Part shown: positions 1 through 64,000 of the stretch, piece by piece
Numbering within the stretch: position 1 is the stretch's first letter
Layout: every line of letters begins with the position of its first letter
Origin: Alcanivorax sp. DSM 26293
Lineage (GTDB): Bacteria > Pseudomonadota > Gammaproteobacteria > Pseudomonadales > Alcanivoracaceae
Reading direction: 5' to 3'
Length of the DNA: 64,000 nt
Assembly (NCBI RefSeq): GCF_900107995.1
Contig: NZ_FNUM01000001.1
Coordinates: 383,695 to 447,694 of the forward strand
Notes under the pieces: generated by a model
Database searches by the model: none
What the model saw: the letters and a program-made list of their open reading frames with translations, nothing else
What the model was told of the DNA's origin: nothing
Program-made: the position numbers and the translations under genes

Positions 1-493
1 GGCCCCCATCCAGCATCCAGCGACCCTGCATTTTTACCGGAGAGAACAACCCCGGCAGTGCACAGGATGCCCGGGCGGCATCCAGCATGGTGCCTTTGGT
101 GATCCAGATTTCCCGGCCACTCTTCATGTCCGTGGCCACAGTCACCAGCTTTTTCTCCAGGGTTTCAATATCCGGGTTGTCATGATGCTCACGAAAGAAA
201 TTAAACAATTTCTCCCCCTTCACCATGCCCCCAGACAGACTGATATCCAGCAGCCCGAACACATCCTTGACGGTGAGCGACTGCACCCAGTCAGCGAATT
301 CATTCAGCGTGTTGGTAACGTAGGCACCCCCCACCAGCGCACCAATGGAGGTCCCTGCCACCACCTGGGGCTGTACGCCGATTTCCTCCAATCCCTGGAT
401 CACACCGATGTGGGCCCAGCCCCGGGCAGAACCACTGCCCAGCGCCAAACCGACCACCGGCTTGTGAGGCGCCTGATCATGAATATTCGTCAT
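1..493 (-). CDS. Patatin-like phospholipase, RssA family (3' end cut by window edge)
   Basis: A serine lipase of the bacterial patatin family, expected to hydrolyse acyl esters of lipids in the cytoplasm or at the membrane. The visible 164 residues carry the oxyanion-hole motif GSGSARG near residue 19, the nucleophile elbow GTSIG near residue 48, and the DGG catalytic aspartate motif in the last visible codons. So both catalytic residues of the Ser-Asp dyad are present and the C-terminus lies outside the window. The ATG at 491-493 has an AAGGAG site 7 bases upstream and overlaps the DUF1289 stop by 4 bases, which suggests translational coupling. It is the last gene of the Nudix - carbonic anhydrase - DUF1289 - patatin operon. 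The family is clear; the substrate is unknown. Confidence 0.9.
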   Translation of the reverse strand, partial: MTNIHDQAPHKPVVGLALGSGSARGWAHIGVIQGLEEIGVQPQVVAGTSIGALVGGAYVTNTLNEFADWVQSLTVKDVFGLLDISLSGGMVKGEKLFNFFREHHDNPDIETLEKKLVTVATDMKSGREIWITKGTMLDAARASCALPGLFSPVKMQGRWMLDGG

Positions 494-696
494 GATGAAC
501 TCTTCTCCTTGCGAACCACACAGGGCGCCGGCTCGCCGTTCATGCGTTGCTCGATACGACGAAACACTTCCCGCTTTTCTTCATCGGAAAGCAGCCCCCA
601 GATGGAAATCTCTCCACCACTGCGGAAACAGCCCACGCAGATATCATTTTCATCCAGCGCGCAGATAGAAACGCAGGGGGATATCAACTGGCTCAT
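490..696 (-). CDS. DUF1289 family small cysteine-rich protein
   Basis: A 68-residue protein of the DUF1289 (YbaB/YdhL-type Fe-S-like) family. The N-terminus shows the family pattern SPCVSIC followed by DICVGCFRS, giving four closely spaced cysteines (8, 12, 20, 23) that look like a metal or Fe-S site, then WGLLSDEEKREV. I chose the ATG at 694-696 because the protein then begins at the conserved part, and it overlaps the carbonic anhydrase stop by 4 bases; its own stop overlaps the patatin start. No biochemical function is established for the family. Coupling in the operon is visible; any functional link to its neighbours is inference. Confidence 0.85.
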   Translation of the reverse strand: MSQLISPCVSICALDENDICVGCFRSGGEISIWGLLSDEEKREVFRRIEQRMNGEPAPCVVRKEKSSS

Positions 697-1229
697 GACG
701 AAAACCGTTCGTCCACTTCCAGGTGCTCGCTGAATTCCTTGGCATGGGCCACATAATGCATGCTGCTCATGGTCAGCATGGCCTTGTGGCCGTCGGTGAT
801 TTCCTTGACCACCTTGGCCGGGGAACCCATCACCAGGGAATTGTCGGGAATCTTCATCCCTTCCGGCACCAGGGAGTTGGCACCTATGATGCAATTCTTG
901 CCCACCACCGCCTTGTTCAGAACCACCGCATTGATACCAATCAGGCTGTTGTCGCCAATGGTGCAGCCGTGCAGCATCACCTTATGCCCCACCGTCACAT
1001 CACGGCCAATTTTCATGGGCACGCCGGGGTCCACATGCAGTACCGCACCGTCCTGGATATTGGTGTTTTCGCCAATCTCGATCACATCATTATCAGCGCG
1101 CAATACCGCGTTGAACCAGATGCTGGTGTTGGCTTCCATGATTACCGAACCGATTACGGTAGCGTTGTCCGCGATCCAGTGGCCGGCGCCCCGTTGTTCC
1201 AGTTGCCGGCTGCCAATTTTATAAATCAT
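693..1229 (-). CDS. Gamma carbonic anhydrase-like hexapeptide-repeat protein (YrdA/PaaY type)
   Basis: A 178-residue left-handed beta-helix protein of the gamma carbonic anhydrase family, normally a trimer that binds a metal between subunits and hydrates CO2 or acts on thioesters. Hexapeptide repeats run from about residue 18 to 135 (for example IGDNSLIGINAVV). His65, His82 and His87 match the three metal ligands of the family. The length is typical for YrdA. The gene lies 18 bases downstream of the Nudix gene and overlaps DUF1289 by 4 bases. PaaY-like thioesterase activity is an alternative to carbonic anhydrase activity and cannot be distinguished here. Confidence 0.9.
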   Translation of the reverse strand: MIYKIGSRQLEQRGAGHWIADNATVIGSVIMEANTSIWFNAVLRADNDVIEIGENTNIQDGAVLHVDPGVPMKIGRDVTVGHKVMLHGCTIGDNSLIGINAVVLNKAVVGKNCIIGANSLVPEGMKIPDNSLVMGSPAKVVKEITDGHKAMLTMSSMHYVAHAKEFSEHLEVDERFSS

Positions 1230-1247
1230 CAGTGCTTTCCTTCGTTG

Positions 1248-1961
1248 TCAGTCCGTCACTTCAAACGCAATGTTCGCATCATAAACGTGGTTGATCAGGT
1301 CCAGAATCATGAAGGCGGTGAGCCCCCAGATGCGCTTGTCTTCGTAGTAATAACTGGGAATGCGGAAACGACGGCCAAAAAAATCGATGGGGCTGGACAG
1401 CTCCGGCACTTCATCCAGAAAGAACCGCAGCGGCACCTGAAAGATGGTCTCGATTTCACCGGGCTCCGCCACCAGCGGTGCCTCCGGCCGGACGATACCC
1501 ACAAAGGGCGTGACCTTCATCCCATAGCGGGACGCCAGCGGTGACAGCTGCGCCAGCACCTCCACATAGCCAGGGTCCAGACCCACTTCTTCCTGACTTT
1601 CCCGCAGGGCGGTCATCAGCAGGCTCTTGTCACCCGGGTCCCGCTTGCCCCCCGGAAACGCCACCTCGCCGGCATGGGTTGGCATGGTACTGGAACGCAC
1701 GGTCAGGATCAGGCGCGGTTCCGGGTCATCAATCAGCGGCATCAGCACCGCTGCCTCCGGCAGTGCCAGCGGCAGCTCCGTGCGTTTGTAGTCCGGCAAT
1801 CGCTGCCTGAGCTGATCGAGCACAACCTTCTCCTGTAATGCATGCAACGGTGCATCCAATTCAAACGGTAGTTTGAACAGGCGGGCCGCCGGCGGCAAGT
1901 CCGCGATCACAGTAACATCGTCACCGTGCCGATGGGGCCGCCGGAGATTCTCCTGTATCAT
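1248..1961 (-). CDS. Nudix CoA pyrophosphatase (NudL/YeaB-like)
   Basis: A 237-residue Nudix hydrolase of the CoA/acyl-CoA pyrophosphatase branch, which splits CoA to 3',5'-ADP and phosphopantetheine. The Nudix box is at about residues 104-128 ([10 protein letters not shown] then [12 protein letters not shown]), with Asp in the first acidic position as is usual in this branch. The ATG at 1959-1961 leaves 33 bases to the divergent Nudix gene, so both promoters must overlap or lie inside the genes. An open frame extends further upstream but has no family similarity. It starts the four-gene operon with carbonic anhydrase, DUF1289 and patatin. Confidence 0.88.
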
Positions 1962-1994
1962 CAGGTTTTTGCCGCGTCCGGAGCGAGAGGTTTC

Positions 1995-2558
1995 ATGAAA
2001 TTCTGCAGTCACTGCGGTAGCGACCAGATCGGTTTCAGCATTCCGGAGGGGGACAACCGGCCCCGTTACTGGTGCCCCGATTGCCAGACCATCCATTACC
2101 AGAACCCCAAGATCGTGGTCGGCGCAGTGCCTATCTGGGACGGCAAGGTGCTGCTCTGCAAGCGCTCCATCGAACCGCGCAAGGGCTACTGGACCCTGCC
2201 CGCCGGCTATATGGAAAACGGGGAAACCTTGCAGGAAGGCGCCGCCCGGGAAACCTGGGAGGAAGCCTGCGCCACGGTGGCCATCGGCGATTTGTATACC
2301 GTCTTCAACCTGCCCCATATCAACCAGGTCTATGTGTTCTTCCTGGGCAAACTGGAGGACGGCAAGTACGACGTGGGCGAGGAAAGCAGCGATGCCGGTC
2401 TGTTCGCCCTGGATGACATTCCCTGGGGTGAGCTGGCCTTCCCGGTGGTGGGACGCACCCTCAAGTTCTATATCGATGATCTCAAGCGTGACGAGTACCC
2501 GGTACGCATTCAGGAAGTGCCGCCCATCGGCAAGAAACACCTGACTAAAGATGCATAA
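1995..2558 (+). CDS. Nudix hydrolase with N-terminal zinc ribbon
   Basis: A 187-residue Nudix hydrolase preceded by a four-cysteine zinc ribbon (C4, C7, C27, C30). The Nudix box spans about residues 71-92 ([20 protein letters not shown]), with the REUXEE metal-binding core at residues 85-90. The architecture matches the family annotated as ADP-ribose or NADH pyrophosphatase-like. The ATG at 1995 starts the protein three residues before the first zinc cysteine, which supports it over an upstream in-frame start at 1926. It is transcribed divergently from the CoA-type Nudix gene. Substrate cannot be told from sequence. Confidence 0.9.
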
Positions 2559-2562
2559 TGCT

Positions 2563-2673
2563 TCTGTAGGAGCCGCGAGAAACAAGGCTGAATGTCGTGT
2601 CTGAACATTCCTGATCACCCACGGGGCGGTTTCCTCGCTACGCTCGGTTCGCCATGCAAGCATAGCTCCTACG
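2563..2673. repeat. Extragenic repeat bounded by GTAGGAGC / GCTCCTAC
   Basis: The stretch between the Nudix gene and the convergent NIF3-like gene starts with GTAGGAGC (2566-2573) and ends with its exact inverse GCTCCTAC (2665-2672). The inside is GC-rich with cgcgagaa and ttcctcgct segments that also pair. This looks like a REP-type extragenic palindrome that could form a long hairpin at the ends of two converging transcripts. Confidence 0.55.
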
Positions 2674-2699
2674 GGTACCTTCGAGGCTCCCTCGCCAGG

Positions 2700-3032
2700 T
2701 CAACCGGGTAACGGCTCCAGCCGCCACAGGTCAATGGCGGGCTCTTCGTAGGGGTGGGCCAGGCGCAGGGCGCTGATTACGGTTTGCACCCGCGACGCCG
2801 GGCAGCTTGTCTCCACCCGGTACTCTTCCACCACTTCCACGTCGCCCCCGGTCTCACCGATATAGGGATTGCTGCCTTCCAGGGGGCGGAACTGGCCCTG
2901 CCCCAGGGTCTGGAAGCAGCAGGCATCATAATCGCCCATGTGCCCGGCGCCGGCTTCGAAAATGGCGTTCTTCACCTGCTCCACATGACTGGTGGGCACG
3001 TAAAAGCACAGTTTGTAATACAGCTCGTCCAT
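2700..3032 (-). CDS. NIF3-like / YqfO C-terminal-domain protein
   Basis: A 110-residue protein matching the stand-alone form of the ferredoxin-like (CutA1-like) domain found inserted in NIF3/YqfO proteins. The conserved features are an N-terminal YKLCFYVP strand, the GAGHMGDYDAC segment around residues 28-38, and the C-terminal AHPYEEPAIDL motif. The ATG at 3030-3032 starts at the conserved domain; an open frame continues upstream without similarity. The protein converges with the Nudix gene across the extragenic repeat. Stand-alone versions are widespread in proteobacteria and have no firm function. Confidence 0.85.
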   Translation of the reverse strand: MDELYYKLCFYVPTSHVEQVKNAIFEAGAGHMGDYDACCFQTLGQGQFRPLEGSNPYIGETGGDVEVVEEYRVETSCPASRVQTVISALRLAHPYEEPAIDLWRLEPLPG

Positions 3033-3112
3033 GGGGCTGGCCTCCTTGTCATTGTCGCTCGCAGCTCGGAAAAACGGATTGTTGCCACAGAGGGCACAGG
3101 GTTCAGTTGCAG

Positions 3113-3270
3113 GGTGAAAGTTAAAAGTTGCAACGCGCGACCAGAGGCAAGCCAAACGGAAAGCGACTTTCTCCGCGTTGCCCGGGTTGAGCCAGAATCC
3201 CGGGTAAGGGATGTGCTTATTGCCAGCGGCCTCGCCCGCGCTTGGTAACTTTCAACTTTTAACTTTCACC
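3113..3270. repeat. Inverted repeat of 18 bases around a gene-free spacer
   Basis: GGTGAAAGTTAAAAGTTG at 3113-3130 is repeated as its exact inverse at 3253-3270. The right arm runs over the stop codon of the thioesterase gene. The 122-base loop has no gene-like features. The AT-rich arms resemble those flanking the purL terminator at 4641-4822, so this may be one member of a dispersed repeat family. Confidence 0.6.
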
Positions 3271-3957
3271 GTGTAACTCGGCAAACTCCGGCTTGAGAGC
3301 GTAATCGCCGTGGGCAGAAATCCAGATGCCTTCGGCGGCGACGGTCTGCTGGCCATTGACCCAGACACTGCCTTCACAGCGTAGCTTGCGCCGTTCCAGG
3401 GTGACCAGCCTGGCCTCGAAGTCCACCGGCGTATTGATGGGGGTGCCGGCAAGATAACGAATATTGAGCGTACCGGTCATACCGATCTGTTTCACGAAAT
3501 CCTGGCTTTTCGCCATCAGCATATCCAGCGCCAGGGACAGGACACCACCGTGTACCCGCCCCGGTGGGCCCTGGAAAGCCAGCCCGAACGTGGCCCGGCC
3601 CCGGACCCGGTCCCCGTCCAGCCACAACTCCAGCGGTGGTGACATGGGGGAGGCCTTGCCGGTGAGGATCTCGAAATCCACCAGATCGGTCACATCATCC
3701 GCGGAGCCTTCTCCCGCCAACAGCCGCTGGAGAATGCCGTTATAGTCCCGCTGGCCATACTGGGCCAGGTCCGTACGCAGCTGACGGATGTGTTCGATGT
3801 ACTCGTGCAGCTTGTCGTCCGGGGCATCCAGGCGCAGCACCTGCTCGGTCAGCCCGACCAGCTCCTGGCCCAGCTCCCGGTGTAGTAGAGCCCGAGTCGA
3901 AGGCGCCGGGGTTTCCGCCACGAGAATGTCGCGGAAGTGATAGCGTTGCTGGCTCAT
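3259..3957 (-). CDS. Hotdog-fold thioesterase (PaaI-like), second of a tandem pair
   Basis: A 232-residue protein whose C-terminal half is a hotdog domain with the PaaI signature PGRVHGGVLSLALDMLM, normally the acyl-CoA binding and catalytic helix, then TGTLNIRYLAGTPI. The N-terminal 80 residues are helical with no recognised domain. It is clearly a paralogue of the gene at 3960-4625: both share PGRVHGGV and TGTLNIRYLA in register. The ATG at 3955-3957 sits next to the upstream stop, so the pair is probably coupled. A GTG two codons earlier is an alternative start. Acyl-CoA hydrolysis is the family role; the substrate is unknown. Confidence 0.85.
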   Translation of the reverse strand: MSQQRYHFRDILVAETPAPSTRALLHRELGQELVGLTEQVLRLDAPDDKLHEYIEHIRQLRTDLAQYGQRDYNGILQRLLAGEGSADDVTDLVDFEILTGKASPMSPPLELWLDGDRVRGRATFGLAFQGPPGRVHGGVLSLALDMLMAKSQDFVKQIGMTGTLNIRYLAGTPINTPVDFEARLVTLERRKLRCEGSVWVNGQQTVAAEGIWISAHGDYALKPEFAELHGES

Positions 3958-3959
3958 GG

Positions 3960-4625
3960 TCACCCCAGACTCTTCGGTGTGAGCCAGATGCCTTCCGCGC
4001 TGACCGTCTGGGTGTCACCGTGCCAGATGCCCCCTTCCACAAAGATCTTTCGCCCTTCCTGGCCAGTGATCCGGGCCCGGCAATGGATGCTGTCTTCGAT
4101 GGGAGTGGCTGCCAGATAACGAATATTCAGGGTACCGGTGACGCCCAACCGGAAGGCCGCATGCAAGGCGCGGGACAGGGCCGCGTCCAGCAGCCAGGCA
4201 ATCACACCACCATGCACCCGCCCCGGCGGACCCTGGTATTGCAGGCCCAGGCGCAGGGCGCCTTCGATACCGTTCTGGTCTTCCTGCAACCATTCCACCT
4301 GTGGGGCAATGGGGTTGGAAGGCCCACCCACCGGATCGTAATCCATCATGTGGAAGATATCCTCGGTGGTGGCCGAGCCGGTGAACAGCTTGCGGTTGGC
4401 GGCCCGGGTGTCGCGTCGCGCCGGTTCCCCCACTGTTGCCACCAGCGCTTCCAGCTGATCCGCCCAGCCACTGAGCGTGTCGATATCCCCCTCCGCCCGG
4501 ATCAGCCGCTCCGCCAGGGTCTGCATGGCCGCACTGATACGCCGGCGCTCAATAAAATCCGCCGGCACAGGCTCGTTGTTGTAGGCCTTTTGCAATTCGA
4601 AAGGCCCGAAGGTTTTTTCAGACAC
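3960..4625 (-). CDS. Hotdog-fold thioesterase (PaaI-like), first of a tandem pair
   Basis: A 221-residue paralogue of the adjacent downstream gene, with an N-terminal helical segment and a C-terminal hotdog domain carrying PGRVHGGVIAWLLDAAL and TGTLNIRYLAATPI. The start is GTG at 4623-4625; no ATG lies upstream in frame before the spacer, and the ribosome site is weak (CAGGTG), so the start is less certain than the frame. It lies downstream of the purL terminator and is probably transcribed from its own promoter in the repeat-rich spacer. Lineage-specific duplication is inferred from the tandem arrangement. Confidence 0.85.
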   Translation of the reverse strand: MSEKTFGPFELQKAYNNEPVPADFIERRRISAAMQTLAERLIRAEGDIDTLSGWADQLEALVATVGEPARRDTRAANRKLFTGSATTEDIFHMMDYDPVGGPSNPIAPQVEWLQEDQNGIEGALRLGLQYQGPPGRVHGGVIAWLLDAALSRALHAAFRLGVTGTLNIRYLAATPIEDSIHCRARITGQEGRKIFVEGGIWHGDTQTVSAEGIWLTPKSLG

Positions 4626-4640
4626 AGGACACCTGAGAGT

Positions 4641-4822
4641 AGTGAATAGTTAACAGTGAACAGTTAAAAGCGAAATCAAAACAAGCGTTTGATTCTGAGG
4701 GTAGCAACTCTTCATCTCAAGCTCATAAAAGGACATAAAAAAGGCGGAAACAGCCAAGCCATTCCCGCCTTTCTCTTCAGCTTTAGATCCCAGCTGTTAA
4801 CTGTTCACTATTAACTGTTCAC
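4641..4822. repeat. Inverted tandem AT-rich repeats flanking the purL terminator
   Basis: Two copies of a unit close to AGTGAACAGTTAA lie in tandem at 4641-4670, and two inverted copies lie at 4793-4822. The purL terminator sits between the arms. The structure would fold into a long imperfect hairpin. The same style of tandem plus inverted short units appears at 10,476-10,556 and 22,567-22,643. Confidence 0.6.
4737..4773 (-). terminator. Rho-independent terminator of purL
   Basis: AAGGCGG at 4741-4747 pairs with CCGCCTT at 4765-4771, and on the minus strand the stem is followed by a run of Ts. It lies 56 bases after the purL stop. Confidence 0.8.
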
Positions 4823-4828
4823 TGCCTT

Positions 4829-7800
4829 TTAACCGACCCACTTCCGCGCATTGGCAAACATCCGCAGCCAGGGGCCGTTCTCGTGACCCCGCCAGTCGTC
4901 CGGGATCCAGCTGTTCTGCAGGACACGGAACACCCGCTCCGGGTGCGGCATCATGATGGTGACGCGGCCGTCGCTGGTGGTGAAACCGGTAACGCCCTGG
5001 GGTGAGCCGTTGGGGTTTGCCGGGTACTGTTCCGCCGGGTTGCCCTGACCATTCACATAACGCAGGGCCACCAGACGCTGCTCGATATTGCGATTGAGCG
5101 CATCATCACCCAACTCCACCCGGCCTTCGCCATGGGCCACGGCAATGGGGATACGGGTACCGGCCATGTCCTTGAGCAGGATGGACGGGGAATCCTGGAT
5201 TTCCACCAGGGAAGTCCGTGCCTCGAACTGCTCGGACAGGTTGCGCACAAAGCGCGGCCAGTGTTCGGCACCGGGAATCAGGTCCTTCAGGTGGGACAGC
5301 ATCTGACAGCCGTTACACACACCCAGCGCAAAGGTGTCTTCGCGGAAGAAGAACCGATTGAAGGCTTCGCGCAGCTCCGGGTTATAGAGCACGGTCTTGG
5401 CCCAGCCACCGCCAGCACCCAGCACATCCCCGTAGGAGAAACCGCCACAGGCCACCAGTCCCTTGAAGTCATCCAGCTGCACTCGCCCTGCCAGCAGGTC
5501 GCTCATGTGCACGTCGATGGCAGAGAAGCCGACCCGGTCGAAAGCGGCCGCCATTTCGGTCTGACCGTTGACGCCCTGCTCGCGCAGGATCGCCATCTTC
5601 GGTTTTGCGCCAGTGTTGATGAAAGGCGCCGCCGGGTTCTCGGTCATGTCAAAGGTCAGGCGTACATTCAGGCCCGGATTGTTGTTGTCCGGGATGGCCT
5701 CGAATTCCTGACGGGCGCAATCCGGGTTATCGCGCAGGGACTGGATCTGGTAGCTGGTTTCCGCCCAGGTGCGATGCAGCTCCCGGCGCGGGGTTTCCAG
5801 CAGGATACCGCCGCCCAGACGCAGGCGAATCACATCATCACCGTCAGGATGACCCAGTACATGCACACACTGGCTCAGGCCGGCTTCTGCATAGCGTGCC
5901 AGGATTTCCTGACGATGGGCCGGGCTGATCTGCAGTACCGCACCCAGCTCCTCGGCAAACAAGGCGGCCACCGCTTCCGGGTTATCACCGGCAATATGAT
6001 CCAGACTGATATCCAGGCCGGTGCGACCGGCAAAGGCCATTTCCACCAGGGTGGTAAACAGACCGCCGTCGGAACGGTCGTGATAGGCCAGCAGCTTGCG
6101 CTCGGCCAGCAGTTGCTGGGTCACCTCGAAGAAGGCGATCAGATCCTTGGCATCGTCCAGGTCCGGCGGCACATCGCCCACCTTGCCGAATACCTGAGCC
6201 AGGGCGGAGCCTGCCAGGCGGTTCTGGCCGCGGCCCAGGTCCACCAGCAGCAGTTCGCTGTCCACACCGGTTTTCAGTTCCGGGGTCACGGTCAGATCAA
6301 TGTCGGTAACCCCGGAAAACGCGGAGATCACCAAGGAAAGCGGCGCGGTGACACTCTTGTCGATACCCTTGTCGTTCCACACGGTGCGCATGGACAGGGA
6401 GTCCTTGCCTACCGGAATGGCAATACCCAGCTGCGGACACAATTCCATGCCCACGGTTTTCACGGTATCGAACAAGGCCTGGTCCTCGCCCGGGTGACCG
6501 GCAGCGGCCATCCAGTTGGCTGACAGGCGAATCTGGCCCAGATCACCGATATGGGCGCTGGCGATGTTGGTGATGGATTCCGCCACGGCCATGCGACCGG
6601 AGGCCGCTGCGTCCACCAGGGCCACCGGGGTTCGCTCGCCCATGGCCATGGCTTCACCGGTGCGTTGATTGAAACCCGTGGCGGTCACCGCGCAATCGGC
6701 CACCGGCACCTGCCAGGGGCCCACCATCTGATCACGATGGACCAGACCGGTGATGGAGCGATCACCGATGGTAATCAGGAAACTTTTCGACGCCACCGTG
6801 GGCAGGCGCAGCACGCGCTCGCTGGCCTCTTTCAGATCGATGCCCTTGGTGGTGAAGGTCTGGCGCAGGAAGTCTTCCCGGTCAAAGCTACGCTGCATTT
6901 TCGGCGGCTTGCCGAACAGCAGGTCCATGGGCAGATCCACCGGCGCCTTGCCGAAGTGTTCATCACTGACCGTCAGATGCTCTTCGCTGGTGGCTTCACC
7001 GAGGACTGCGTAAGGGGTGCGCTCGCGCTGGCAGATAGCATCAAAACGCTCGATGTCCTCCGGCATTACTGCCAGCACATAGCGCTCCTGGGCTTCGTTA
7101 CACCAGATCTCCACCGGGCTCATGCCGGGCTCAGAGCTGGGGATTTCACGCAGCTCCAGTCTGGCGCCCATATCGTGGTCGTGGACCAGCTCCGGCAGGG
7201 CGTTGGACAGACCGCCAGCGCCCACATCGTGGATGGAGACGATGGGATTGTTATCGCCCTCTGCCCAGCAGCGGTCGATCACTTCCTGTACCCGACGCTC
7301 GATTTCCGGGTTGTCCCGCTGCACGGAAGCAAAATCCAGGGTTTCGTCGGACTCACCAGAAGCCATGGAACTGGCCGCACCACCACCCAGGCCGATCAGC
7401 ATAGCCGGGCCTCCCAGCACGATGATCTTGGCGCCGGCGGGAATCGGGTTCTTTTCCACATGGCCGTCGCGGATGTTGCCCAGGCCACCGGCGATCATGA
7501 TCGGCTTGTGGTAGCCGCGCACTTCATCACCGTTCACGCCCGGGGCCTGGATTTCCAGGGTGCGGAAGTAGCCACACAGGTTGGGGCGACCGAATTCGTT
7601 GTTGAAGGCCGCCGCACCGATGGGGCCTTCAATCATGATGTCCAGTGCCGAGGCAATACGGCCGGGCTTGCCATAAGGCGTTTCCCAGGGCTGCTCGAAA
7701 CCGGGAATATTCAGGTTGGAAACGGAGAAACCGTTCAGGCCCGCCTTGGGTTTGGAGCCACGGCCGGTGGCACCCTCATCACGGATCTCACCGCCGGAGC

Positions 7801-8704
7801 CGGTGGCCGCGCCCGGATGGGGCGCAATGGCGGTGGGATGGTTGTGGGTTTCCACCTTCATCAGCAGGTGTACCGGCTCGTTGACGAACTGGTACTCGGC
7901 ACTGCCCGGTGCCGGGAAGAAGCGATCGGCCACCGGACCGGCAACCACCGAGGCATTGTCCTTGTAGGCACTCAGCACCCCTTCCGGGGCATGGTTGTAG
8001 GTATTGCGGATCATGCCGAACAGGCTCAGATCCTGTTCCTCACCATCGATGGTCCAGTCCGCATTGAAAATCTTGTGGCGGCAATGCTCGGAGTTGGCCT
8101 GGGCGAACATCATCAGTTCTGCATCGGAGGGATTACGGCCCAGCGCCGTGAAACGCTCCACCAGGTAGTCGATTTCATCCTCGGCCAGCGCCAGGCCCAG
8201 CTCGCGGTTGGCGGTTTCCAGGGCGTCGCGCCCGCCGCCGATCACATCCACCGTGGTCAGTTCGCGGGGGGTGTGATGGGAGAACAGGGCTTCAGCGTCT
8301 TCCAGTTCCGCCAGCACCACTTCCACCATGCGGTCATGCAGGGCCGGCGCCAGGACAGACCGGTCACCCTCGCCAGCCAGCCGGTATTCGATGCCCCGCT
8401 CCACCCGCTCTACCTGAGTCAGGCCGGCGTTGTGACAGATATCCGTGGCCTTGGATGACCAGGGCGAAATGGTGCCCGGGCGCGGCACCACTACAAAACG
8501 CTGCCCCTCCACATCATCCTCTTCCAGGCTGGGGCCGTACTGCAACAGCCCTTCCAGCACCTGTTGCTGCTCATTACTGAGGGGCGACTTGAGCGCCACG
8601 AAATGCACGTAACGGGCAGAGATCGCAGAAATGCCCGTCAGGGACTCCAGCAGTTTTTCCTTACGAAATGCGGACAGGGCCGGGCTTCCGGAGAGGATCA
8701 GCAT
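4829..8704 (-). CDS. purL: Phosphoribosylformylglycinamidine synthase
   Basis: The large single-chain PurL (1,291 residues, as in E. coli) that converts FGAR, glutamine and ATP to FGAM in purine synthesis. The N-terminal PurS-like and linker regions are followed by the two AIR-synthase-like ATP-binding halves ([20 protein letters not shown] in the first). The C-terminal class I glutamine amidotransferase has the nucleophile motif GVCNGCQM and the PHPERV His-Glu pair. The ATG at 8702-8704 gives the usual [11 protein letters not shown] start; the open frame continues 33 codons upstream without similarity. It is transcribed divergently from mltF across 364 bases and ends at a clear terminator. 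Confidence 0.98.
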
Positions 8705-9068
8705 AGTGCGCCTTATATGATTACCAGTGGGGGTGGAGAGTAGGGCCGCAATGATACGGGATTTGACCGCCGCTCGCAGCCTCCGCACACCGCCAATTTC
8801 CATCCAGTGCAGCCTTGTCTTACCGCGAGGAAAAATCGCCTACGACACCTGCCTTATACGCAATTTAATGCTCTCTTCCGGACTTGTCGCATTTGTGCAT
8901 AAAACGCTCAATTGTTCGACAAAGCGTTACATAACAGCCATTTGCCACTGATAGAGTTGCGCCACTTTGACGTGATATAGATCACAGGCAGGGGATCAAA
9001 CAATCCCCAACCGGTCGGCGGTAAGCAGTATCGACCTGTCTGGACAACCTGACAGAGGTACACCAAGG
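8705..9068. other. Divergent promoter region of purL and mltF
   Basis: A 364-base gene-free stretch between divergent purL and mltF. It holds a CRP-like palindrome at 8970-8987 nearer mltF. I see no purine-regulator site that I can support, and no structured RNA. A short AT-rich part at 8860-8950 is the likely promoter area for purL. Confidence 0.5.
8970..8987. promoter_or_regulatory. CRP/Vfr-like binding site upstream of mltF
   Basis: The sequence ACGTGATATAGATCACAG fits the CRP consensus TGTGA-N6-TCACA at nine of ten half-site bases (CGTGA instead of TGTGA). It lies about 85 bases upstream of the mltF start. It is a single match with no expression data behind it. Confidence 0.4.
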
Positions 9069-10472
9069 ATGACGGTTTTCTTTCGACATACTAAGCATCT
9101 CCTGGCTTCGCTGGCCCTGTTCGGCATTATCGGCATGATGCTGGCCATGCGTCCCACCCCTACCGCCATGGAACGGGTCATGACCCGCGGTGAGCTGGTG
9201 GTGATGACCCGTTCGTCCAACACCACCTACTATCAGGACCAGCACGGCTATACCGGCATGGAATACGAGCTGGCCAAAGGCTTTGCTGACAGCCTGGGGG
9301 TGGAGCTGCGGATGCTGGAATCCGACGACCCTTCCTATATTCGTTATGCCATTCGCAAAGGCACTGCTGACATGGCAGCGGCCGGCCTGGTAGCCACCGC
9401 AGAACGCAGCGAAAGCCTGCGCTTCACCACGGATTACCAGAAAGTGGACGCTCTGGTGGTGCGCCGTCTGGACACTCCGCGCATCCGGGATCTGGAAGAC
9501 CTGGCCGGTAAACGTGTGGCCGTCGCTGCCGGCTCCAGCCACGCAGAGCTGCTGGTCAAGGCGCAGCTGGAAAATCCGGGCCTGGCATTCCAGGAAGTGG
9601 AAGACGCCAACCCGGAACAACTGATGGCCCTGGTGGAGGACGGTCAGGTGGATTACACCCTGATTCACTCCAACAGCTACTCCCTGCAGCGCGCCCTGTG
9701 GCCGGAGCTGATTGCCGACTATACCGCCGCCACTGATATGCCACTGGCCTGGGCTTTCAGCCCCAAGGATGACCAGAGCCTGTATCTGGCCGCCCAGCGC
9801 TACCTGACCCAGGCCAAGGCCAACGGCACCACCGCCAAGCTGGAAGACCGTTTCTACGGCCATGTGGAACAGTTCAACCTGTATGCAGCCCGCAGCTTCA
9901 TGCGCCATCTGGAAGACCGTCTGCCCCGCTACGAGGAACTGTTCCGTCAGGCGGAAGACAACAGCGGTTTCGACTGGCGCCTGCTGGCGGCCCTGGCCTA
10001 CCAGGAATCCCTGTGGGATCCCGGTGCCATCTCCCCCACCGGGGTGAAGGGTCTGATGATGTTGACCAACGACACCGCGCGCCAGATGGGTATCAGTGAT
10101 CGTACCGACCCGGCCCAGAGCATTCTGGCCGGCGCCGACTACCTGCGTCACACCCACGAACGCATCCCTGCGCGCATCCCGGAACCGAGCCGCACCTGGA
10201 TGGCCCTGGCCGCTTACAACGTGGGCTTCGGTCACCTGGAAGACGCGCGCGTGCTGACGGAAAAACAAGGCGGCAACCCGGACAACTGGCAGGATGTGAA
10301 GCAACGCCTCCCCATGCTGGCCAACCCGGCCTACGCCGACCAGCTGCGCTACGGCAATGCCCGCGGTGGCCAGGCAGTGATCTATGTCCGCCACATCCGC
10401 CGCTACTATGATTTGCTGGTGTGGGCGGAAAACAGCCGCCGTCGTGACGACACGCTGATCGCGCTGAATTAA
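9069..10472 (+). CDS. mltF: Membrane-bound lytic murein transglycosylase F
   Basis: A 467-residue two-domain enzyme that cleaves peptidoglycan glycan strands to 1,6-anhydromuropeptides. Residues 8-27 form a signal or anchor helix. Residues 38-265 are a periplasmic solute-binding (amino-acid ABC) domain that acts as a peptide-sensing regulator in MltF. Residues 285-440 are the SLT domain, with catalytic Glu313 in ALAYQESLWDPGAISPTGV and the later GLMMLT and AAYNVG motifs. Length and order match MltF. MltF and purL are neighbours in many gammaproteobacteria. The gene converges with the DUF72 gene across a hairpin repeat. Confidence 0.95.
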   Translation: MTVFFRHTKHLLASLALFGIIGMMLAMRPTPTAMERVMTRGELVVMTRSSNTTYYQDQHGYTGMEYELAKGFADSLGVELRMLESDDPSYIRYAIRKGTADMAAAGLVATAERSESLRFTTDYQKVDALVVRRLDTPRIRDLEDLAGKRVAVAAGSSHAELLVKAQLENPGLAFQEVEDANPEQLMALVEDGQVDYTLIHSNSYSLQRALWPELIADYTAATDMPLAWAFSPKDDQSLYLAAQRYLTQAKANGTTAKLEDRFYGHVEQFNLYAARSFMRHLEDRLPRYEELFRQAEDNSGFDWRLLAALAYQESLWDPGAISPTGVKGLMMLTNDTARQMGISDRTDPAQSILAGADYLRHTHERIPARIPEPSRTWMALAAYNVGFGHLEDARVLTEKQGGNPDNWQDVKQRLPMLANPAYADQLRYGNARGGQAVIYVRHIRRYYDLLVWAENSRRRDDTLIALN

Positions 10473-10475
10473 GAG

Positions 10476-10556
10476 ACAGTGACGAGTAACGAGTAACGAA
10501 ACCCTGTCACGGTTTTGCTGTTCGAAACTCGTTTCTCGCAACTCGCAACGTCGTCT
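10476..10556. repeat. Imperfect inverted repeat of ACGAGTA-type units between convergent genes
   Basis: A left arm of tandem ACGAGTA units (GACGAGTAACGAGTAACGA at 10,483-10,501) faces a right arm of inverted ACTCGTT/ACTCGCA units (to about 10,550), between the convergent mltF and DUF72 stops. A closely similar structure lies between bepA and nadA (22,567-22,643). It may act as a bidirectional terminator, but the element looks repetitive rather than gene-specific. Confidence 0.6.
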
Positions 10557-11401
10557 CAGAACAATCCTGGCTGCTTCACCTGCCTCCCCAACGCCAACGG
10601 TGCCAGCCCCGGCAAACGTTCCATCAGCATGCCGTGCCACAATGCCGCCAGAGCCAGCGCATCTCCGTTGTCCGGCATGTGTATGAAAACGTAAGGGCCC
10701 TCCCCCGCCGCTATCCAGTTCGCTACCCGTTCCACCCAGGGCGCAAGAAACGCCCGGTTGGCCTGCAGCTCCGGATGCCCGACGTAACGAATCACCGGCG
10801 ACGCGTCACCGGGCAGCACATGCACTGGCAGGCGGGGCTTCTTGCGCTGAGCCTCTCGTGTGGCAGCATCCTCCGCGCTGGCGGCAAACAACGCCCGGCT
10901 ATCAAAACAGACCCGGGCCAGATTGCGCTCGCGCAGGCCGCGATTGAGCGCCCTCTCCGCCTCGCCCTTGGCGAAGAAATCCCGGTGACGCACTTCTACC
11001 GTGCAAGCGAACGGTGCCGGCAGCGCCTCCACAAAGCGCCACAAATCCTCCAATCGCTCCGGCCCGAAAGCTGCGGGAAGCTGTAGCAAGAACGGCCCGA
11101 GCACATCCGCCAGCGGAGCCAGCACATCCAGAAATGCCCGCGCCGGCCCATCAACCCCCTTTAGCAGACGGTCATGAGTGATCTGCCGGGGAAACTTGAA
11201 CAGGAACCGGAAATCCTCCGGCACCTGGGCCCGCCATTGTTCACATTGCTTGCGTGACGGGGTGGCGTAGAAGGAGGTATTGCCCTCGACACTATTGAAG
11301 ACCCGACTATAGCGTTCCAGAGGACTCTCGCCGGCAGGCAGATGACCATTCCAGCCGGGGTGCTGCCACTGCGGGCAGCCAAGAAAATACGGCAGCGTCA
11401 T
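10556..11401 (-). CDS. DUF72 family protein (YecE-like)
   Basis: A 281-residue TIM-barrel-like DUF72 protein. Family hallmarks are GCPQWQHPGWNG at the N-terminus, NSVEGNTSFYATPS, the FKFPRQITHDR segment, EVRHRDFF in the middle and a late YVFIHMPDNG. The ATG at 11,399-11,401 overlaps the upstream stop by 4 bases, so the two genes are coupled. The function of DUF72 proteins is unknown; conserved acidic and histidine residues suggest an enzyme. Confidence 0.9.
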   Translation of the reverse strand: MTLPYFLGCPQWQHPGWNGHLPAGESPLERYSRVFNSVEGNTSFYATPSRKQCEQWRAQVPEDFRFLFKFPRQITHDRLLKGVDGPARAFLDVLAPLADVLGPFLLQLPAAFGPERLEDLWRFVEALPAPFACTVEVRHRDFFAKGEAERALNRGLRERNLARVCFDSRALFAASAEDAATREAQRKKPRLPVHVLPGDASPVIRYVGHPELQANRAFLAPWVERVANWIAAGEGPYVFIHMPDNGDALALAALWHGMLMERLPGLAPLALGRQVKQPGLF

Positions 11402-11877
11402 GGGCAAACCCCGCCATAGAAGCCCTGCTCCTCAAGACAAAGACGCACCTTTTCCAGCAACGCGTTGCTGAGCTGGCGATAGTCCGGGTAAGGGGTTAGT
11501 AGCAAGCGGCGCTCCGTGTCCACGGAAACCCCGGGAGCACCGGCCAGCGGACGGGCATTGTGCTGCAAGCCGGCAAAACGCTGTAGATTGTCCCTGCCTC
11601 CAATCCAGTGCCAGCATTCCTTGTCGGACATTGTCGGCACAAAACAAAGTGCGGAGTTCTGGAACAGACATTCATCCCGAAAATGCCGCCAGTCCTCCGC
11701 CACCGGGCTGGCCAACTTGGCGAGCAGGTTCACGATCTTGCGCCAGTGGTTGGAATTGGCCGCCACCAGTTCAGTAGCGTCAGGGTGTTGCTGCAACCGG
11801 GCAAGACCGTTCGGCCGATGCGGCAGGTAAAGAATCAGTGCCGGGCGGGCAGCCCCGAGATAATCAATGTCAGGCAT
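11398..11877 (-). CDS. Uncharacterised protein coupled to the DUF72 gene
   Basis: A 159-residue soluble protein I do not recognise with confidence. It starts MPDIDYLGAARPALILYLP and has a central NSNHWRKIVNLLAKLA helix and a W-rich KECWHWIGG segment; cysteines are few. There is no signal peptide or membrane segment. Its stop overlaps the DUF72 start by 4 bases, so it is probably co-translated with that gene. It reads as a real gene from that coupling and from typical codon use. Confidence 0.75.
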   Translation of the reverse strand: MPDIDYLGAARPALILYLPHRPNGLARLQQHPDATELVAANSNHWRKIVNLLAKLASPVAEDWRHFRDECLFQNSALCFVPTMSDKECWHWIGGRDNLQRFAGLQHNARPLAGAPGVSVDTERRLLLTPYPDYRQLSNALLEKVRLCLEEQGFYGGVCP

Positions 11878-11944
11878 CCCAACTTTCTCGTCGGCTCCAG
11901 AGTGTCAGGTATTCTACAGGGCAGCGCGAAAAAGGGGCCAAACG

Positions 11945-11983
11945 AAAAAAGGGTTTGCCGCATCACTGCGACAAACCCTTTTT
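11945..11983 (-). terminator. Terminator of the tRNA-Val transcript
   Basis: The stem GGGTTTGTCGC pairs with GCGGCAAACCC (one mismatch) and is followed by six Ts on the minus strand, just downstream of tRNA-Val. The A-rich flank on the other side makes it possibly bidirectional. Confidence 0.85.
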
Positions 11984-11991
11984 CTGAATCT

Positions 11992-12068
11992 TGGTAGAAC
12001 CGGGCGGATTCGAACCGCCGACCTCCGCCATGTCAAGGCGGCGCTCTAACCAACTGAGCTACGGTTCT
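11992..12068 (-). tRNA. tRNA-Val (GAC)
   Basis: A 77-base tRNA on the minus strand with a perfect 7-bp acceptor stem (AGAACCG with CGGTTCT), a D arm AGCTCAGTTGGTTAGAGC, an anticodon stem CCGCC/GGCGG with loop TTGACAT (anticodon GAC, valine), a T arm GGCGGTTCGAATCCGCC and an encoded CCA end. A terminator follows within 10 bases. Confidence 0.97.
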
Positions 12069-12164
12069 ATGGCGATCTTCAGGTTGATGGGGTCACTGAC
12101 CCGGCCAGCTCCCTGAAGAGGGTGGCAATTCTATGCAGCTTGGCGGCACAGGGCAAGGGGGAAT

Positions 12165-12860
12165 TTATTTACGCCGGCGCGAGCCCCAGGCGGTTTCGAT
12201 CTGGCGGGCCCGGGTAATGGATTCCTCCACCAGTTCAGACTGGTGCTCGGCAAACTCCCGAATGATTTCCAGGGCCGAGCGTACATCACGGCGGAAGATG
12301 GTTTCCACCAGGGCCTTGAAGAACGACAGGCATTCCTTCACTTCATCGGCCTCCAGATGCAAGGCCATGAAATAGGCCCGCTGCATGGCCGGCTGCATAT
12401 TGATCAGGATGTCTTCCACAAACACATTGCGGGCGAACGGGTAGGCATGCTCGAGAAACTGGAAACTGAGCACAAAGAACGCATCCAGATCCCGATCCTC
12501 CGCGGCCACCTGCAAACCGTGAACCAGCTCAATAAACGCATCCAGGTCTTCTTCGCGTACCACCTTGATGGCCTTGCGAATCACCAACCCCAGCAATACC
12601 TGCATCACCTCGTAGAGGCTGCGCACATGGGCTTCAGACATCTCCTTCACTACGGCGCCCCGGCGCGGCAGGATATCGATCAGCTGGCGGCGCTGCAGGA
12701 TCAGCAGCGCCTCGCGGACAGAACCGCGACTCACATCCAGCTCACCGGCGACACGCAGCTCCTGGATACGATCGCCAGCCAGCATGTCACCATGAATAAT
12801 CTGCTTGGCAAGATGCTGGGCTATCTGCTCAGAGAGGCTTTCTTTGGCTTTGAAGCTCAC
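12165..12860 (-). CDS. GntR-family (FadR/FCD subfamily) transcription regulator
   Basis: A 231-residue regulator with an N-terminal winged helix (SLSEQIAQHLAKQIIHGDML, then SRGSVREALLILQRR at about residues 46-60) and a C-terminal all-helical FCD-like ligand domain. The start is GTG at 12,858-12,860, with AAGGAG 8 bases upstream; a longer open frame continues upstream without similarity. The promoter region carries a TNGTNNNACNA operator-type palindrome about 115 bases upstream, which suggests autoregulation. The ligand is unknown; FCD proteins often bind small carboxylic acids. Confidence 0.9.
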   Translation of the reverse strand: MSFKAKESLSEQIAQHLAKQIIHGDMLAGDRIQELRVAGELDVSRGSVREALLILQRRQLIDILPRRGAVVKEMSEAHVRSLYEVMQVLLGLVIRKAIKVVREEDLDAFIELVHGLQVAAEDRDLDAFFVLSFQFLEHAYPFARNVFVEDILINMQPAMQRAYFMALHLEADEVKECLSFFKALVETIFRRDVRSALEIIREFAEHQSELVEESITRARQIETAWGSRRRK

Positions 12861-12973
12861 GGGCACTCCTTGTGGGGATTGTCTCAGCCCGCAGGCAGCC
12901 GTATTGAAGCCTGCCGACGGCGGGATCAGACAGTGGTACTGCGGCCCCAGGCTTGTTGAACAATCCCAAAATT

Positions 12974-12994
12974 CTTGTCCGACTATAGTACAAG
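12974..12994. promoter_or_regulatory. FadR-type GntR operator candidate in the GntR/HD intergenic region
   Basis: TTGTCCGACTA at 12,975-12,985 fits the FadR-subfamily operator pattern TNGTNNNACNA, and CTTGT (12,974) and ACAAG (12,990) form an outer palindrome. A TATAGT box overlaps it. It lies in the otherwise gene-free 12,861-13,219 stretch between the GntR gene and the divergent HD-domain gene, so it may control either. Nothing else stands out there. Confidence 0.45.
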
Positions 12995-13219
12995 GAAGAC
13001 TGAGTACCAAGCACCGGAAATCGATTGCTTACAATTTTGCTCACCACCGGCACTGTCTACACCGTAAAGCCAATATCACGATGCCCTGAAGGTGTGTCCG
13101 GGGTCCCAGTTTTTACCCGTGCCCACTGGATTTCATTCACACAACTGGCCAGTATGAAGTGACATGGTGTCTTATCGTGACGTTAAGATGCGCCCCTTGA
13201 AGACCACCAGGTAGACAGG

Positions 13220-13765
13220 ATGCCCCAAGACCTGATTACGCAATTGCCGCGCCTAGATGCACTGTTCGATCAATACTCGGAACGCTTTGGCAAGCAACAG
13301 ACCCCCTATCGGAACCACGTTTACCGTTTGATCAATCTTGTGGCGGCGCAAAAAACACTGGACCCGCAGGAATGGGAAGCCCTGGAAATTGCCGCTTTTT
13401 TTCATGATGCCGGTATCTGGCTGGCCGGCACCTTCGATTACCTGCAGCCCTCTGCTCGCCTGGCAGAACACTACCTGGAGGAACACCAGCTGGGCCATTG
13501 CCGTACCCAGGTCCGGGCCATGATCCTCAATCACCACAAGATCAGCCGCTACGACAAGGACCGCAATAACCTGGTCGAAGTGTTCCGTCGCGCAGACTGG
13601 ATCGATGTGAGTCTGGGCGTCATGCGTTTCGGCGTCCCCATGGCCCGGGTCCGGCTCATCAAACACGCTTTCCCCAACGCCGGCTTCCATCGTCTGCTGC
13701 TCAAACTCAGCGGCCAGCAACTCCTGAGCCAACCCTGGCGGCCCCTGCCGATGCTGAAGCGCTGA
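13220..13765 (+). CDS. HD-domain protein (predicted metal-dependent phosphohydrolase)
   Basis: A 181-residue protein with an HD domain. His33 (in PYRNHVYRLI), His62-Asp63 (in FFHDAGIW), the HH pair in ILNHHKISRY and the later Asp in FRRADWIDV follow the H...HD...H...D order of metal-binding residues. Such proteins hydrolyse phosphoesters, often of nucleotides. There is no signal peptide. The ATG at 13,220 has a short AGGTAGACAGG region upstream. It is a single gene, divergent from the GntR regulator. Substrate is unknown. Confidence 0.88.
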   Translation: MPQDLITQLPRLDALFDQYSERFGKQQTPYRNHVYRLINLVAAQKTLDPQEWEALEIAAFFHDAGIWLAGTFDYLQPSARLAEHYLEEHQLGHCRTQVRAMILNHHKISRYDKDRNNLVEVFRRADWIDVSLGVMRFGVPMARVRLIKHAFPNAGFHRLLLKLSGQQLLSQPWRPLPMLKR

Positions 13766-14168
13766 GCGCGACGACCGGCTTGCCGCCTCCATCAGCAAGG
13801 CGGCGGTGTGTACACTGTCTCGCGGCCTTCCGTTGCCCAACATCGGCCCTGAAAAGTTACTCACAACATCTGTGGATAACTTTGTGCATAGACTGTCAGG
13901 AACTGCCGCCAGCACCCATGTTGCCTGCCCTCCCCCCAGAATGATGAAAAAATGGCCGTTTTATTAAAACCTTTAAAAACAGCAACTTAACAATCATCCA
14001 CTGCAAATCAACGAGTTAGCCAAGAACATTCACACAAGGTGTGAAAAACGGTTAAACGCTGTGCAAAACTTTTGCTTCAGATCAGGGCAAACACAAGAAA
14101 GCAAGTGCCCGTGGCGCTTTCTTCAACCGCCACAGACACTTGCGCAGGAACACGGAAGGATTGGGGAA
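13766..14168. other. AT-rich gene-free stretch
   Basis: A 403-base region between the HD gene and the convergent 14,169-14,675 gene. It has a DnaA-box-like TGTGGATAA at 13,871-13,879, a near match TGTGCATAG at 13,884-13,892, and an A/T-rich part around 13,945-14,000. I see no gene, no clear promoter and no terminator. Confidence 0.5.
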
Positions 14169-14675
14169 TCAGCGGCGCAAACTGAAGCTGATACCGAGCA
14201 CGACCACCGGCTCTACATCCAGGTCGTTATTGTCGCGCTCTTCTTGCGTATCACAACGAATCGCCGCTTTGTATTCGTCGCAGTCCAGGGCTTCGATAGC
14301 GCCCACCCCGGCACTCACGGTCCAGCGGGAATAGGGCTTCACCCATTGATGGCCCAGCTCCACACCAACACCCAGGCGTTCATAATGACGCTCACCGCCC
14401 AGGTCCCCTGCCATCAGGCCGGTGAAGAAGCCACTCTCGGACATCAGGCCCCGCTCCATTTTACGGCGCCAGCCAGCCACCCAGCGAGGCTCATCGGTGT
14501 CGAAGCCACCGGAGTCCAGATACATGGCAGGCATGGCGTAGAAGCTGTTGTGCTCGGTGGCCCACTCCAGGTTCACCCCGGCGAGACCATTCAGGTAACC
14601 CAGGCCTATCAGCAGATCATCTGCCACAGCCGGCAAAGGCATAAGCATAAGGAAGGAAAGTAGCCAGCGGTGCAT
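14169..14675 (-). CDS. Putative outer-membrane beta-barrel protein with signal peptide
   Basis: A 168-residue secreted protein. A signal peptide (MHRWLLSFLMLMPLPAVA, cleavage predicted after ADA-like VAD) precedes alternating aromatic/glycine strands such as GLGYLNGLAGVNLEWA and a C-terminal strand ending ISFSLRR. The size and strand pattern resemble small outer-membrane barrels. It lies upstream of nothing obvious, in the direction away from the small lipoprotein gene. No family was recognised; the outer-membrane assignment is inference from the strand pattern. Confidence 0.7.
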   Translation of the reverse strand: MHRWLLSFLMLMPLPAVADDLLIGLGYLNGLAGVNLEWATEHNSFYAMPAMYLDSGGFDTDEPRWVAGWRRKMERGLMSESGFFTGLMAGDLGGERHYERLGVGVELGHQWVKPYSRWTVSAGVGAIEALDCDEYKAAIRCDTQEERDNNDLDVEPVVVLGISFSLRR

Positions 14676-14827
14676 GGCGAACTCCGGTTATTGTTGTTAT
14701 GTCGCCAGGGCTTTCACGCCTGGTCAGGCCGCAAGCGGGCCGGGGAGTCTGTATTTTTCACAACCGCCCCGGGGATTACAAGCCCGGAAATCCCTGGCCC
14801 CGCCTCCGCAGGGCCAAAGGACGCCTG

Positions 14828-15061
14828 TTACAGAGGAATCTTGTCGATATTGTCCGCCGTGGTATCGATGGCGCCATCCACCTTTTCCAGGGCTTCATCA
14901 GCGGCATTCCCGGCCACCGGAATAATGGACAGCACCGCACCCACCACAGAGCCGGCGGCGCCGACCAGTCGCATGGGAGTGGTGGCCAGTTTGGTCAGGA
15001 AACAGCCACTGAGAGTGGCAGCCAGCAGGCCCACCACCGCCAGACGCATTACGGATTTCAT
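14828..15061 (-). CDS. Small lipoprotein
   Basis: A 77-residue lipoprotein with a signal peptide ending in the lipobox LSGC (Cys20), followed by FLTKLATTPMRLVGAAG and an acidic C-terminal tail. It resembles short proteobacterial lipoproteins of unknown function found downstream of purC. The ATG at 15,059-15,061 has an AAGGAG site 6 bases upstream. It lies 50 bases after purC on the same strand and may be co-transcribed with it. Confidence 0.8.
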   Translation of the reverse strand: MKSVMRLAVVGLLAATLSGCFLTKLATTPMRLVGAAGSVVGAVLSIIPVAGNAADEALEKVDGAIDTTADNIDKIPL

Positions 15062-15111
15062 AGTTGCTCCTTATTATTCTTCAGTGTGTAGTTGTACCGG
15101 CACGCCGTGAA

Positions 15112-15828
15112 TCAGTACTGAAACTGCATCCCCAATCGGCGTCCCACTTCTTCATAGGCTTCCACCACGCCACCCAGGCCCTGGCGGAAACGGTCTTTAT
15201 CCAGCTTTTCCCGGCTGTCCTTGTCCCACAAGCGGCAGCCGTCCGGGCTGAACTCATCGCCCAGCAGCACCTCACCATTAAACACGCCAAATTCCAGTTT
15301 GTAATCCACCAACAGCATGCCGCCATCCAGAAACAGCTGCTTCAGTACTTCGTTGACCTGGAAGGTGAGAGTCTTCATTTGCGCCACCTGCTCGTCGGTG
15401 GCCCAGCCAAAGCTGCGGATGTGGTAATCGTTGACCATGGGGTCGCCCAGGTCATCGTTCTTGAGAAAGAATTCGAAGGTGGGCGGATTCAGTTCCAGGC
15501 CTTCTTCCACCCCCAGACGACGGCAGATAGAGCCAGCGGCAATATTGCGCACCACGCATTCCACCGGAATCATGTCCAGCTTCTTCACCAGTGACTCCAC
15601 CGGTGACAGCATCTTCTCGAAATGACAGGGAATCCCGGCCGCCTTGAGCTTTTCCATGATGGCGGCATTGAACTGGTTGTTCACCGCTCCCTTACGCGCC
15701 AGTGCCTCTTTCTTCTTGCCGTCAAAGGCCGAGGTATCGTCGCGGAACAGCATGATCAGTTTGTCCGCGTCATCGGTGGTGTATACAGACTTGGCTTTGC
15801 CGGCATACAACTCGTCGCGTTTTTCCAT
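15112..15828 (-). CDS. purC: Phosphoribosylaminoimidazole-succinocarboxamide synthase
   Basis: SAICAR synthetase of purine biosynthesis, joining aspartate to CAIR with ATP. At 238 residues it matches the usual length (237 in E. coli). Motifs seen are [11 protein letters not shown] at the N-terminus, [13 protein letters not shown], the [15 protein letters not shown] segment and [20 protein letters not shown]-like text near the C-terminus. The ATG at 15,826-15,828 begins [13 protein letters not shown]. It lies last in the dapA-bamC-MBL-purC operon, 25 bases after the MBL gene. Confidence 0.98.
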
Positions 15829-15853
15829 GGAAAGGCCTTTATTCGGGTCAGTA

Positions 15854-16627
15854 TTAATGTACTTGCAGCCAGCCAAACCCTTCCGTCTGGCTGGCAACGC
15901 CAATTCGTTCGCGTCCCTGGGTTACCACTTGTTCAATGGCATCCAATGCATGCCGGGACGTGTTGTTCTGCTCGCTCAGATGCGACAGCACCAGATGCTG
16001 CAGGCGATCCACATTGGCCTGACGGAGCAAGGCCGCCGCCTGATCATTGCTCAGATGCCCCAACATACCACCCACACGACGTTTCAACGACGGCGGATAA
16101 GGGCCGTTAACCAGCATCTGCGCATCATGGTTGCATTCCAGTACCAGCGCATCGCAATCCTGGTAGGCCTCCACCACATGGGGAGTGATTGCCCCCAGAT
16201 CCGTGAGCACACCCAACGTTCGGCCCTGCCAGCTAAAGCGGTACTGGCAAGGTTCACGCGCATCATGGGGTACCAATACCGGCAGAACCTGCATGGCGCC
16301 AATGGTAAAGGGGCGCCCCGGTCGCACTTCCTGCCAGTTGGCGCCGCTCAGACTGGTGCGCTTGCCCTGTACCGCACTGGCGGTACCGAAGGAGCTGTAG
16401 ACCGGGCAACCGGTCTTGCGGGCCAGCGCCCCGGCACTGCGAATATGATCACCGTGCTCGTGGGTTACCAGAATCGCGCTGAGCTGATCTGCGGCCAGAC
16501 CCAGCCGGGCCAGTCGCTGCTCGGTTTCCTTGACGGTAAACCCGCAGTCGATCAACACCAGGGTGTCGTCTGCTTCCACCAGGGTGGCGTTGCCCTTGCT
16601 GCCACTGCCCAGGGATGCCAACTTCAT
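15854..16627 (-). CDS. Metallo-beta-lactamase-fold hydrolase (YycJ/WalJ-like)
   Basis: A 257-residue metallo-hydrolase of the YycJ type. It shows the [11 protein letters not shown] start, the metal motif THEHGDH at about residues 55-61, a TDLG segment, and late ECNHD and LSHLSEQNN motifs that complete the metal site. Proteins of this type resemble RNase-like or exonuclease-like MBL enzymes. Its position between bamC and purC is conserved in many gammaproteobacteria. The substrate has not been established. Confidence 0.92.
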
Positions 16628-16632
16628 GATGC

Positions 16633-17247
16633 TTAATTCAGTTCGTCAAAAATGCGTTCGAGAATGGCCTGGCCGGGCGTCTTTTCCACCAGCGCAGTCC
16701 CCTCCTCATTCAACACTGCCACCTGGATGCCATTGGTGGTGTGGCTCAGCTTCAGCTGGGCACTCTTGGCTCCCAGGGTGTAGCGCTCGGGCACTCTCAG
16801 ATAATAAATGCCCACTTCACGATCCCGGTCGCTGATCTTCAGGTCCGTCTTGCCCAGGGCCTCGCCCACATATTCCCAGGCCCAGGCAAAGCGGGTGGAC
16901 ATCATGATGATCGGGTAACCGTTCCCGTCACGGGCCAGAATCGCCTTGGATGAGGCATCCTTGGGCGCCGGCTGCTGTGCCTCGTCGTCATCGGCGCTTC
17001 CCAGCACCACCAGCTGGGGCGGTCTGGGAACCGCAAAGCGTTTCTCGTCCTCACCACGGCCCACCAGTCGTTCTTCCTGGCGTGGCACCGAATAAAGCGG
17101 TTGCTCGCCGATGAATACGCCATCTTCCGGAACCTCCATGGGCTCCAGCACCTGCGCATCACGATAATTCAGGCTGCTATCCGGCAACCAGCTACAACCG
17201 GATGTGGCGGATACCAACAGTGCGAGCGTTAACGCCGCTTTCTTCAT
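16633..17247 (-). CDS. bamC: Outer-membrane assembly lipoprotein BamC (short form)
   Basis: A lipoprotein of the outer-membrane protein assembly (BAM) complex. A signal peptide ends in the lipobox TSGC at Cys18. The unstructured lasso region [20 protein letters not shown] follows, then one helix-grip domain (about residues 95-200). At 204 residues it is much shorter than E. coli BamC (344), so it has only one of the two helix-grip domains. It overlaps the dapA stop by 4 bases and lies 5 bases before the MBL gene, in the order known from Pseudomonas. Confidence 0.88.
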
Positions 17248-18128
17248 TTAACCTCCAGCAGGCCGCATTGACGCATGGTCTCGCGCAATCGCGGCTGGGC
17301 CGCTTCTGACAGCGGTACCAACGGCAAGCGGATACCAAGGTCAATCAGGCCCATTTCATACAGTGCCCATTTCACCGGAATCGGATTGGCTTCAATAAAC
17401 AGATCACGGTGCAGGGGTTCAAGTTCCGCATTCAGTGCCCGGGCCTGATCCGCATCGCCAGCCAGGGCCGCTTCGCACATGGCAGCCATCTTGGCCGGCG
17501 CCACGTTGGCGGTTACCGAGATGTCACCGTGCCCGCCGGCCAGGATGAAATCCATGGCCGTTGCATCGTCCCCGGAATAGAGCATGAAATCATCGCCGCA
17601 GCGCTCGCGGATTTCCCGGGCGCGCTCCAGGTTCCCCGTGGCTTCCTTGATGCCGATGATATTGGGCACCTTGCTGAGTCGCTCAACGGTTTCCGGCAAC
17701 AGATCACAGGCGGTCCGGCCAGGCACATTGTAGAGAATCTGCGGGATATCCACCGCCCGGGCTACCGCCAGATAATGCTGGTAGAGGCCTTCCTGGGGCG
17801 GCTTGTTGTAATACGGGGTCACCAGCAGACAGGCATCGGCACCGTCGCGCTTGGCATCACGGGTCAGGCGGATGGCTTCGTCGGTGTTGTTGGCGCCGGT
17901 ACCGGCAATCACCGGTATGCGGCCCTTGGCCACGGCCACCACTTCACGGATCACACTATCGTGCTCTTCAAAGCCCAGAGTGGCGGATTCGCCCGTGGTG
18001 CCCACCGCCACGATGGCGTGGGTGCCCTGCTCCACATGCCAGTCCACCAGGGCGCGCAAGCGCTCCCAGTCCACTGCTCCGTCTGCGCGCATGGGGGTTA
18101 CCAGCGCTACAATGCTGCCACGGATCAT
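17244..18128 (-). CDS. dapA: 4-hydroxy-tetrahydrodipicolinate synthase
   Basis: DapA condenses pyruvate with aspartate semialdehyde in lysine and diaminopimelate synthesis. The 294-residue TIM barrel has Tyr133 and the Schiff-base Lys161 (GIKEATGN) at the same positions as in E. coli, plus the GTTGES motif for pyruvate binding (residues 43-48). The ATG at 18,126-18,128 gives the standard [13 protein letters not shown] start. It heads the dapA-bamC-MBL-purC operon and is divergent from gcvR. Confidence 0.98.
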
Positions 18129-18515
18129 GCCTGTCTCCTGTTTTGCGCCAATCGGGCGCAATCGCGATTATTCCGGTGCACCGGACCCTGTCGTCGAAGG
18201 GCGCTATGGTAAACCTCGAAAACGCCGGACGCCAGATGCCTGACGCCCGGCAAGCCCTTTGTCGAAACCGAGCCAGCGAGATCAAACGGTCGCTCCACCG
18301 CAAACAGGCCGAAGCGAGTCAAGCGGTGCAAGTTTCGAAAAGACAAACCCGGTGTTGCCTTCCGAACCTCGTCACTCACTCCCCGCCATGGTTTTGCTTC
18401 GGGGCCCCAGCGCCTAGGATAAGCCTTCAGCCCCCTGCACACCCCGCAGAAAACCTCTAAACTCTCACCACATCACTCTCAAAATACCAACAAGACAATG
18501 CCTGCGGAGCGCATC
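18129..18515. other. Divergent dapA/gcvR intergenic region with a palindrome
   Basis: A 387-base stretch between divergent dapA and gcvR. It holds an imperfect palindrome at 18,223-18,250 (GCCGGACGCCAG facing CTGACGCCCGGC), and GC-rich repeat-like text to about 18,380. The AT-rich 18,450-18,500 part is the probable gcvR promoter. No other gene is visible. Confidence 0.5.
18223..18250. repeat. REP-like GC-rich imperfect palindrome
   Basis: GCCGGACGCCAG and CTGACGCCCGGC pair at ten of twelve positions around a short ATGC centre. The form is that of a repetitive extragenic palindrome. Its placement in a divergent promoter region makes a terminator role unlikely. Confidence 0.45.
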
Positions 18516-19043
18516 ATGGAACAACTCATCGTTATCTCGGCCCTGGGTTCAGACCGCCCGGGTATTGTGGAGTCGCTGTCCCGGGCGGTGCTGGAGCACA
18601 ACGGCAATATCCTCGACTCTCGCATGACGGTGCTGGGCGGTGAGTTTGCCGTGCTGATGCTGGTGTCCGGCAGCGACGCGACCCTGGACCAGCTGGAAAC
18701 AGACCGGGACAAGCTGGCTGGCGAACTGGACCTGCTGCTCACCCTCAAGCGTACCCGCCCCCGCGACCTGCAGGCCCGCGCCCTGCCCTACGAGGTAGAG
18801 GTGGTCGCCATGGATAACCCGGGCATCGTCCACGAAATTGCCAATTTCTTTTCCCGCCGCAGCATCAATATCGATGATCTGCATACCGGCACCTACGCGG
18901 CGCCTCACACCGGCACCCGCATGTTCAGCCTTCACCTGGTGCTGAGCATGAACGCGGAACAATCGGTGGCCGAATTGCGCGACGCCTTCCTGGACTTCTG
19001 TGAGGCGCGCAACCTGGACGCCACCATGACGCCGAAACGCTGA
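18516..19043 (+). CDS. gcvR: Glycine cleavage system regulator GcvR (tandem ACT domains)
   Basis: A 175-residue protein of two ACT domains (about residues 3-75 and 88-170), the layout of GcvR, which senses glycine and modulates the GcvA activator in E. coli. The first domain begins [20 protein letters not shown], and the second [17 protein letters not shown]. The ATG at 18,516 has GGAG 9 bases upstream and is preferred to an upstream in-frame ATG at 18,498. It lies before bcp, as in many gammaproteobacteria. Confidence 0.9.
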
Positions 19044-19097
19044 ACGGCTCGCTCAGACGGCTATACCATCAACCTCAGAAAGAGAAACGGACCCGAT

Positions 19098-19574
19098 ATG
19101 GCACATCCCAAGATTGGTAATCTGGCACCCAACTTCAAACTGCCCGATCAGGACGGCAACCCGGTTGAGTTGAAATCCTTCAAAGGCAAGAACCCGGTGG
19201 TCATTTTCTTTTACCCCAAGGCACTCACCCCGGGCTGCACCACCCAGGCCTGCGGTATCCGCGACACCAAAGCCGAGCTGGAAAAACGTGGCGTGGTGGT
19301 GTTTGGCATCAGTCCGGATCCGGTGGCACGGCTGCCCAAGTTCATCGACAAACATGATCTGAACTTCCCCCTGCTCTCCGACGAAGATCATGCCGTTGCC
19401 GAGAAGTACGGTTGCTGGGGCATGAAAAAATTCATGGGCAAGGAATTCATGGGGCTGATCCGCACCACCTTTATTGTCGGCAAGGACGGCAAGCTGGTGA
19501 AAGTGATGGACAAGTTCAAAACCAAGAGCCACCACGAGGATCTGCTGGCAGAACTGGACGCACTGGGAATCTAG
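19098..19574 (+). CDS. bcp: Thioredoxin-dependent thiol peroxidase (Bcp)
   Basis: A 158-residue atypical 2-Cys peroxiredoxin that reduces hydroperoxides with thioredoxin. The peroxidatic Cys47 sits in TPGCTTQACGIRD, and the resolving Cys52 is five residues later, as in E. coli Bcp. It lies 54 bases after gcvR on the same strand and is followed by a hairpin shared with the convergent PerM gene. Confidence 0.95.
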   Translation: MAHPKIGNLAPNFKLPDQDGNPVELKSFKGKNPVVIFFYPKALTPGCTTQACGIRDTKAELEKRGVVVFGISPDPVARLPKFIDKHDLNFPLLSDEDHAVAEKYGCWGMKKFMGKEFMGLIRTTFIVGKDGKLVKVMDKFKTKSHHEDLLAELDALGI

Positions 19575-19588
19575 CCGCTTCACGGCAA

Positions 19589-19606
19589 GGGGCGCCGCCG
19601 CGCCCC
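19589..19606. terminator. GC-rich hairpin between convergent bcp and perM-like genes
   Basis: GGGGCGC (19,589-19,595) pairs perfectly with GCGCCCC (19,600-19,606) around a 4-base loop. There is no T run, so it is a possible terminator only by position between convergent genes. Confidence 0.4.
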
Positions 19607-19619
19607 TCGCGTAACGCCG

Positions 19620-20711
19620 CTATGTATCGGCCTGCACCGTCGGCCCAGAGTCCGGGTAGTCCCCCTGGCTGGGCCAGGCATTGATCACCGCCTTGATCAA
19701 GGTGGCCAGGGGAATAGCGAAGAATACCCCCCATAATCCCCACATGCCCCCGAACAGCAGGATCGCGGTAATAATCGCTACCGGGTGCAGATTCACCGCT
19801 TCCGAAAACAGCAACGGCACCAGAATATTGCCATCCACAAACTGGATCACACCGTAAATCACCATCACCAGAGCAAAATCTCCGCTCCAGCCAAACTGCA
19901 CATAGGCCGCCGCCGCCACGGGCAGTGTCACCACGGTGGCACCGATATAGGGCACCACCACCGACAGCCCCACCAGCACCGCCAGCAGCACGGTGTAATG
20001 CATGCCCAGCAACAGGAACGCGATGAAGGTGACGCTGCCGACCAGGAGGATCTCGATGGCCTTGCCACGCACGTAATTGGCGATCTGGTCATCCATCTCA
20101 TGCCAGACGTGATCGAGAATCCGTCGGCGACGGGGTAAAAAGCGCATCATCCAGGCAATAATGGCTTCCCTGTCCTTGAGGAAGAAAAATACCAGCAGTG
20201 GCAGCAGTACCAGGAAAACCATGATCTCCACCAGATTGGGAATCGACGACAGCGACAGCGTCAGCACCCCCTGCCCGGCTTCCGCCACCTGCCGCTGTAT
20301 TACAGCCACAATGGAATTGACCTGTTCCATGGAAATCACTTCCGGATAATGCTCCGGCAACTGTCGCAGCCAGGTTTCCCCATTCTTGAGCAGATGGGGC
20401 AACTGATCCTGTACCAACAGCAAGGTCTGGCGCCAGACCATGGGCAGCAACACCACCAGGGTGACAACCAACAAACCGAGGAACAGGGTGAACACCAGGT
20501 TTACCGCCAGCAGACGCCGCATGCCCCGGCGCTCCAGCCCGGCCACCAGCCCCTGCATCAGGTAGGCAATCACGATCGCTGCCAGCACCGGTGCCAGCAT
20601 GCCGCCGAAAAAAAGAATCACCAGCCCGGCGGCGAGCAGCACCACCAGCAGATACACTGCCTCCTCGTCGGAGAAGTATCTTTCGGACCAGTTCTTGAGA
20701 ATACGTAACAT
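19620..20711 (-). CDS. AI-2E/PerM family transporter
   Basis: A 363-residue inner-membrane protein of the PerM/AI-2E family, with hydrophobic helices at about residues 18-45, 65-90, 150-175 and three or four more in the C-terminal half. Family motifs include the PYIGATVVTLPVA segment and GNILVPLLFSEAVNLHPVAI near the C-terminus. The ATG at 20,709-20,711 overlaps the TusA-like stop, so the two are coupled. Family members export small molecules or act as Na+/H+ antiporters; the substrate is unknown here. Confidence 0.85.
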   Translation of the reverse strand: MLRILKNWSERYFSDEEAVYLLVVLLAAGLVILFFGGMLAPVLAAIVIAYLMQGLVAGLERRGMRRLLAVNLVFTLFLGLLVVTLVVLLPMVWRQTLLLVQDQLPHLLKNGETWLRQLPEHYPEVISMEQVNSIVAVIQRQVAEAGQGVLTLSLSSIPNLVEIMVFLVLLPLLVFFFLKDREAIIAWMMRFLPRRRRILDHVWHEMDDQIANYVRGKAIEILLVGSVTFIAFLLLGMHYTVLLAVLVGLSVVVPYIGATVVTLPVAAAAYVQFGWSGDFALVMVIYGVIQFVDGNILVPLLFSEAVNLHPVAIITAILLFGGMWGLWGVFFAIPLATLIKAVINAWPSQGDYPDSGPTVQADT

Positions 20712-20959
20712 CAGCTCTCCTGTTCGCCGCGGCGAATGACAAAGGCATAGTGGCCTTTATTTTCGCCCATGCGAACCAGCTCGTGGCAGGATTGTCTCAG
20801 ATAAGCAGGAATGTCATCGGCAGAAGCGACGTCGGTGGCAATGACCTCAAGCAACTGACCCGGCTTGAGATGTCGCAATGCCTGCCGGGTCTTCAGCAAC
20901 GGCATGGGGCATTGCAGGCTGGAGGCATCAATCTGCAGATCGATTGGCTGGTCGCTCAT
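20711..20959 (-). CDS. TusA-like sulfur carrier/sulfurtransferase protein
   Basis: An 82-residue SirA/TusA/YedF-fold protein with the CPMP motif (Cys17 in SLQCPMPLLKTR) that carries persulfide sulfur in the family. It has the rest of the fold (GQLLEVIATDVASADDIPAYL). The ATG at 20,957-20,959 is typical. It is coupled to the PerM gene. TusA itself acts in tRNA 2-thiolation; this could be that protein or a paralogue, because several exist per genome. Confidence 0.85.
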   Translation of the reverse strand: MSDQPIDLQIDASSLQCPMPLLKTRQALRHLKPGQLLEVIATDVASADDIPAYLRQSCHELVRMGENKGHYAFVIRRGEQES

Positions 20960-21066
20960 ACAGGCGCTTCATTCGTCTCTGGTCTACCGGCATTATAGTC
21001 ACAACCCGGCTATGGAATAAGGGTCGATCTGTGTCGGTCGGCACAAATAATCACGGGAGTCCCGAC

Positions 21067-22497
21067 TTGAAGTTTTTGCTACGCACTCTTTTATTATGGA
21101 GTTGTTGCATCCCGGCAGCCATCAGTGCCAATGACGACTTGCCGGTGCTCGGTGATCCTACCGCCGCACTGATGTCTGCCGACCAGGAATACCGGTTGGG
21201 CCGGGGCTGGCTACGCAGCCTGCGCGGCCAGACTTCCATCATGTCCGACCCACTGGTACAGGAGTATGTGGAAAGCCTGGTCTACCGGCTCGCCTCCTAC
21301 AGCGACCTGAAAGAGCCCAACCTGGACATCGTGGTTATCAACAGCCGCCAGATTAATGCCTTTGCGGTGCCCGGTGGGGTGATCGGCCTGAACGCCGGGC
21401 TGTTCCTCAACGCCCGTGACGAGGACGAAGTGGGTGGCGTGGTCGCGCACGAAATCGCCCACGTCAGCCAGCGGCATTTTGCCCGCCGCTACCTGGATTC
21501 CCGGAAAATGAACACCGCTGTGCTTGCCGCCATGCTGGCCAGCCTGGCAGTGGCCATCGCCGGCGATGGCGAAGCCGGCATGGCCGGTATTGCTGCCACC
21601 CAGGCCGGTGCCATCCAGGCACAGCTGGCTTATTCCCGGCAGAACGAGCGCGAAGCAGACCGGGTAGGTATGCAGACCCTGGCCGCCGCCGGGATGGATC
21701 CCAATGCCATGCCCAGGTTCTTCGAGCGCATGCACAACAATCAGCGCTTTGCCGGTGATCCCCCGGAGTTTCTGCTCACTCACCCGGTTACCGAGAGCCG
21801 CATTGCGGATAGCCGCGCCCGGGCGCGCTCCCTGCCTACACCGCGCATGAATACGTCCCTGCACTTTCTGCTGGTGCAGGCCCGGCTCCAGGCCGCGTTT
21901 ATCCAGAGCGACAACCACGCCATCGACCACTTTCTGCGATACAGCAACGAACGCAATGCGCTGGGCTTGCAGGCCGCCCGCTACGGACTGGCCCTGAGTT
22001 ATCTGCGCGCCGACCGCTATGAGCAGGCCAGAACCATCATGCAATCACTGGCCGAGGAACATCCGGACCAGCTGTGGTTCCGGCTGGGATTGGTGGAGGT
22101 AGCCTTGGACGAAGGGGATTACACGCGCGCCATCAACCAGGCCGAACGCGTTCTGGATCTGGCACCGGACAATTACCCCGCGTCCATCCTGATGAGCAAG
22201 GCACTATTGAGAAGCGAACAACCCGCCCGGGCCTTGCCGGTCCTCAAACCCTTGCTCAGCGAGCGTCCCAACAACCCCTATCTCTGGGAGCTGGCCGCCG
22301 ACGCCTATGGGAACAGCGGCGACAAGGTTCGTGCCCTGCATGCCCGGGCGGAGAGCCAGTTTCTGCGTGGCAGGGACCAGCAGGCCATGCAGCAGATGGA
22401 ATATGCCCTGCGTGATGCCGAAAATGATTTTGCTCTATACAGCAAACTCAATGGCCGGCTGCAAACCATGAAGGCGTTATCGGAAGAGAAATTCTAG
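21067..22497 (+). CDS. bepA: Periplasmic M48 metalloprotease / chaperone BepA
   Basis: A 476-residue periplasmic zinc protease with TPR repeats, which works with the BAM complex to assemble or degrade outer-membrane proteins such as LptD. A hydrophobic signal peptide occupies residues 3-20. The active site HEIAH is at 128-132, with the third ligand Glu196 in NEREADRVG. TPR-like helices fill about residues 330-470. The start is TTG at 21,067-21,069 with a GGGAG site 8 bases upstream; an upstream open frame has no signal peptide. The length matches E. coli BepA (487). It is divergent from the TusA-like gene and convergent with nadA. Confidence 0.92.
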   Translation: MKFLLRTLLLWSCCIPAAISANDDLPVLGDPTAALMSADQEYRLGRGWLRSLRGQTSIMSDPLVQEYVESLVYRLASYSDLKEPNLDIVVINSRQINAFAVPGGVIGLNAGLFLNARDEDEVGGVVAHEIAHVSQRHFARRYLDSRKMNTAVLAAMLASLAVAIAGDGEAGMAGIAATQAGAIQAQLAYSRQNEREADRVGMQTLAAAGMDPNAMPRFFERMHNNQRFAGDPPEFLLTHPVTESRIADSRARARSLPTPRMNTSLHFLLVQARLQAAFIQSDNHAIDHFLRYSNERNALGLQAARYGLALSYLRADRYEQARTIMQSLAEEHPDQLWFRLGLVEVALDEGDYTRAINQAERVLDLAPDNYPASILMSKALLRSEQPARALPVLKPLLSERPNNPYLWELAADAYGNSGDKVRALHARAESQFLRGRDQQAMQQMEYALRDAENDFALYSKLNGRLQTMKALSEEKF

Positions 22498-22566
22498 AAG
22501 GACTGGCAACGTGTCTGAAAAGTGGCGAGGCAGGTCACGGGGTGGCGGCTTCGGTGGAACGTTAGC

Positions 22567-22643
22567 GAGTGGCGAGGTACGAGTTGCGAAAGGCGACACC
22601 GGTTTTGCCTTTCGTTCCTCGCAACTCGCTTCTCGTGACTGAC
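22567..22643. repeat. Imperfect inverted repeat between bepA and nadA
   Basis: GGCGAGGTACGAGTTGCGAAA at 22,571 onward faces an inverted arm TTTCGTTCCTCGCAACTCGC ending near 22,630. The unit style matches the repeat at 10,476-10,556 after mltF. Both lie between convergent genes. Confidence 0.6.
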
Positions 22644-22668
22644 AATCTTCTCGTCAGGCTTCTGCGTT

Positions 22669-23718
22669 CTACCCTTTCAAGGACTTGCCAAAGTCCAGCA
22701 TGCGATTGAGCGGCACCATGGCTTTTTCCGCCAGCGCCGGATCAACGAAAATTTCCTGGCCCATGCCATTATCGTCTTCCAGCACCGCCAGCATGTTCTG
22801 CAGGCCATTCATGGCCATCCACGGGCAATGGGCACAGCTGCGGCAGGTGGCGCCGGAGCCTGCCGTCGGCGCTTCCAGGAAGGTTTTCCCCGGTGCCAGC
22901 TGCTGCATCTTGTAGAAGATGCCCTTGTCGGTGGCAACGATGAAGGTATCGTTATCCATCTCGCAGGCCGCCTTGATCAGCTGCGAGGTCGAGCCCACCA
23001 CATCCGCCATCTCCACCACCGGGGCCGGGGATTCAGGGTGAACCAGAATGGCCGCGTCCGGGTAGGCCGCCTTGAGGTCCTGGAGCCCCTTGGCCTTGAA
23101 TTCCTCGTGGACAATGCAGGCACCGTCCCAACACAGCACATCCGCACCAGCCTTGTCCCGCACATAGCTGCCCAGGTGCTTGTCCGGGGCCCAGAGAATT
23201 TTTTCGCCGTTGCGATCCAGGTGTTCGATCAGCTCCACCGCAATGGAGGACGTGACCACCCAATCGGCGCGGGCTTTCACTGCCGCCGAGGTGTTGGCAT
23301 AGACCACCACGGTGCGATCCGGATGCTGGTCGCAGAAAGCGGCAAATTCGTCCTCCGGGCAACCGATATCCAGGGAGCAGGTTGCCTCCAGGGTGGGCAT
23401 GAAAACCCGTTTTTCCGGGCTGAGGATCTTGGCGGTCTCGCCCATGAACTTGACCCCGGCCACAATCAGGGTAGAGGCCGGGTGTTCCTTGCCGAAGCGC
23501 GCCATTTCCAGGGAATCGGACACGCAGCCGCCGGTCTCTTCCGCCAGGGACTGAATTTCAGGATCGGTGTAATAGTGAGCCACCAGTACCGCGTCGCGCT
23601 GGCGTAACAATTCCTTAATGCGCTGACGATAGGATGCACGCTGCTCCTCGTTGAGCGAGTCTTCGTGCTCCACCTTGGCCAGGTGGGCCTGTACCAGTGC
23701 TTGTGCCTCTGCTGTCAT
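22669..23718 (-). CDS. nadA: Quinolinate synthase A
   Basis: NadA makes quinolinate from iminoaspartate and dihydroxyacetone phosphate in NAD synthesis, with a [4Fe-4S] cluster. The protein has the three cluster cysteines in [23 protein letters not shown] and [16 protein letters not shown]. Other motifs include [10 protein letters not shown] near the N-terminus and [11 protein letters not shown] prefer the ATG at 23,716-23,718 (349 residues) over a GTG three codons upstream; both fit. It is convergent with bepA and stands alone. Confidence 0.96.
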
Positions 23719-23866
23719 TGGCTTCACCGCCCGGGGTTTCCCCCTGATATCAATAACTTAGCTAACAACCAGGAAATCAGGGCGGGCATAATACCACAAC
23801 GCGGCTCCCGGGGAGGTGCCGCGTTAATGCCCTTAACCAATAAAATGCGCCCGGACGGGCGGCTTT

Positions 23867-25129
23867 TCAAGATGCCGGGCGATAGTCGGGGCCGGCTGCC
23901 ACCAGGTGCACGGTGCTGATGGCTCGCTCCAGGAAAGCGCCCTCGCAGTAGCACAGGTAGTAATCCCACATGCGAATAAACCGCTCGTCGAAGCCCAGCT
24001 CTCGAACTTTGGGCAGGGATGCCTGAAACCGTTCGCGCCAATGGTGCAACGTCAGGGCATAATCGTGGCCGATGTCATGGAGTTCCGTGGCAACCATGCG
24101 GGTATGCTCGGCCAGGTGCTGGCACATCACCGAAACACTGGGCAGAAAGCCGCCGGGGAAAATATAGCGTTTGATGAAATCCACCTGCTTCAGGGCATGC
24201 TCATAGCGTTGGTCCGGAACGGTGATCGCCTGCAATACCATCTTGCCATCCGGCTTCAACCGCTCACCCAGCACCCGGAAATACCCCGGCAGGAATTCCG
24301 CGCCCACCGCTTCAATCATTTCCACGGAGACCACCCGATCATAGTGACCGGTGAGCTCCCGGTAATCTTCTTCCAGCACCGTCACCCTGTCTTGCAGGCC
24401 TTCGGCCTCCACGCATTCACGGGCATGGCGTGCCTGCTCCCGGGAAATCGTCGTGGTGGTGACCTGCACGCCGTGATGCTTGGCCGCATGAATGGCAAGG
24501 CCACCCCAGCCGGTGCCGATTTCCAGCAGGGTCATGCCCGGAGACAGTGACAGGTACTGACAGATTTTTTCCAGCTTGTGCTCGGAGGCCTCTTCCAGGG
24601 TGGCGTCCGGATGAGGAAACACTGCACTGGAATACATCATGCTGCGATCCAGGAACAGGCTGAAAAAGTCATTACCCAAATCGTAGTGGGCAGAAATATT
24701 GCGCCGGGATCCCTGCAGGGAATTACGGTTGTAGCGGTGCAACATTTTCAGGGCGGGCTTGGACAGCAACGCCATGCCGCCTTCCAGCGCTTTCATGGCA
24801 TCCACGTTGGCGGCGAAGTAGCGAATCACGGCCACCAGATCCGGACTGCCCCAGCCTTTTTCCAGGTAAGCTTCCGCCGCCCCCAGCGCGCCGCCGCTCA
24901 TCATCATGGAGTAGGTTCGCCAATCATGCAGGCGAATTATCGCGGCATCAGCGTGGCGGGCGTTGTCACCAAGGACCACCTGATTACCGTCAGGCTCATG
25001 GATACGAAGAGCGCCGTGGGGCAACGCATTGAGACGCGCCAGCACCAGCTTGCGGGCCACAGTTTGCGGCCAGCGAATAGTCACACTGTGCTCGAGTCGA
25101 TTGGTTGTGGCTTTTTCGCCAGACAGCAT
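23867..25129 (-). CDS. cfa: Cyclopropane-fatty-acyl-phospholipid synthase
   Basis: A 420-residue SAM-dependent enzyme that adds a methylene group across double bonds of membrane lipid acyl chains. The SAM motif LLEIGTGWGGLAIHAA lies at about residues 205-220, the conserved NISAHYDLGNDFFSLFLD before it, and the FIKRYIFPGGFLPS and HYALTLHHWRERF-like segments after it. The ATG at 25,127-25,129 leaves a 4-base gap to the DUF1365 gene; the open frame continues upstream through it. It ends a six-gene light-stress operon with phrB. Confidence 0.95.
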   Translation of the reverse strand: MLSGEKATTNRLEHSVTIRWPQTVARKLVLARLNALPHGALRIHEPDGNQVVLGDNARHADAAIIRLHDWRTYSMMMSGGALGAAEAYLEKGWGSPDLVAVIRYFAANVDAMKALEGGMALLSKPALKMLHRYNRNSLQGSRRNISAHYDLGNDFFSLFLDRSMMYSSAVFPHPDATLEEASEHKLEKICQYLSLSPGMTLLEIGTGWGGLAIHAAKHHGVQVTTTTISREQARHARECVEAEGLQDRVTVLEEDYRELTGHYDRVVSVEMIEAVGAEFLPGYFRVLGERLKPDGKMVLQAITVPDQRYEHALKQVDFIKRYIFPGGFLPSVSVMCQHLAEHTRMVATELHDIGHDYALTLHHWRERFQASLPKVRELGFDERFIRMWDYYLCYCEGAFLERAISTVHLVAAGPDYRPAS

Positions 25130-25133
25130 GCGG

Positions 25134-25901
25134 TCAATCTCCGTACCGATTGTTACTGTTTTTGCCGGGGTGAGAATGAAATCTCGCCCCTTTGCGCCAT
25201 AGCCGGAATGCCTGCCAGTAAATGGCACGCAACGTGGCTAACCCCTGAGCGCCAAAACGGAAAACCACCGTTGTCATGGTGCGACGATTGGCTTCCTGCA
25301 AATTCAGCTGCAACCCTGCCACGAAAACGATCTGGTCATCCTTTCTATCTTCCAAGACTAGGCGCAGGCCGGGTAAAGCCACGTGAAGATCCCAATGATA
25401 GTCCAGTGCCATGGGCAGAAAAGGCGATACATGGAACGCCTTGGGGTGGCTGACCTGCCAGCTTCCTTGAGCGTTTTTTTGCAGCTCCAGCGGGTAAAAA
25501 TGACGCTCACGCCAGGGGGTGTTCTGGACTTCTGCCAGCATGCTGTCCGGCTGATCGCTGCCTTCAGCAAAATGCAGGTACAGCACCAGCGGATTGAACA
25601 ATGTCCCCAGGGTGCGCCACTGGCCCAGCATCACCACCCTGCCCCCGGTCCATTGCAGGCCCAGCGCGGCCGCCTTTTCACGGACCTTGTTTTCCAGGTT
25701 ATCCGGGCGGGAGTCCACAAAATCACTGTCCCGGAACACTACCGGGCGCCAACGACGCCCCCAGCCGGGATGCCTCGCCAGCATGGCGTCCACTTCCGCC
25801 AGGTCACACCAGACCAGCCATAGCGGGTAATGGAAACCGTGACGGAACGGCACCAGGCGCTGATGCCACACCTTGCCCCTTGCCACCGCCTGACTGATCA
25901 C
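25134..25901 (-). CDS. DUF1365 family protein
   Basis: A 255-residue DUF1365 protein. Family hallmarks are the N-terminal GKVWHQRLVPFRHGFHYPLW, the FNPLVLYLHF segment, KAFHVSPFLPMALDYHW and a late GLATLRAIYWQAFRLWRKG. DUF1365 genes are nearly always between an FAD oxidoreductase and a cfa-type gene, as here, and are thought to act in fatty acid or lipid modification. The overlap with the FAD gene is 4 bases. Confidence 0.9.
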   Translation of the reverse strand: MISQAVARGKVWHQRLVPFRHGFHYPLWLVWCDLAEVDAMLARHPGWGRRWRPVVFRDSDFVDSRPDNLENKVREKAAALGLQWTGGRVVMLGQWRTLGTLFNPLVLYLHFAEGSDQPDSMLAEVQNTPWRERHFYPLELQKNAQGSWQVSHPKAFHVSPFLPMALDYHWDLHVALPGLRLVLEDRKDDQIVFVAGLQLNLQEANRRTMTTVVFRFGAQGLATLRAIYWQAFRLWRKGARFHSHPGKNSNNRYGD

Positions 25902-27151
25902 GGCACTGACTCCGGGGACAGCGCCCGTACCACATCCAGGGCCGACACCACGCCGTCTTCATGAAAGCCATTGCGGCACCAGGCACCGGCAAACCAGGTG
26001 CGCCTTTCACCATTGCCGGCCAACAGCGTCTCTCTGGCCGCCATCGTTTCCGGCGTAAAGAGAGGATGGGCAAAGTGATAGCGAGCGATGATCTTGTCCG
26101 GGTCAATCCTGTCCGTGGCGTTAAGGGTCACGCAAAAGGTTTCCGGCGCCTGGATGCCCTGCAGAATGTTCATGTCATAGGTCACCTGGACGCGATCCTG
26201 GTCATTATCGAACAACAGGGCATTCCAGCTCGACCAGACCCGCTGCCGCCGTGGCAGCAAACGGATGTCCGTGTGCAGCACCACCTCGTTATCCTGGTAG
26301 CCAAGCCGTGACAGACAATCCTTCTCGCGGCTGTCCGGGTCGGCCAGCAGGGCCAGGGACTGATCGCTGTGGCAGGCGAGAATGACCTGATCGAAGGTCT
26401 GCTGTTCGCCGTTCACCGTGAGAGTGACACCCTGGTCGTGGCGGCGCACTTCACTGACCGCGGCGCGGGTATGAAAACGGGCTGAACACTTGGCCACCAG
26501 GGGAGCCACATACTGGTTTGAGCCTCCGGGCACCACATACCACTGGGGCCGGTTGGTCAGTGACAGCAGACCATGATTCTGGAAAAAGCGGATGAAAAAC
26601 TTGGCCGGGAACACTTCCATCTGCTCCAGAGAGCAGGACCAGATGGCACCTCCCATGGCGAGGATATAATCCCGGCAGAAACGCTCCCCGTAACCGTGCC
26701 GGCGCAGGTACTCTCCCAGGGGCATTTCCCCCGCCTCAGTGTTCAGCAAGCCGGGCGCATTGCGATTGAAACGCAGGATGTCACCGATAAAACGCCAATG
26801 TGACGGACTCAGCAGATTGCGCTTTTGGGCAAAGATGCCGCCCAGCCCATCTCCACAATATTCCAGGCCGTTGCGCTGGTCGCTCACGGCAAAGCCCATG
26901 GCGGTAGGCTGCCCCTGCAGACCCAACTCGTCCAGCAAGCGCAGATAATTGGGGTAGGTGCGGTCGTTGAAAACGATAAAGCCCACATCAATGGCGTAAT
27001 CGCCGTGATCACGACGTACCGGTACGGTGCAGGTGTGGCCACCGAGATAGTCGTTGGCCTCAAAGACGTCCACCTGGTGATGCCGGGAGAGATACCAGGC
27101 GGCGGTCAGGCCACTGATACCTGCGCCGACAATGGCAATACGCTGACTCAT
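25898..27151 (-). CDS. FAD-dependent amine-oxidase-like oxidoreductase (COG2907 type)
   Basis: A 417-residue flavoprotein with an N-terminal dinucleotide fold (IAIVGAGISGLTAAWYL, residues 4-20), then VFEANDYLGGHTCTV and IDVGFIVFNDRTYPNYL, typical of the amine-oxidase-like family clustered with DUF1365 and cfa. The C-terminal FAD signature ends WFAGAWCRNGFHEDGVVSAL. It overlaps phrB and DUF1365 by 4 bases each. It probably modifies unsaturated fatty acids together with its neighbours; that role is inferred from the gene cluster. Confidence 0.92.
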   Translation of the reverse strand: MSQRIAIVGAGISGLTAAWYLSRHHQVDVFEANDYLGGHTCTVPVRRDHGDYAIDVGFIVFNDRTYPNYLRLLDELGLQGQPTAMGFAVSDQRNGLEYCGDGLGGIFAQKRNLLSPSHWRFIGDILRFNRNAPGLLNTEAGEMPLGEYLRRHGYGERFCRDYILAMGGAIWSCSLEQMEVFPAKFFIRFFQNHGLLSLTNRPQWYVVPGGSNQYVAPLVAKCSARFHTRAAVSEVRRHDQGVTLTVNGEQQTFDQVILACHSDQSLALLADPDSREKDCLSRLGYQDNEVVLHTDIRLLPRRQRVWSSWNALLFDNDQDRVQVTYDMNILQGIQAPETFCVTLNATDRIDPDKIIARYHFAHPLFTPETMAARETLLAGNGERRTWFAGAWCRNGFHEDGVVSALDVVRALSPESVP

Positions 27152-28614
27152 GCCTGTTCCTTTTTGCTGACGGGGCTGTGATGACTGTGATCGTTATCGT
27201 ACTGGGCCTTGGCGGCCTTGAAGGCCTCGGTGACCCGCTCGCGCACCCCGGCATGGGGCACCACCGGCGGGGGGTAATCCGGTGCCAGCAATGGCTGTTT
27301 CCAGGGTTCTTGGACGGTCTTGTTGTCCAGTTCGCGCAATGCGGGCACCCAGTGGGCAATAAACTGACCCTGGGCATCGAAACGCTGACTCTGGCGGACC
27401 GGATTGAACACCCGAAAGTACGGCACCGCATCGGTACCGGAGGAAGCACTCCACTGCCAGCCACCATTGTTGGCGGCAAAATCGCCGTCGATCAGGTGCT
27501 GCATAAAGAAACTCTCCCCCCACCGCCAATCCAGCCACAGGTGCTTGCTGAGAAACATGGCCGTGACCATGCGCAGACGGTTATGCATCCAGCCAGTGGC
27601 CACCAGTTGGCGCATGGCCGCATCCACCAGCGGGTAACCGGTGCGGCCTTCACACCAGGCCTGAAACCGCTCTCGATCCCGGGACCACTGGAGCAGCTCG
27701 GTTTCCGGCCGAAACGCGCCACCACGGCTGACCCGGGGGAAACGGGCCATGATCTGGCGATAGAAATCCCGCCAGGCCAGCTCGCCAATCCAGCAGGCGG
27801 CGCCATCCCGGGCACCCGCATCGGCCATGGCCCGGGTCGCCGCCCGGTAACAGCTGGCCGGAGACAAGGTGCCGGCAGAGAGGGCCGCGGACAAACCACT
27901 GGTGGCAGGTTCGGCGGGGAAATCCCGGAGTTTTCGGTAACCCGCCAGATGGTGCTCAACAAAGTGGTCCAGTTGTTTCAGCGCCGCCGACTCACCCGGC
28001 TGCCAATGACGGGTCAGGGAGTCGGCCACCGTCAGGGTCTTCAGGGCAGCGTCCACTGTGGTCCTGCCGACAAAATGCCCCTTGCCGTGGCTCTTCTCCG
28101 GCAACGGCGGCACCGGCTGGAAGTGGCTGTCGAGCCACACATCCCAGCGTTTCTTGTAGGCACTGAACACCGTATACGGCGTTCCCTTGCCGGTATTCAG
28201 AGTGCGCGGAGGCACCAGCACACTGTCGTCATAGCCGGTGATACCCACACCCTGCGGCTCCAGCGCCCGGGCCACGGCCCGGTCGCGGTTCAATTCGTTC
28301 AGCGGATACTCGCGGCTACAGAAAATGTGCTCGACGTCATTCTCGCTGGCAAAATCCGCCAGCATTGCTGGCACGGCAGCGAAGTCACCGGCATCCAGCA
28401 CATGCAGATCCACCCCCCGCGCCGCCAGAGCATCGCCCAACTCCAACAAACTCTGCAGCACATACCAGCGCCGCAATGGCGCCACCTCGTGGGCATCCCA
28501 CTGTTGCTCGCACAGACAATACACCGCTATTACCGGCCCACCCTGCGACAGCGCCTGCTGCAAGGCGCGGTGGGCATGAACACGCAGGTCGTTGCGATAC
28601 CAAACCAGATTCAT
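27148..28614 (-). CDS. phrB: Deoxyribodipyrimidine photolyase (class I CPD photolyase)
   Basis: A 488-residue photolyase that repairs UV pyrimidine dimers with blue light. The N-terminal antenna domain starts MNLVWYRNDLRVHAH. The C-terminal FAD domain has the conserved WMHNRLRMVTAMFLSKHLWL and GDFAANNGGWQWSASSGTDA with YFRVFNPVRQSQRFD. The length is usual for class I. It overlaps its regulator and the FAD gene by 4 bases each and is third in the operon. Confidence 0.97.
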   Translation of the reverse strand: MNLVWYRNDLRVHAHRALQQALSQGGPVIAVYCLCEQQWDAHEVAPLRRWYVLQSLLELGDALAARGVDLHVLDAGDFAAVPAMLADFASENDVEHIFCSREYPLNELNRDRAVARALEPQGVGITGYDDSVLVPPRTLNTGKGTPYTVFSAYKKRWDVWLDSHFQPVPPLPEKSHGKGHFVGRTTVDAALKTLTVADSLTRHWQPGESAALKQLDHFVEHHLAGYRKLRDFPAEPATSGLSAALSAGTLSPASCYRAATRAMADAGARDGAACWIGELAWRDFYRQIMARFPRVSRGGAFRPETELLQWSRDRERFQAWCEGRTGYPLVDAAMRQLVATGWMHNRLRMVTAMFLSKHLWLDWRWGESFFMQHLIDGDFAANNGGWQWSASSGTDAVPYFRVFNPVRQSQRFDAQGQFIAHWVPALRELDNKTVQEPWKQPLLAPDYPPPVVPHAGVRERVTEAFKAAKAQYDNDHSHHSPVSKKEQA

Positions 28615-29492
28615 GGGTTGCCCCCGTTATCGTCTACCGTTGCCATACTGGCCTCGGGATTCATCGTCTCCAGGGCCAGCAATTGCTCCGCCACCGCCTG
28701 ACGGTCCCCGGTCAGTCGGGTAACCGCTGCCGGCGGCGCCTCCACCACTCTGCCCCAACAGGCGGCAGGCCAGGGCAATGACGGCTGAGACCAGAGACGC
28801 TGGCGCTGACTGGCGCTGGGCCAGTGATCCATCACCCAGAGCACCCCGCAGGGCTGCCGGTCAGCCAGCAACGCGGCCAGGGCATCCATCTCCACGTCCC
28901 GCTGCAGGCACCAGAGGGGCCGTTGTAGCACCATGGCCAGCTCCAGGGCCGGCAAGACATCGCCCACTGGCATCAGCAGCCAGCCGAACTCCCGGCGTCT
29001 GGGGGACAGAGACAGTGCGCGGGCAGCCCATTTCTGCGTCAGCACCGCGTCCAGCAGCGCCAGGTGGGCAGAGAGGGAGGCACTGCCCGTCAGTTGCTCG
29101 CGCAAGGGGTCGGTGAGCTCACGGATGACCTGGCCGAGGCTGTAGTCCGCCAGCAAACGGTTGATCAGTTGCTCGAGTCGGCGCACGTTCATGGTTTCCA
29201 GGGCCTGCAGGGCATCCTGTCGGGCCTGCGCCCAGGGCTGACCATTGTCCACGGCCTGTTGCGGCTCCTGCTCCCCCGACAGCAGGGAGGCCACCTGGCT
29301 GATGGGCACCCCCTTTTCCACCCAGTGCACAATGCGCCGGATCTGCTCCACCTCAGCGCTCCGGTAACGGCGATGCCCTTTGGCGGTGCGTTCCGGTTTC
29401 AACAACCCATAGCGACGTTCCCAGGCACGCAGGGTGACCGGGTTCACGCCGCATTGTTCACTGGCTTGCTGAATGGTCAGCACATCGCTCAT
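28611..29492 (-). CDS. MerR-family regulator of the photolyase operon, no visible B12 motif
   Basis: A 293-residue protein with an N-terminal MerR DNA-binding domain (TIQQASEQCGVNPVTLRAWE, then RYGLLKPERTAKGHRRY, residues 5-45), a helical middle (about 90-165) and a Rossmann-like C-terminal part. The layout is that of LitR/CarH light regulators. However, I see no DXHXXG cobalamin-binding motif, so the C-terminal domain looks degenerate. It overlaps phrB and the DUF523-DUF1722 gene by 4 bases each, second in the operon, and probably controls it through the TTGTACA sites upstream. Confidence 0.88.
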   Translation of the reverse strand: MSDVLTIQQASEQCGVNPVTLRAWERRYGLLKPERTAKGHRRYRSAEVEQIRRIVHWVEKGVPISQVASLLSGEQEPQQAVDNGQPWAQARQDALQALETMNVRRLEQLINRLLADYSLGQVIRELTDPLREQLTGSASLSAHLALLDAVLTQKWAARALSLSPRRREFGWLLMPVGDVLPALELAMVLQRPLWCLQRDVEMDALAALLADRQPCGVLWVMDHWPSASQRQRLWSQPSLPWPAACWGRVVEAPPAAVTRLTGDRQAVAEQLLALETMNPEASMATVDDNGGNP

Positions 29493-30442
29493 ACCCGGTT
29501 CCTCAGTCCCAGGTCATCCGGGTAGGGAGACAGGTAGCCCTGCTTTTCCAGATAGGGTTGCGGCACCTTGCGCATGCCGCCACGCAGCAGGGTCATGGGC
29601 ACGATCAAAGGCACTTCCTCGCGCAGATAGGCCTCGATCTGTTCATTGATCAGGGCGCGGTCGGTGTCACTGAGCCCCTCGCGCAGGAACCCTGCCAGGT
29701 GCTGCAGCGTATTCACGTGAGCCCCCCGGGATACCCGCTTTTTCATGGCCGCCATCAGGCCGTGGATATATTCCTCAGCAATCTCTTCCAGTGGCCGAGC
29801 TTTCAGGTCACTGAGCAACGGACCCAGCTGGCGATAGGTTTTCTGGCAGTGCGCCAGCAACTGGAATTTATGTCGGCTGTGGAAATCAATCAGCCGCTGG
29901 GCTGTCAGCCCCTGTTCACGCAGTTGGCACCAGTCATCGTAGAGAAACACCCGTTCGATGAAGTTTTCCCGCAGGGTGTCGTCATTGAGTCTGCCCTCTT
30001 CTTCCAGGGGCATGAGGGGATAGTGGCGTTGCAGGGCCGCAGCAAACAGTCCGCTGGCCTCACGGTGCTGGACATGGCCGTCATCGTTATAGACGCGGAT
30101 ACGCTCCATACCGCAACTGGGGGATTTGGCCATCAGGATATAGCCCCGCAGCGGTGCCAGAGAGGGCATGGCCCGGTCGATGAAATCCTGCATCAGCTCG
30201 GTATGGTCACGCAGGCCGTCGGTCGTGATTAACCGCAGCATCCCGTCTTGCTCGGTGAGGTGCATGGCCTTGCGAGGCGCGCTGAGCCCTGACCCCATTT
30301 CCGGGCAGAGGGAACGAAACTCGAAATAACGGGACAAAACGCCGGTGCAGTAGCGGGAATGTTTGTGCCCCTTGTCGTGGCGCACTTCCAGACCCAGCAA
30401 ACAGGCGCTGATACCAACCGGGATTTTTGCAGAGCGGATCAT
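29489..30442 (-). CDS. DUF523-DUF1722 fusion protein (YbgA-like)
   Basis: A 317-residue fusion. The N-terminal DUF523 part starts IPVGISACLLGLEVRHDKGH and includes FRSLCPEMGSGLSAPRKAM; the C-terminal DUF1722 part (about 185-317) is the YbgA-type domain with FHSRHKFQLLAHCQKTYR. In E. coli a DUF1722 gene lies directly before phrB. The ATG at 30,440-30,442 has a GAGGTGG site 4 bases upstream. It is the first gene of the six-gene operon and lies right after the TTGTACA repeats. Function is unknown; the association with photolyase is strong. Confidence 0.9.
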   Translation of the reverse strand: MIRSAKIPVGISACLLGLEVRHDKGHKHSRYCTGVLSRYFEFRSLCPEMGSGLSAPRKAMHLTEQDGMLRLITTDGLRDHTELMQDFIDRAMPSLAPLRGYILMAKSPSCGMERIRVYNDDGHVQHREASGLFAAALQRHYPLMPLEEEGRLNDDTLRENFIERVFLYDDWCQLREQGLTAQRLIDFHSRHKFQLLAHCQKTYRQLGPLLSDLKARPLEEIAEEYIHGLMAAMKKRVSRGAHVNTLQHLAGFLREGLSDTDRALINEQIEAYLREEVPLIVPMTLLRGGMRKVPQPYLEKQGYLSPYPDDLGLRNRV

Positions 30443-30457
30443 GTGCCACCTCATACC

Positions 30458-30482
30458 TGTACAAAGAATCATATTTGTACAA
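30458..30482 (-). promoter_or_regulatory. Paired TTGTACA operator-like sites of the photolyase operon
   Basis: On the minus strand TTGTACAA (30,475-30,482) and TTGTACA (30,458-30,464) are spaced about 18 bases apart; TTGTACAA is itself palindromic. They lie 16-40 bases upstream of the first gene of the operon. The position and symmetry suit a dimeric MerR-type regulator. No published site was compared. Confidence 0.45.
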
Positions 30483-30613
30483 GTTTAGGCCGGAGTACAG
30501 TCAACACGCCGTGAAGCCTGTGATGATCCTGCCTCGCGGCATCACAACCGGTGGGTGCAATCACGGGCCAGGCTATCTATACTGCCCGAAAAACTGACCA
30601 AATGGACAGTATC

Positions 30614-31006
30614 ATGCGTATCCTTGTGTGTGGCGGTCGGGATTTTTCCGACCAGGCATTACTCACCCGCAGCCTGGCACGGCTGCTGCGTGACAACACC
30701 TTCAGTCTGCTGATTCACGGCAATGCCAGTGGCGCAGACCGGCTGGCCAGCCAGTGGGCCCATGACAGCGGTGTGGACCAGGTCAGTTACCCGGCCAACT
30801 GGGTGGCCCACGGCCGGGCGGCGGGCCCCATGCGTAACCGGCGCATGCTCCATCACGGACGGCCCCAGGCCGTGGTGGCCTTTCCCGGCGGACGAGGCAC
30901 CGCCAACATGATTCAGCTGGCCGAGGATGCGGGCTTGCCAGTCTGGCAACCGGCGCTGGATGGCGAAGATGGCCTGCCCACGGCCCAGGGCCTGGTCGCC
31001 CGCTGA
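30614..31006 (+). CDS. DUF2493 / SLOG-domain protein
   Basis: A 130-residue Rossmann-like protein with the DUF2493 start MRILVCGGRDFSD, the nucleotide-type motif LIHGNASGADRLASQWA and a late VVAFPGGRGTANMIQLAE. The SLOG superfamily binds nucleotides or their derivatives. I start at the ATG at 30,614, which follows a GGACAG and a TATACT box at 30,578-30,583; an ATG four codons upstream is possible. It stands alone on the plus strand and is the last host gene before the prophage. Confidence 0.85.
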   Translation: MRILVCGGRDFSDQALLTRSLARLLRDNTFSLLIHGNASGADRLASQWAHDSGVDQVSYPANWVAHGRAAGPMRNRRMLHHGRPQAVVAFPGGRGTANMIQLAEDAGLPVWQPALDGEDGLPTAQGLVAR

Positions 31007-31189
31007 CAGCCCCCGCTCTTGTCTTTCAGCACACAGGACGCCGTGACAACGCCGGTCCCGGTGTTCCCGGTGGAGGCCACTGGGCAAAGCAGGTTGGAGA
31101 GCGGGTTGGAGAGAAACAGCAGCCGGGGACCGCAGTTTCAAGGGGATGAGCGAAAGCTGGGGCGCAGACTGTCTGTGACTGCAGAAACG

Positions 31190-31219
31190 AAAAAGGGCCC
31201 GCCGTAGGCGAGCCCTTTA
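31190..31219 (-). terminator. Terminator of the former tRNA-Lys transcript
   Basis: AAAGGGC and GCCCTTT pair around a GC-rich inner stem, with Ts after the stem on the minus strand. It follows the tRNA-Lys fragment on its coding strand and so is the terminator left behind when the prophage separated the tRNA gene from its 5' half. Confidence 0.8.
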
Positions 31220-31223
31220 AATA

Positions 31224-31272
31224 TGGTGGGTCGTGCTGGATTCGAACCAGCGACCAATTGGTTAAAAGCCAA
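31224..31272 (-). other. Prophage attachment site: 3' 49 bases of tRNA-Lys(TTT)
   Basis: On the minus strand the sequence TTGGCTTTTAACCAATTGG followed by a standard T arm (TCGCTGGTTCGAATCCAGC) and ACGACCCACCA is the 3' part of a tRNA-Lys with anticodon TTT. There is no D arm or 5' acceptor strand: upstream sequence is AT-rich phage DNA. It is therefore a split tRNA end, as left by a phage that integrates in tRNA-Lys and rebuilds the tRNA at the far end. It is not a functional tRNA. Confidence 0.85.
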
Positions 31273-31450
31273 GCAGTTAAAGCGATGCAACCTTTTGTAT
31301 TTTATGGATTTGCCCCTATAAAATTTCCCCACTTTGCGCGATGCAGTCGGTTTTTTAAGTAACTGTTTCCCTTGAGTTTATTTAACTCGAAACCGCTTTA
31401 TTGGGGAAAAAATTTCAACCTGTTCCAGGGGCAAGCATCTCCGCCTTATA

Positions 31451-31466
31451 CTGTCCATCCATACAG
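31451..31466. promoter_or_regulatory. LexA (SOS) box overlapping a -10 element
   Basis: CTGTCCATCCATACAG fits the SOS box CTGT-N8-ACAG exactly. It overlaps a TATACT box at 31,447-31,452 and lies 15 bases before the start codon of the UmuD-like gene. Confidence 0.8.
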
Positions 31467-31480
31467 TATAAAGGTGCATC

Positions 31481-31984
31481 ATGACCACCCTCCTTATCGG
31501 CCCTTTCCGGCCCACCAGAACCACCTTGCTGCCCTGCTTCACAGAACGCGTATCCGCCGGTTTCCCCTCCCCTGCCAGGGGGTACATGGAAGACCCGCTG
31601 GACCTGAACGACCTGTGCGTTCGCCGCCCAGCGGCCACCTTTCTGATGCAGGCCACCGGCAACGCCATGACAGGGGCCGGGATATTTGATGGGGATGTGC
31701 TGGTGGTGGACAGAAGCTTGAAGGCCCGCCACGGGAGCCTGGTGATTGCGGAGCTGGCAGGTGAGCACATTGTTCGCCGGCTTCAGCTGAAACCGCGCCA
31801 AGGGCTGCTACCTGAGAATGAGGAATACCAACCGATCTGGCTGGATGACGAAGTGCCGGCACACGTCTATGGTGTGGTGACATGGACCGTCAGGAACCAC
31901 CGGGGAGGCAAACGCGATGTGCGGGAGGATGGACATCGACGAGGCGCCGATAAAGGAATTTGTGCGGGATACCCTCAATATTGA
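31481..31984 (+). CDS. UmuD-like protein with substituted Ser and Lys catalytic positions
   Basis: A 167-residue homologue of UmuD. It aligns along the whole E. coli protein (for example SAGFPSPARGYME with CGFPSPAADYVE), with a constant offset of two residues. At the catalytic Ser position (60 in E. coli) it has Ala62 (in TGNAMTGAG), and at the catalytic Lys position (97) it has Arg99 (in EHIVRRLQL). The cleavage-site region is kept as Ala26-Gly27. So it should not cleave itself. The C-terminus is about 25 residues longer than in UmuD and overlaps the SRAP gene. The ATG at 31,481 has AAAGGTG 5 bases upstream and lies behind a LexA box. No umuC is nearby. Confidence 0.88.
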   Translation: MTTLLIGPFRPTRTTLLPCFTERVSAGFPSPARGYMEDPLDLNDLCVRRPAATFLMQATGNAMTGAGIFDGDVLVVDRSLKARHGSLVIAELAGEHIVRRLQLKPRQGLLPENEEYQPIWLDDEVPAHVYGVVTWTVRNHRGGKRDVREDGHRRGADKGICAGYPQY

Positions 31985-32480
31985 GCTGGACCTGCACACC
32001 AATCACGATTTACGGCCGACCCAGACCGTGGCCACCATCGGGAACGACCGGCAGCAGGTCAATCCCACTTGGGGTATCCAGCCCGCCTGGGCAAAGAAAC
32101 TACTGATCAACGCCCAGAGTGAAACTGTCGCTGAGAAGAAGACTTTCCGGAACGCCTTTGCCGAATCACGCTGCATGGTGCCCTGCTCTGGCTGGTACGA
32201 ATGGCGTGATGAAGGCGGGCCCAGAAAGCAGAAGTATCACTTCGCAGCAGCTGACGGGAATCCGCTGCTGATGGGTGGGATTCTGTTTCCCGGAGAAGAA
32301 GGCCCGAAGCTGATCACGCTGACGATCGACCCCAACAAGGAATGCGCCGAATACCACCACCGCATGCCCCAGTTCGTGCCGCACCAGCACCTGGAGCAAT
32401 GGCTTACCGGATCCGTGGAAGAAGCCTTGCAGCTGGTGACGCCGCTGCCTGACGGCAGCGTTCAGATTCAGCGGGCATGA
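31917..32480 (+). CDS. SOS-response-associated peptidase (SRAP / YedK / HMCES-like)
   Basis: A 187-residue SRAP protein that forms a covalent DNA-protein crosslink with abasic sites in single-stranded DNA, shielding them. Cys2 is directly after the initiator Met (catalytic nucleophile), with Asn65 (LINAQSET), Glu95 (GWYEW) and His147 (YHHRMPQF) at the other active-site positions of the family. The gene overlaps the UmuD-like gene by 68 bases in another frame, so both are expressed from the LexA-controlled promoter. Prophages carry SRAP genes occasionally as cargo. Confidence 0.93.
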   Translation: MCGRMDIDEAPIKEFVRDTLNIELDLHTNHDLRPTQTVATIGNDRQQVNPTWGIQPAWAKKLLINAQSETVAEKKTFRNAFAESRCMVPCSGWYEWRDEGGPRKQKYHFAAADGNPLLMGGILFPGEEGPKLITLTIDPNKECAEYHHRMPQFVPHQHLEQWLTGSVEEALQLVTPLPDGSVQIQRA

Positions 32481-32618
32481 TATTCAGCAATAGCTTACAG
32501 CCGCCCAACCTGAAATCTGAGAATCTGACCCTGCCCGCCGCCGGCCACTGTTCTCTCCATTTTTTGGGCCAGCGACTATTGTGTCAGCGATCCAGCGGCG
32601 GGTTTTTCCTACCGGTAC

Positions 32619-32632
32619 GTACCTATAGGTAC
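32619..32632. repeat. Perfect 14-base palindrome
   Basis: GTACCTATAGGTAC is a perfect palindrome and overlaps GGTACGTACC at 32,614-32,623. The half-site TACCT is the same as in the CI operators at 60,005 and 60,028, but the spacing is two bases wider. Confidence 0.6.
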
Positions 32633-32724
32633 AGCACAAAAAAAAACACCCCTCCGCTTTGACTTCATCGAACGTTTGACTACATGCTTATTTACAGAAG
32701 GGGGCAGGCATGCCCCTGGAAGGG

Positions 32725-32756
32725 AAACGGGCCAGCGTTGCAGCGCCAGCCCGTTT
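32725..32756. terminator. Hairpin after the SRAP gene region
   Basis: AAACGGGC (32,725-32,732) and GCCCGTTT (32,749-32,756) pair perfectly, with more pairing inside (CAGC with GCGC). The stem ends in TTT on the plus strand and AAA upstream, so it can end transcription in either direction. Confidence 0.6.
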
Positions 32757-32790
32757 GTAACTAAACCAGCTGTAGCTTGGCGATCAAACT

Positions 32791-32860
32791 AAGGGCTTAG
32801 TAAGGTTACTATTTGATGTTGCACTATTGCGCAATAATGCGTCAACAACATCAGGCCCTT
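32791..32860 (+). other. Nested hairpin leader before the 30-residue peptide gene
   Basis: AAGGGC (32,791-32,796) pairs with GCCCTT (32,855-32,860), GATGTTG (32,815-32,821) with CAACATC (32,846-32,852), and the core TATTGCGCAATA (32,825-32,836) is a perfect palindrome. Together they form a three-part nested stem 39 bases upstream of the small open frame. An RNA structure is inferred from this pairing only. Confidence 0.5.
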
Positions 32861-32898
32861 TCGCTCGCCATCCTGCAGCCAACAAAGAGGGCTGAGAG

Positions 32899-32991
32899 AT
32901 GCTTGTACATCCCCCAGAACCTTTCTGGTGGATCGTGGTGCGATCGCTTGAGCTATTGCTCGTGCTGTTGCGCATGACCCGCAGGAAGTAG
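32899..32991 (+). CDS. 30-residue hydrophobic membrane peptide (possible type I toxin-like)
   Basis: A short open frame encoding a 30-residue peptide with an aromatic start (HPPEPFWW), a single hydrophobic helix (IVVRSLELLLVLL) and a basic end (RMTRRK). A GAGGGCTGAG site lies just upstream and a strong terminator 5 bases after the stop. The composition resembles small membrane toxins or phage membrane peptides. There is no antisense RNA or LexA box that I can support. It is below usual gene length, so confidence rests on the ribosome site, terminator and helix. Confidence 0.5.
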   Translation: MLVHPPEPFWWIVVRSLELLLVLLRMTRRK

Positions 32992-32996
32992 CTACA

Positions 32997-33020
32997 GGCC
33001 GGCAGCAATGCCGGCCTTTT
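32997..33020 (+). terminator. Strong Rho-independent terminator after the small peptide gene
   Basis: GGCCGGCA pairs with TGCCGGCC around a GCAA tetraloop and is followed by TTTT on the plus strand. Confidence 0.85.
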
Positions 33021-33102
33021 CTATGGAATACAGCGGGCGGCCTTGAAATTGAACGAGGCCGCCCCTACCTTCTCTATTCAATTAATAGCACAAGAGGTCC
33101 AC

Positions 33103-33351
33103 ATGGGACGTGACAAAGCAAAGGACGACAGATTATTCAATTGCAGCGAACCTCATGAGGCAGACTACGTTGCCGGCCTCTACCCAGGCCACGAAGAAGA
33201 AGTGCGTGAGCTTCTACAAAAATTATGCCTGGCAGGGGAGATAAAGAACTCTACCCACTTGGAGGTATACCGGCTGATTAAGGAAAAACTTAAACTCTCG
33301 ATACCTCTAATAAAACTCAGAACCCTAGATAAGCCCAAACCCAAAAAGTAA
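33103..33351 (+). CDS. Small phage protein of unknown function
   Basis: An 82-residue charged protein starting MGRDKAKDDRLFNCSEPHEA, with a helical middle (EEEVRELLQKLCLAGEIKN) and a lysine-rich end (KLRTLDKPKPKK). No family is recognised. The ATG at 33,103 has an AGAGGT site 7 bases upstream; an earlier in-frame ATG at 33,043 lacks one. It sits alone on the plus strand beside the minus-strand tail genes, so it is probably lysogeny-expressed cargo or a left-end phage gene. Confidence 0.6.
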   Translation: MGRDKAKDDRLFNCSEPHEADYVAGLYPGHEEEVRELLQKLCLAGEIKNSTHLEVYRLIKEKLKLSIPLIKLRTLDKPKPKK

Positions 33352-33388
33352 ATACCCAGGCAGTTAGATAGAGCCGCACCGGCTCTAT

Positions 33389-33622
33389 CTACACCTCAAC
33401 CACCGACGTTGTCAGCGCAGGCACTTCATAAGAAAGCCGCCCATCCTCAATCATCGCTTTCTTGGTAGCCGCCACGCCCTCCCCCTTTACCGTGATATTG
33501 GTGCCATCCCGGGTTTGCACGGTGCTGGTACCGTCCCCATTGTTGCTCTGCACAGTCACCACGTAGCGGCCCTCACCCTGCAGCAACCGCCGGAATTTCA
33601 GCCATGGATTGCGTGTACTCAT
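33389..33622 (-). CDS. Small tail-associated phage protein
   Basis: A 77-residue protein, basic at the N-terminus (STRNPWLKFRRLLQGEGRY) and strand-rich after it (VVTVQSNNGDGTSTVQTRDG). It is the last gene of the late operon, with a 4-base overlap with the hub-like protein. Small beta-strand proteins in this place often bind to the tail tip. No family was recognised. Confidence 0.65.
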   Translation of the reverse strand: MSTRNPWLKFRRLLQGEGRYVVTVQSNNGDGTSTVQTRDGTNITVKGEGVAATKKAMIEDGRLSYEVPALTTSVVEV

Positions 33623-35511
33623 GCATTTCGCTCCAGTGTCACTGATTGATAGACAGCCGCTCCACCGGCCCGCTGGGCTGAAATCTGGTTGGCCAGAACC
33701 AACCCCATATAATCCAGCTGGCTGTCATCATGGATAACCTTCACCAACATGCCTGGCACCAGAATGCCAGGTGCGGCACCGTTTTCAGGGATGATGACGC
33801 TCAGGGTTTCCACCACCTTGTTGCCCGACCCAGCCAGCTCAGCTTTACCGCGGCTGATGGCAGACTGCGAATCAGTGATCAGATCGTCGTAAATATCCGG
33901 CATGGGGTCGGTGCCCCCGCTACCATCGCGCTGCACATCGACGGCTTCGCCCTGGCTGATGCCACTCACATAGCAGGCATTGAACGCCGGCGCCGGCTCA
34001 TACTGGGCAGACCGGCTGCGCACCATGCCGATATAGATCGCCGCATCAGGCGTGGCCGTGCCCCAATCCCAGGGCAGCACTTTGTAGCGCGGCTGGATCG
34101 TCCACGAGTCCGCAGCCATCCCTGGCACCATAATCCCGCCTGCGGCCGTCACGATCTGAGCAATCACCTGAGCCGGGCTCTTGTCCCGGTAACTGAGCGC
34201 CCCAGCAGGAATTGGCCAGTCTGGCAGATCCAGATTGCCCCCAGTGGGCCAGGTCAGAGTGAAGCCGGTGTTATCGAGCTCAGCATTGGCAGCCTGTGCG
34301 GCCGTGGTTGCAATCGAGTTGCTGTAACTACGGGTAGGCGCAAAGGGTGCTGCCATGTACTGGGTCCGGCTCACACCGGAAATCGTGAACTTCTCAGTCG
34401 GGAATTTCTCATCGCTGGTGTAGCGCTCGATAGAGAACACCCAGGCATGGCCATTGATTGTCACGCTGATGTCTTTCATGCCGCCGGCCCCCGGCGCCAC
34501 CAACGCCAGTGACCCCTGGCCATACAAAGTGCCGGAGAACTTCCAGCTCAGGGAATCAATATCCAGGCCGACTGATACTCCCTGCACCTGCAAAGGGGTG
34601 CCAGTGGCCACATCAGTGATCTGCAGCGTATTCATAATCAGATAAACCGTTTTGATTTCCGGGGGATCAGCCGGATCAGGCGGCGGATCCACCGGATTCG
34701 GCTCCACCGGGTAGGGGAGGTTGTAGTCGTGCCAGATGCTTTGGCCGGCGCCCCAAGGGAACCGGTGCCGGCTGTCGCGCTCGGATGCCTGGCGGGCGGT
34801 GATCCGCTTGCTGACGTCGTGCGGCACGATCGGGCGCGCCGCCGCCACGAAACCGAACCGGAACTCGAGCGCGAGCGGATCCAGTACGTCGATCGGGCCG
34901 GAATGAGTGGCCAGGGTGACCGTCGTTGCCGTGTCAGTCTGTCGCAGGGCCGCGATCGCGGCCGAGTCGTCATATACCGTTCCGGTCAGGTTCACCGAGT
35001 ACCAGGGCATACCCTTGGTAGCATCGCGCGCCGGCGTCTTCATGATCCAGGAGCTGATATAACCGGGGCGGTCGATGGCGAAGGCCCGACCCCAGCTGAC
35101 CGCGTGATTGCGATCGCGCGGCACTGTCTGTGCCCACCGGGCCACACGCTCGGCCTGATTGCAGACTCCAGTCGCCCAGGTGCTGACGTGGACGCTGTCC
35201 TGGTGCTCACTGGACTGGAACCGCCCGCCGACCTGCAGATCCTTCTGGATCGCCCGAATCCAGCCCAGGCCCCGCCTATCGTCTGCAGCCGTTGCAGGCG
35301 TGATCGTCAGGTTGCACAACAGGGCCAAGGATCCGGCGCGCTGCAGGGGTGCGCAGTATTCCACCGTGAGAGATGGCCTCTCCCAGGGAAACGCCGGGAC
35401 CGTGTCGTCGGCCAAATCCAGCACCAAGGCTAGCGGATCATAAGGGATCGCGTAGGGCGCGGTATCAAGGTTTAGATCGACGCTGTCCCACTGCTCGACG
35501 ACATAAGGCAC
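33619..35511 (-). CDS. Large tail-tip protein, hub-like
   Basis: A 630-residue late protein. The C-terminal half has features of phage hub or tail-tip proteins: the segment RDKSPAQVIAQIVTAAGG (around residue 443), TIQPRYKVLPWDW, and a strand-rich end. A proline-rich linker (PVEPNPVDPPPDPADPPE) splits it at about 270-290. It starts with GTG at 35,509-35,511 behind a GGAG site. Host recognition or hub function is inferred from position and pattern, not from a motif. Confidence 0.7.
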   Translation of the reverse strand: MPYVVEQWDSVDLNLDTAPYAIPYDPLALVLDLADDTVPAFPWERPSLTVEYCAPLQRAGSLALLCNLTITPATAADDRRGLGWIRAIQKDLQVGGRFQSSEHQDSVHVSTWATGVCNQAERVARWAQTVPRDRNHAVSWGRAFAIDRPGYISSWIMKTPARDATKGMPWYSVNLTGTVYDDSAAIAALRQTDTATTVTLATHSGPIDVLDPLALEFRFGFVAAARPIVPHDVSKRITARQASERDSRHRFPWGAGQSIWHDYNLPYPVEPNPVDPPPDPADPPEIKTVYLIMNTLQITDVATGTPLQVQGVSVGLDIDSLSWKFSGTLYGQGSLALVAPGAGGMKDISVTINGHAWVFSIERYTSDEKFPTEKFTISGVSRTQYMAAPFAPTRSYSNSIATTAAQAANAELDNTGFTLTWPTGGNLDLPDWPIPAGALSYRDKSPAQVIAQIVTAAGGIMVPGMAADSWTIQPRYKVLPWDWGTATPDAAIYIGMVRSRSAQYEPAPAFNACYVSGISQGEAVDVQRDGSGGTDPMPDIYDDLITDSQSAISRGKAELAGSGNKVVETLSVIIPENGAAPGILVPGMLVKVIHDDSQLDYMGLVLANQISAQRAGGAAVYQSVTLERNA

Positions 35512-35513
35512 CG

Positions 35514-36263
35514 TTACGGCTCCACTTCTTCACCCTGCAGGGGACCACTGGCCACCGGCCGGTAGTAGGGGCGAGGACTGAACGTTACGCCGCCGCTCTG
35601 CACGCTGGTGCCAGTGCTCCACGCAGGTTCCTCGGCACCAGTCGTGCCGGCAACGGTCACCTCGTAGACGTAACCGTTAGGGATTGACGGGTGAACGATC
35701 GCGCCGGCATTCAGGGCAGTGCTTGCCTGAAAGTCATTGCCGTAGTGATCGAGCGCCAGCGCGATTACCGGGCCGTCCCATCCGGTGTAGGTGATATCAA
35801 ACGCGCCATTGGCGGCGCTTTGCCCGACCGCGACTACCTTGCGGTCGGACGGGTCATCTTTAATAACGACGACGTCACGGGCCACCGGAGTGCCATCGAT
35901 CTGGACGGTGCCCGCGATATGTGCCTGACCTTCGCCACCACCACCATCCCCACCGGTCTCGTCGACAGCTGTGATCGTGATCTCTACGTCATTGTTTAGA
36001 TCAATGGCGAGAGCAATATAAGCTTTGCTTTGATCAGTCTTGGTGCCGACCAGCGAAACAATGCTGCCAAGAATCTCACGCGGTAGGCGCAAAGTCTCCT
36101 GGGCGGATCTAAATATCCTGACGCCCGCAATCGGCTGCCCTTCGGCCACGGGCTGCATAGCAAGAACGGGATCAGGATCTGTGTCATTGATATTGAGATC
36201 CAGATCCACCCAGCCGAGTGAAGATTCGTATGCGACGACAAAAAAAGGGTTTTCAATGGCCAT
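35514..36263 (-). CDS. Tail protein of unknown function
   Basis: A 249-residue strand-rich protein with a glycine-rich turn (TGGDGGGGEGQAH) between an N-terminal half starting MAIENPFFVVAYESSLGWVD and a C-terminal half with repeated Ig-like text (DGTPVARDVVVI, GAFDITYTGWDG). I start at the ATG at 36,261-36,263, where the reading frame becomes clearly coding. It lies in the late operon between the 360-residue protein and the hub-like protein. Confidence 0.65.
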   Translation of the reverse strand: MAIENPFFVVAYESSLGWVDLDLNINDTDPDPVLAMQPVAEGQPIAGVRIFRSAQETLRLPREILGSIVSLVGTKTDQSKAYIALAIDLNNDVEITITAVDETGGDGGGGEGQAHIAGTVQIDGTPVARDVVVIKDDPSDRKVVAVGQSAANGAFDITYTGWDGPVIALALDHYGNDFQASTALNAGAIVHPSIPNGYVYEVTVAGTTGAEEPAWSTGTSVQSGGVTFSPRPYYRPVASGPLQGEEVEP

Positions 36264-36265
36264 TG

Positions 36266-37348
36266 TCACCACCAATCCGGGTGATCTGTGACACCGCATT
36301 CATAAAGATCATTCTGGCTAAAGCTCCAGGGAATCCATGTATAGCCACCGATTGTTGCCGGCTCCAAACTCCAGCTTGCGCCCCTCCATTCGTTATAGTT
36401 GATCCAGAAGTAACCTTGCGAACCAGACTCCCCTAGCTGGCAAATCCCAGGCAAGGAACAAAAATGATAATCGGCATACAGCGAGCTGAGACTCGATGGT
36501 TTAGGCACATCAGAGCCCTTGTAGGAGCATAAGGCAGGCAGCAAGGCGCGAACGGAACTCAGCGGATTTCGCTTGTAACGATCAAAATCTAGACCGTAGG
36601 GTTCAAAATCGGAATTGTTAGCGGCAGAAGGCAAGGTACCCATAGGTGTTCTCAGCCCCCAGAAATTAGAAAGCGACTGCTGAGATCCGCCGGTAGCGTT
36701 TACAGCGGTGGGCACACTCCCCCCCCCGAATCCAAGAAAGAAGTTTCCAGGATCATCGCGCAACAGGTCTGGACTTTTTACGGCCCCTACAAAAAGCTGC
36801 GGGTAGTAACTGCCTTTCGCATTGTTAAGGCTATCACTAGCATCAACGCTTGAGTGGCCCTCAGGATAATGGGACAAGAACCAGAACGCCTTATCGTCAG
36901 CCACAACGGTCCAAGCAATGTTTGATGCCTGGCTGGATTGAAAGGTGTTCACATATAGACACGCAACAGCATCAGAGCTATTGCCTGGCGCCGGAATCCG
37001 CTCGTGCTGCCAGCCATTGACGCCCTCACTGACGACGCCGGGCCAACTGTCGTCATAAATGGAGCCCACACCGGGCGTTGTGATCGAGTCCCAAATAAAC
37101 AGACCGACGCTTACAGATGCCCATGTCACAACCTCAAATACGCCGTTGCCATTAGATAGCCCGATCCGGCGCTTCTGGACTGTCGTGTCCTCGTAGTCCA
37201 CAGACCAGCCTGCCGCCGGCTTACTACCATAACCGTCGACAAGGCAGGCCTTGAGGATATCCATAAAAGCGCTTGCCGCCGCGCCATTCGTGGACGACGC
37301 CGGGTAGGAGGGCGCCCCTGCATCGGTGCTGCGGTAAACAGTAGCCAT
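36266..37348 (-). CDS. Virion protein of unknown function
   Basis: A 360-residue Ser/Gly/Trp-rich protein starting MATVYRSTDAGAPSYPASST with a C-terminal aromatic region (GGYTWIPWSFSQNDLYECG). It is part of the late operon: its start overlaps the stop of the 513-residue gene. The tip-proximal position suggests a tail-tip or fibre component. Base composition is a little more AT-rich than its neighbours, which may indicate separate exchange. Confidence 0.65.
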   Translation of the reverse strand: MATVYRSTDAGAPSYPASSTNGAAASAFMDILKACLVDGYGSKPAAGWSVDYEDTTVQKRRIGLSNGNGVFEVVTWASVSVGLFIWDSITTPGVGSIYDDSWPGVVSEGVNGWQHERIPAPGNSSDAVACLYVNTFQSSQASNIAWTVVADDKAFWFLSHYPEGHSSVDASDSLNNAKGSYYPQLFVGAVKSPDLLRDDPGNFFLGFGGGSVPTAVNATGGSQQSLSNFWGLRTPMGTLPSAANNSDFEPYGLDFDRYKRNPLSSVRALLPALCSYKGSDVPKPSSLSSLYADYHFCSLPGICQLGESGSQGYFWINYNEWRGASWSLEPATIGGYTWIPWSFSQNDLYECGVTDHPDWW

Positions 37349-38889
37349 CAGTTGTGATCCCCTCGCAATTCGATTTTGAGCTGGTCGTCGTCGACGGTGG
37401 CCTGACCCGGGAGTACGGTCCGGATCATCCAGAGCGGCGCGGCAGCGGCGTCAGTGTCGAAACGCACGGTATTACCCACGGACCAGCCGGAACCCCAGCC
37501 GTCTGCTAGGATCGTGAAGTAAGGCGTCCCGGTCTGGGGGTTTGTGGGCGAGAAGTCGGCAGCCGTGGATCCAGTGGCCACCAGGCCGCGCTGCTCGCCG
37601 TACAGCTCAAAAGCTGTCGTGCTGGTGAACTTGATCTTCCAGCGCTCCGGGACGCTGCCCCGGTTGTCGATCGCTACCGGGTAGGCGATCAGGTTGTACT
37701 GCGCGGTCGTTTCCTGCCCTTCTCCATCGTAATCGCCCGGGTCGACGGTGTAGCTGGCCCAGCCGCGCACGCGAGCCTGAAGGTCGCCCAGGTACACAGC
37801 AGAGGCGACCCAGGTGTCACTGGCTGGGAAGTCGTGATACAGCGGCTGGGCAAGCTGCAGGGTGCCGTCGATGCGCGCCTCAGTGCACAGAGCCATGTCG
37901 TCGATTCGGTGGACAAAGTGCAGGTCACCCGTCAGCGGGTTGCTTTCACCATCCTGAGCGGTGAATGGGTTGGCCAGAGTCACAGTGCCCGCATCCTTAT
38001 CCAGCGCATACATGGCCGGATCCAGGCGAACCCCCTCGTCGTCCTCAATCCAGGCGTCGTGTAGCTTGTCACGGCCAGCATTGACGACCAGGTCAGCCGC
38101 CGGCGAGTCAATCAGATCCGCCTGGGTGTGTGTCAGGACCAGAATATCGGCATCGCGCATGATTGGGACACGCCCGTCCGCCGGCAGCCGCACTGGGTCA
38201 AGTCCCAGAATTTCAGGATCGAGGGGGATTTGCTTAAAACTGATCGCGTTATAGAACAGGCTCTCGGCGGTCACCGGCTCTGGGAAAGTAATTTCAGCAA
38301 TACCGTCCTGCAGGGTGACCTCACCAGTGATGCCATCGCCAGTAATCACACCCTGGTTATCAGCTTCGCCGTTATATTGCTCTCCGGTCTCGAAGTCATC
38401 GGCCCGCACGGTAAAGCCATTGGGGCGAAGCGGTGACGCTATGGTCCGGAAGGTAGACCCCTTGAAGACACTCCAGTCATCACCGATAAGGATGCTGATC
38501 GGCGTTACTGTGGCGTTTGGCGGTCGACCATCGTAAGTGGTGATGACACACAGCGAGGTCGTGTAATTGATCGTGCCAAGAGCGATACCAGTTCCGGTAG
38601 TCGTGTTGAAGTTGCGCAACAGCCTCCCCTCGGCATCATCAAACCAAAGCTCACCACCGATATCGAGCACCACACTACCCGGCACAATCGGCGAGCTCTC
38701 AGAGAGGTAGAACCGCCAATCGTTTTCCTCACCCGTAAACTGGTCCTGGCTGACCTGCTGGGCACCAGAGGCCAGCTGATAGTTGACATCAACATCATGG
38801 CTGCGAATTACCTCAGTCTCCACCGTGGTGTTATAGGAAGACGAGGTATTACCTAACGACGCCCCAGTCACCATCCGAACAGTTGCCAT
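37348..38889 (-). CDS. Tail-tip protein with Ig-like/TG repeats
   Basis: A 513-residue late protein. It contains short repeats of the kind GTINYTTSLCVIT and GEVTLQDGIAEITF that match repeats in the 650-residue protein upstream. The ATG at 38,887-38,889 gives a MATVRMVTGASLGN start similar to the next gene (MATVYRSTDAG), suggesting duplicated N-termini. It is probably a tail-tip or baseplate structural protein. Confidence 0.65.
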   Translation of the reverse strand: MATVRMVTGASLGNTSSSYNTTVETEVIRSHDVDVNYQLASGAQQVSQDQFTGEENDWRFYLSESSPIVPGSVVLDIGGELWFDDAEGRLLRNFNTTTGTGIALGTINYTTSLCVITTYDGRPPNATVTPISILIGDDWSVFKGSTFRTIASPLRPNGFTVRADDFETGEQYNGEADNQGVITGDGITGEVTLQDGIAEITFPEPVTAESLFYNAISFKQIPLDPEILGLDPVRLPADGRVPIMRDADILVLTHTQADLIDSPAADLVVNAGRDKLHDAWIEDDEGVRLDPAMYALDKDAGTVTLANPFTAQDGESNPLTGDLHFVHRIDDMALCTEARIDGTLQLAQPLYHDFPASDTWVASAVYLGDLQARVRGWASYTVDPGDYDGEGQETTAQYNLIAYPVAIDNRGSVPERWKIKFTSTTAFELYGEQRGLVATGSTAADFSPTNPQTGTPYFTILADGWGSGWSVGNTVRFDTDAAAAPLWMIRTVLPGQATVDDDQLKIELRGDHN

Positions 38890-38899
38890 GCTCCGCCCC

Positions 38900-40852
38900 T
38901 TATGCGTTTACCTGTCTGAGGAAAGTGTTACCGGCAATCACAATTTCACCGGTGGAATAATTCACAGTGCCAACGAACACTAAATCGCGGCGGCTCACCA
39001 ATGAGCCATTACCGTTGTCTGTGATCCAGTGGGACTGATCCACGAAATTAGAGCTCAGGGTCTGGCCGGCCCCATCTTTCACAGTCCGCTTCACCGATTT
39101 AATGATCGTAAAGTCCACCGACCCCGGTTCAATATCGGACTCTGTTTGCATGACGATATCGGCCTTGTTGTTGTTATCCGGAACCGTTGTGGTAGCAGTG
39201 AGAGATTGATCGCTGATATGCGTGTAATCCGCCGTCACCAGATCATCCGGGACAACCTCAGTGGTTATCTCTATTTGCCCGATCCAGTAGTTAATACGCC
39301 CGGTAGCATCGCCCGTGATAGTGCCATCACCCGCCACATCGGTGGCCGTCATGGGAGTGCCACCTACATCCCAAGAAAGAGTGACTGACCCGGGCACTAC
39401 CTGCCCATTGGCCAGCTGCATCACCAACGGAGTGACTCCGTCGTAAGCTTCAGGATCATGCACATACAGGCTGCTTTCAGTCCAACGGTAAAAAATGACA
39501 GAACCAGCGTCGGGTTGCGCCTGAAGAGTGGCCACGATACTGCCGGTGTCATAGTTCACTTGGCCCGACCCATCCCCGCGCAGGTTGCCAGTGCCATCAT
39601 CCTGCAGTTCATACCACTTACCCAGGTACTGATAGCTCAGGTTGAACGACATGGGCGCCGGCGGCGGATCCAGGCTCAACACATAATTGAAGTTGCGGTT
39701 TGATTCCTCGATATCAATTCGCCCGGTATTGGGGATTTGTTGACGCAAAGTACCGGGCCGGTAGGTCAGGTTCACCACTGAAGAGGAAGAGCTAAACAAC
39801 CAGTTAATCAGGCCCGTCCGGTAGTCAATCTGAGTTCCTTCTAGCGCACCTTGAATCCCGCCGCTATTGAGGAAGACACCACCTTTATCGGTATAAGTCT
39901 CTCCACTTACTGTGATATTAAGCGAACCAGGCACCATCGCCGTGGGCATGGTGGAACTGGTCCCACCCTCCACAGTTACCTGCATTGAGATATTGCCAGG
40001 CCCAGAAGGGACAACCTGACTGACAAAACCGCCGGGCCGCTGATCAATAAATGGCGTCTCATTGCTAGCCGTTGGAATGATCGGTGCGAAAGTCTCAGAT
40101 ACCACGATGGATGACGCCCCGCCTGCAGCAGGCTCAGCAAGGTTAGTCGAACCAAAATACTTTGCAGAAGTGGCAGGTTGCGTACTGTAAATAAGTGAAG
40201 GGCCAGCAGGTTTCGGATTCGGGTCTCCCGCAGGGAAGTCTCGCTTCAGCTCCGCAGAAAGCTCCAGAATGTACTGGTCGGCCTTGAAAGTCCGAATATC
40301 ACCGCTGCTCACCTGGTAGGTGAACGTCTCTTCGGTACGCTCCACGTTGAGAATTTTGATGAACTGCTGGGAAGCAAGATCCTGCCCTTCCTGAAGCAAC
40401 AATGTCTCTCCGATCTCTGGGGCAGTCACGTTGTTCACACTCGGGGCATAGCAGATGATCGTGCGCTGCCCTTGGAGCTGGGTGCCACGGAGTGCAAGAG
40501 CGGTAACAGGCCCAGGAATAACGAACGACTCAATACGCTGCCGAGCCTGCCCTCGCTCATCGTAAAAGTCTTGGGTCGTGAAAAGCAGCCCCGAGACGTT
40601 CGGATCCAGGGGCTGCGCGCTCAGGATTGAATGTGCATCCAGGTACAAATCCGCCGTGGCAGTATCCACCTTGAGAAATGCCTTTCTCAGGCTCACATTG
40701 CCGTAAGTGCGGTTAACACGGGAGATATCCTCAAACAGGTTGTTGATATCGCCGTCGATCACCTCAAGGCCGGTCATCTGCCCGCCACCGTCCTCGTTGT
40801 CGCTCAGCCGCTCTGGCTGCATCAGCTTGATATCATCACTGGTAATCGGCAC
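38900..40852 (-). CDS. Tail protein with internal tandem repeats
   Basis: A 650-residue protein with at least four repeats of the form G-x-[IV]-[ND]-Y-x-[TI]-G-x-I (GQVNYDTGSIVATL, GRINYWIGQIEITTE, GTQIDYRTGLINWLF, GTVNYSTGEIVIAG). These look like small beta modules. The GTG start at 40,850-40,852 has AAAGGAG 7 bases upstream. It follows the 127-residue protein by 12 bases. The family is unknown; tail-tip role by position. Confidence 0.65.
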   Translation of the reverse strand: MPITSDDIKLMQPERLSDNEDGGGQMTGLEVIDGDINNLFEDISRVNRTYGNVSLRKAFLKVDTATADLYLDAHSILSAQPLDPNVSGLLFTTQDFYDERGQARQRIESFVIPGPVTALALRGTQLQGQRTIICYAPSVNNVTAPEIGETLLLQEGQDLASQQFIKILNVERTEETFTYQVSSGDIRTFKADQYILELSAELKRDFPAGDPNPKPAGPSLIYSTQPATSAKYFGSTNLAEPAAGGASSIVVSETFAPIIPTASNETPFIDQRPGGFVSQVVPSGPGNISMQVTVEGGTSSTMPTAMVPGSLNITVSGETYTDKGGVFLNSGGIQGALEGTQIDYRTGLINWLFSSSSSVVNLTYRPGTLRQQIPNTGRIDIEESNRNFNYVLSLDPPPAPMSFNLSYQYLGKWYELQDDGTGNLRGDGSGQVNYDTGSIVATLQAQPDAGSVIFYRWTESSLYVHDPEAYDGVTPLVMQLANGQVVPGSVTLSWDVGGTPMTATDVAGDGTITGDATGRINYWIGQIEITTEVVPDDLVTADYTHISDQSLTATTTVPDNNNKADIVMQTESDIEPGSVDFTIIKSVKRTVKDGAGQTLSSNFVDQSHWITDNGNGSLVSRRDLVFVGTVNYSTGEIVIAGNTFLRQVNA

Positions 40853-40864
40853 GAATTCGCTCCT

Positions 40865-41248
40865 TTATTGCGGGGGCTCAACGGTGTGTAATCTCAACGT
40901 GGCGACATACCAGGCGCCAGGCTCAAGACTGATATGGGTGCTCCCTTTAATTGGGGTAGCATCAACAGCGACTCCCCGCGTACGGTCGAATGCCACGTAA
41001 AACTCCCGACCATCGTCAAGGGTGAGCGCCATTGCCGCGTTACCGGCCCCTTCCTTAGTTATCAATGCATCCAGAGTGCCCCTGGGCAGCCAGCCACTCA
41101 GGGTCACCGGGCGGCCATAAAGCTTCACACCAGACTGAATGATCAGCCCGCCCGTAAGCCCGCGCTCTTTTTCCTCGGCCATCTGGTTGAAACTGAACTC
41201 ATCATCCCAGAGCAGGTTGTCGGTCAGGTCGATTTCATCCAGCGTCAC
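40865..41248 (-). CDS. Small tail protein after the tape measure
   Basis: A 127-residue protein with the pattern MTLDEIDLTDNLLWDDEF, GRPVTLSGWLPRGTLDAL and a late LEPGAWYVATLRLHTVEP. Its position directly after the tape measure matches the distal-tail position. The GTG start at 41,246-41,248 overlaps the tape-measure stop (GTGA). Confidence 0.7.
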   Translation of the reverse strand: MTLDEIDLTDNLLWDDEFSFNQMAEEKERGLTGGLIIQSGVKLYGRPVTLSGWLPRGTLDALITKEGAGNAAMALTLDDGREFYVAFDRTRGVAVDATPIKGSTHISLEPGAWYVATLRLHTVEPPQ

Positions 41249-44200
41249 TGCGTTGCCCTCATGCCGGTTTCATTCAGAAAATCCAGCAGCTTATTCACGT
41301 CTTCAGGGTCCCCGCTAAGGTTGGCGTTGCTGCCGTTGGGTAGTGTGAATTCCACTTTTTGGGTTGGCCCGCCAGACGGAGCGCCAGAGGATGGGTTTCC
41401 AGCTTGTTGTTGCGCATTCTGGAAGCGCTCTTGCCGGGCCGCCGCTCGCTGCTGGCTTTCTTCCTGCCGTAGTTCCTGCATTCTCTGCTGGTAGATCTGC
41501 TCATTGATCTGCATCGCCTCGGCATATTCCCGTGCCGCCCGGCTGGCGCCCTGTTCCTGCGCCGCTTCCATTTGCCGCTGAAGCTGCTTTTGCCGCTCCT
41601 CAAACTTACGACGCTCAATATCCTGAGCGGTGCCGGTCATCTGAATAAGTTCCGTGCGCAGGCTTTCCGTGGTGCTCTCCGCGCTGTCAGCCAGGCCATC
41701 CAATTGCTGCTTGGCACTGGCGATGGCACTTTTGAGGGTTTCGAGCTTCTCCTCGCCCAACAGTTTGGCGCCCTGCTTGGCTCGGCTAGCCGCATTGAGG
41801 AAGCTGTTCAGGTTGCCGCTTTGCGCAGCCATGGCCCGGTCGTAATTTTCCTGCGCTGCTGTCACCTGCTCCTGTACCGCTGCCTTAGCCTGGTAAACAG
41901 CCTTCAGCCAGGAACCAATACTCAGCACAGCAAACTGGGTTTGCTCTTTATAAAGGCGATCAAAAAGCTGCCCGGCACCTTCACCGGTCTGGTAAAACGT
42001 ATCTCGAATGCCATAGAACATCCGCAGCAAAGCGGCCCCGGCACTGCCAGCTTTATCGGCTCCCTGTTGGGCCTTTTCTCCCGCCTGCTGCGCGGCCTGG
42101 CCTTGCTGTTGATATGCCTGACTGGTGTTCTTAGCCGCTTTAGCCTTCTGCTGCTCGCCTCGGGTGGCGGACTCTGTGGTTTTTTGGTGCGCATCGATCG
42201 CGGCCTGGGTGCGCTTCAGGGTTTCATTAGTAGCAGCCGCCACTTCGCGCATAGCTTTTGCGTATTCACCCTGAGTCAGAATGTTGTCTTGCATGGCCTG
42301 ATCCAGTTCCCTGATCAGCGCAGCACCACCGGCTTCTGAATCAATCGATGACAGAGCTGCCCGAAAGGCCTCCATCATTACCTTGGCAGACTGCTCACTT
42401 TCCAGCCCAGCTTTTGCAATCTGCTTATTGATGGACTGGAACTTGGTTATGGCCTCCTTTTCCAGTTCGGTGATGCCGCCGGTGATCTTGCCCAGGTCGA
42501 GGTCGAGTTCTTTCAGGGCCTCACCCAGCTTACTGCGCGCTGCTCGCGCCGCACGATCAGACGCCGAGACTTGCTTGTCAGAGGCCTTAACCGCTGCCGC
42601 CACAATCGCGTCGTAATCCTTTTCAGCAGCTTCTGCAGTACCTTTGCTTGCTGACTTTTGCGCATCTGCTGATTTTTCGGCCTCGTCAGCGAGCCCACCG
42701 AACAGGTCAGACCCGGCATTCTTTATGTCCTGTAGGTCCTTCTTTACCCCGTCGGCGAAGTCCTGGCCTGTGCGCTGTGCCTTGTCAGCAAAGGCCCGCA
42801 GGTCCGCAGCCAGCTCATCACTGCCTAACGCACCCAGCAAGGTGGATAGCCCGCCCGCAACCGCGGCGGCGGAATGGGTGATAGATGTGGCCGCCACCTG
42901 CCACAAACCGGTAACGATGTTCACCCCGATACGGGTAACCGCTACCACCTTCTCAGTTACCGTGATTACCGATTCCAGAGCGGTAGAGACATTCTTGGCA
43001 AAGGTATTGATAGACCCGTCAGCAGCTGCCTCCCGCAGGGTAGTCAGCAGATCTTTCATGCGTGTTTTCAGGGAATCCAAGGCCCCTGATTTAGCGGCCA
43101 GGGCGAAGAAGTCAGTGAGCTCCTTCCGCAACGAGGTCATCAGGCCGGCAAACCCGCTGATACGATCAGCGCCAGCCCCTTCTGACATCCGACCCAGTTC
43201 ATCGATCAACTGGGTAAGCACTTCGGTACCCAGCTCGCCATCACTAGCCATCTGGCGAATTTCACCGCCAGCCCGGCCAGTGATGTTGCCCAGGGCCTCC
43301 ATGATCGGGATGCCTGAGTCGGTAATGCTGTTCAGCTCTTCCAGCTGAAGCCGCCCGCTCTGCCATGCCTGGCCAAGCTGGGTAATCACCGTGTCCAGTG
43401 TCTGAGCACCGCTGCCGTATTTGGCATTGGCATCGATCAGGCTTTGCAGTGATCCATTCAACGGATCAATGCCAGCAACCTTTAAGCGCCTCGCAGCCTC
43501 TGCAGTAGCACCCAGGCTCTGGCTATTTCGCTCCGCAATGCGGTCCACTTCCGCAAGGACTTCACGCCCCTGTTCCACGGAACCATAAAGCGCACCGAAC
43601 TGACGCTCCAATTCCTCCAGATCACTGCCAGCAGTGATCAGCTTTGTGAGGCCCGCTCGCAAGGTCTGGAATACACCTACCCCAGCCACCAGGCCCAGCA
43701 ACTTGCCCTTCAGTCCGCTCATGGCTGAGCCAAAGCGGTTACCTTCCCCGCTCGCACGGTCCAGCGCCGCAGCATGCTGCTTGGCTTCTTCCGTGGCTTG
43801 GCTCAGTTCCTGCTGAGTTTGTTTCAGCTCTTTCTGGATCCGGTCTTCCGCCTGGCCCAGCTCATTGGTATCAATGCCGGCTTTGTCCAGGGTGCGGGTG
43901 TACTTGGCCAGCTCCCGCTGGCTGCGGTTATATTCCGTGGTGGCAATGCTCTGCGCTGTACGCGCCTGCCTTACCTCAAGTGCATACTCCGCTTGGGTCT
44001 GGCCTGCCTTCCGCCCTTCCTTGCGCAGGCGCTCATAAGCAGTAACGTGCTTTTCCAGTTCCTTGGTGGCCGCTTCAGCAGCCTCCTCAGAGGCTTTCAG
44101 CCCCCGCACAGCGTCCTGCTGCTTACCCAGATCCTGCAGCTCTTTTTCAAGCTCCTCCGCCCTCTCGGTTACCTCACGTAGCGAATCAGCCGCCGGATCG

Positions 44201-44265
44201 GCGTCTTTGCTGATCGCGTTCTTTGCGCGCAGTACCAAGCTGATTACGGCATCTTTCAGCGCCAC
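41245..44265 (-). CDS. Tail tape measure protein
   Basis: The 1,006-residue tail tape measure. Residues 1-190 are strongly helical and charged (EELEKELQDLGKQQDAV). Residues 215-430 match the tape-measure domain (SDLEELERQFGALYGSV, NSITDSGIPIMEALGNI, SDGELGTEVLTQL). A coiled coil with Ala/Gln-rich heptads covers 600-960. Hydrophobic patches near 185-205 and 470-490 may insert in membrane. The start is GTG at 44,263-44,265 with GGAG 8 bases upstream. Length predicts a long tail of siphovirus type. Confidence 0.93.
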   Translation of the reverse strand: MALKDAVISLVLRAKNAISKDADPAADSLREVTERAEELEKELQDLGKQQDAVRGLKASEEAAEAATKELEKHVTAYERLRKEGRKAGQTQAEYALEVRQARTAQSIATTEYNRSQRELAKYTRTLDKAGIDTNELGQAEDRIQKELKQTQQELSQATEEAKQHAAALDRASGEGNRFGSAMSGLKGKLLGLVAGVGVFQTLRAGLTKLITAGSDLEELERQFGALYGSVEQGREVLAEVDRIAERNSQSLGATAEAARRLKVAGIDPLNGSLQSLIDANAKYGSGAQTLDTVITQLGQAWQSGRLQLEELNSITDSGIPIMEALGNITGRAGGEIRQMASDGELGTEVLTQLIDELGRMSEGAGADRISGFAGLMTSLRKELTDFFALAAKSGALDSLKTRMKDLLTTLREAAADGSINTFAKNVSTALESVITVTEKVVAVTRIGVNIVTGLWQVAATSITHSAAAVAGGLSTLLGALGSDELAADLRAFADKAQRTGQDFADGVKKDLQDIKNAGSDLFGGLADEAEKSADAQKSASKGTAEAAEKDYDAIVAAAVKASDKQVSASDRAARAARSKLGEALKELDLDLGKITGGITELEKEAITKFQSINKQIAKAGLESEQSAKVMMEAFRAALSSIDSEAGGAALIRELDQAMQDNILTQGEYAKAMREVAAATNETLKRTQAAIDAHQKTTESATRGEQQKAKAAKNTSQAYQQQGQAAQQAGEKAQQGADKAGSAGAALLRMFYGIRDTFYQTGEGAGQLFDRLYKEQTQFAVLSIGSWLKAVYQAKAAVQEQVTAAQENYDRAMAAQSGNLNSFLNAASRAKQGAKLLGEEKLETLKSAIASAKQQLDGLADSAESTTESLRTELIQMTGTAQDIERRKFEERQKQLQRQMEAAQEQGASRAAREYAEAMQINEQIYQQRMQELRQEESQQRAAARQERFQNAQQQAGNPSSGAPSGGPTQKVEFTLPNGSNANLSGDPEDVNKLLDFLNETGMRATQ

Positions 44266-44280
44266 GGGAGGTCTCCAGAA

Positions 44281-44309
44281 ACAAAAAGCCCCGGAGGATG
44301 CGGGGCGTC
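44281..44309 (-). terminator. Terminator between tail tube and tape measure
   Basis: GCCCCG pairs with CGGGGC around CATCCT, followed by TTTTT on the minus strand. It would lower tape-measure expression relative to the tube protein. Confidence 0.8.
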
Positions 44310-44332
44310 AGAGGGAAGGGTTACTGCTGAGC

Positions 44333-45085
44333 TCAGTCAGGCATGATCACTTCAAAGGGGCTGGCTTTGCCGGCCGGGGTGCGCAGGTTGCCACTCAGCT
44401 GACCATTCACGAACTCATCGCTCATCAGGTCCATGGCTTCACTGGCATTCAGGATCGCTTCATGCACGATCACCCGAGCTTTCTTGCCGGTCGCCAGGTT
44501 CTTGCCTTCCAGGATGATGTGCCGCGGCTTCTGGATTTCCGTGGCGCCCAGCACCTTGGTGCCGGATTCGGCGTTGTAGTCATAATCTACTTCTACCGCG
44601 ATGGCGGCAGCCGCATCCAAGGCTTTGATCATGCCGGCGTCAGCATCGACTTCGTAATCATCGCCTTCAACCAGGTCGGTGGGCCCGGTTGGGTCAGTGA
44701 CAACAACAGAGGCACCATCAATGTTGGAATGCGCCAGCTTGACCCACTGGCCCTCTACCAACGTAATTGCTTCATCAGTCACGCTACCGGCAGTGACCGA
44801 GTGAGACGCGCTGGTGCCACCCAGAGCTTCAGCCAACAACACCGCCGGCAGGGAGTCGAAGGAAATGGACATCTGGGCCGGATCGCCCGGAATGTTCACT
44901 ACGTCCAGCGCCTGGCCATAGGAGGCAGGCTGTTTGGAAACGCGGTTGCGGACCTCGGTGCTGGGCGGGGTCAGCTCAAAGCTGGGGACGTTGATAGGGC
45001 CGTTGAAAGCGCCGATAACGCCCTGCTCTACCGGGGCAATGAATACCTTGCCGGCGAAGATGAGGCCGGTGTCCTGGTAAGACAT
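44333..45085 (-). CDS. Major tail tube protein
   Basis: A 250-residue protein, strand-rich, starting MSYQDTGLIFAGKVFIAPV. The pattern of conserved turns (NGPINVPSFELTPPSTEV, DPAQMSISFDSLPAVLLAEAL) and a C-terminal Ig-like portion match siphovirus tail tube subunits. A strong AAAGGAG site precedes the ATG at 45,083-45,085, as expected for a protein needed in many copies. It is followed by a terminator. Confidence 0.85.
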   Translation of the reverse strand: MSYQDTGLIFAGKVFIAPVEQGVIGAFNGPINVPSFELTPPSTEVRNRVSKQPASYGQALDVVNIPGDPAQMSISFDSLPAVLLAEALGGTSASHSVTAGSVTDEAITLVEGQWVKLAHSNIDGASVVVTDPTGPTDLVEGDDYEVDADAGMIKALDAAAAIAVEVDYDYNAESGTKVLGATEIQKPRHIILEGKNLATGKKARVIVHEAILNASEAMDLMSDEFVNGQLSGNLRTPAGKASPFEVIMPD

Positions 45086-45130
45086 GATTATCTCCTTTGG
45101 CGCAGGGCGCCGATGATTCAGGTTTCGGGT

Positions 45131-45601
45131 TTAGGTTTGGGAATCAGGGTCGAGAATTAGCTGGTAGCGGGCCGTTACCGTGAGCGCCACCCAGGCCACC
45201 GGGTAACCATCCTCGGGAATGTTGTAGTCGGCATCACCCACCTCATTGCTGAGGGCCGTGCCATTCAGTTGCTCTGTGTTGTTGCGATCGGCCAACGCAT
45301 GGATCAAATCGAACTCATGCTGCAGCAACCTTGCAGACACCCCATCAGCGGCTTTTTCGGCCACGATGATCTCGAAATTGATCTCGCGAACAAGCCGCCC
45401 ACCGCTGCTTTTGCTGGCCCGCCGATCTTGCCCCGGCTGCAGGGCGATAAACGGAAATTCCTGCTGCTGATCCATCACCAGGGCGTGAGCCAACCACCCC
45501 TCATAAACCTCAAGGCCGGCATCACTGTGATACCCGTTGGCAGTAGTGATGGATTTCAGCCGCTCACGGTAAACGGCATAAATAGCTTCGCTTGGTATCA
45601 T
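45131..45601 (-). CDS. Tail completion / terminator-like protein
   Basis: A 156-residue protein between the minor tail GPZ-like gene and the tube, the place of the tail terminator (gpU-like). It contains an N-terminal helix (AIYAVYRERLKSI) and central strands (EINFEIIVAEKAAD). It overlaps GPZ by 4 bases. Family assignment rests mainly on position. Confidence 0.7.
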   Translation of the reverse strand: MIPSEAIYAVYRERLKSITTANGYHSDAGLEVYEGWLAHALVMDQQQEFPFIALQPGQDRRASKSSGGRLVREINFEIIVAEKAADGVSARLLQHEFDLIHALADRNNTEQLNGTALSNEVGDADYNIPEDGYPVAWVALTVTARYQLILDPDSQT

Positions 45602-46179
45602 TCGAAGAGCTCCAGCAACAGGCCAGCTACTTTGCGCGCTGCCCGCTCTTGCAGTTCCGGCGCGATATCATTGCGCACAGACTGGAACACCTGGCTCACA
45701 CTGGGGCCATGCATCACCTTGAATGCACCCCGCCCTTGGCCGGTACGCACCGCAATACCTGTGGCTCCACTGCCCCGCAACCCAGGAACATAGAAAAAGC
45801 TTTTCGCGGTGTAACGGCTGCCAGCTTTGATCATGCCGGTTACGCCACCGTGCTTCGTGCTGCCCTTGCCGCGCCCCGGGTGTTTCTTCGGCACCCGCAA
45901 GCCACGGTTTTCAAATCGGGAAAGCAGCACGCCCCGCCGGGTTGCCTGCACACCGGCTTCCCAGGAATCGCCCTTGCGCGCCGGCGGCATTACCCGCAGG
46001 TGCCGGGCGATATAGGACTTGCTCAGTGCAACCTGTTTGCTGATTTCGCTGACCGACGTTTCCCGGCCTTGCTTAGCCGCATCACTCAGAACGCTCTGGA
46101 TTGCCACAGCGCTATGCTTTCCCCCAATCTGGGCAATGGCATCCAGCACGATTTTCATGTCCCGGGTGGCACGGCTCAT
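45598..46179 (-). CDS. Minor tail protein Z-like (GPZ / HK97 gp10-like)
   Basis: A 193-residue basic protein. It starts MSRATRDMKIVLDAIAQIGG, with a conserved alternative start helix and the GVTGMIKAGSR segment typical of GPZ-like proteins that join tail and head. It overlaps the connector gene by 4 bases and the terminator-like gene by 4 bases. Confidence 0.75.
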   Translation of the reverse strand: MSRATRDMKIVLDAIAQIGGKHSAVAIQSVLSDAAKQGRETSVSEISKQVALSKSYIARHLRVMPPARKGDSWEAGVQATRRGVLLSRFENRGLRVPKKHPGRGKGSTKHGGVTGMIKAGSRYTAKSFFYVPGLRGSGATGIAVRTGQGRGAFKVMHGPSVSQVFQSVRNDIAPELQERAARKVAGLLLELFE

Positions 46180-46493
46180 TGGGTCACCTCAACAATCAGG
46201 GTGGTGTTTTCGTCACGCTCCAGCCGCTGAATGGTCCAGGTCTTCCCGTTCAGGGCGATCTGGTCACCCCGGCGCGGGTAGGGCCAGGCGGCTTTGGGGT
46301 ATTCCACGTAAATCAGCGTGGCGATCAGGGCGTCCATGTCATCGCGCACGTCTTCGTAGTCGAGGGTGGCGACGGTTACCGGGCTGCTGCCCCGCTCCGG
46401 TTTCAGTGGCCCGGCTGTGATGGTGGCCGGGTCACCGTAGAAATTGAAAACGGCGCTATCCAGCGCCGTTTTGTAGCCATCGAACTGGCTCAT
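46176..46493 (-). CDS. Head-tail connector protein (FII-like)
   Basis: A 105-residue protein with the pattern YPRRGDQIALNGKTWTIQRLE and a strand-rich end, as in small head-tail joining proteins. It follows the DUF2190 gene by 2 bases and is coupled to GPZ. Confidence 0.75.
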   Translation of the reverse strand: MSQFDGYKTALDSAVFNFYGDPATITAGPLKPERGSSPVTVATLDYEDVRDDMDALIATLIYVEYPKAAWPYPRRGDQIALNGKTWTIQRLERDENTTLIVEVTQ

Positions 46494-46495
46494 GG

Positions 46496-46828
46496 TCAGA
46501 AGGCGTCGTTAAGACGCACCCGGCACACGGTTTCACCACCCGCCGCCGCTTCTACGAACACACCGACCTTGGTGTTATCGGTGCTTACCGTGGTGATTTC
46601 GCCGGCTGCGTCATCCCAGTAAGCATCCGCCCCCACGGCGGGAGTATCGGCGGAGGTTTTGGGCAGTTCCCAAACACCGCCAGTTTTCAGGGTGAGCTCT
46701 TCGTTGGCGGCAGCATCGTGCAATGCCACACCGAACAGGGAGCCCATGACAATCAGGTCGCCAGAGGCGGCTAGGGCAGCGGCGATAACAGTGATGTTAT
46801 CGCCGCGTTGGATGAAGTTCTTAGCCAT
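46496..46828 (-). CDS. DUF2190 capsid-cement-like protein
   Basis: A 110-residue beta-strand protein of the DUF2190 family (FIQRGDNITVIAAALAASGD at the start, GVFVEAAAGGETVCRVRLN at the end). DUF2190 proteins are capsid decoration or cement proteins. The ATG at 46,826-46,828 lies 75 bases after the capsid stop, the usual place. Confidence 0.88.
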   Translation of the reverse strand: MAKNFIQRGDNITVIAAALAASGDLIVMGSLFGVALHDAAANEELTLKTGGVWELPKTSADTPAVGADAYWDDAAGEITTVSTDNTKVGVFVEAAAGGETVCRVRLNDAF

Positions 46829-46903
46829 GATTGCACCTTTGCATCATTGGTAAATTAGGTGCGGACCCCGAAGGGCACCGCGGGGAGAGACGGTCAGCCG
46901 GGG

Positions 46904-49105
46904 TTATGCCCCGGCGTTCTTGAACAGGCCACGGTGATCGATAACACCGGCACCGAAGTCCAGCCGCGCCTTGATCTTCACGCCATCCACGTCGAAGCCC
47001 TGCTGGGTTTCGATGTACACGCCTTCCTCACCGGTGAGGTAAGCGTATTCGATGGTGTCGATGCGGGCAGGCGCGGCAGACAGGTACCAGGACGTTTCGC
47101 TCGCGTCATCCAGACGCGGCTCTACCACCACCTGCAGCTTGCCGGCGAAGGGGTTCACGTCCGCGCTCTTGGCGCTGAGGATCTCAGCAACGATCTGCTG
47201 GGCCTTGGTCTCCAGTGCCGCCGGCACGATCAGGTATTCGGCCATCAGATTCAGCGGCCGCTTGGCGTTGATGCCAGTCTGGCGACGCATCTTCTTGCGC
47301 GCTTCAGAGAGGCTATCCACACTCAGGGCAGCACCGGTACCGAGGTTGTTGTGATCGGCATGGAACAGCGCCTTGTTATCGGCCATCTTCACGTTGCCGG
47401 TGATCAGGCCCCACACCACGTTGCTCTCCAGTTCTGCAGCACTGGCACCAAAGGCGCCAGGCACACGGCTGAAAGCATCCAGATCGTCATTGATGATGGT
47501 CTGGCGAGTCAGGGCGATGATCTTGCCGTAGGTTTCCAGCTTGTAGCGCTGGTTGTCTTCACCCATGGAGCCGTAATTGAATTCACCGGAATCCTTCACC
47601 TTTTCCAGTTCCGGCGCTTCACCGAGCTGGGCACGGTTGATGAACTTGAAGTCACTGGCGCTGGCTTGGCGACAGAAGGCTGTGAAGGTACGCGGGGCAG
47701 CTTCGTAGCCGTTACGCAGGGTCTTGTTCGCCACATCCGCCAGGATGGCCGGGAAGTCGCTGGTGGAGTGCATGGCCTTGGCCGCGATCTCCATGGGGGT
47801 CATGCCACGGGTGGTGCCGCCACCGGAGTGAATCACTTCCGCCGCCATGTTCATCAGACTCATGCCGCGGAATTCGCGGGAGCCATCAGTCAACGGGTGC
47901 TGGCCGGGGTTCACGCGGTTCATGAGGGCACCGACCAGCCCAACACGCAGGGCTTCACCATCGTGGACTACCGCCACATGACCGCCCGGCACGTTGTTTT
48001 GGCTGCGGGTAGCCAGCAGGTTGAGCACTTCATTGCGAGCATCCGCCACGCTGGTGCCTGCATCGATCATGCGGTTCAGGTCAGCATCTTCAATGCGATG
48101 GGTGCGGGCCAGGTTGCGCAGCTCACTGATGCGGGTGCGCTCCTGAGCAACAGCCGAAGTCGCCGCCGCCTGGGCATCGGTACCTGCCGGTACCGGCGGA
48201 GGATCGGTACGGCCACCACGGTTCTGGGCACCAGTGGCTGCAGCTGCCGGCGGAGTGTCATCATCGCCTTCACAACCAGCAGCATTCTGTGCGGCCTGGG
48301 CATTGGCTTCAGCGGCTTCGACGCGGACCTTCAGCTGCGCATCGGTTTCGCCTTCCCGGCGGGTCAGGCCCACCGCCTTCGCGCGATCATCAAGGTTCAT
48401 AACATTACCTTTTTGGTTGAGGTTGGTGGCGGCGGTGGCCGCCGGGGGTTGGCCTTGCGGCCGGTGATAGAGGTTCAACGCTCCTGCCGGAGCATTTTGG
48501 AAAGCGGCCAGATCTGCTTGGGCGACAGCCTGTACCGGTTCGATCAGTTCATCCGCGAAACCCATTTCTACGGCTTGTTCACCGTTCAGCCAGGTCTCAG
48601 CGGCCATCATTGCCTTGAGAGTGTCTTTATCCAGGCCGGTCTTGGTGGCGTAGATGCCCGCCACGCTGTCTTCAAATTGGTCGTACACATCAGCCATGCG
48701 GCGGTGATCGTCCGCCTCGCCGACACTGGGCCCGTTCGGCTTGTGGATCATCAGGAAGGCATTGGCTGGCATACGAACCACATCACCAGCCATGGCGATC
48801 ACGCTGGCCATGCTCAAGGCAATACCGTCAATGGTGACTTCTACGAGCTGCTGGCTATTCTTCAGCGCGTTATAGATAGCCAGCCCCTCGGTGATGAACC
48901 CACCTTCTGAGTGAATCCGTACTGGCAGTGTTCCTTCATTCAGGGATTCCACTTCCCTCACGATGGTCATGGCGTCCAAGCCATCCCACCAATCACCGAT
49001 GACGCCGTAGAGCAGCAGCTCACCTTTGGCGTTGATCTGGTTTGTTGCGGACAAAGCAAGTCCACCGCTGACCCCCTGGGCCAGCGCTTTGAGTTTCCAT
49101 TTCAT
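46904..49105 (-). CDS. Prohead protease - scaffold - major capsid protein fusion
   Basis: A 733-residue fusion. Residues 20-195 are a ClpP-like prohead protease, with Ser98 (DGIALSMASVIAMAGD) and His121 (AFLMIHKPNGPS) at the ClpP active-site positions. Residues 196-340 are an Ala/Gln-rich, low-complexity and coiled part that looks like a scaffold. Residues 345-733 are an HK97-fold major capsid protein. An internal ATG at 48,398-48,400 (residue 236) follows an AAGGTAA site and would give a 498-residue scaffold-capsid product. Whether capsid is released by cleavage or by internal start is not known. Confidence 0.9.
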   Translation of the reverse strand: MKWKLKALAQGVSGGLALSATNQINAKGELLLYGVIGDWWDGLDAMTIVREVESLNEGTLPVRIHSEGGFITEGLAIYNALKNSQQLVEVTIDGIALSMASVIAMAGDVVRMPANAFLMIHKPNGPSVGEADDHRRMADVYDQFEDSVAGIYATKTGLDKDTLKAMMAAETWLNGEQAVEMGFADELIEPVQAVAQADLAAFQNAPAGALNLYHRPQGQPPAATAATNLNQKGNVMNLDDRAKAVGLTRREGETDAQLKVRVEAAEANAQAAQNAAGCEGDDDTPPAAAATGAQNRGGRTDPPPVPAGTDAQAAATSAVAQERTRISELRNLARTHRIEDADLNRMIDAGTSVADARNEVLNLLATRSQNNVPGGHVAVVHDGEALRVGLVGALMNRVNPGQHPLTDGSREFRGMSLMNMAAEVIHSGGGTTRGMTPMEIAAKAMHSTSDFPAILADVANKTLRNGYEAAPRTFTAFCRQASASDFKFINRAQLGEAPELEKVKDSGEFNYGSMGEDNQRYKLETYGKIIALTRQTIINDDLDAFSRVPGAFGASAAELESNVVWGLITGNVKMADNKALFHADHNNLGTGAALSVDSLSEARKKMRRQTGINAKRPLNLMAEYLIVPAALETKAQQIVAEILSAKSADVNPFAGKLQVVVEPRLDDASETSWYLSAAPARIDTIEYAYLTGEEGVYIETQQGFDVDGVKIKARLDFGAGVIDHRGLFKNAGA

Positions 49106-49117
49106 GAGTCTCTCCGG

Positions 49118-50590
49118 TCAGTCGTTCCCAGGTTCAGGGAATTGCTGCCCGGGGCCCCGGGCATTGGTGACGCCTGCGTTGCTGACCTTGCCGGCATCGG
49201 TAGTCAGGATCAGGCCGTCGTCATCGAGGCGCTTCCGTTCTTCGGCCAGTTCGGTGAATACATCATCAGGCTCATGGCCCATGGTGCGGATCCACTCAGA
49301 TAGCGTGCTGCCACCGGCACGAACCAGATCCACCATGGGCGGCACTTCGCGGCTGGGGTCGATCATTTCCCGGCGGGGGGGCGACCACTCCCAGCGAACC
49401 GGGCCAGACAATTTTCCTGCCAGCATGGCGGTATCGTTAAACCACCGGGCCAGGCCTTGGCAAAGGATTGGGATCAGGGTGGACCAGCGGTACTGCTCCA
49501 CATTGCGGCCGAACTCCATGAAGCCCATGCGAGCGCTGGAGTAGTTGACCTGGCTCAGGTCACCCGTGAGGGCTTCAAATGGGACCCCGTAGGAAATCGC
49601 GATCGCATGTTGCTCCGTGCTGACGAATTCACCATGACCGGTCACGCTGGGCGGGTTGTTGAAGCGAACGTCTTCACCGGTTTTCAGGCGCGGGAACATG
49701 CCCGGCTCCAGCTTCTCCGGGAGCACGCTGCCGGGCTTGTCCACATCACCTTCCGGCTCGACGACCACGCCCACCAAACAGGCTGCGCTCTTGGCAGCCT
49801 CGATACGCGCATCCTGATAATCATCCAAGCTCTTCATGCGCATGAGCGCGGCGGTACCGCGGGGCACGCCACGCACTTGGCCAGGGCGCAACATTTCATA
49901 CAGGTGGATCACGTCTTCAGCGGGAGTCAGCTTGCTGGCGCTGAAACCACCCAGCACATCGCCGGGGTGGGTACGGTGCAGCCAGTAGCCCACCCGCTTA
50001 TGTTCGTTGTTAAACTGCACGCCCTGAACGGCATAACCCCCTTCCATGGGTCCGTTCTTGGTGTGGTCCAGATAATCGCCTTCCAGCAGCCGAACCTTCA
50101 GGGGGATCGGCAAGGCTGGGTCGCGCTCGGTGACGCGCACAATGAGTGCGTCACCGCCTTCCATGGCAGTGCGCACTGCTTGGGCCTGCAAGCCGTACAG
50201 ATCCAGCCGCCCGTCGTAATCGACAGCCGTGGTTTCTGCCCAGCCCAGCATCAGCTGCTGCAGGGATTTCTTCATGTCAGCATCTTCCACCATCGCCCGG
50301 GGGCGAATGCCTGTGCCGACAATGTTGGTGGTCAGCACCCGCAGGGCGCTGGCCGCATAAGGGTTGTTGCGCACCATTTCACGGTGCCGGGCACGCAGCA
50401 ACGGCAGGGCCGCACGGCTTTCAGCGTTGGCGCTGCTGTCGCGGCCACGGGTCCACTTGTTGCGGCGCCCTTTGCCAGCACCGTCGTAGCCGTTCACTGC
50501 GCGTAGGCGATCCGTTACCACCCGGGCACGGGTGCGGCGGGCTTCGGCTTCAGGGGAAAACCAACCGATGGCGCGATCCAACCAGCTCAT
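49118..50590 (-). CDS. Portal protein (lambda gpB family)
   Basis: A 490-residue portal of the lambda family, forming the ring through which DNA enters the capsid. Conserved text includes LLRARHREMVRNNPYAASAL, VNYSSARMGFMEFGRNVEQ and WEWSPPRREMIDPSRE. The ATG at 50,588-50,590 overlaps the gpW-like stop by 4 bases. It lies 12 bases before the protease-capsid fusion. Confidence 0.95.
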   Translation of the reverse strand: MSWLDRAIGWFSPEAEARRTRARVVTDRLRAVNGYDGAGKGRRNKWTRGRDSSANAESRAALPLLRARHREMVRNNPYAASALRVLTTNIVGTGIRPRAMVEDADMKKSLQQLMLGWAETTAVDYDGRLDLYGLQAQAVRTAMEGGDALIVRVTERDPALPIPLKVRLLEGDYLDHTKNGPMEGGYAVQGVQFNNEHKRVGYWLHRTHPGDVLGGFSASKLTPAEDVIHLYEMLRPGQVRGVPRGTAALMRMKSLDDYQDARIEAAKSAACLVGVVVEPEGDVDKPGSVLPEKLEPGMFPRLKTGEDVRFNNPPSVTGHGEFVSTEQHAIAISYGVPFEALTGDLSQVNYSSARMGFMEFGRNVEQYRWSTLIPILCQGLARWFNDTAMLAGKLSGPVRWEWSPPRREMIDPSREVPPMVDLVRAGGSTLSEWIRTMGHEPDDVFTELAEERKRLDDDGLILTTDAGKVSNAGVTNARGPGQQFPEPGND

Positions 50591-50796
50591 TGGTACCCCC
50601 TGTCGAAACTGGGGGCGTAGTGCTGACGCGCAGGCGTCGTGCTGCCGGTAGCCAATTCACCCTTGATCAGATCCCGCACACGGATCATCTCGTTCAGGCT
50701 TCGGAATTCCGTGGTCTTGCCATTGTGCGTAATGCGCAGGGTGCCCGTCGCAATCGCCGCTTCGATGCGATCCAGGTCTGATTGCGTGTAAGCCAT
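50587..50796 (-). CDS. gpW-like head completion protein
   Basis: A 69-residue gpW-family protein with the pattern YTQSDLDRIEAAIATGTLRI and EFRSLNEMIRVRDLI. gpW joins head and tail. The gene lies between terminase and portal as in lambda. Confidence 0.9.
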   Translation of the reverse strand: MAYTQSDLDRIEAAIATGTLRITHNGKTTEFRSLNEMIRVRDLIKGELATGSTTPARQHYAPSFDRGYQ

Positions 50797-50802
50797 GGGC
50801 GG

Positions 50803-52821
50803 TTACCAGTAAGAGGATTTGCGGCGCTCATCACCGGTGTGTTCCGGCTTCTCTGTAGCGCCGAACAGGTCGCTTTGTTTCAGCTGAGATTCCAGCTGAT
50901 CCCAGCGGTCGTCTTTCCAGGTGTGAAGGCGCTGGCTGTAGGCCGCATGCAAGGCGTAAACCTCACAGTCTGCCGCCTCCACCGGCTGGCCTGGCTTGTC
51001 GTGCCAGATCAGCTTGCCGCCCAGCCTGGCGCTGGGGGCTTTGATCACACCCGTGATCTGTTCGTAGTAGTCGTCACGCACTGAGTTGAACCAGTGCATG
51101 CGCCCGGGCCCTTCGCCTTTCAGGCTGAGCCGGCCGCCTTCACCAAAGATCAGGTCTTTGGCTTTATGGGTGCCCACCTGGTACACCTGCAGGCCAAACT
51201 TGGCGGCCTTGGTTTTGTGGCCGTTTTTGTAATCAGCCTTGCGCGGGGCGCTGAAAATCTCGCGCTTGCCGTAGTCGTTGCTGCTGCCCTTGATGGCCAT
51301 CACGCCACGTTTCTGGCGAGGCCGCACCCAGTTGTAAACCTGCTCGGTGCTGTGGCCACCGGAGTCAATGCTCACGGCCTTGGGGATCAGGCTGAAACCG
51401 TTCTCATGCTTGCGCGGGGTGAACAGAAAATCATCCAGCTGCTTCCACACAGGGTCGCTGGTATCCGTGGTGCTCACCTTGGCGTAGAACTCGCCCCAGT
51501 AGAGCAGCCAGCTTTCCATGCCACGGCCCCAGGCGCGCAGCACCACCGCCAGGCGATCACGCTGCACATCCACCCCGGCTGTGAGGATCAGGCCTCCAGC
51601 AGGGACAATCAGTTCGGGGTAATCCTCAGCACGCTTGCGCAGTTCTTCAGAATCCGGCGCTGCAGTTTCGTATTCGAACGTTCGGCCCAGCTTCTGGTTG
51701 GTGAACGTGATCAGGCCGGACAGATCGCCTTTCTCTGCCAGGTGATCCGCCTTGAGCTTGTCCCGCACCACATCCGAAAGCGTGGTGCCGGGGACACAGG
51801 CATACAGCTCACTCAGTTCAGTAAAGCCCGCCTTGCCGTGAAAAGGCCGCGTCGGCACCCAGCCACACAGCGGGTCACCGGCCTCCACCGCGTTGAAAAC
51901 GGTGTTTCGGATGTTGGTTTGCCGCTGATCGTCATCCCAGCCGCTGCCACAGTGGGGGCAGCAGTAAACGGCGGTGTCCGGCAGGGCCCTGCCGTAGACC
52001 TCATGCACAGGACTGTCGTCATCCGCATCCAGCCAGCTAACGTTCTCCCAAGCCAGCACATGGCTCTCGCCGCACTCATGGCATACCACCGGCAGAACCC
52101 GGCAATCCGATTCCTGCACCCGGTGTTCAGTCTTGCTGAGATTCTTGATCGTGGGGGTGCCACCAACAATCAGCTTGCTGCCGATGTATCGCTTCAGGCG
52201 TTCTTCCAGCAGGCCGATGGCGTCACCCTGACGTTTTACGTCCACGCTGGTGTCGTCAGGCTCTTCCACCACACCCACACCCACCGAACTGGTGGATTTC
52301 ACGTTGCCAGGGCTGTTGGAACCCACCAGCTTTAGAAAGCCCCCCGGGTAGGATTTCAGATCCCAGCGGTTGCCAGCCTTTCGGCTGGTGGTCACATCGA
52401 TCACGCCTTTCATGGCTGGCGTGGAGCTCAGCGCAGGCACCAGCTTTTCATCGTGGAAGGCCTTTCCGTCTTTCTCTTTGGCAAACAGCACCATGAGCGG
52501 TGCCGGATGGCAGTCCACTCGCTTTGCCAGGTACCCGATCAGGAAGTAGGTCCAGCCCAGCTGGGCCGCCTTCATCAAATCCACTTCATCCACGCTGGCG
52601 TCATCCAGCGCCGCAGCCACCCCGAGGAAATACGGGGAGTAGTAGAAATCGTAAAGCCCAGCCAGATCACCGATGGCTTCCGGGAGGTGATAATTGTCTT
52701 GCATCCACTGGGCCGTGGGCACATGGCGGCGAGGCCGAAACTTACTCGCTGCTGTCAGTAAGACCTTCCGCAACGTCGCCCGCAAACTCACCAATTCGCT
52801 CGATTGCAGGTTCAACGACAT
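50803..52821 (-). CDS. Terminase large subunit (lambda gpA family)
   Basis: The 672-residue packaging motor and nuclease. The ATPase motif region reads MKAAQLGWTYFL; in lambda gpA the corresponding P-loop has Lys84, here Tyr, so the nucleotide motif is a variant. Walker B-like VVEEPDD follows, then a zinc ribbon (CHECG and CCPHCGSGW), and the nuclease domain with GVDVQRDR. gpA-type terminases cut cos sites, so the phage is predicted to make cohesive ends. It overlaps the small subunit by 80 bases. Confidence 0.93.
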   Translation of the reverse strand: MSLNLQSSELVSLRATLRKVLLTAASKFRPRRHVPTAQWMQDNYHLPEAIGDLAGLYDFYYSPYFLGVAAALDDASVDEVDLMKAAQLGWTYFLIGYLAKRVDCHPAPLMVLFAKEKDGKAFHDEKLVPALSSTPAMKGVIDVTTSRKAGNRWDLKSYPGGFLKLVGSNSPGNVKSTSSVGVGVVEEPDDTSVDVKRQGDAIGLLEERLKRYIGSKLIVGGTPTIKNLSKTEHRVQESDCRVLPVVCHECGESHVLAWENVSWLDADDDSPVHEVYGRALPDTAVYCCPHCGSGWDDDQRQTNIRNTVFNAVEAGDPLCGWVPTRPFHGKAGFTELSELYACVPGTTLSDVVRDKLKADHLAEKGDLSGLITFTNQKLGRTFEYETAAPDSEELRKRAEDYPELIVPAGGLILTAGVDVQRDRLAVVLRAWGRGMESWLLYWGEFYAKVSTTDTSDPVWKQLDDFLFTPRKHENGFSLIPKAVSIDSGGHSTEQVYNWVRPRQKRGVMAIKGSSNDYGKREIFSAPRKADYKNGHKTKAAKFGLQVYQVGTHKAKDLIFGEGGRLSLKGEGPGRMHWFNSVRDDYYEQITGVIKAPSARLGGKLIWHDKPGQPVEAADCEVYALHAAYSQRLHTWKDDRWDQLESQLKQSDLFGATEKPEHTGDERRKSSYW

Positions 52822-53230
52822 CGCTTAATGTGCTGGCATCAATAGAAATGCCATGCTCCTTTTCCAGTGCCTGACGCAGGCGTTCAACAGCGCCACGAAT
52901 TTCCCGGTTCGCATACGCGGCCCAGTTCACTACGGCCTGGGCTGCATCATCGGCGATCACCAAGGTGCCCAGCTTTTCGTTGTAAGCCAGGCGGCCAAGC
53001 GCCGCCTTCACCTGAGCCTCTTCTGTTTTGGCGGCGGCCAGATCGGCCTGTTTGTCACCGCCACGGCCCGCAGCCTGCACCCGCAGGTGCTCGCAGTAAT
53101 CGAACAGCCACTCAGCCAGAGTGCCGCTCTTTCTCAGGTGGCCATCCGCCACATGCTTGCTCACCGCCTGCTGGCTGATATTTACCAGCCTGCCAAACGC
53201 TGAAGCACTTACCTGAGAATCAATGTCCAT
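52742..53230 (-). CDS. Terminase small subunit (Nu1-like)
   Basis: A 162-residue DNA-binding protein. Residues 8-45 are a helix-turn-helix (VSASAFGRLVNISQQAVSKH) that recognises the packaging site, followed by a helical coil to about 120. The ATG at 53,228-53,230 has GGTGAT 5 bases upstream. The cos site would be expected in the 84 bases before it, up to the spanin gene. Confidence 0.85.
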   Translation of the reverse strand: MDIDSQVSASAFGRLVNISQQAVSKHVADGHLRKSGTLAEWLFDYCEHLRVQAAGRGGDKQADLAAAKTEEAQVKAALGRLAYNEKLGTLVIADDAAQAVVNWAAYANREIRGAVERLRQALEKEHGISIDASTLSDVVEPAIERIGEFAGDVAEGLTDSSE

Positions 53231-53314
53231 GAAATCACCCAATAACCGGGGAACAACTACAACCCCCTATGCAATCGCAGATCTGCAAACAACCCGCGCT
53301 CCGCGCACCCGTAT

Positions 53315-53851
53315 TCACTCGGTCTCCGGAAGGACCCGCGCTCGGCCATCGCGGTCACAAAATGACCAGCCAGCCTCTTCAGGCTGGCAAACCGTGCACA
53401 CATAATCCTGCAGGGCGTTCAGCGCTCGGATTCCGTCGTCTCCGTCTTGGGTGATGGTGACAATTCGTCCAGCATGCGCTGGGTCAAGTTCGGTTCGCGG
53501 GGGTGCATCATCCAAGCTTCCGGAGGTGGCCGATGTGGTGGCTGTACAACCGTTGGCGAGGACTGACAGCCGACGATCACCAGACTGCACATCAGCAAGC
53601 AGCTTGCTCTCAGCAGCTTCAGCACGAGCTTTCTCCTGTTGGTGCAACTGGCTCAGATCGGCCAGTTTTGTGTTCAGCTTGTTCTGTTCAACAGTGAAGT
53701 GCGCCTGGTCAACCAGCGCATCCAATGCGGTATCCTCTCGATACTCAGCAAACTCCTGCCCTACCATGGCACGGCCCGTGAAAAGCCCAGCCCCATAGAT
53801 CACTGACACGACCAGCAGAAGCGCAATACCGCGAATAGTGGCCGGGCTCAT
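53315..53851 (-). CDS. Rz-like inner-membrane spanin
   Basis: A 178-residue i-spanin that joins inner and outer membrane during lysis. An N-terminal membrane helix (residues 8-28) precedes a long helical periplasmic part (ALDALVDQAHFTVEQNKLNT to ADVQSGDRRLS). The C-terminus has the ALNALQDYVCTVC segment common in Rz proteins. The Rz1-like gene is embedded in another frame, as in lambda. Its start overlaps the endolysin stop by 4 bases. Confidence 0.9.
   Translation of the reverse strand: MSPATIRGIALLLVVSVIYGAGLFTGRAMVGQEFAEYREDTALDALVDQAHFTVEQNKLNTKLADLSQLHQQEKARAEAAESKLLADVQSGDRRLSVLANGCTATTSATSGSLDDAPPRTELDPAHAGRIVTITQDGDDGIRALNALQDYVCTVCQPEEAGWSFCDRDGRARVLPETE
53419..53625 (-). CDS. Rz1-like outer-membrane spanin lipoprotein
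   Basis: A 68-residue lipoprotein inside the Rz-like gene in another frame. A signal peptide ends in the lipobox IVGC (Cys20), followed by a proline-rich stretch (VVQPPHRPPPEAW). Embedded overlapping Rz/Rz1 genes are a known lysis arrangement. Confidence 0.85.
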   Translation of the reverse strand: MLKLLRASCLLMCSLVIVGCQSSPTVVQPPHRPPPEAWMMHPREPNLTQRMLDELSPSPKTETTESER

Positions 53852-54234
53852 GGGTAGGCTCTCCGGGCCAGCTCAATGTGCGGGCCATCCCTAAGGCTTT
53901 GCCAGTCGCCGCCCCAAACAATGGGAACTTTCAACTCATCGGCGGCAGCCTTGAAGGCTTCACCAATCTGTTCGTAGTACTCCCACTCCCAGCTGCCCTG
54001 CCCATCCACATACGCCATCACGTCAATTGCATGACCGGTCAGGTGGCGACTGTTCAGGGTCTGGCTGTCTCCCTCAGCAACTTCCTGCTTTTGCTCGGCC
54101 ATCGTCCGCTTTCCATCGGTCACCCCGAAATCAACTGGCGACAACTGCAAAGCTCGCACGGCCAGCATGGCAAGATGCGGGTGCACCTCGGCCAGGTGCC
54201 CCATGGATCGTTTACCGAACCGGTGGCCCTTCAT
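53848..54234 (-). CDS. Endolysin, M15 peptidase type (VanY-like)
   Basis: A 128-residue zinc peptidase that cuts peptidoglycan cross-bridges. The motif SRHLTGHAID (62-71) gives the SxHxxGxAxD signature with ligands His64 and Asp71, and His119 in GPHIEL is the third ligand. There is no signal peptide, so it depends on the holin. It overlaps holin and Rz genes by 4 bases each. Confidence 0.93.
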   Translation of the reverse strand: MKGHRFGKRSMGHLAEVHPHLAMLAVRALQLSPVDFGVTDGKRTMAEQKQEVAEGDSQTLNSRHLTGHAIDVMAYVDGQGSWEWEYYEQIGEAFKAAADELKVPIVWGGDWQSLRDGPHIELARRAYP

Positions 54235-54578
54235 CCGCCTGTCTTCCTCTTAGCAAACATGATGGCCCATTCACTGGCAGCTTTAGTGCCAACAAAACCG
54301 AGTGAGCCACCAATGAAGTTGCCCATGGCAACCGGTGCACCCGTAGCTTCCAGACCGTAGGAAACTGTCACTGCGATAAAGCCGCAGGTAAGGCCTTCCA
54401 GTAACATTCGAAGCCAGTCAATCGGTCGCACCTCTTCACCTTCCTCGCGTCGCTGATAATGCCGGTACACATACCCGAGCATGGCGCCAAAGGCGCCCAT
54501 GGCCAGGGCCCACGCATGGCGCGCCAGGTCACCACCAGCGCTCACCAACTGCGCCAGCACACCCGGATCGTCTTGCAT
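54231..54578 (-). CDS. Holin
   Basis: A 115-residue membrane protein with three hydrophobic segments (about 22-40, 58-78 and 83-100) and a charged C-terminus (FAKRKTGG). It is the first gene of the lysis-late operon, directly after the tRNA-like RNA and its terminator, the lambda S position. The family was not identified further. Confidence 0.8.
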   Translation of the reverse strand: MQDDPGVLAQLVSAGGDLARHAWALAMGAFGAMLGYVYRHYQRREEGEEVRPIDWLRMLLEGLTCGFIAVTVSYGLEATGAPVAMGNFIGGSLGFVGTKAASEWAIMFAKRKTGG

Positions 54579-54597
54579 AAAGCCCCCACCACCAGAA

Positions 54598-54624
54598 ATT
54601 AAAAGCCCCGCCGAAGCGGGACCG
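54598..54624 (-). terminator. tR'-like terminator directly before holin
   Basis: CCCGC pairs with GCGGG around TTCG, followed by GCTTTT on the minus strand. It is placed between the tRNA-like RNA and the holin, where lambda has tR'. Confidence 0.85.
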
Positions 54625-54633
54625 GGAGAAAAT

Positions 54634-54772
54634 TGGATGCAGCCGCAGGAATTGAACCTGCTCCGGTCAGCACCTCACTGACATACACATTTTCCTGTGC
54701 ATGGATGGGTTACCCATACAAGGCGTGTGTCGCGTGTAGAAACTCGCCGCTCTACCATTGAGCTTCGCTGCA
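54634..54772 (-). ncRNA. 139-base tRNA-like RNA with expanded central domain
   Basis: On the minus strand the 5' part has a tRNA acceptor strand (TGCAGCG), a D arm (GCTCAATGGTAGAGC) and a segment like a tRNA-Arg(TCT) anticodon arm: GCGAG, loop TTTCTA, CACGC (one mismatch). The 3' part has a T arm (GCAGGTTCAATTCCTGC), an acceptor strand GGCTGCA and encoded CCA. Between them are about 68 extra bases that form three small hairpins (ATGGG/CCCAT; TGCACA/TGTGTA; GTCAG/CTGAC). One acceptor pair (7-66) is a mismatch. It is too long for a normal tRNA and does not look like a group I intron. Confidence 0.6.
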
Positions 54773-54779
54773 TCAGAAA

Positions 54780-54812
54780 CAAAAAAAGCCCGCAGGCAAA
54801 CACCAGCGGGCT
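54780..54812 (-). terminator. Terminator upstream of the tRNA-like RNA
   Basis: AGCCCGC pairs with GCGGGCT, followed by seven Ts on the minus strand. It lies 8 bases before the tRNA-like RNA, so that RNA needs read-through or its own promoter. Confidence 0.8.
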
Positions 54813-54821
54813 CAAAAGACA

Positions 54822-54865
54822 GGCAAAAAAAAAACCCGCCGAGATTTCTCAGGGCGGGCTTTTCC
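54822..54865. terminator. Terminator after the Q-like gene, possibly bidirectional
   Basis: CCCGCC pairs with GGCGGG around GAGATTTCTCAG; a long T run follows on the minus strand and CTTTT on the plus strand. Confidence 0.85.
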
Positions 54866-54876
54866 ACGTTGGGAAA

Positions 54877-54905
54877 ATCATGGCCATTTCTGTCCCGGTC
54901 GTCAA
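54877..54905 (-). promoter_or_regulatory. Candidate late promoter (pR'-like)
   Basis: On the minus strand TTGACG (54,900-54,905) is 17 bases from CATGAT (54,877-54,882), a sigma70-type pair. It lies just after the Q stop and upstream of all three terminators. The fit is modest (four of six -10 bases). Confidence 0.35.
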
Positions 54906-54935
54906 CAGGTCAAGAGAAAAATAATTAGAATTCTC

Positions 54936-55532
54936 TCATGCAGCCCTATCAGAAAACTGGTGCCACAGGTGGCGCAGCACCATATCCTCCAGGGTATAGA
55001 GCGTTTTCATCATGTCATCAGCACGAGCTGCCCAAGTTTCACTGAATCGGCTCTTGCTGATCTTCGCAATTGCCGCCCGGTTCCGCACCGTCAACACGCT
55101 CTGCCCGGTGCCCTTGCATGGCTTACACACCAGCCACCGATCTGCCATGCGCAATAACGAGCCGTCATCAGCTTGCTCCGGCTCCTGCTGCCAGGTCTTG
55201 CCCCTGCCCATGCAGTGGCTGCACCGCATCGGGTAAACCAGCTCAAACACACACAGCGTAGCCAAGCCTTCGCAGTAGTCCGCTTTCCAGCCATTGCGCA
55301 TACACACCCGCCGGAACTCAGTCTGCACCCACCCCGCCAACGAAAGCTGAGCCTGGTTGTCGTCAGAGAACTTGGCCCGCCCTACCAGCACTGCCTCAGC
55401 AGGCAGCTTACCCATACCCATAGCCCCAGCCACATCATGCTGGGTAATCACTACAGAACCACCGCCAAAGCCGGAACCATCAATCAACAGCCCTTTCGCC
55501 GTCATCTTCGCCATCAACCGGATCGGATTCAT
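54936..55532 (-). CDS. Q-like late antitermination protein
   Basis: A 198-residue protein with two CxxC pairs (Cys104/107 in CSHCMGRGKT, Cys136/139 in CKPCKGTGQ) of the DnaJ zinc-finger-like type found in lambdoid Q antiterminators. The size (lambda Q is 207) and place, right before the holin region, fit. The ATG at 55,530-55,532 has GGGGAG 6 bases upstream. Q proteins let RNA polymerase pass terminators from the late promoter. The palindrome region lies upstream of it. Confidence 0.85.
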   Translation of the reverse strand: MNPIRLMAKMTAKGLLIDGSGFGGGSVVITQHDVAGAMGMGKLPAEAVLVGRAKFSDDNQAQLSLAGWVQTEFRRVCMRNGWKADYCEGLATLCVFELVYPMRCSHCMGRGKTWQQEPEQADDGSLLRMADRWLVCKPCKGTGQSVLTVRNRAAIAKISKSRFSETWAARADDMMKTLYTLEDMVLRHLWHQFSDRAA

Positions 55533-55587
55533 AACTCTCCCCTGACCATTTCTGAATTGTTTGTCGTGGAACATGAAAAAATAGAAG

Positions 55588-55843
55588 GCCGGATGCAGGC
55601 CGGAGGGTAAGCCGGAGGGTAAGCGACCCTTAACATACTGAAAAATAACGAAAGGCCGGAGGGCCGGAAGGGCCGGAGGATGTTTCTCGCGTGTGGGTAC
55701 ATTGAATTTAAACCGCACCCCGTAGAGAACATAAACACGCGCACCCACGCGCGCGTGACAACCCACCGGCCCTTCCGGCCCTCCGGCCTTTCTATGGATT
55801 TCAGGCGCTTACGATAACACCACCCTCCGGCCTGCATCCGGCC
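55588..55843. repeat. Nested perfect inverted repeats of GCCGGAGGG units
   Basis: Outer arms 55,588-55,609 and 55,822-55,843 are a perfect 22-base inverted repeat. Inner arms 55,653-55,677 and 55,766-55,790 are a perfect 25-base inverted repeat. The unit GCCGGAGGG recurs within and around the arms (for example 55,599, 55,611 and 55,655). The inner 88 bases are GCGC-rich with a further weaker palindrome. It fills the 321-base space between Q and the helicase and could form a long cruciform. A replication origin or a regulatory structure is inference. Confidence 0.75.
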
Positions 55844-55853
55844 ACCCTCCGGC

Positions 55854-57518
55854 CTAATCATCTTTTGGCTCCAGGTTCTTCTCCCAGCGGAGCACAAACT
55901 CACCCAACCAGTCCTTCTGCGACTTGCCCTCTGGAGGCTCACCCACCTGGAAAAACGTGCCCTTACGCTCGTTAACGCCCATCTGATACTTCACATCGCG
56001 CCTGCGCCGCTCCCTACCGGAAAGGGCGCCAGAAAACCTTTCGCGCGTCATAGATCGCTCACCAGCATCTGAACACCACTGCCGGTACAACTTGTACAAG
56101 TGATTCACCAGGCACGTCTCATAAGGGAATTTCGGGCCCATGTGCCCAGCCTTCCAATCCTGATGAAATAGATCCCAACTTGGCCGCCCGAAATCAATCA
56201 GCCTAGCTTTGGCTTCTGTCATCGGGGGTTCACGGTGAGTATCGAAAGGGAGAGGTTCAGGATCATCACGATCACTCCACTCCATTCGAATCTGCAAAAG
56301 GAACTGATAGAATGCCTCAAGCCCACCGTGCTCACACTCATGCAGAACACCTTGCTTCAGATCGTGCGTTAACTTCGTTTCAGGCCACACCACCAGCATG
56401 CGCCGGTCGCTAGGTTCAACAGGAAAAGGCTGTAACTCATTTGAAAGGAACACCGCATTCATGTGGTTGGATTCTTCCCAGCCACTCACAAACTTCTTCT
56501 CGATGCGATGGGTATCGCCGGTGATCATGTGCTTCAGCGTACCGGTATGGCTGTACTTCTGATCCCGGCTAAAGATCTCCTCGAACAGCCCGAACAGTTT
56601 CTGACTGCGCCAATCGGTGTACTGTGATTCCAACTGATGCTGCCCAAGAGTAGCGGCATACTCGCCATACATGGGTTTGATCACCCGCTCGAACAACAGG
56701 CTCTTACCCGTGCCCTGCGTCTCTGAGTGCATCAATACCGCCGTGGCCATCTTCGCCCCCACATGCTGCAACGGAAACGCCAGCCACCTTAGAAACCACC
56801 GCACCACAACCTGATCACCATTACACAGGTGATCCACCAGGCGCAGGATGTAGTTACATTGCACCAGCTCACCAGCAGGCTTTAGCGGCAACCCGCGAAA
56901 CATATTGATGTAACCGTCTTCAGGGCTGTGCTGTTGCAGAGGATCAAAAACCAGCTTATCCCGGTCGATCAACTCACGATCCGGATGCTCAAGCCATTGG
57001 GAGTACCAGCGGTGCAAAAGCGGCTTCAGGTCATTCAACCCGACAACCTCACGACGCTCCCTGTCCCAGGCATTCTGCGAAGGATAAAGCAGTACAAAGC
57101 GCCGGAGCGCCATAGCTAATTCCCCTCCCCCCCTCTTTTGGGCGGCGGAGGCCTTACGCACCACATCAGCATGCTGAACAGCCCGGCGCTTGTCGCTACC
57201 CTTCCACACCTTATAAACCTCAGCACCGATCCAGTCCCTGACCTGCTTTTCCTTCAGCAGCTTGTGCGTCTGGTTATCCCAGATCCGGCCATCAGGCACT
57301 GTCCAGGCGAACCGTTTAAGCGCCTCTTCCAGATCCATAATCGGACCACCAGAAGAAGTATCCCCGCCGGTATCAGAGGGCGCGGGAGAGGCGGTAACAG
57401 AACTATCGTTAGCAGCCAGCAGATCTTGCAGCTGCGCCTGGAAACGTTTCTTCGCCTCACGCTTACCCAGGGCTTGGTGGAAGTCATTCCAGTCACCCGT
57501 CCATTCATTATCCGCCAT
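55854..57518 (-). CDS. Phage replicative helicase (DUF5906 / SF3-like)
   Basis: A 554-residue helicase. The nucleotide motif SETQGTGKS is at 265-273; the conserved EEIFSRDQKYS and SNHMNAVFLSNE segments follow. DUF5906 helicases load at phage origins and unwind DNA. The N-terminal 130 residues are charged and variable. The ATG at 57,516-57,518 has an AGGGGGT site. It lies after the primase on the same strand, with the plus-strand gene 57,601-58,140 in between. Confidence 0.93.
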   Translation of the reverse strand: MADNEWTGDWNDFHQALGKREAKKRFQAQLQDLLAANDSSVTASPAPSDTGGDTSSGGPIMDLEEALKRFAWTVPDGRIWDNQTHKLLKEKQVRDWIGAEVYKVWKGSDKRRAVQHADVVRKASAAQKRGGGELAMALRRFVLLYPSQNAWDRERREVVGLNDLKPLLHRWYSQWLEHPDRELIDRDKLVFDPLQQHSPEDGYINMFRGLPLKPAGELVQCNYILRLVDHLCNGDQVVVRWFLRWLAFPLQHVGAKMATAVLMHSETQGTGKSLLFERVIKPMYGEYAATLGQHQLESQYTDWRSQKLFGLFEEIFSRDQKYSHTGTLKHMITGDTHRIEKKFVSGWEESNHMNAVFLSNELQPFPVEPSDRRMLVVWPETKLTHDLKQGVLHECEHGGLEAFYQFLLQIRMEWSDRDDPEPLPFDTHREPPMTEAKARLIDFGRPSWDLFHQDWKAGHMGPKFPYETCLVNHLYKLYRQWCSDAGERSMTRERFSGALSGRERRRRDVKYQMGVNERKGTFFQVGEPPEGKSQKDWLGEFVLRWEKNLEPKDD

Positions 57519-57600
57519 GGGCACCCCCTGCATGTGATTGCACAGAGCGGACCAACCGGGTAGAAACAGAGTTCAGAGAGAGACGAAAGCAGGGATCGAA

Positions 57601-58140
57601 ATGAATAACAAAGCAAATGTGCTGGTTGCCGCCGTTGCCGGCATTGGGGTGTGGGTAGGAGCCATTTACATGTTCACCAGTGACAGTGACCCCGTCGAAC
57701 AACAGCCGGCCACCCAACAGCCAGCCGAAAGTAGAATTGAGAGCGCCAATAAGACCACCACCCCAAACTGGAGTCACATCACTACCATTTCTCAGGCCGA
57801 GAAAGAATGCCCAAGGCAAAACAATAACTGTATCCGCCATGGAGCTGTTTCCGAATGGGGCCAGCAGTGCAAAGCATGGCTTGAACTCGAGGGAACCACC
57901 AATTTCACCCCGCAGGGCGATGAAGACCTCTATAAACTCTTCAGTGGCCGCATCAATAAAAACACAGATGGAGAGTACATATTGCGTGGAATAGAAATGA
58001 AGGGACATCATCCCGATGGCCTTGAGTTTCGCTACGAATACGGATGCAGAATCGACCCACAACAGAACGCCATTACCGGCATCGCCGAGCCCGTCCCTGT
58101 ATACACCGGCAAAGGGCTGCGGTTTAAAGACTTCAACTAA
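57601..58140 (+). CDS. Membrane-anchored protein inserted between replication genes
   Basis: A 179-residue protein with one N-terminal membrane helix (about residues 7-24, VLVAAVAGIGVWVGAIYMF), a Gln/Thr/Pro-rich linker, then a periplasmic-type domain with three cysteines. It is transcribed opposite to the replication genes around it. This is the layout of a moron gene that is expressed in the lysogen. It may alter the cell envelope; no family was recognised. Confidence 0.75.
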   Translation: MNNKANVLVAAVAGIGVWVGAIYMFTSDSDPVEQQPATQQPAESRIESANKTTTPNWSHITTISQAEKECPRQNNNCIRHGAVSEWGQQCKAWLELEGTTNFTPQGDEDLYKLFSGRINKNTDGEYILRGIEMKGHHPDGLEFRYEYGCRIDPQQNAITGIAEPVPVYTGKGLRFKDFN

Positions 58141-58142
58141 CA

Positions 58143-59198
58143 TCAAGCAGCCTCCCCAACCGGCGCCGGCGGCAGATGCACCACCCCTCCCAGCTCAGCC
58201 TGGCAGGCCGCGGTAGCATCCTGCCCCGCCCGTTTCCCGGTTTCCGGGTTCAGCTTGTCATTATCCGCCATCCACACCGGCGTCTTTCCTTCCAGCCACC
58301 CGGCCTCAAGAAAAGCCTTACCGACAGTCAGCATATTGCCCGAATCAAAGCAGGCAACTACAGGCCAGCCACTCCCCAACTCAAACGCCGAGGCAGAAGT
58401 GGCATAACCCTCTGAAAAACCCACAAGCTCAGCCCCCTCCAGGGAACCAAACAAATGGAAACAGCCCTTCTTCCGGCCATACTTCGGGAACATCTTGGTA
58501 CCCAGCCCATTGATCGACTGGATCGCCCACAGCTTTCCATCGATATCGACCAGCGGCACCGCTATGGTTTCATGAGAGAATCGCAGAAATGAAATATGCT
58601 CAGGCTTCGGCCTGGGCAAAGTGCGAAAGAATTCCCGCACAGCGATACCCGTCAGCACCTGGCAACGGCAGTCCCTATCATCAATCACCAACAACACAGA
58701 CCGCTTGAAAAACCGGATACCATAGGCCCCAACGCCCTTCTTCCCCAGGTAAGGCGAACTGCCAATGGCATGGGTGTGCTCCTGCCATATCGCCCAACAA
58801 GCATCACTCACGGCTTCCTGCATGGCCTGGTGTCGCTTTTCATCCCTCTCGACTTCCGCCTGCCGCTCTTTGCGACGACGCTCCTTCTCCGCCCGCAGAG
58901 TGCGTTTCTCCTCTGCCGTAAGCTCTCGCCTGGGCCGCTGCCACCCGCCCTGCACAGCCAGCTTGATCAGCGTAGCAATCGTGTAATGCCCCGCCTTGGC
59001 GCTACGCCAGGTGGTCTTACAACCCCCCTTGTCAAAGCTCTGGCCCTGCTGGCTCCAGCTATCGAAGAGCTCAAATCCCGCCTCGCCATATTCATCCTTC
59101 AGCGCTCCGGCGATGGAAAACCATGTATCCCGGTCACAATCCGGGCTGATATACAGCAAGCCCTGCTCCGCCTCATGAATCGGCAACGGCTCACCCAT
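58143..59198 (-). CDS. Phage primase (PriCT-2 and Toprim domains)
   Basis: A 351-residue primase. The N-terminal PriCT-2 domain covers about residues 14-75 (LLYISPDCDRDTWFSIAGAL, FELFDSWSQQGQSFDKGG). A charged linker follows (EEKRTLRAEKERRRKERQAE), then a Toprim-like C-terminal part (VGFSEGYATSASAFE, VWMADNDKLNPETGKRAGQD). The ATG at 59,196-59,198 overlaps the CII-like stop by 8 bases. It makes primers for phage replication with the helicase. Confidence 0.92.
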   Translation of the reverse strand: MGEPLPIHEAEQGLLYISPDCDRDTWFSIAGALKDEYGEAGFELFDSWSQQGQSFDKGGCKTTWRSAKAGHYTIATLIKLAVQGGWQRPRRELTAEEKRTLRAEKERRRKERQAEVERDEKRHQAMQEAVSDACWAIWQEHTHAIGSSPYLGKKGVGAYGIRFFKRSVLLVIDDRDCRCQVLTGIAVREFFRTLPRPKPEHISFLRFSHETIAVPLVDIDGKLWAIQSINGLGTKMFPKYGRKKGCFHLFGSLEGAELVGFSEGYATSASAFELGSGWPVVACFDSGNMLTVGKAFLEAGWLEGKTPVWMADNDKLNPETGKRAGQDATAACQAELGGVVHLPPAPVGEAA

Positions 59199-59697
59199 GG
59201 GGCACCTCGCTAAACAGCTTCGCAGCCTCCACTAACCGGAACCCCGCCTGAACCAGCCGCAGCAAGTCCTTCTCCAGCACCGCCAACTCATCCGCATCAA
59301 CCCGCCCATCAACCAAGGCATCACGAGTGTTGCTGGTCATCTTCCCTACCCGGGTAATCAACTCAGCCACTTCACTGAAAAGCTCAGTCTTCCCCACATC
59401 CTCCTCAGCAGGCATCGGCAACCAAACACAGCCCGTAATCAACGCCAGCGCATCCAGAATTTGATCCAGATCGCCATGGTCACGGGCGTACTCGGTAATT
59501 AACTCGAATTGCTGCAGGGTCGGATTTCGTTCGGAATCGTTGAGGTTGAGGTTGTTGTACAGCTGCTGGGGGTGAAGGTCGTAAGTCGCGGCAATCTTCT
59601 TCAGTCCCTGCCGCTTTGCTGTCATCGACAGCGCTGTTTTCAGATCAGGCAAGATCTTCTGAGCCAACTCAATGCGGCTCATGCGTGGAATAGGCAT
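59191..59697 (-). CDS. Phage regulatory protein CII-like
   Basis: A 168-residue DNA-binding protein of the phage regulatory CII family: a helix-turn-helix around residues 30-55 (GLKKIAATYDLHPQQLYNNL) and a long helical C-terminal part. It lies between cro-like and primase as CII-type genes do. Its expected role is promoter activation in early control. The ATG at 59,695-59,697 has GGGAGAG 9 bases upstream; an ATG five codons later is possible. Confidence 0.88.
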   Translation of the reverse strand: MPIPRMSRIELAQKILPDLKTALSMTAKRQGLKKIAATYDLHPQQLYNNLNLNDSERNPTLQQFELITEYARDHGDLDQILDALALITGCVWLPMPAEEDVGKTELFSEVAELITRVGKMTSNTRDALVDGRVDADELAVLEKDLLRLVQAGFRLVEAAKLFSEVPHG

Positions 59698-59759
59698 GAT
59701 GAAACTCTCTCCCGGGTTTCTCTAAACAGGCAGGCCCGCTGCCACTATCGTGTAACCAA

Positions 59760-59978
59760 TCAAGCTGCTTTGGCTTCCTCACAGGGGAAAACGCTATCAA
59801 GGGAACACTTAACACCACGATCATTCAGCGCTCGCACGATCGCCCGGGCCTGGCCCAGGGAAATATTCGCCCGGCGGCCACACTCATGATGGGTAATCTG
59901 CGACTGACTGACCCCTGCAGCTTCTGCCAACTGCAACTGAGTTAAGCCTGCTTTCTGACGATAGTTTTTAAGTGACAT
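59760..59978 (-). CDS. Cro-like repressor
   Basis: A 72-residue helix-turn-helix protein starting MSLKNYRQKAGLTQLQLAEAAG with the recognition helix SQSQITHHECG. It is divergent from the CI gene across the operator region. The ATG at 59,976-59,978 has GGAGG 6 bases upstream; an ATG two codons earlier has none at proper distance. Small, N-terminal-only HTH proteins in this place are Cro-like. Confidence 0.88.
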   Translation of the reverse strand: MSLKNYRQKAGLTQLQLAEAAGVSQSQITHHECGRRANISLGQARAIVRALNDRGVKCSLDSVFPCEEAKAA

Positions 59979-60004
59979 GGGCATCCTCCATGCCAGCAGA
60001 TTAC

Positions 60005-60062
60005 TACCTAGGTATTTGGAAGGTCAATACCTAGGTAGTTTGTTTTTAATACTACAAGGGTA
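60005..60062. promoter_or_regulatory. OR-like operator region: three TAC-N4-GTA sites
   Basis: Three 10-base sites between cro-like and cI: TACCTAGGTA at 60,005-60,014 and again at 60,028-60,037, and TACAAGGGTA at 60,053-60,062. Spacings are 23 and 25 bases. The first two are perfect palindromes. The layout is that of lambda OR1-OR3. Confidence 0.8.
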
Positions 60063-60068
60063 TTAAAT
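60063..60068 (+). promoter_or_regulatory. -10 element of a candidate cI maintenance promoter
   Basis: TTAAAT is 17 bases from TTGTTT (60,040-60,045). Transcription would begin at or next to the cI ATG at 60,075, and there is no ribosome site before the ATG, so the mRNA may be leaderless as for lambda cI from PRM. Confidence 0.35.
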
Positions 60069-60074
60069 TTCCCA

Positions 60075-60725
60075 ATGGAATATGGCGACAGACTACGCAA
60101 TGCCCGGACAGCCAAAGGCTACAGCCAGCAACAACTGGCTGAGGTCTCTGGTGTGCCACAAGGCACCATCTCAAAAATCGAACGCGGAGATCAGCAAACC
60201 TCCCGCTACGATCTCGCCTTGTCAGAAGCACTCGAAGTGTCTGCAAAATGGCTACAAACCGGCCACGGCCCGAAATCTCCACACTCAAACTTGGCAGAAT
60301 CTCCCGCTCGCTACTCCAATCAAATAGCAACCGCACCTGTCATCAGCCACGTGCAAGCTGGGCAATGGGCAGAAGCCATCGACCTCTACTCGCCTGGCGA
60401 CGGTATAGAGCATCGATCAGTACCCGCTGGCACCTCAGAAAACGCGATCTGGCTGAAAGTAGTGGGCGACAGCATGACCAACCCCAACGGCAACCCCTCC
60501 ATTCCTGAAGGGTCCATTGTGCTGGTTGATCCAGATCTTCCACCCGATAACGGCAAGCTCGTCGTCGCCAAGCTGGTTGACAGCAACGAAGTGACCCTGA
60601 AAAAACTGGTGATCGACGCAGGAAGAAAGTGGCTCAAGCCCCTGAATCCGGCCTACCCCATGATAGAAATCAACGGCAACTGCAACATCGTAGGGGTGGT
60701 AAAAAGGATGGAGTACGACTTCTAA
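60075..60725 (+). CDS. CI-type phage repressor (S24/LexA fold)
   Basis: A 216-residue repressor. The N-terminal helix-turn-helix is at about residues 14-45 (GYSQQQLAEVSGVPQGTISK). The C-terminal S24 autocleavage domain has the cleavage site Ala95-Gly96 (ISHVQAGQW), Ser133 (VVGDSMTNP) and Lys176 (EVTLKKL). So the repressor should cleave itself with RecA on DNA damage, which would induce the prophage. It maintains lysogeny through the TAC-N4-GTA sites. Confidence 0.95.
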   Translation: MEYGDRLRNARTAKGYSQQQLAEVSGVPQGTISKIERGDQQTSRYDLALSEALEVSAKWLQTGHGPKSPHSNLAESPARYSNQIATAPVISHVQAGQWAEAIDLYSPGDGIEHRSVPAGTSENAIWLKVVGDSMTNPNGNPSIPEGSIVLVDPDLPPDNGKLVVAKLVDSNEVTLKKLVIDAGRKWLKPLNPAYPMIEINGNCNIVGVVKRMEYDF

Positions 60726-60860
60726 GCTACAAGCCCCGATGGCGGCCCCCATTAAAGCACCCTTCTGCACCCTCCCTCCTGCCACTCATATCCAAAGAAA
60801 GCATCTCCAGCCCCGCGCTTCCCTCTGAATACTAAAATACTACAAATAGTCTTTTAGTAG

Positions 60861-60901
60861 TTGACATGACTACTTTGGTACTTTTAACTAATACCAAAGT
60901 A
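60861..60901 (+). promoter_or_regulatory. Early rightward promoter with two TAC-N4-GTA operators
   Basis: TTGACA (60,861-60,866) is 17 bases from TTAACT (60,884-60,889). Two sites, TACTTTGGTA (60,871-60,880) and TACCAAAGTA (60,892-60,901), cover the spacer and start point; they are inverse to each other and fit the CI site pattern. It leads the plus-strand early genes. It is like a lambda OL. Confidence 0.65.
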
Positions 60902-60915
60902 TTCGGGAGAAAGTC

Positions 60916-61125
60916 ATGTCAACAATCCACATCCACCCCACTGCCACCAGCAAAGCCTGCATCAAATCCCTGCAGGCCCGCACAGGCCTTGTCGCCGTCA
61001 TCACCGGGAAGACTGCCCAGCTTGTCAACCTGAACCGTTTCAGCAACCACCACGCACCCAAGCCTGCTACTCGGCATGCATTCCTTGATGCCAGGACGAA
61101 TGGCGATGGCCCCTCTGCGGCCTGA
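60916..61125 (+). CDS. Small early phage protein
   Basis: A 69-residue protein with a basic, Ala/Thr-rich composition (HPTATSKACIKSLQARTGLV) and no recognised family. The ATG at 60,916 has a GGGAG site 9 bases upstream. It is the first gene of the plus-strand early operon after the operator-controlled promoter, the place of small host-takeover or regulatory proteins. Confidence 0.7.
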   Translation: MSTIHIHPTATSKACIKSLQARTGLVAVITGKTAQLVNLNRFSNHHAPKPATRHAFLDARTNGDGPSAA

Positions 61126-61140
61126 TCCGAGGTGACAGTG

Positions 61141-61383
61141 ATGAATACCAACCACACCAACATCCCGGCCCTGATCCACAACGCCAAGCGGGCCTTTGGC
61201 CGCCTGATCATCACGGCCGACATGGACAAGGCCTTGGTGAACACCGGCCGCCTGCTGGACCACTACCTGAGCGAAGTGCCTGTCAGCAACACCACCCTTC
61301 GGGTACGCGCCCAGATCAACCAGATGGCCGATGAGTACCTGAAGAAGTGCGAGCGGTACAAGGCCGGGAGGAAGGCGGCGTGA
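61141..61383 (+). CDS. Small early phage protein
   Basis: An 80-residue helical protein (ALIHNAKRAFGRLIITADMDKA at the start, MADEYLKKCERYKAGRKAA at the end). No family is recognised. The ATG at 61,141 has GAGGTG upstream. Its stop overlaps the start of the next gene (GTGA). Confidence 0.65.
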   Translation: MNTNHTNIPALIHNAKRAFGRLIITADMDKALVNTGRLLDHYLSEVPVSNTTLRVRAQINQMADEYLKKCERYKAGRKAA

Positions 61384-61640
61384 ACCTCACCACCGAGCAA
61401 GAGCGCAGCCTGCGCGCGGCCATCAAGGCCGGCCAGCACAGCCAGAACCCGGTGACGAACCGCATCACCGTGCACGGTGTGGATCTGGACGTGACGGTTT
61501 ACCGCTTCCAGAAGGATATCAACTGCATGGTCCGCCCGACCGGTGGTACCGACCAGGTATCCATCTGCAACTTCAGCAGCCGCGTTGGCGGCGTCGTGTA
61601 CGCCACCGCCGCCGAAGCCATAGAGAGAGCCATTGTATGA
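61380..61640 (+). CDS. Small early phage protein
   Basis: An 86-residue protein starting at GTG 61,380-61,382 with a GGAGGAAGG region upstream. It has strand-like content (NRITVHGVDLDVTVYRFQKD) and a C-terminal helix. Not recognised. It overlaps the dNMP kinase gene by 4 bases, so the four early genes are probably one transcript. Confidence 0.65.
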   Translation: MNLTTEQERSLRAAIKAGQHSQNPVTNRITVHGVDLDVTVYRFQKDINCMVRPTGGTDQVSICNFSSRVGGVVYATAAEAIERAIV

Positions 61641-62200
61641 GAATCATCGCCTTCACCGGCCCCGGCGGCGCCGGCAAGAACACCGCCGCCCAGGCACTTG
61701 GCGCCCAATACCACACTGCTGAAGTGTCGTTTGCGGCCCCGCTGTATGAAATGGCCGCCGTGGCCCTAGGCCTCACTGTGGAAGAGATTCATGCGCTCAA
61801 GCAACAGGGCGACCAAACCATCCGCGCCCTGCTGGAGCAGCTGGGTGACGCCATCCGCACCACCATCCGCCCGGATTATCTGATCGTGCGCCTGGTGGAC
61901 ACCATGCGCGAACTGGAAGAAAGCCAGGACACCCCCGAACTGGCGGTGATCACTGACCTGCGCACCGAAGAAGAAGCCTACTGGGTGCGGGCGATGAAGG
62001 GCCTGGTGATCCACGTCAGCCGCCCGGAAGCGACCAGCGACAGCCAGCACAGCACCAACCAGCCGATCACTTTTGTCCAAGGCGATCAGTACCTGTTGAA
62101 CAACGGCACAAAGGAAGACCTGATCAAAACCGCCTGCGCGATCGTCAGGAGTTGGGCATGTACGAAAAAGGGTTACATAAAGGCTCAAGGTGTCATATGA
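61637..62200 (+). CDS. Deoxynucleoside monophosphate kinase
   Basis: A 187-residue P-loop kinase (GPGGAGKNT, residues 8-16) of the phage dNMP kinase type (T4 gp1-like). Conserved later segments are FAAPLYEMAAVALGL, DAIRTTIRPDYLIVRLVD and VITDLRTEEEAYWVRAMKG. It phosphorylates dNMPs to feed phage DNA synthesis. Its 3' end overlaps the opposite-strand gene at 62,185-62,823 by 16 bases. Confidence 0.9.
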   Translation: MRIIAFTGPGGAGKNTAAQALGAQYHTAEVSFAAPLYEMAAVALGLTVEEIHALKQQGDQTIRALLEQLGDAIRTTIRPDYLIVRLVDTMRELEESQDTPELAVITDLRTEEEAYWVRAMKGLVIHVSRPEATSDSQHSTNQPITFVQGDQYLLNNGTKEDLIKTACAIVRSWACTKKGYIKAQGVI

Positions 62201-62823
62201 GAACTTTCTATTTTCAGCTTTCTAGCAACAGCTCTCACCCTTTTCAGAAGCCTATCATTCTGCTGACTAATTTCATTAATTGGTTCAATGACGCCATTAA
62301 TAGCTTCAACCAATTTCTCATTTGGATGCTCTTTACCCAAATTTATAAACGTAATAGCACTATGGATAAGAATAATAGCTGTTCTTATTCTAGCGAAGGT
62401 CGCCATCGTCGGCATGGGTTCTTGCAAGATCAGCTTCATACCCTCTTCTGTGTGTTCCAAATTTCGGATTGTGTATTCAAACGCAATTATATTCGCGGTT
62501 TCCGGGTTTTCCGCTCTCGTTCTCGTGGTTTTAAGAGCTCCAGAAATGAAGCCAAGGGAAAGCGATATATAGGTCAGCGTATCTTCAAAGCGCTTATACC
62601 TTGCAGCCTCATCCTTAAGGTCTTGCTTAGCCTGACGCTCACGCTCCAATTCACGCTCGTGGCTAAAAATTCTGCGCGTGCGCTTTTGATCTTCCCTGAA
62701 GGTTCTTTTCGTAGAATTGACCGAGTAAAGAAAAACCATAAAAGTAAGCAGAGCCTGCACCCAAGCAGCACCAGCACCGCTGCCGAACCAAGTACCAACA
62801 CACAGCCAATTATCACAAATCAT
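62185..62823 (-). CDS. AT-rich membrane-anchored coiled-coil protein (putative moron)
   Basis: A 212-residue protein on the opposite strand to its neighbours and clearly richer in A and T. An N-terminal membrane segment (VQALLTFMVFLYSV, about residues 22-35) is followed by a charged coiled region (ERELERERQAKQDLKDEAARYKRFEDTLTY) and helices. It interrupts the plus-strand early operon. The composition and orientation suggest late acquisition, perhaps for phage exclusion or host benefit; no family was recognised. Confidence 0.7.
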   Translation of the reverse strand: MICDNWLCVGTWFGSGAGAAWVQALLTFMVFLYSVNSTKRTFREDQKRTRRIFSHERELERERQAKQDLKDEAARYKRFEDTLTYISLSLGFISGALKTTRTRAENPETANIIAFEYTIRNLEHTEEGMKLILQEPMPTMATFARIRTAIILIHSAITFINLGKEHPNEKLVEAINGVIEPINEISQQNDRLLKRVRAVARKLKIESSHMTP

Positions 62824-62897
62824 GGTTTCCCTCCCAATATCAAAGGGATAACCATCTTCCAGCTTGCACCATCAAGTCAATGGGCTGGGGGTGCAGC

Positions 62898-63434
62898 ATG
62901 AACCTGCTAGCCCGCCTGCTTTACCGACTCACAGCCAACCGCCCCACCCGGCTGATCAAGATCGAAGGCCAGCCCTATATGGAGCGGTACTTCATCGGTC
63001 AGCTGCTGGGACTCACGGTCTACCTGCACCGGTTCGTGCGCGACGACCACGAACGCAGCCTGCACAACCACCCGTGGAACCACGCCATCAGCCTAGTGCT
63101 TACCGGCCATTACCAAGAACACCACGCGCCCTTCGCCCGGTGGATTGAACCGGACCTGGTGGTGGCCACCGTAGAGACCCGCCCAGTGCGCTGGCTCAAC
63201 CACATCACCCGGGCAACCCTGCACCGAATTGCCGGGGTAAAGCCGGAAACCTGGACGCTCTTCATCCACACCGGTTGGAAGCACAAATGGGGCTTTCTGC
63301 ACGGCCTGGGCGTCCACTGGCCCCACTACGAATACCGAATTTACCAATCTGACCAGCCCCGGGAATGGTGGCACACCGCCAAACCGGGCCGGCTGATCGG
63401 CAGGGAGCCATTCGGAGGCCGCCATGCTCACTGA
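62898..63434 (+). CDS. Phage protein, possible cupin-like fold
   Basis: A 178-residue protein with many His and Trp residues (DDHERSLHNHPWNHAISLVL, YEHHAPF-like, HKWGFLHGLGVHWPHYEYRI). The repeated His-x-His and aromatic strands are cupin-like, so a metal site is possible. The ATG at 62,898 has GGGGGTGC upstream. It follows the AT-rich gene and resumes the plus-strand early operon. Confidence 0.65.
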   Translation: MNLLARLLYRLTANRPTRLIKIEGQPYMERYFIGQLLGLTVYLHRFVRDDHERSLHNHPWNHAISLVLTGHYQEHHAPFARWIEPDLVVATVETRPVRWLNHITRATLHRIAGVKPETWTLFIHTGWKHKWGFLHGLGVHWPHYEYRIYQSDQPREWWHTAKPGRLIGREPFGGRHAH

Positions 63435-63696
63435 CCAGCAACGCGCAGCCCTTCGCAATATGCCCCGCAAACACCAGCCCGCGAACTATGCCGTGCTCGT
63501 GGGCCTCCGCGAACACGGCCAGCGCAAAGCCAAGCAGGCCCACACCACCTATGTGCGGGCCAGCAGCGAGCAACGGGCGCTGATGGTGGGCTACTGGGTC
63601 GTAAAAAACCTGTACGCCGGGCCCTACCGCAAGCTCGGCCTCACCGTCAGCCGCGCCACCAGCGCCAGGGCCATGCATCCAGTGAAGGGGGAGTAA
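63424..63696 (+). CDS. Small basic phage protein
   Basis: A 90-residue basic protein (KHQPANYAVLVGLREHGQRK, RASSEQRALMVGYWVVKN) with no recognised family. It overlaps the preceding gene by 11 bases and precedes the antirepressor-like gene by 4 bases. Confidence 0.65.
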   Translation: MLTDQQRAALRNMPRKHQPANYAVLVGLREHGQRKAKQAHTTYVRASSEQRALMVGYWVVKNLYAGPYRKLGLTVSRATSARAMHPVKGE

Positions 63697-63700
63697 CACC

Positions 63701-63961
63701 ATGAGCCAGCCCACCTACCGCATCAAGCAAGCAGCGCAGCGCCTTGGCACCAAGCCAAGCCAGCTACGCCACCAGCTGCGGGCCATGGGCGCTATCACCG
63801 AAGACGAACGGGCCCACCCGGCCTGGGTGCGCGAGGGCTGGCTCAAAGAAGACCACCGCCAATACCACCACCCCGTAGTGGGCTGGAAGTGGCGGACACG
63901 TATCGACATTACCGAAGCCGGCCTGGTTGAGCTCTGGGCCCGCATCAGACGCGCCGCGTAA
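63701..63961 (+). CDS. Phage antirepressor KilAC-like C-terminal-domain protein
   Basis: An 86-residue protein whose pattern (YRIKQAAQRLGTKPSQLRHQLRAMG, EGWLKEDHRQYHHPVVGWKW, ITEAGLVELWARI) resembles the DNA-binding C-terminal domain of KilAC-type phage antirepressors. The usual N-terminal BRO or ANT domain is missing. It may bind DNA. Confidence 0.7.
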   Translation: MSQPTYRIKQAAQRLGTKPSQLRHQLRAMGAITEDERAHPAWVREGWLKEDHRQYHHPVVGWKWRTRIDITEAGLVELWARIRRAA

Positions 63962-63978
63962 GGCAATGAGGGAGATAC

Positions 63979-64000
63979 ATGGCATGGGAAACCGTCAGCA
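63979..64000 (+). CDS. Start of a further early gene (cut by window edge)
   Basis: An ATG at 63,979 with GAGGGAG 6 bases upstream opens a frame MAWETVS that runs off the window. Nothing can be said about its product. Confidence 0.6.

Follow-up and report, generated by a model that had tools for sequence, protein, structure and literature searches.

The UmuD-like gene and its prophage setting

The window (the whole stretch of Alcanivorax DNA that was analysed, 64 kb) includes one end of a prophage that spans about 38.4 kb, and some 210 bp inside this end lie a gene for a UmuD-like protein that lacks both residues of the self-cleavage dyad (hereinafter dead UmuD) and a gene for an SRAP protein. 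The features discussed below are as follows.

31184..31272, no strand assigned: attachment-site repeat, 89 bp (3' piece of a tRNA-Lys gene and flank), 96.6% identical to L260:8274-8362
31451..31466, plus strand: LexA box CTGTCCATCCATACAG, a match to CTGT-N8-ACAG
31481..31984, plus strand: gene of the UmuD-like protein, 167 aa, with Ala62 and Arg99 replacing the Ser/Lys dyad (PF00717, 79.3 bits)
31529..31618, plus strand: segment encoding the arm and cleavage site (residues 17-46), resembling chromosomal Alcanivorax UmuD (76% in the arm versus 45% in the core)
31917..32480, plus strand: accessory SRAP gene (YedK/HMCES type), 187 aa (PF02586, 130.5 bits, cut-off 27.1)
60075..60725, plus strand: prophage CI-type repressor, C-terminal S24-like part (phrog_4, 182.9 bits)

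A phmmer search aligns residues 10-138 of the UmuD-like protein with residues 8-136 of Escherichia coli UmuD without gaps, so that the constant offset of two and the replacements Ser60 to Ala62 and Lys97 to Arg99, which an earlier note made from the sequence had reported, are both upheld; the UmuD chain in this alignment, 8gmt_B, itself carries Ala at position 97. The gapless alignment also rules out a dyad located elsewhere in the protein. The NCBIfam model for the UmuD subfamily, NF007621, is matched with 134.2 bits (cut-off 110), whereas the NCBIfam HumD model yields 83.4 bits, below its cut-off of 120. Neither Pfam nor NCBIfam identifies a DNA-binding domain in this protein, and the match to the LexA model is below the cut-off and spans the S24 part only. 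The N-terminal arm is retained in full: the ATG lies 26 codons ahead of Gly27, unlike in the armless, UmuD'-like HumD, and the cleavage site is Ala26-Gly27, within the sequence SAGFPSPA that is present in all four distinct dead proteins (E. coli UmuD is cut between Cys24 and Gly25; Cys24 is given as the cleavage site in PMC5342242, in excerpt).

A umuC partner gene is not found near the dead umuD in a search of the host assembly for Y-family polymerases, in agreement with the earlier note; the matches are confined to contigs C7 (position 581822), C10 (position 578875) and C18 (below the cut-off). The match on C10, the only umuC, adjoins the only other UmuD gene of the assembly, which encodes an intact Ser/Lys protein, so the host UmuD that the note had assumed as a partner is available. 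The LexA box, which the note had also recognised, ends 14 nt ahead of the umuD ATG. On its own, the box is weak evidence because the 64-kb window contains two CTGT-N8-ACAG sequences against 0.91 expected by chance; it recurs, however, ahead of the dead umuD in relatives (exact in loci L003 and L026, with one mismatch in L004), and the host umuDC is likewise preceded by a LexA box.

The copy of the attachment-site repeat at L260:8274-8362 overlaps an intact tRNA-Lys(ttt) gene (L260:8314-8389) and lies beside an ORF that by eye resembles an integrase (L260:7204-8229); L003 starts with the same tRNA-Lys piece as the prophage end in the window. The ten prophage proteins that were scanned include a terminase, a head protease, a tape measure protein, a tail protein, a primase and the CI-type repressor. 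The ORF at 62880-63434 matches a PHROG annotated as cysteine dioxygenase, and the ORF L260:5188-6723 of this prophage, which by eye resembles a DNA cytosine methyltransferase, has a start nearly identical to that of L266:17424-18881, an ORF on a contig of another Alcanivorax genome (G015), about 36 kb from the dead UmuD gene of that genome.

Distribution of the Ala/Arg pair

A search of IMG/VR identifies four close loci, two of which (L001, from a metagenome, and L002, possibly from the host itself or from a closely related strain) encode a protein identical to that in the window, whereas the other two encode proteins with 81% (L003) and 84% (L004) identity. A search of the genus (17 genomes, the host's own included) adds L026 from genome G015, which is 44% identical to the window protein and has the same Ala/Arg pair; this gene, too, has a LexA box ahead of it, and the ORFs that it faces by eye resemble phage tail genes. 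The pair is thus present in four distinct proteins: that of the window lineage, those of the phage contigs L003 and L004, and L026. Because the identical protein recurs in L001 and L002 and the pair is kept in the three diverged proteins, we reject a sequencing artefact or a frame error as very unlikely; of the observations that the note had named as fatal to its reading, neither a dyad elsewhere in the protein nor a pair confined to one erroneous sequence was made. A search with the alignment of the clade adds one further IMG/VR protein, L037, which is of the Ser/Lys type; among genome contigs, the same search yields 10 loci, 8 of which are named Alcanivorax, the others coming from Aliidiomarina and from a Bacteroidales bin. 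A partial match in another genome of the genus (L294, G003:C2:397800-399400) was rejected as a member of this clade: it is what remains of a UmuD gene after a frame shift, with Ser and Lys still readable.

Among the 31 loci read from the genus and the host, Ala/Arg is found in two (the window gene and L026) and Ser/Lys in 29, eight of which have E-values such as LexA proteins give; in the 29 genomes of the rest of the family, no match is better than E = 2e-14, again the LexA range. A non-redundant set of UmuD-like proteins contains Ser/Lys in 117 of 121 cases, including a viral set picked by its Ser pattern, and Ala/Arg in the remaining four; this set excludes proteins with E above 1e-17, with stops, shorter than 110 aa or about 88% alike, and two proteins that keep Ser and have Arg (L118) or Cys (L150) at the Lys position fall outside it by E-value. 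Of 257 tblastn matches, 237 are Ser/Lys (LexA proteins included), six are other or incomplete, and 14 are Ala/Arg, all of them repeat fetches of the four dead proteins. Matches occur in 128 of the 390 genomes of the order and 49 of the 369 genomes of the class, the dyad having been read among the matches listed (at most 30 loci per search).

IMG/VR was also searched with residue patterns that require GF-P-x-P-A at a fixed spacing. The pattern with Ala at the place of Ser finds five stretches, four of which belong to the dead clade and one (L082) is unrelated, which speaks against chance occurrence of Ala at this position. The Ser-type pattern, which admits Thr, Cys and Arg codons as well, finds at least 120 stretches, and all 120 of those listed match UmuD with Ser. 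Separate patterns, which cover codons other than ACN, TGN and AGR, each identify one further UmuD-like phage protein with an arm, in which Ser is replaced and Lys kept: Arg replaces Ser in L284:3559-3987 (pattern with C or G first), and Asn in L292:13074-13634, on the minus strand (pattern with A or T in the first two positions).

The SRAP gene

The SRAP gene overlaps the 3' end of the dead umuD by 68 nt, in line with the overlap described in the earlier note. Its translation contains Cys2, and the positions of Asn, Glu and His align with YedK; these are the active residues. No further SRAP match is detected in the host assembly. The note had treated SRAP as a constant partner of the dead UmuD and proposed to look for the Ala/Arg pair next to SRAP elsewhere. 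The latter arrangement does recur in L003, where the two genes also overlap; no SRAP match is found beside the dead umuD of L004 or L026 on the fetched stretches, which vary in length, and the constancy of the partnership is not supported. Moreover, an SRAP gene is present on the same stretch as a Ser-type UmuD in 34 of the 120 listed viral loci (within 600 bp in 19), so that pairing of SRAP with UmuD is common, although the order umuD then SRAP on the same strand is seen in none of these 34. Since two of the four distinct dead loci show no SRAP, this gene is an accessory to the dead UmuD.

These observations bear on the possibility that the two genes form a repair operon in which the dead UmuD would serve as a scaffold to recruit SRAP to DNA that is stalled or bears abasic sites. 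The gene overlap seen in both the window lineage and L003, purifying selection on SRAP (dN/dS 0.10 between the window and L003) and the lack of another SRAP match in the host are compatible with such an operon; nevertheless, given the loci L004 and L026, we consider it improbable.

Phylogeny, selection and the arm of the dead UmuD

In a tree of 122 rows, the four dead proteins form one clade with support 100/97, and with the two catalytic columns removed (a tree of 71 rows) the support is 98/92. The evidence for a single dead clade is good but not final because the branch of L026 is long, the alignments cover few positions and the bootstraps are unsettled. Among the three closer members, dN/dS over codons 1-145 is 0.14, 0.12 and 0.17, with dS between 0.40 and 0.84. 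Over the initial 36 codons the signal is weaker, with dN/dS of 0.29-0.43, which reflects low dS there. In this part of the gene (31481-31588), dS between relatives is 0.18-0.22 versus 0.43-1.30 in the core; the 5' end of the phage umuD may carry a further signal or may have recombined among phages. Between positions 14 and 140, only 62, 89 and 99 are uniform in the dead proteins and uniformly different in the nine chromosomal Alcanivorax UmuD, the dead family being small, with four distinct sequences.

The dead UmuD of Alcanivorax prophages is thus real, conserved and under selection. That it is a former UmuD in the process of losing its function is highly improbable: both catalytic residues are lost, and a frame-shifted UmuD remnant does exist in the genus, but the frame is open in all four dead genes, the low dN/dS holds in three of them, the LexA box is kept and the proteins make up one clade.

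The arm and the core of the dead proteins compare differently with the host. Between the three closer dead proteins and the nine chromosomal Alcanivorax UmuD, identity is 76% in the arm (residues 17-46) and 45% in the core (residues 47-138), whereas among the nine chromosomal proteins themselves the values are 80% and 72%. With a line fitted to 2211 live-protein pairs as the baseline, the excess similarity of the window arm has z = 3.56 versus the host's own UmuD and -0.14 versus E. coli UmuD; versus L022, L024 and L025, which represent a second type of UmuD in the genus, the excess is 0.27-0.90 sd. When the arm excess is averaged over all live proteins, 1 to 5 of the 67 live proteins reach the value of the dead ones. 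The contrast may be due in part to a faster-evolving core: mean core identity to 58 other UmuD is 0.36-0.48 for the dead proteins, compared with 0.48-0.56 for chromosomal UmuD. That the arm was recently acquired from the host by gene conversion finds no support, since residues shared with L006 are encoded by different codons about equally often in the arm (13 of 24) and in the core (19 of 39). Judging by these comparisons, the arm of the dead UmuD probably has a job with host proteins.

Predicted function of the dead UmuD

Our leading hypothesis, to which we give somewhat less than an even chance, is that the prophage encodes an SOS-induced, full-length dead UmuD that acts towards the host UmuD as a poison or decoy subunit. 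Under this hypothesis, DNA damage would lower LexA, and the phage umuD would be expressed alongside the host umuDC; the phage protein would then pair with the host UmuD, displace it from the RecA filament and from UmuC, or both. In a mixed dimer, the host arm would meet a dead active site and remain uncut, so that a lysogen would make less UmuD'2 and would therefore have less active pol V. The host-like arm might also preserve effects of the full-length state, namely retention of UmuC at the membrane and targeting of UmuD' to ClpXP. Expression, dimer formation, which of the two arms undergoes cleavage and how mutagenesis changes overall are the parts of this scheme that we infer. In E. coli, the S60A replacement in UmuD causes a large drop in UV mutagenesis (PMC3901139, in the portion available), and with UmuD(K97A) UmuC stays at the membrane while UmuD' in the heterodimer is degraded by ClpXP (PMC4552617, likewise in part). 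A stricter version, that the protein is a dedicated inhibitor which, through its host-matched arm and under the same LexA signal, jams the switch from UmuD to UmuD' in trans and lowers mutagenesis in the lysogen, is conceivable but rather doubtful. An anti-mutagenic role of the dead UmuD is plausible; the choice of an accurate, non-mutagenic SOS route by the prophage, as the earlier note put it, is hypothetical.

An active partner can cleave the arms of UmuD S60A in trans (PMC5342242, as excerpted), and the phage protein may accordingly become UmuD'-like and aid pol V. In this alternative, the host UmuD would cut the phage arm at Ala26-Gly27, and the product would join UmuD'2C and support or tune pol V, its supply depending on the host UmuD. 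Conservation of AGFPSPA in all four dead proteins, the resemblance of the phage arm to the host arm and the cleavage of S60A in trans are all compatible with a substrate of this kind. The armless HumD, however, reaches a UmuD'-like form uncut, which would make keeping the arm while losing the active site a roundabout solution, and umuC is not adjacent. If cutting occurs between chains, the host arm of a mixed dimer would stay uncut and the phage arm would be cut, which favours interference; the same facts about inter-chain cutting equally allow a helper that is cut in trans, and this is why we keep the poison-subunit hypothesis short of even confidence while regarding the trans-cleaved substrate as unlikely.

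Alternatively, the dead S24 domain might act as a decoy on the RecA filament that slows the cleavage of LexA and of the phage CI and so exerts negative feedback on the SOS response and on prophage induction. The chain 8gmt_B, with its Ala at 97, is listed as part of a UmuD-RecA filament complex (PMC11442139, partial text); the translation of the prophage CI contains GDSM and Lys, a dyad identified by eye, and because these are retained CI should be SOS-cleavable; and Hex of phage 434 indicates that phages can block repressor autocleavage (PMC3564112, in part). Such a decoy would have no obvious need of the host-like arm and cleavage site, and we regard it as quite unlikely.

The S60A and K97A single mutants are routinely used to tell apart the uncut and the cut state of UmuD. 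With the dead UmuD, a natural and selected protein that has both residues replaced and the arm kept, one can ask directly whether selection favours the uncut state, or interference with cutting, for its own sake.

Relationship to known systems

The dead UmuD resembles E. coli UmuD and its S60A and K97A mutants in the S24 profile, the arm with a cleavable site, the LexA box and the positions of the replacements. Unlike these laboratory mutants, it is natural, conserved and phage-borne, has both residues replaced, with Arg in place of Lys, and lacks an adjacent umuC. Another S24 phage protein without the canonical active site is the CI of phage 186 (PMC12984324, from an excerpt), but that protein is a repressor, whereas the window protein matches no DNA-binding domain. 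SRAP genes are found in SOS gene neighbourhoods beside umuD and umuC as well as in lysogenic phages and prophages (PMC3765255, available in part); compared with these neighbourhoods, the umuD in the window is dead and lies upstream of SRAP, overlapping it.

Orphan UmuD-like genes of phages are already known in the HumD type (P1 HumD, N15 gp26, phiKO2 Gp23, HK639, Pocitis76 and pAEv1818). These six proteins start at MGFP or a few residues before it and are thus armless, in contrast to the window protein. UmuD-like genes adjoin the integrase in the phages L271, L275, L276, L278 and L281, a recurrent site for this gene, and those of HK639 and pAEv1818 are annotated between a tail gene and the integrase. 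Sixteen of 77 matched phage records were read, a mixed sample in which some proteins have an arm and one gene adjoins umuC; Ser is replaced in eight, kept in seven (P1 HumD included) and cannot be aligned in one; P1 HumD and D6 retain both Ser and Lys in the alignment. Altered dyads also occur in the armless HumD type. The armless protein of Aeromonas phage pAEv1818 (L281) clearly has Arg in place of Lys and contains GQAM close to where Ser would be, but Ala or Gln corresponds to Ser60 depending on the placement of a one-residue gap; pAEv1818 has possibly reached the same Ala/Arg pair independently.

What is new is the combination of an arm with a dead active site; a literature search, whose coverage mostly excluded subscription journals, found no published account of such a protein. 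According to the title of the paper on it, P1 HumD reportedly facilitates SOS mutagenesis. If the dead UmuD lowers pol V activity, the prophage would turn the mutation rate of its host down, opposite to that title, and if the protein is indeed a dedicated inhibitor, it would be a phage-made anti-mutator and the opposite of HumD. The contrast between armed, dead proteins and armless ones provides a handle on what the arm of UmuD does.
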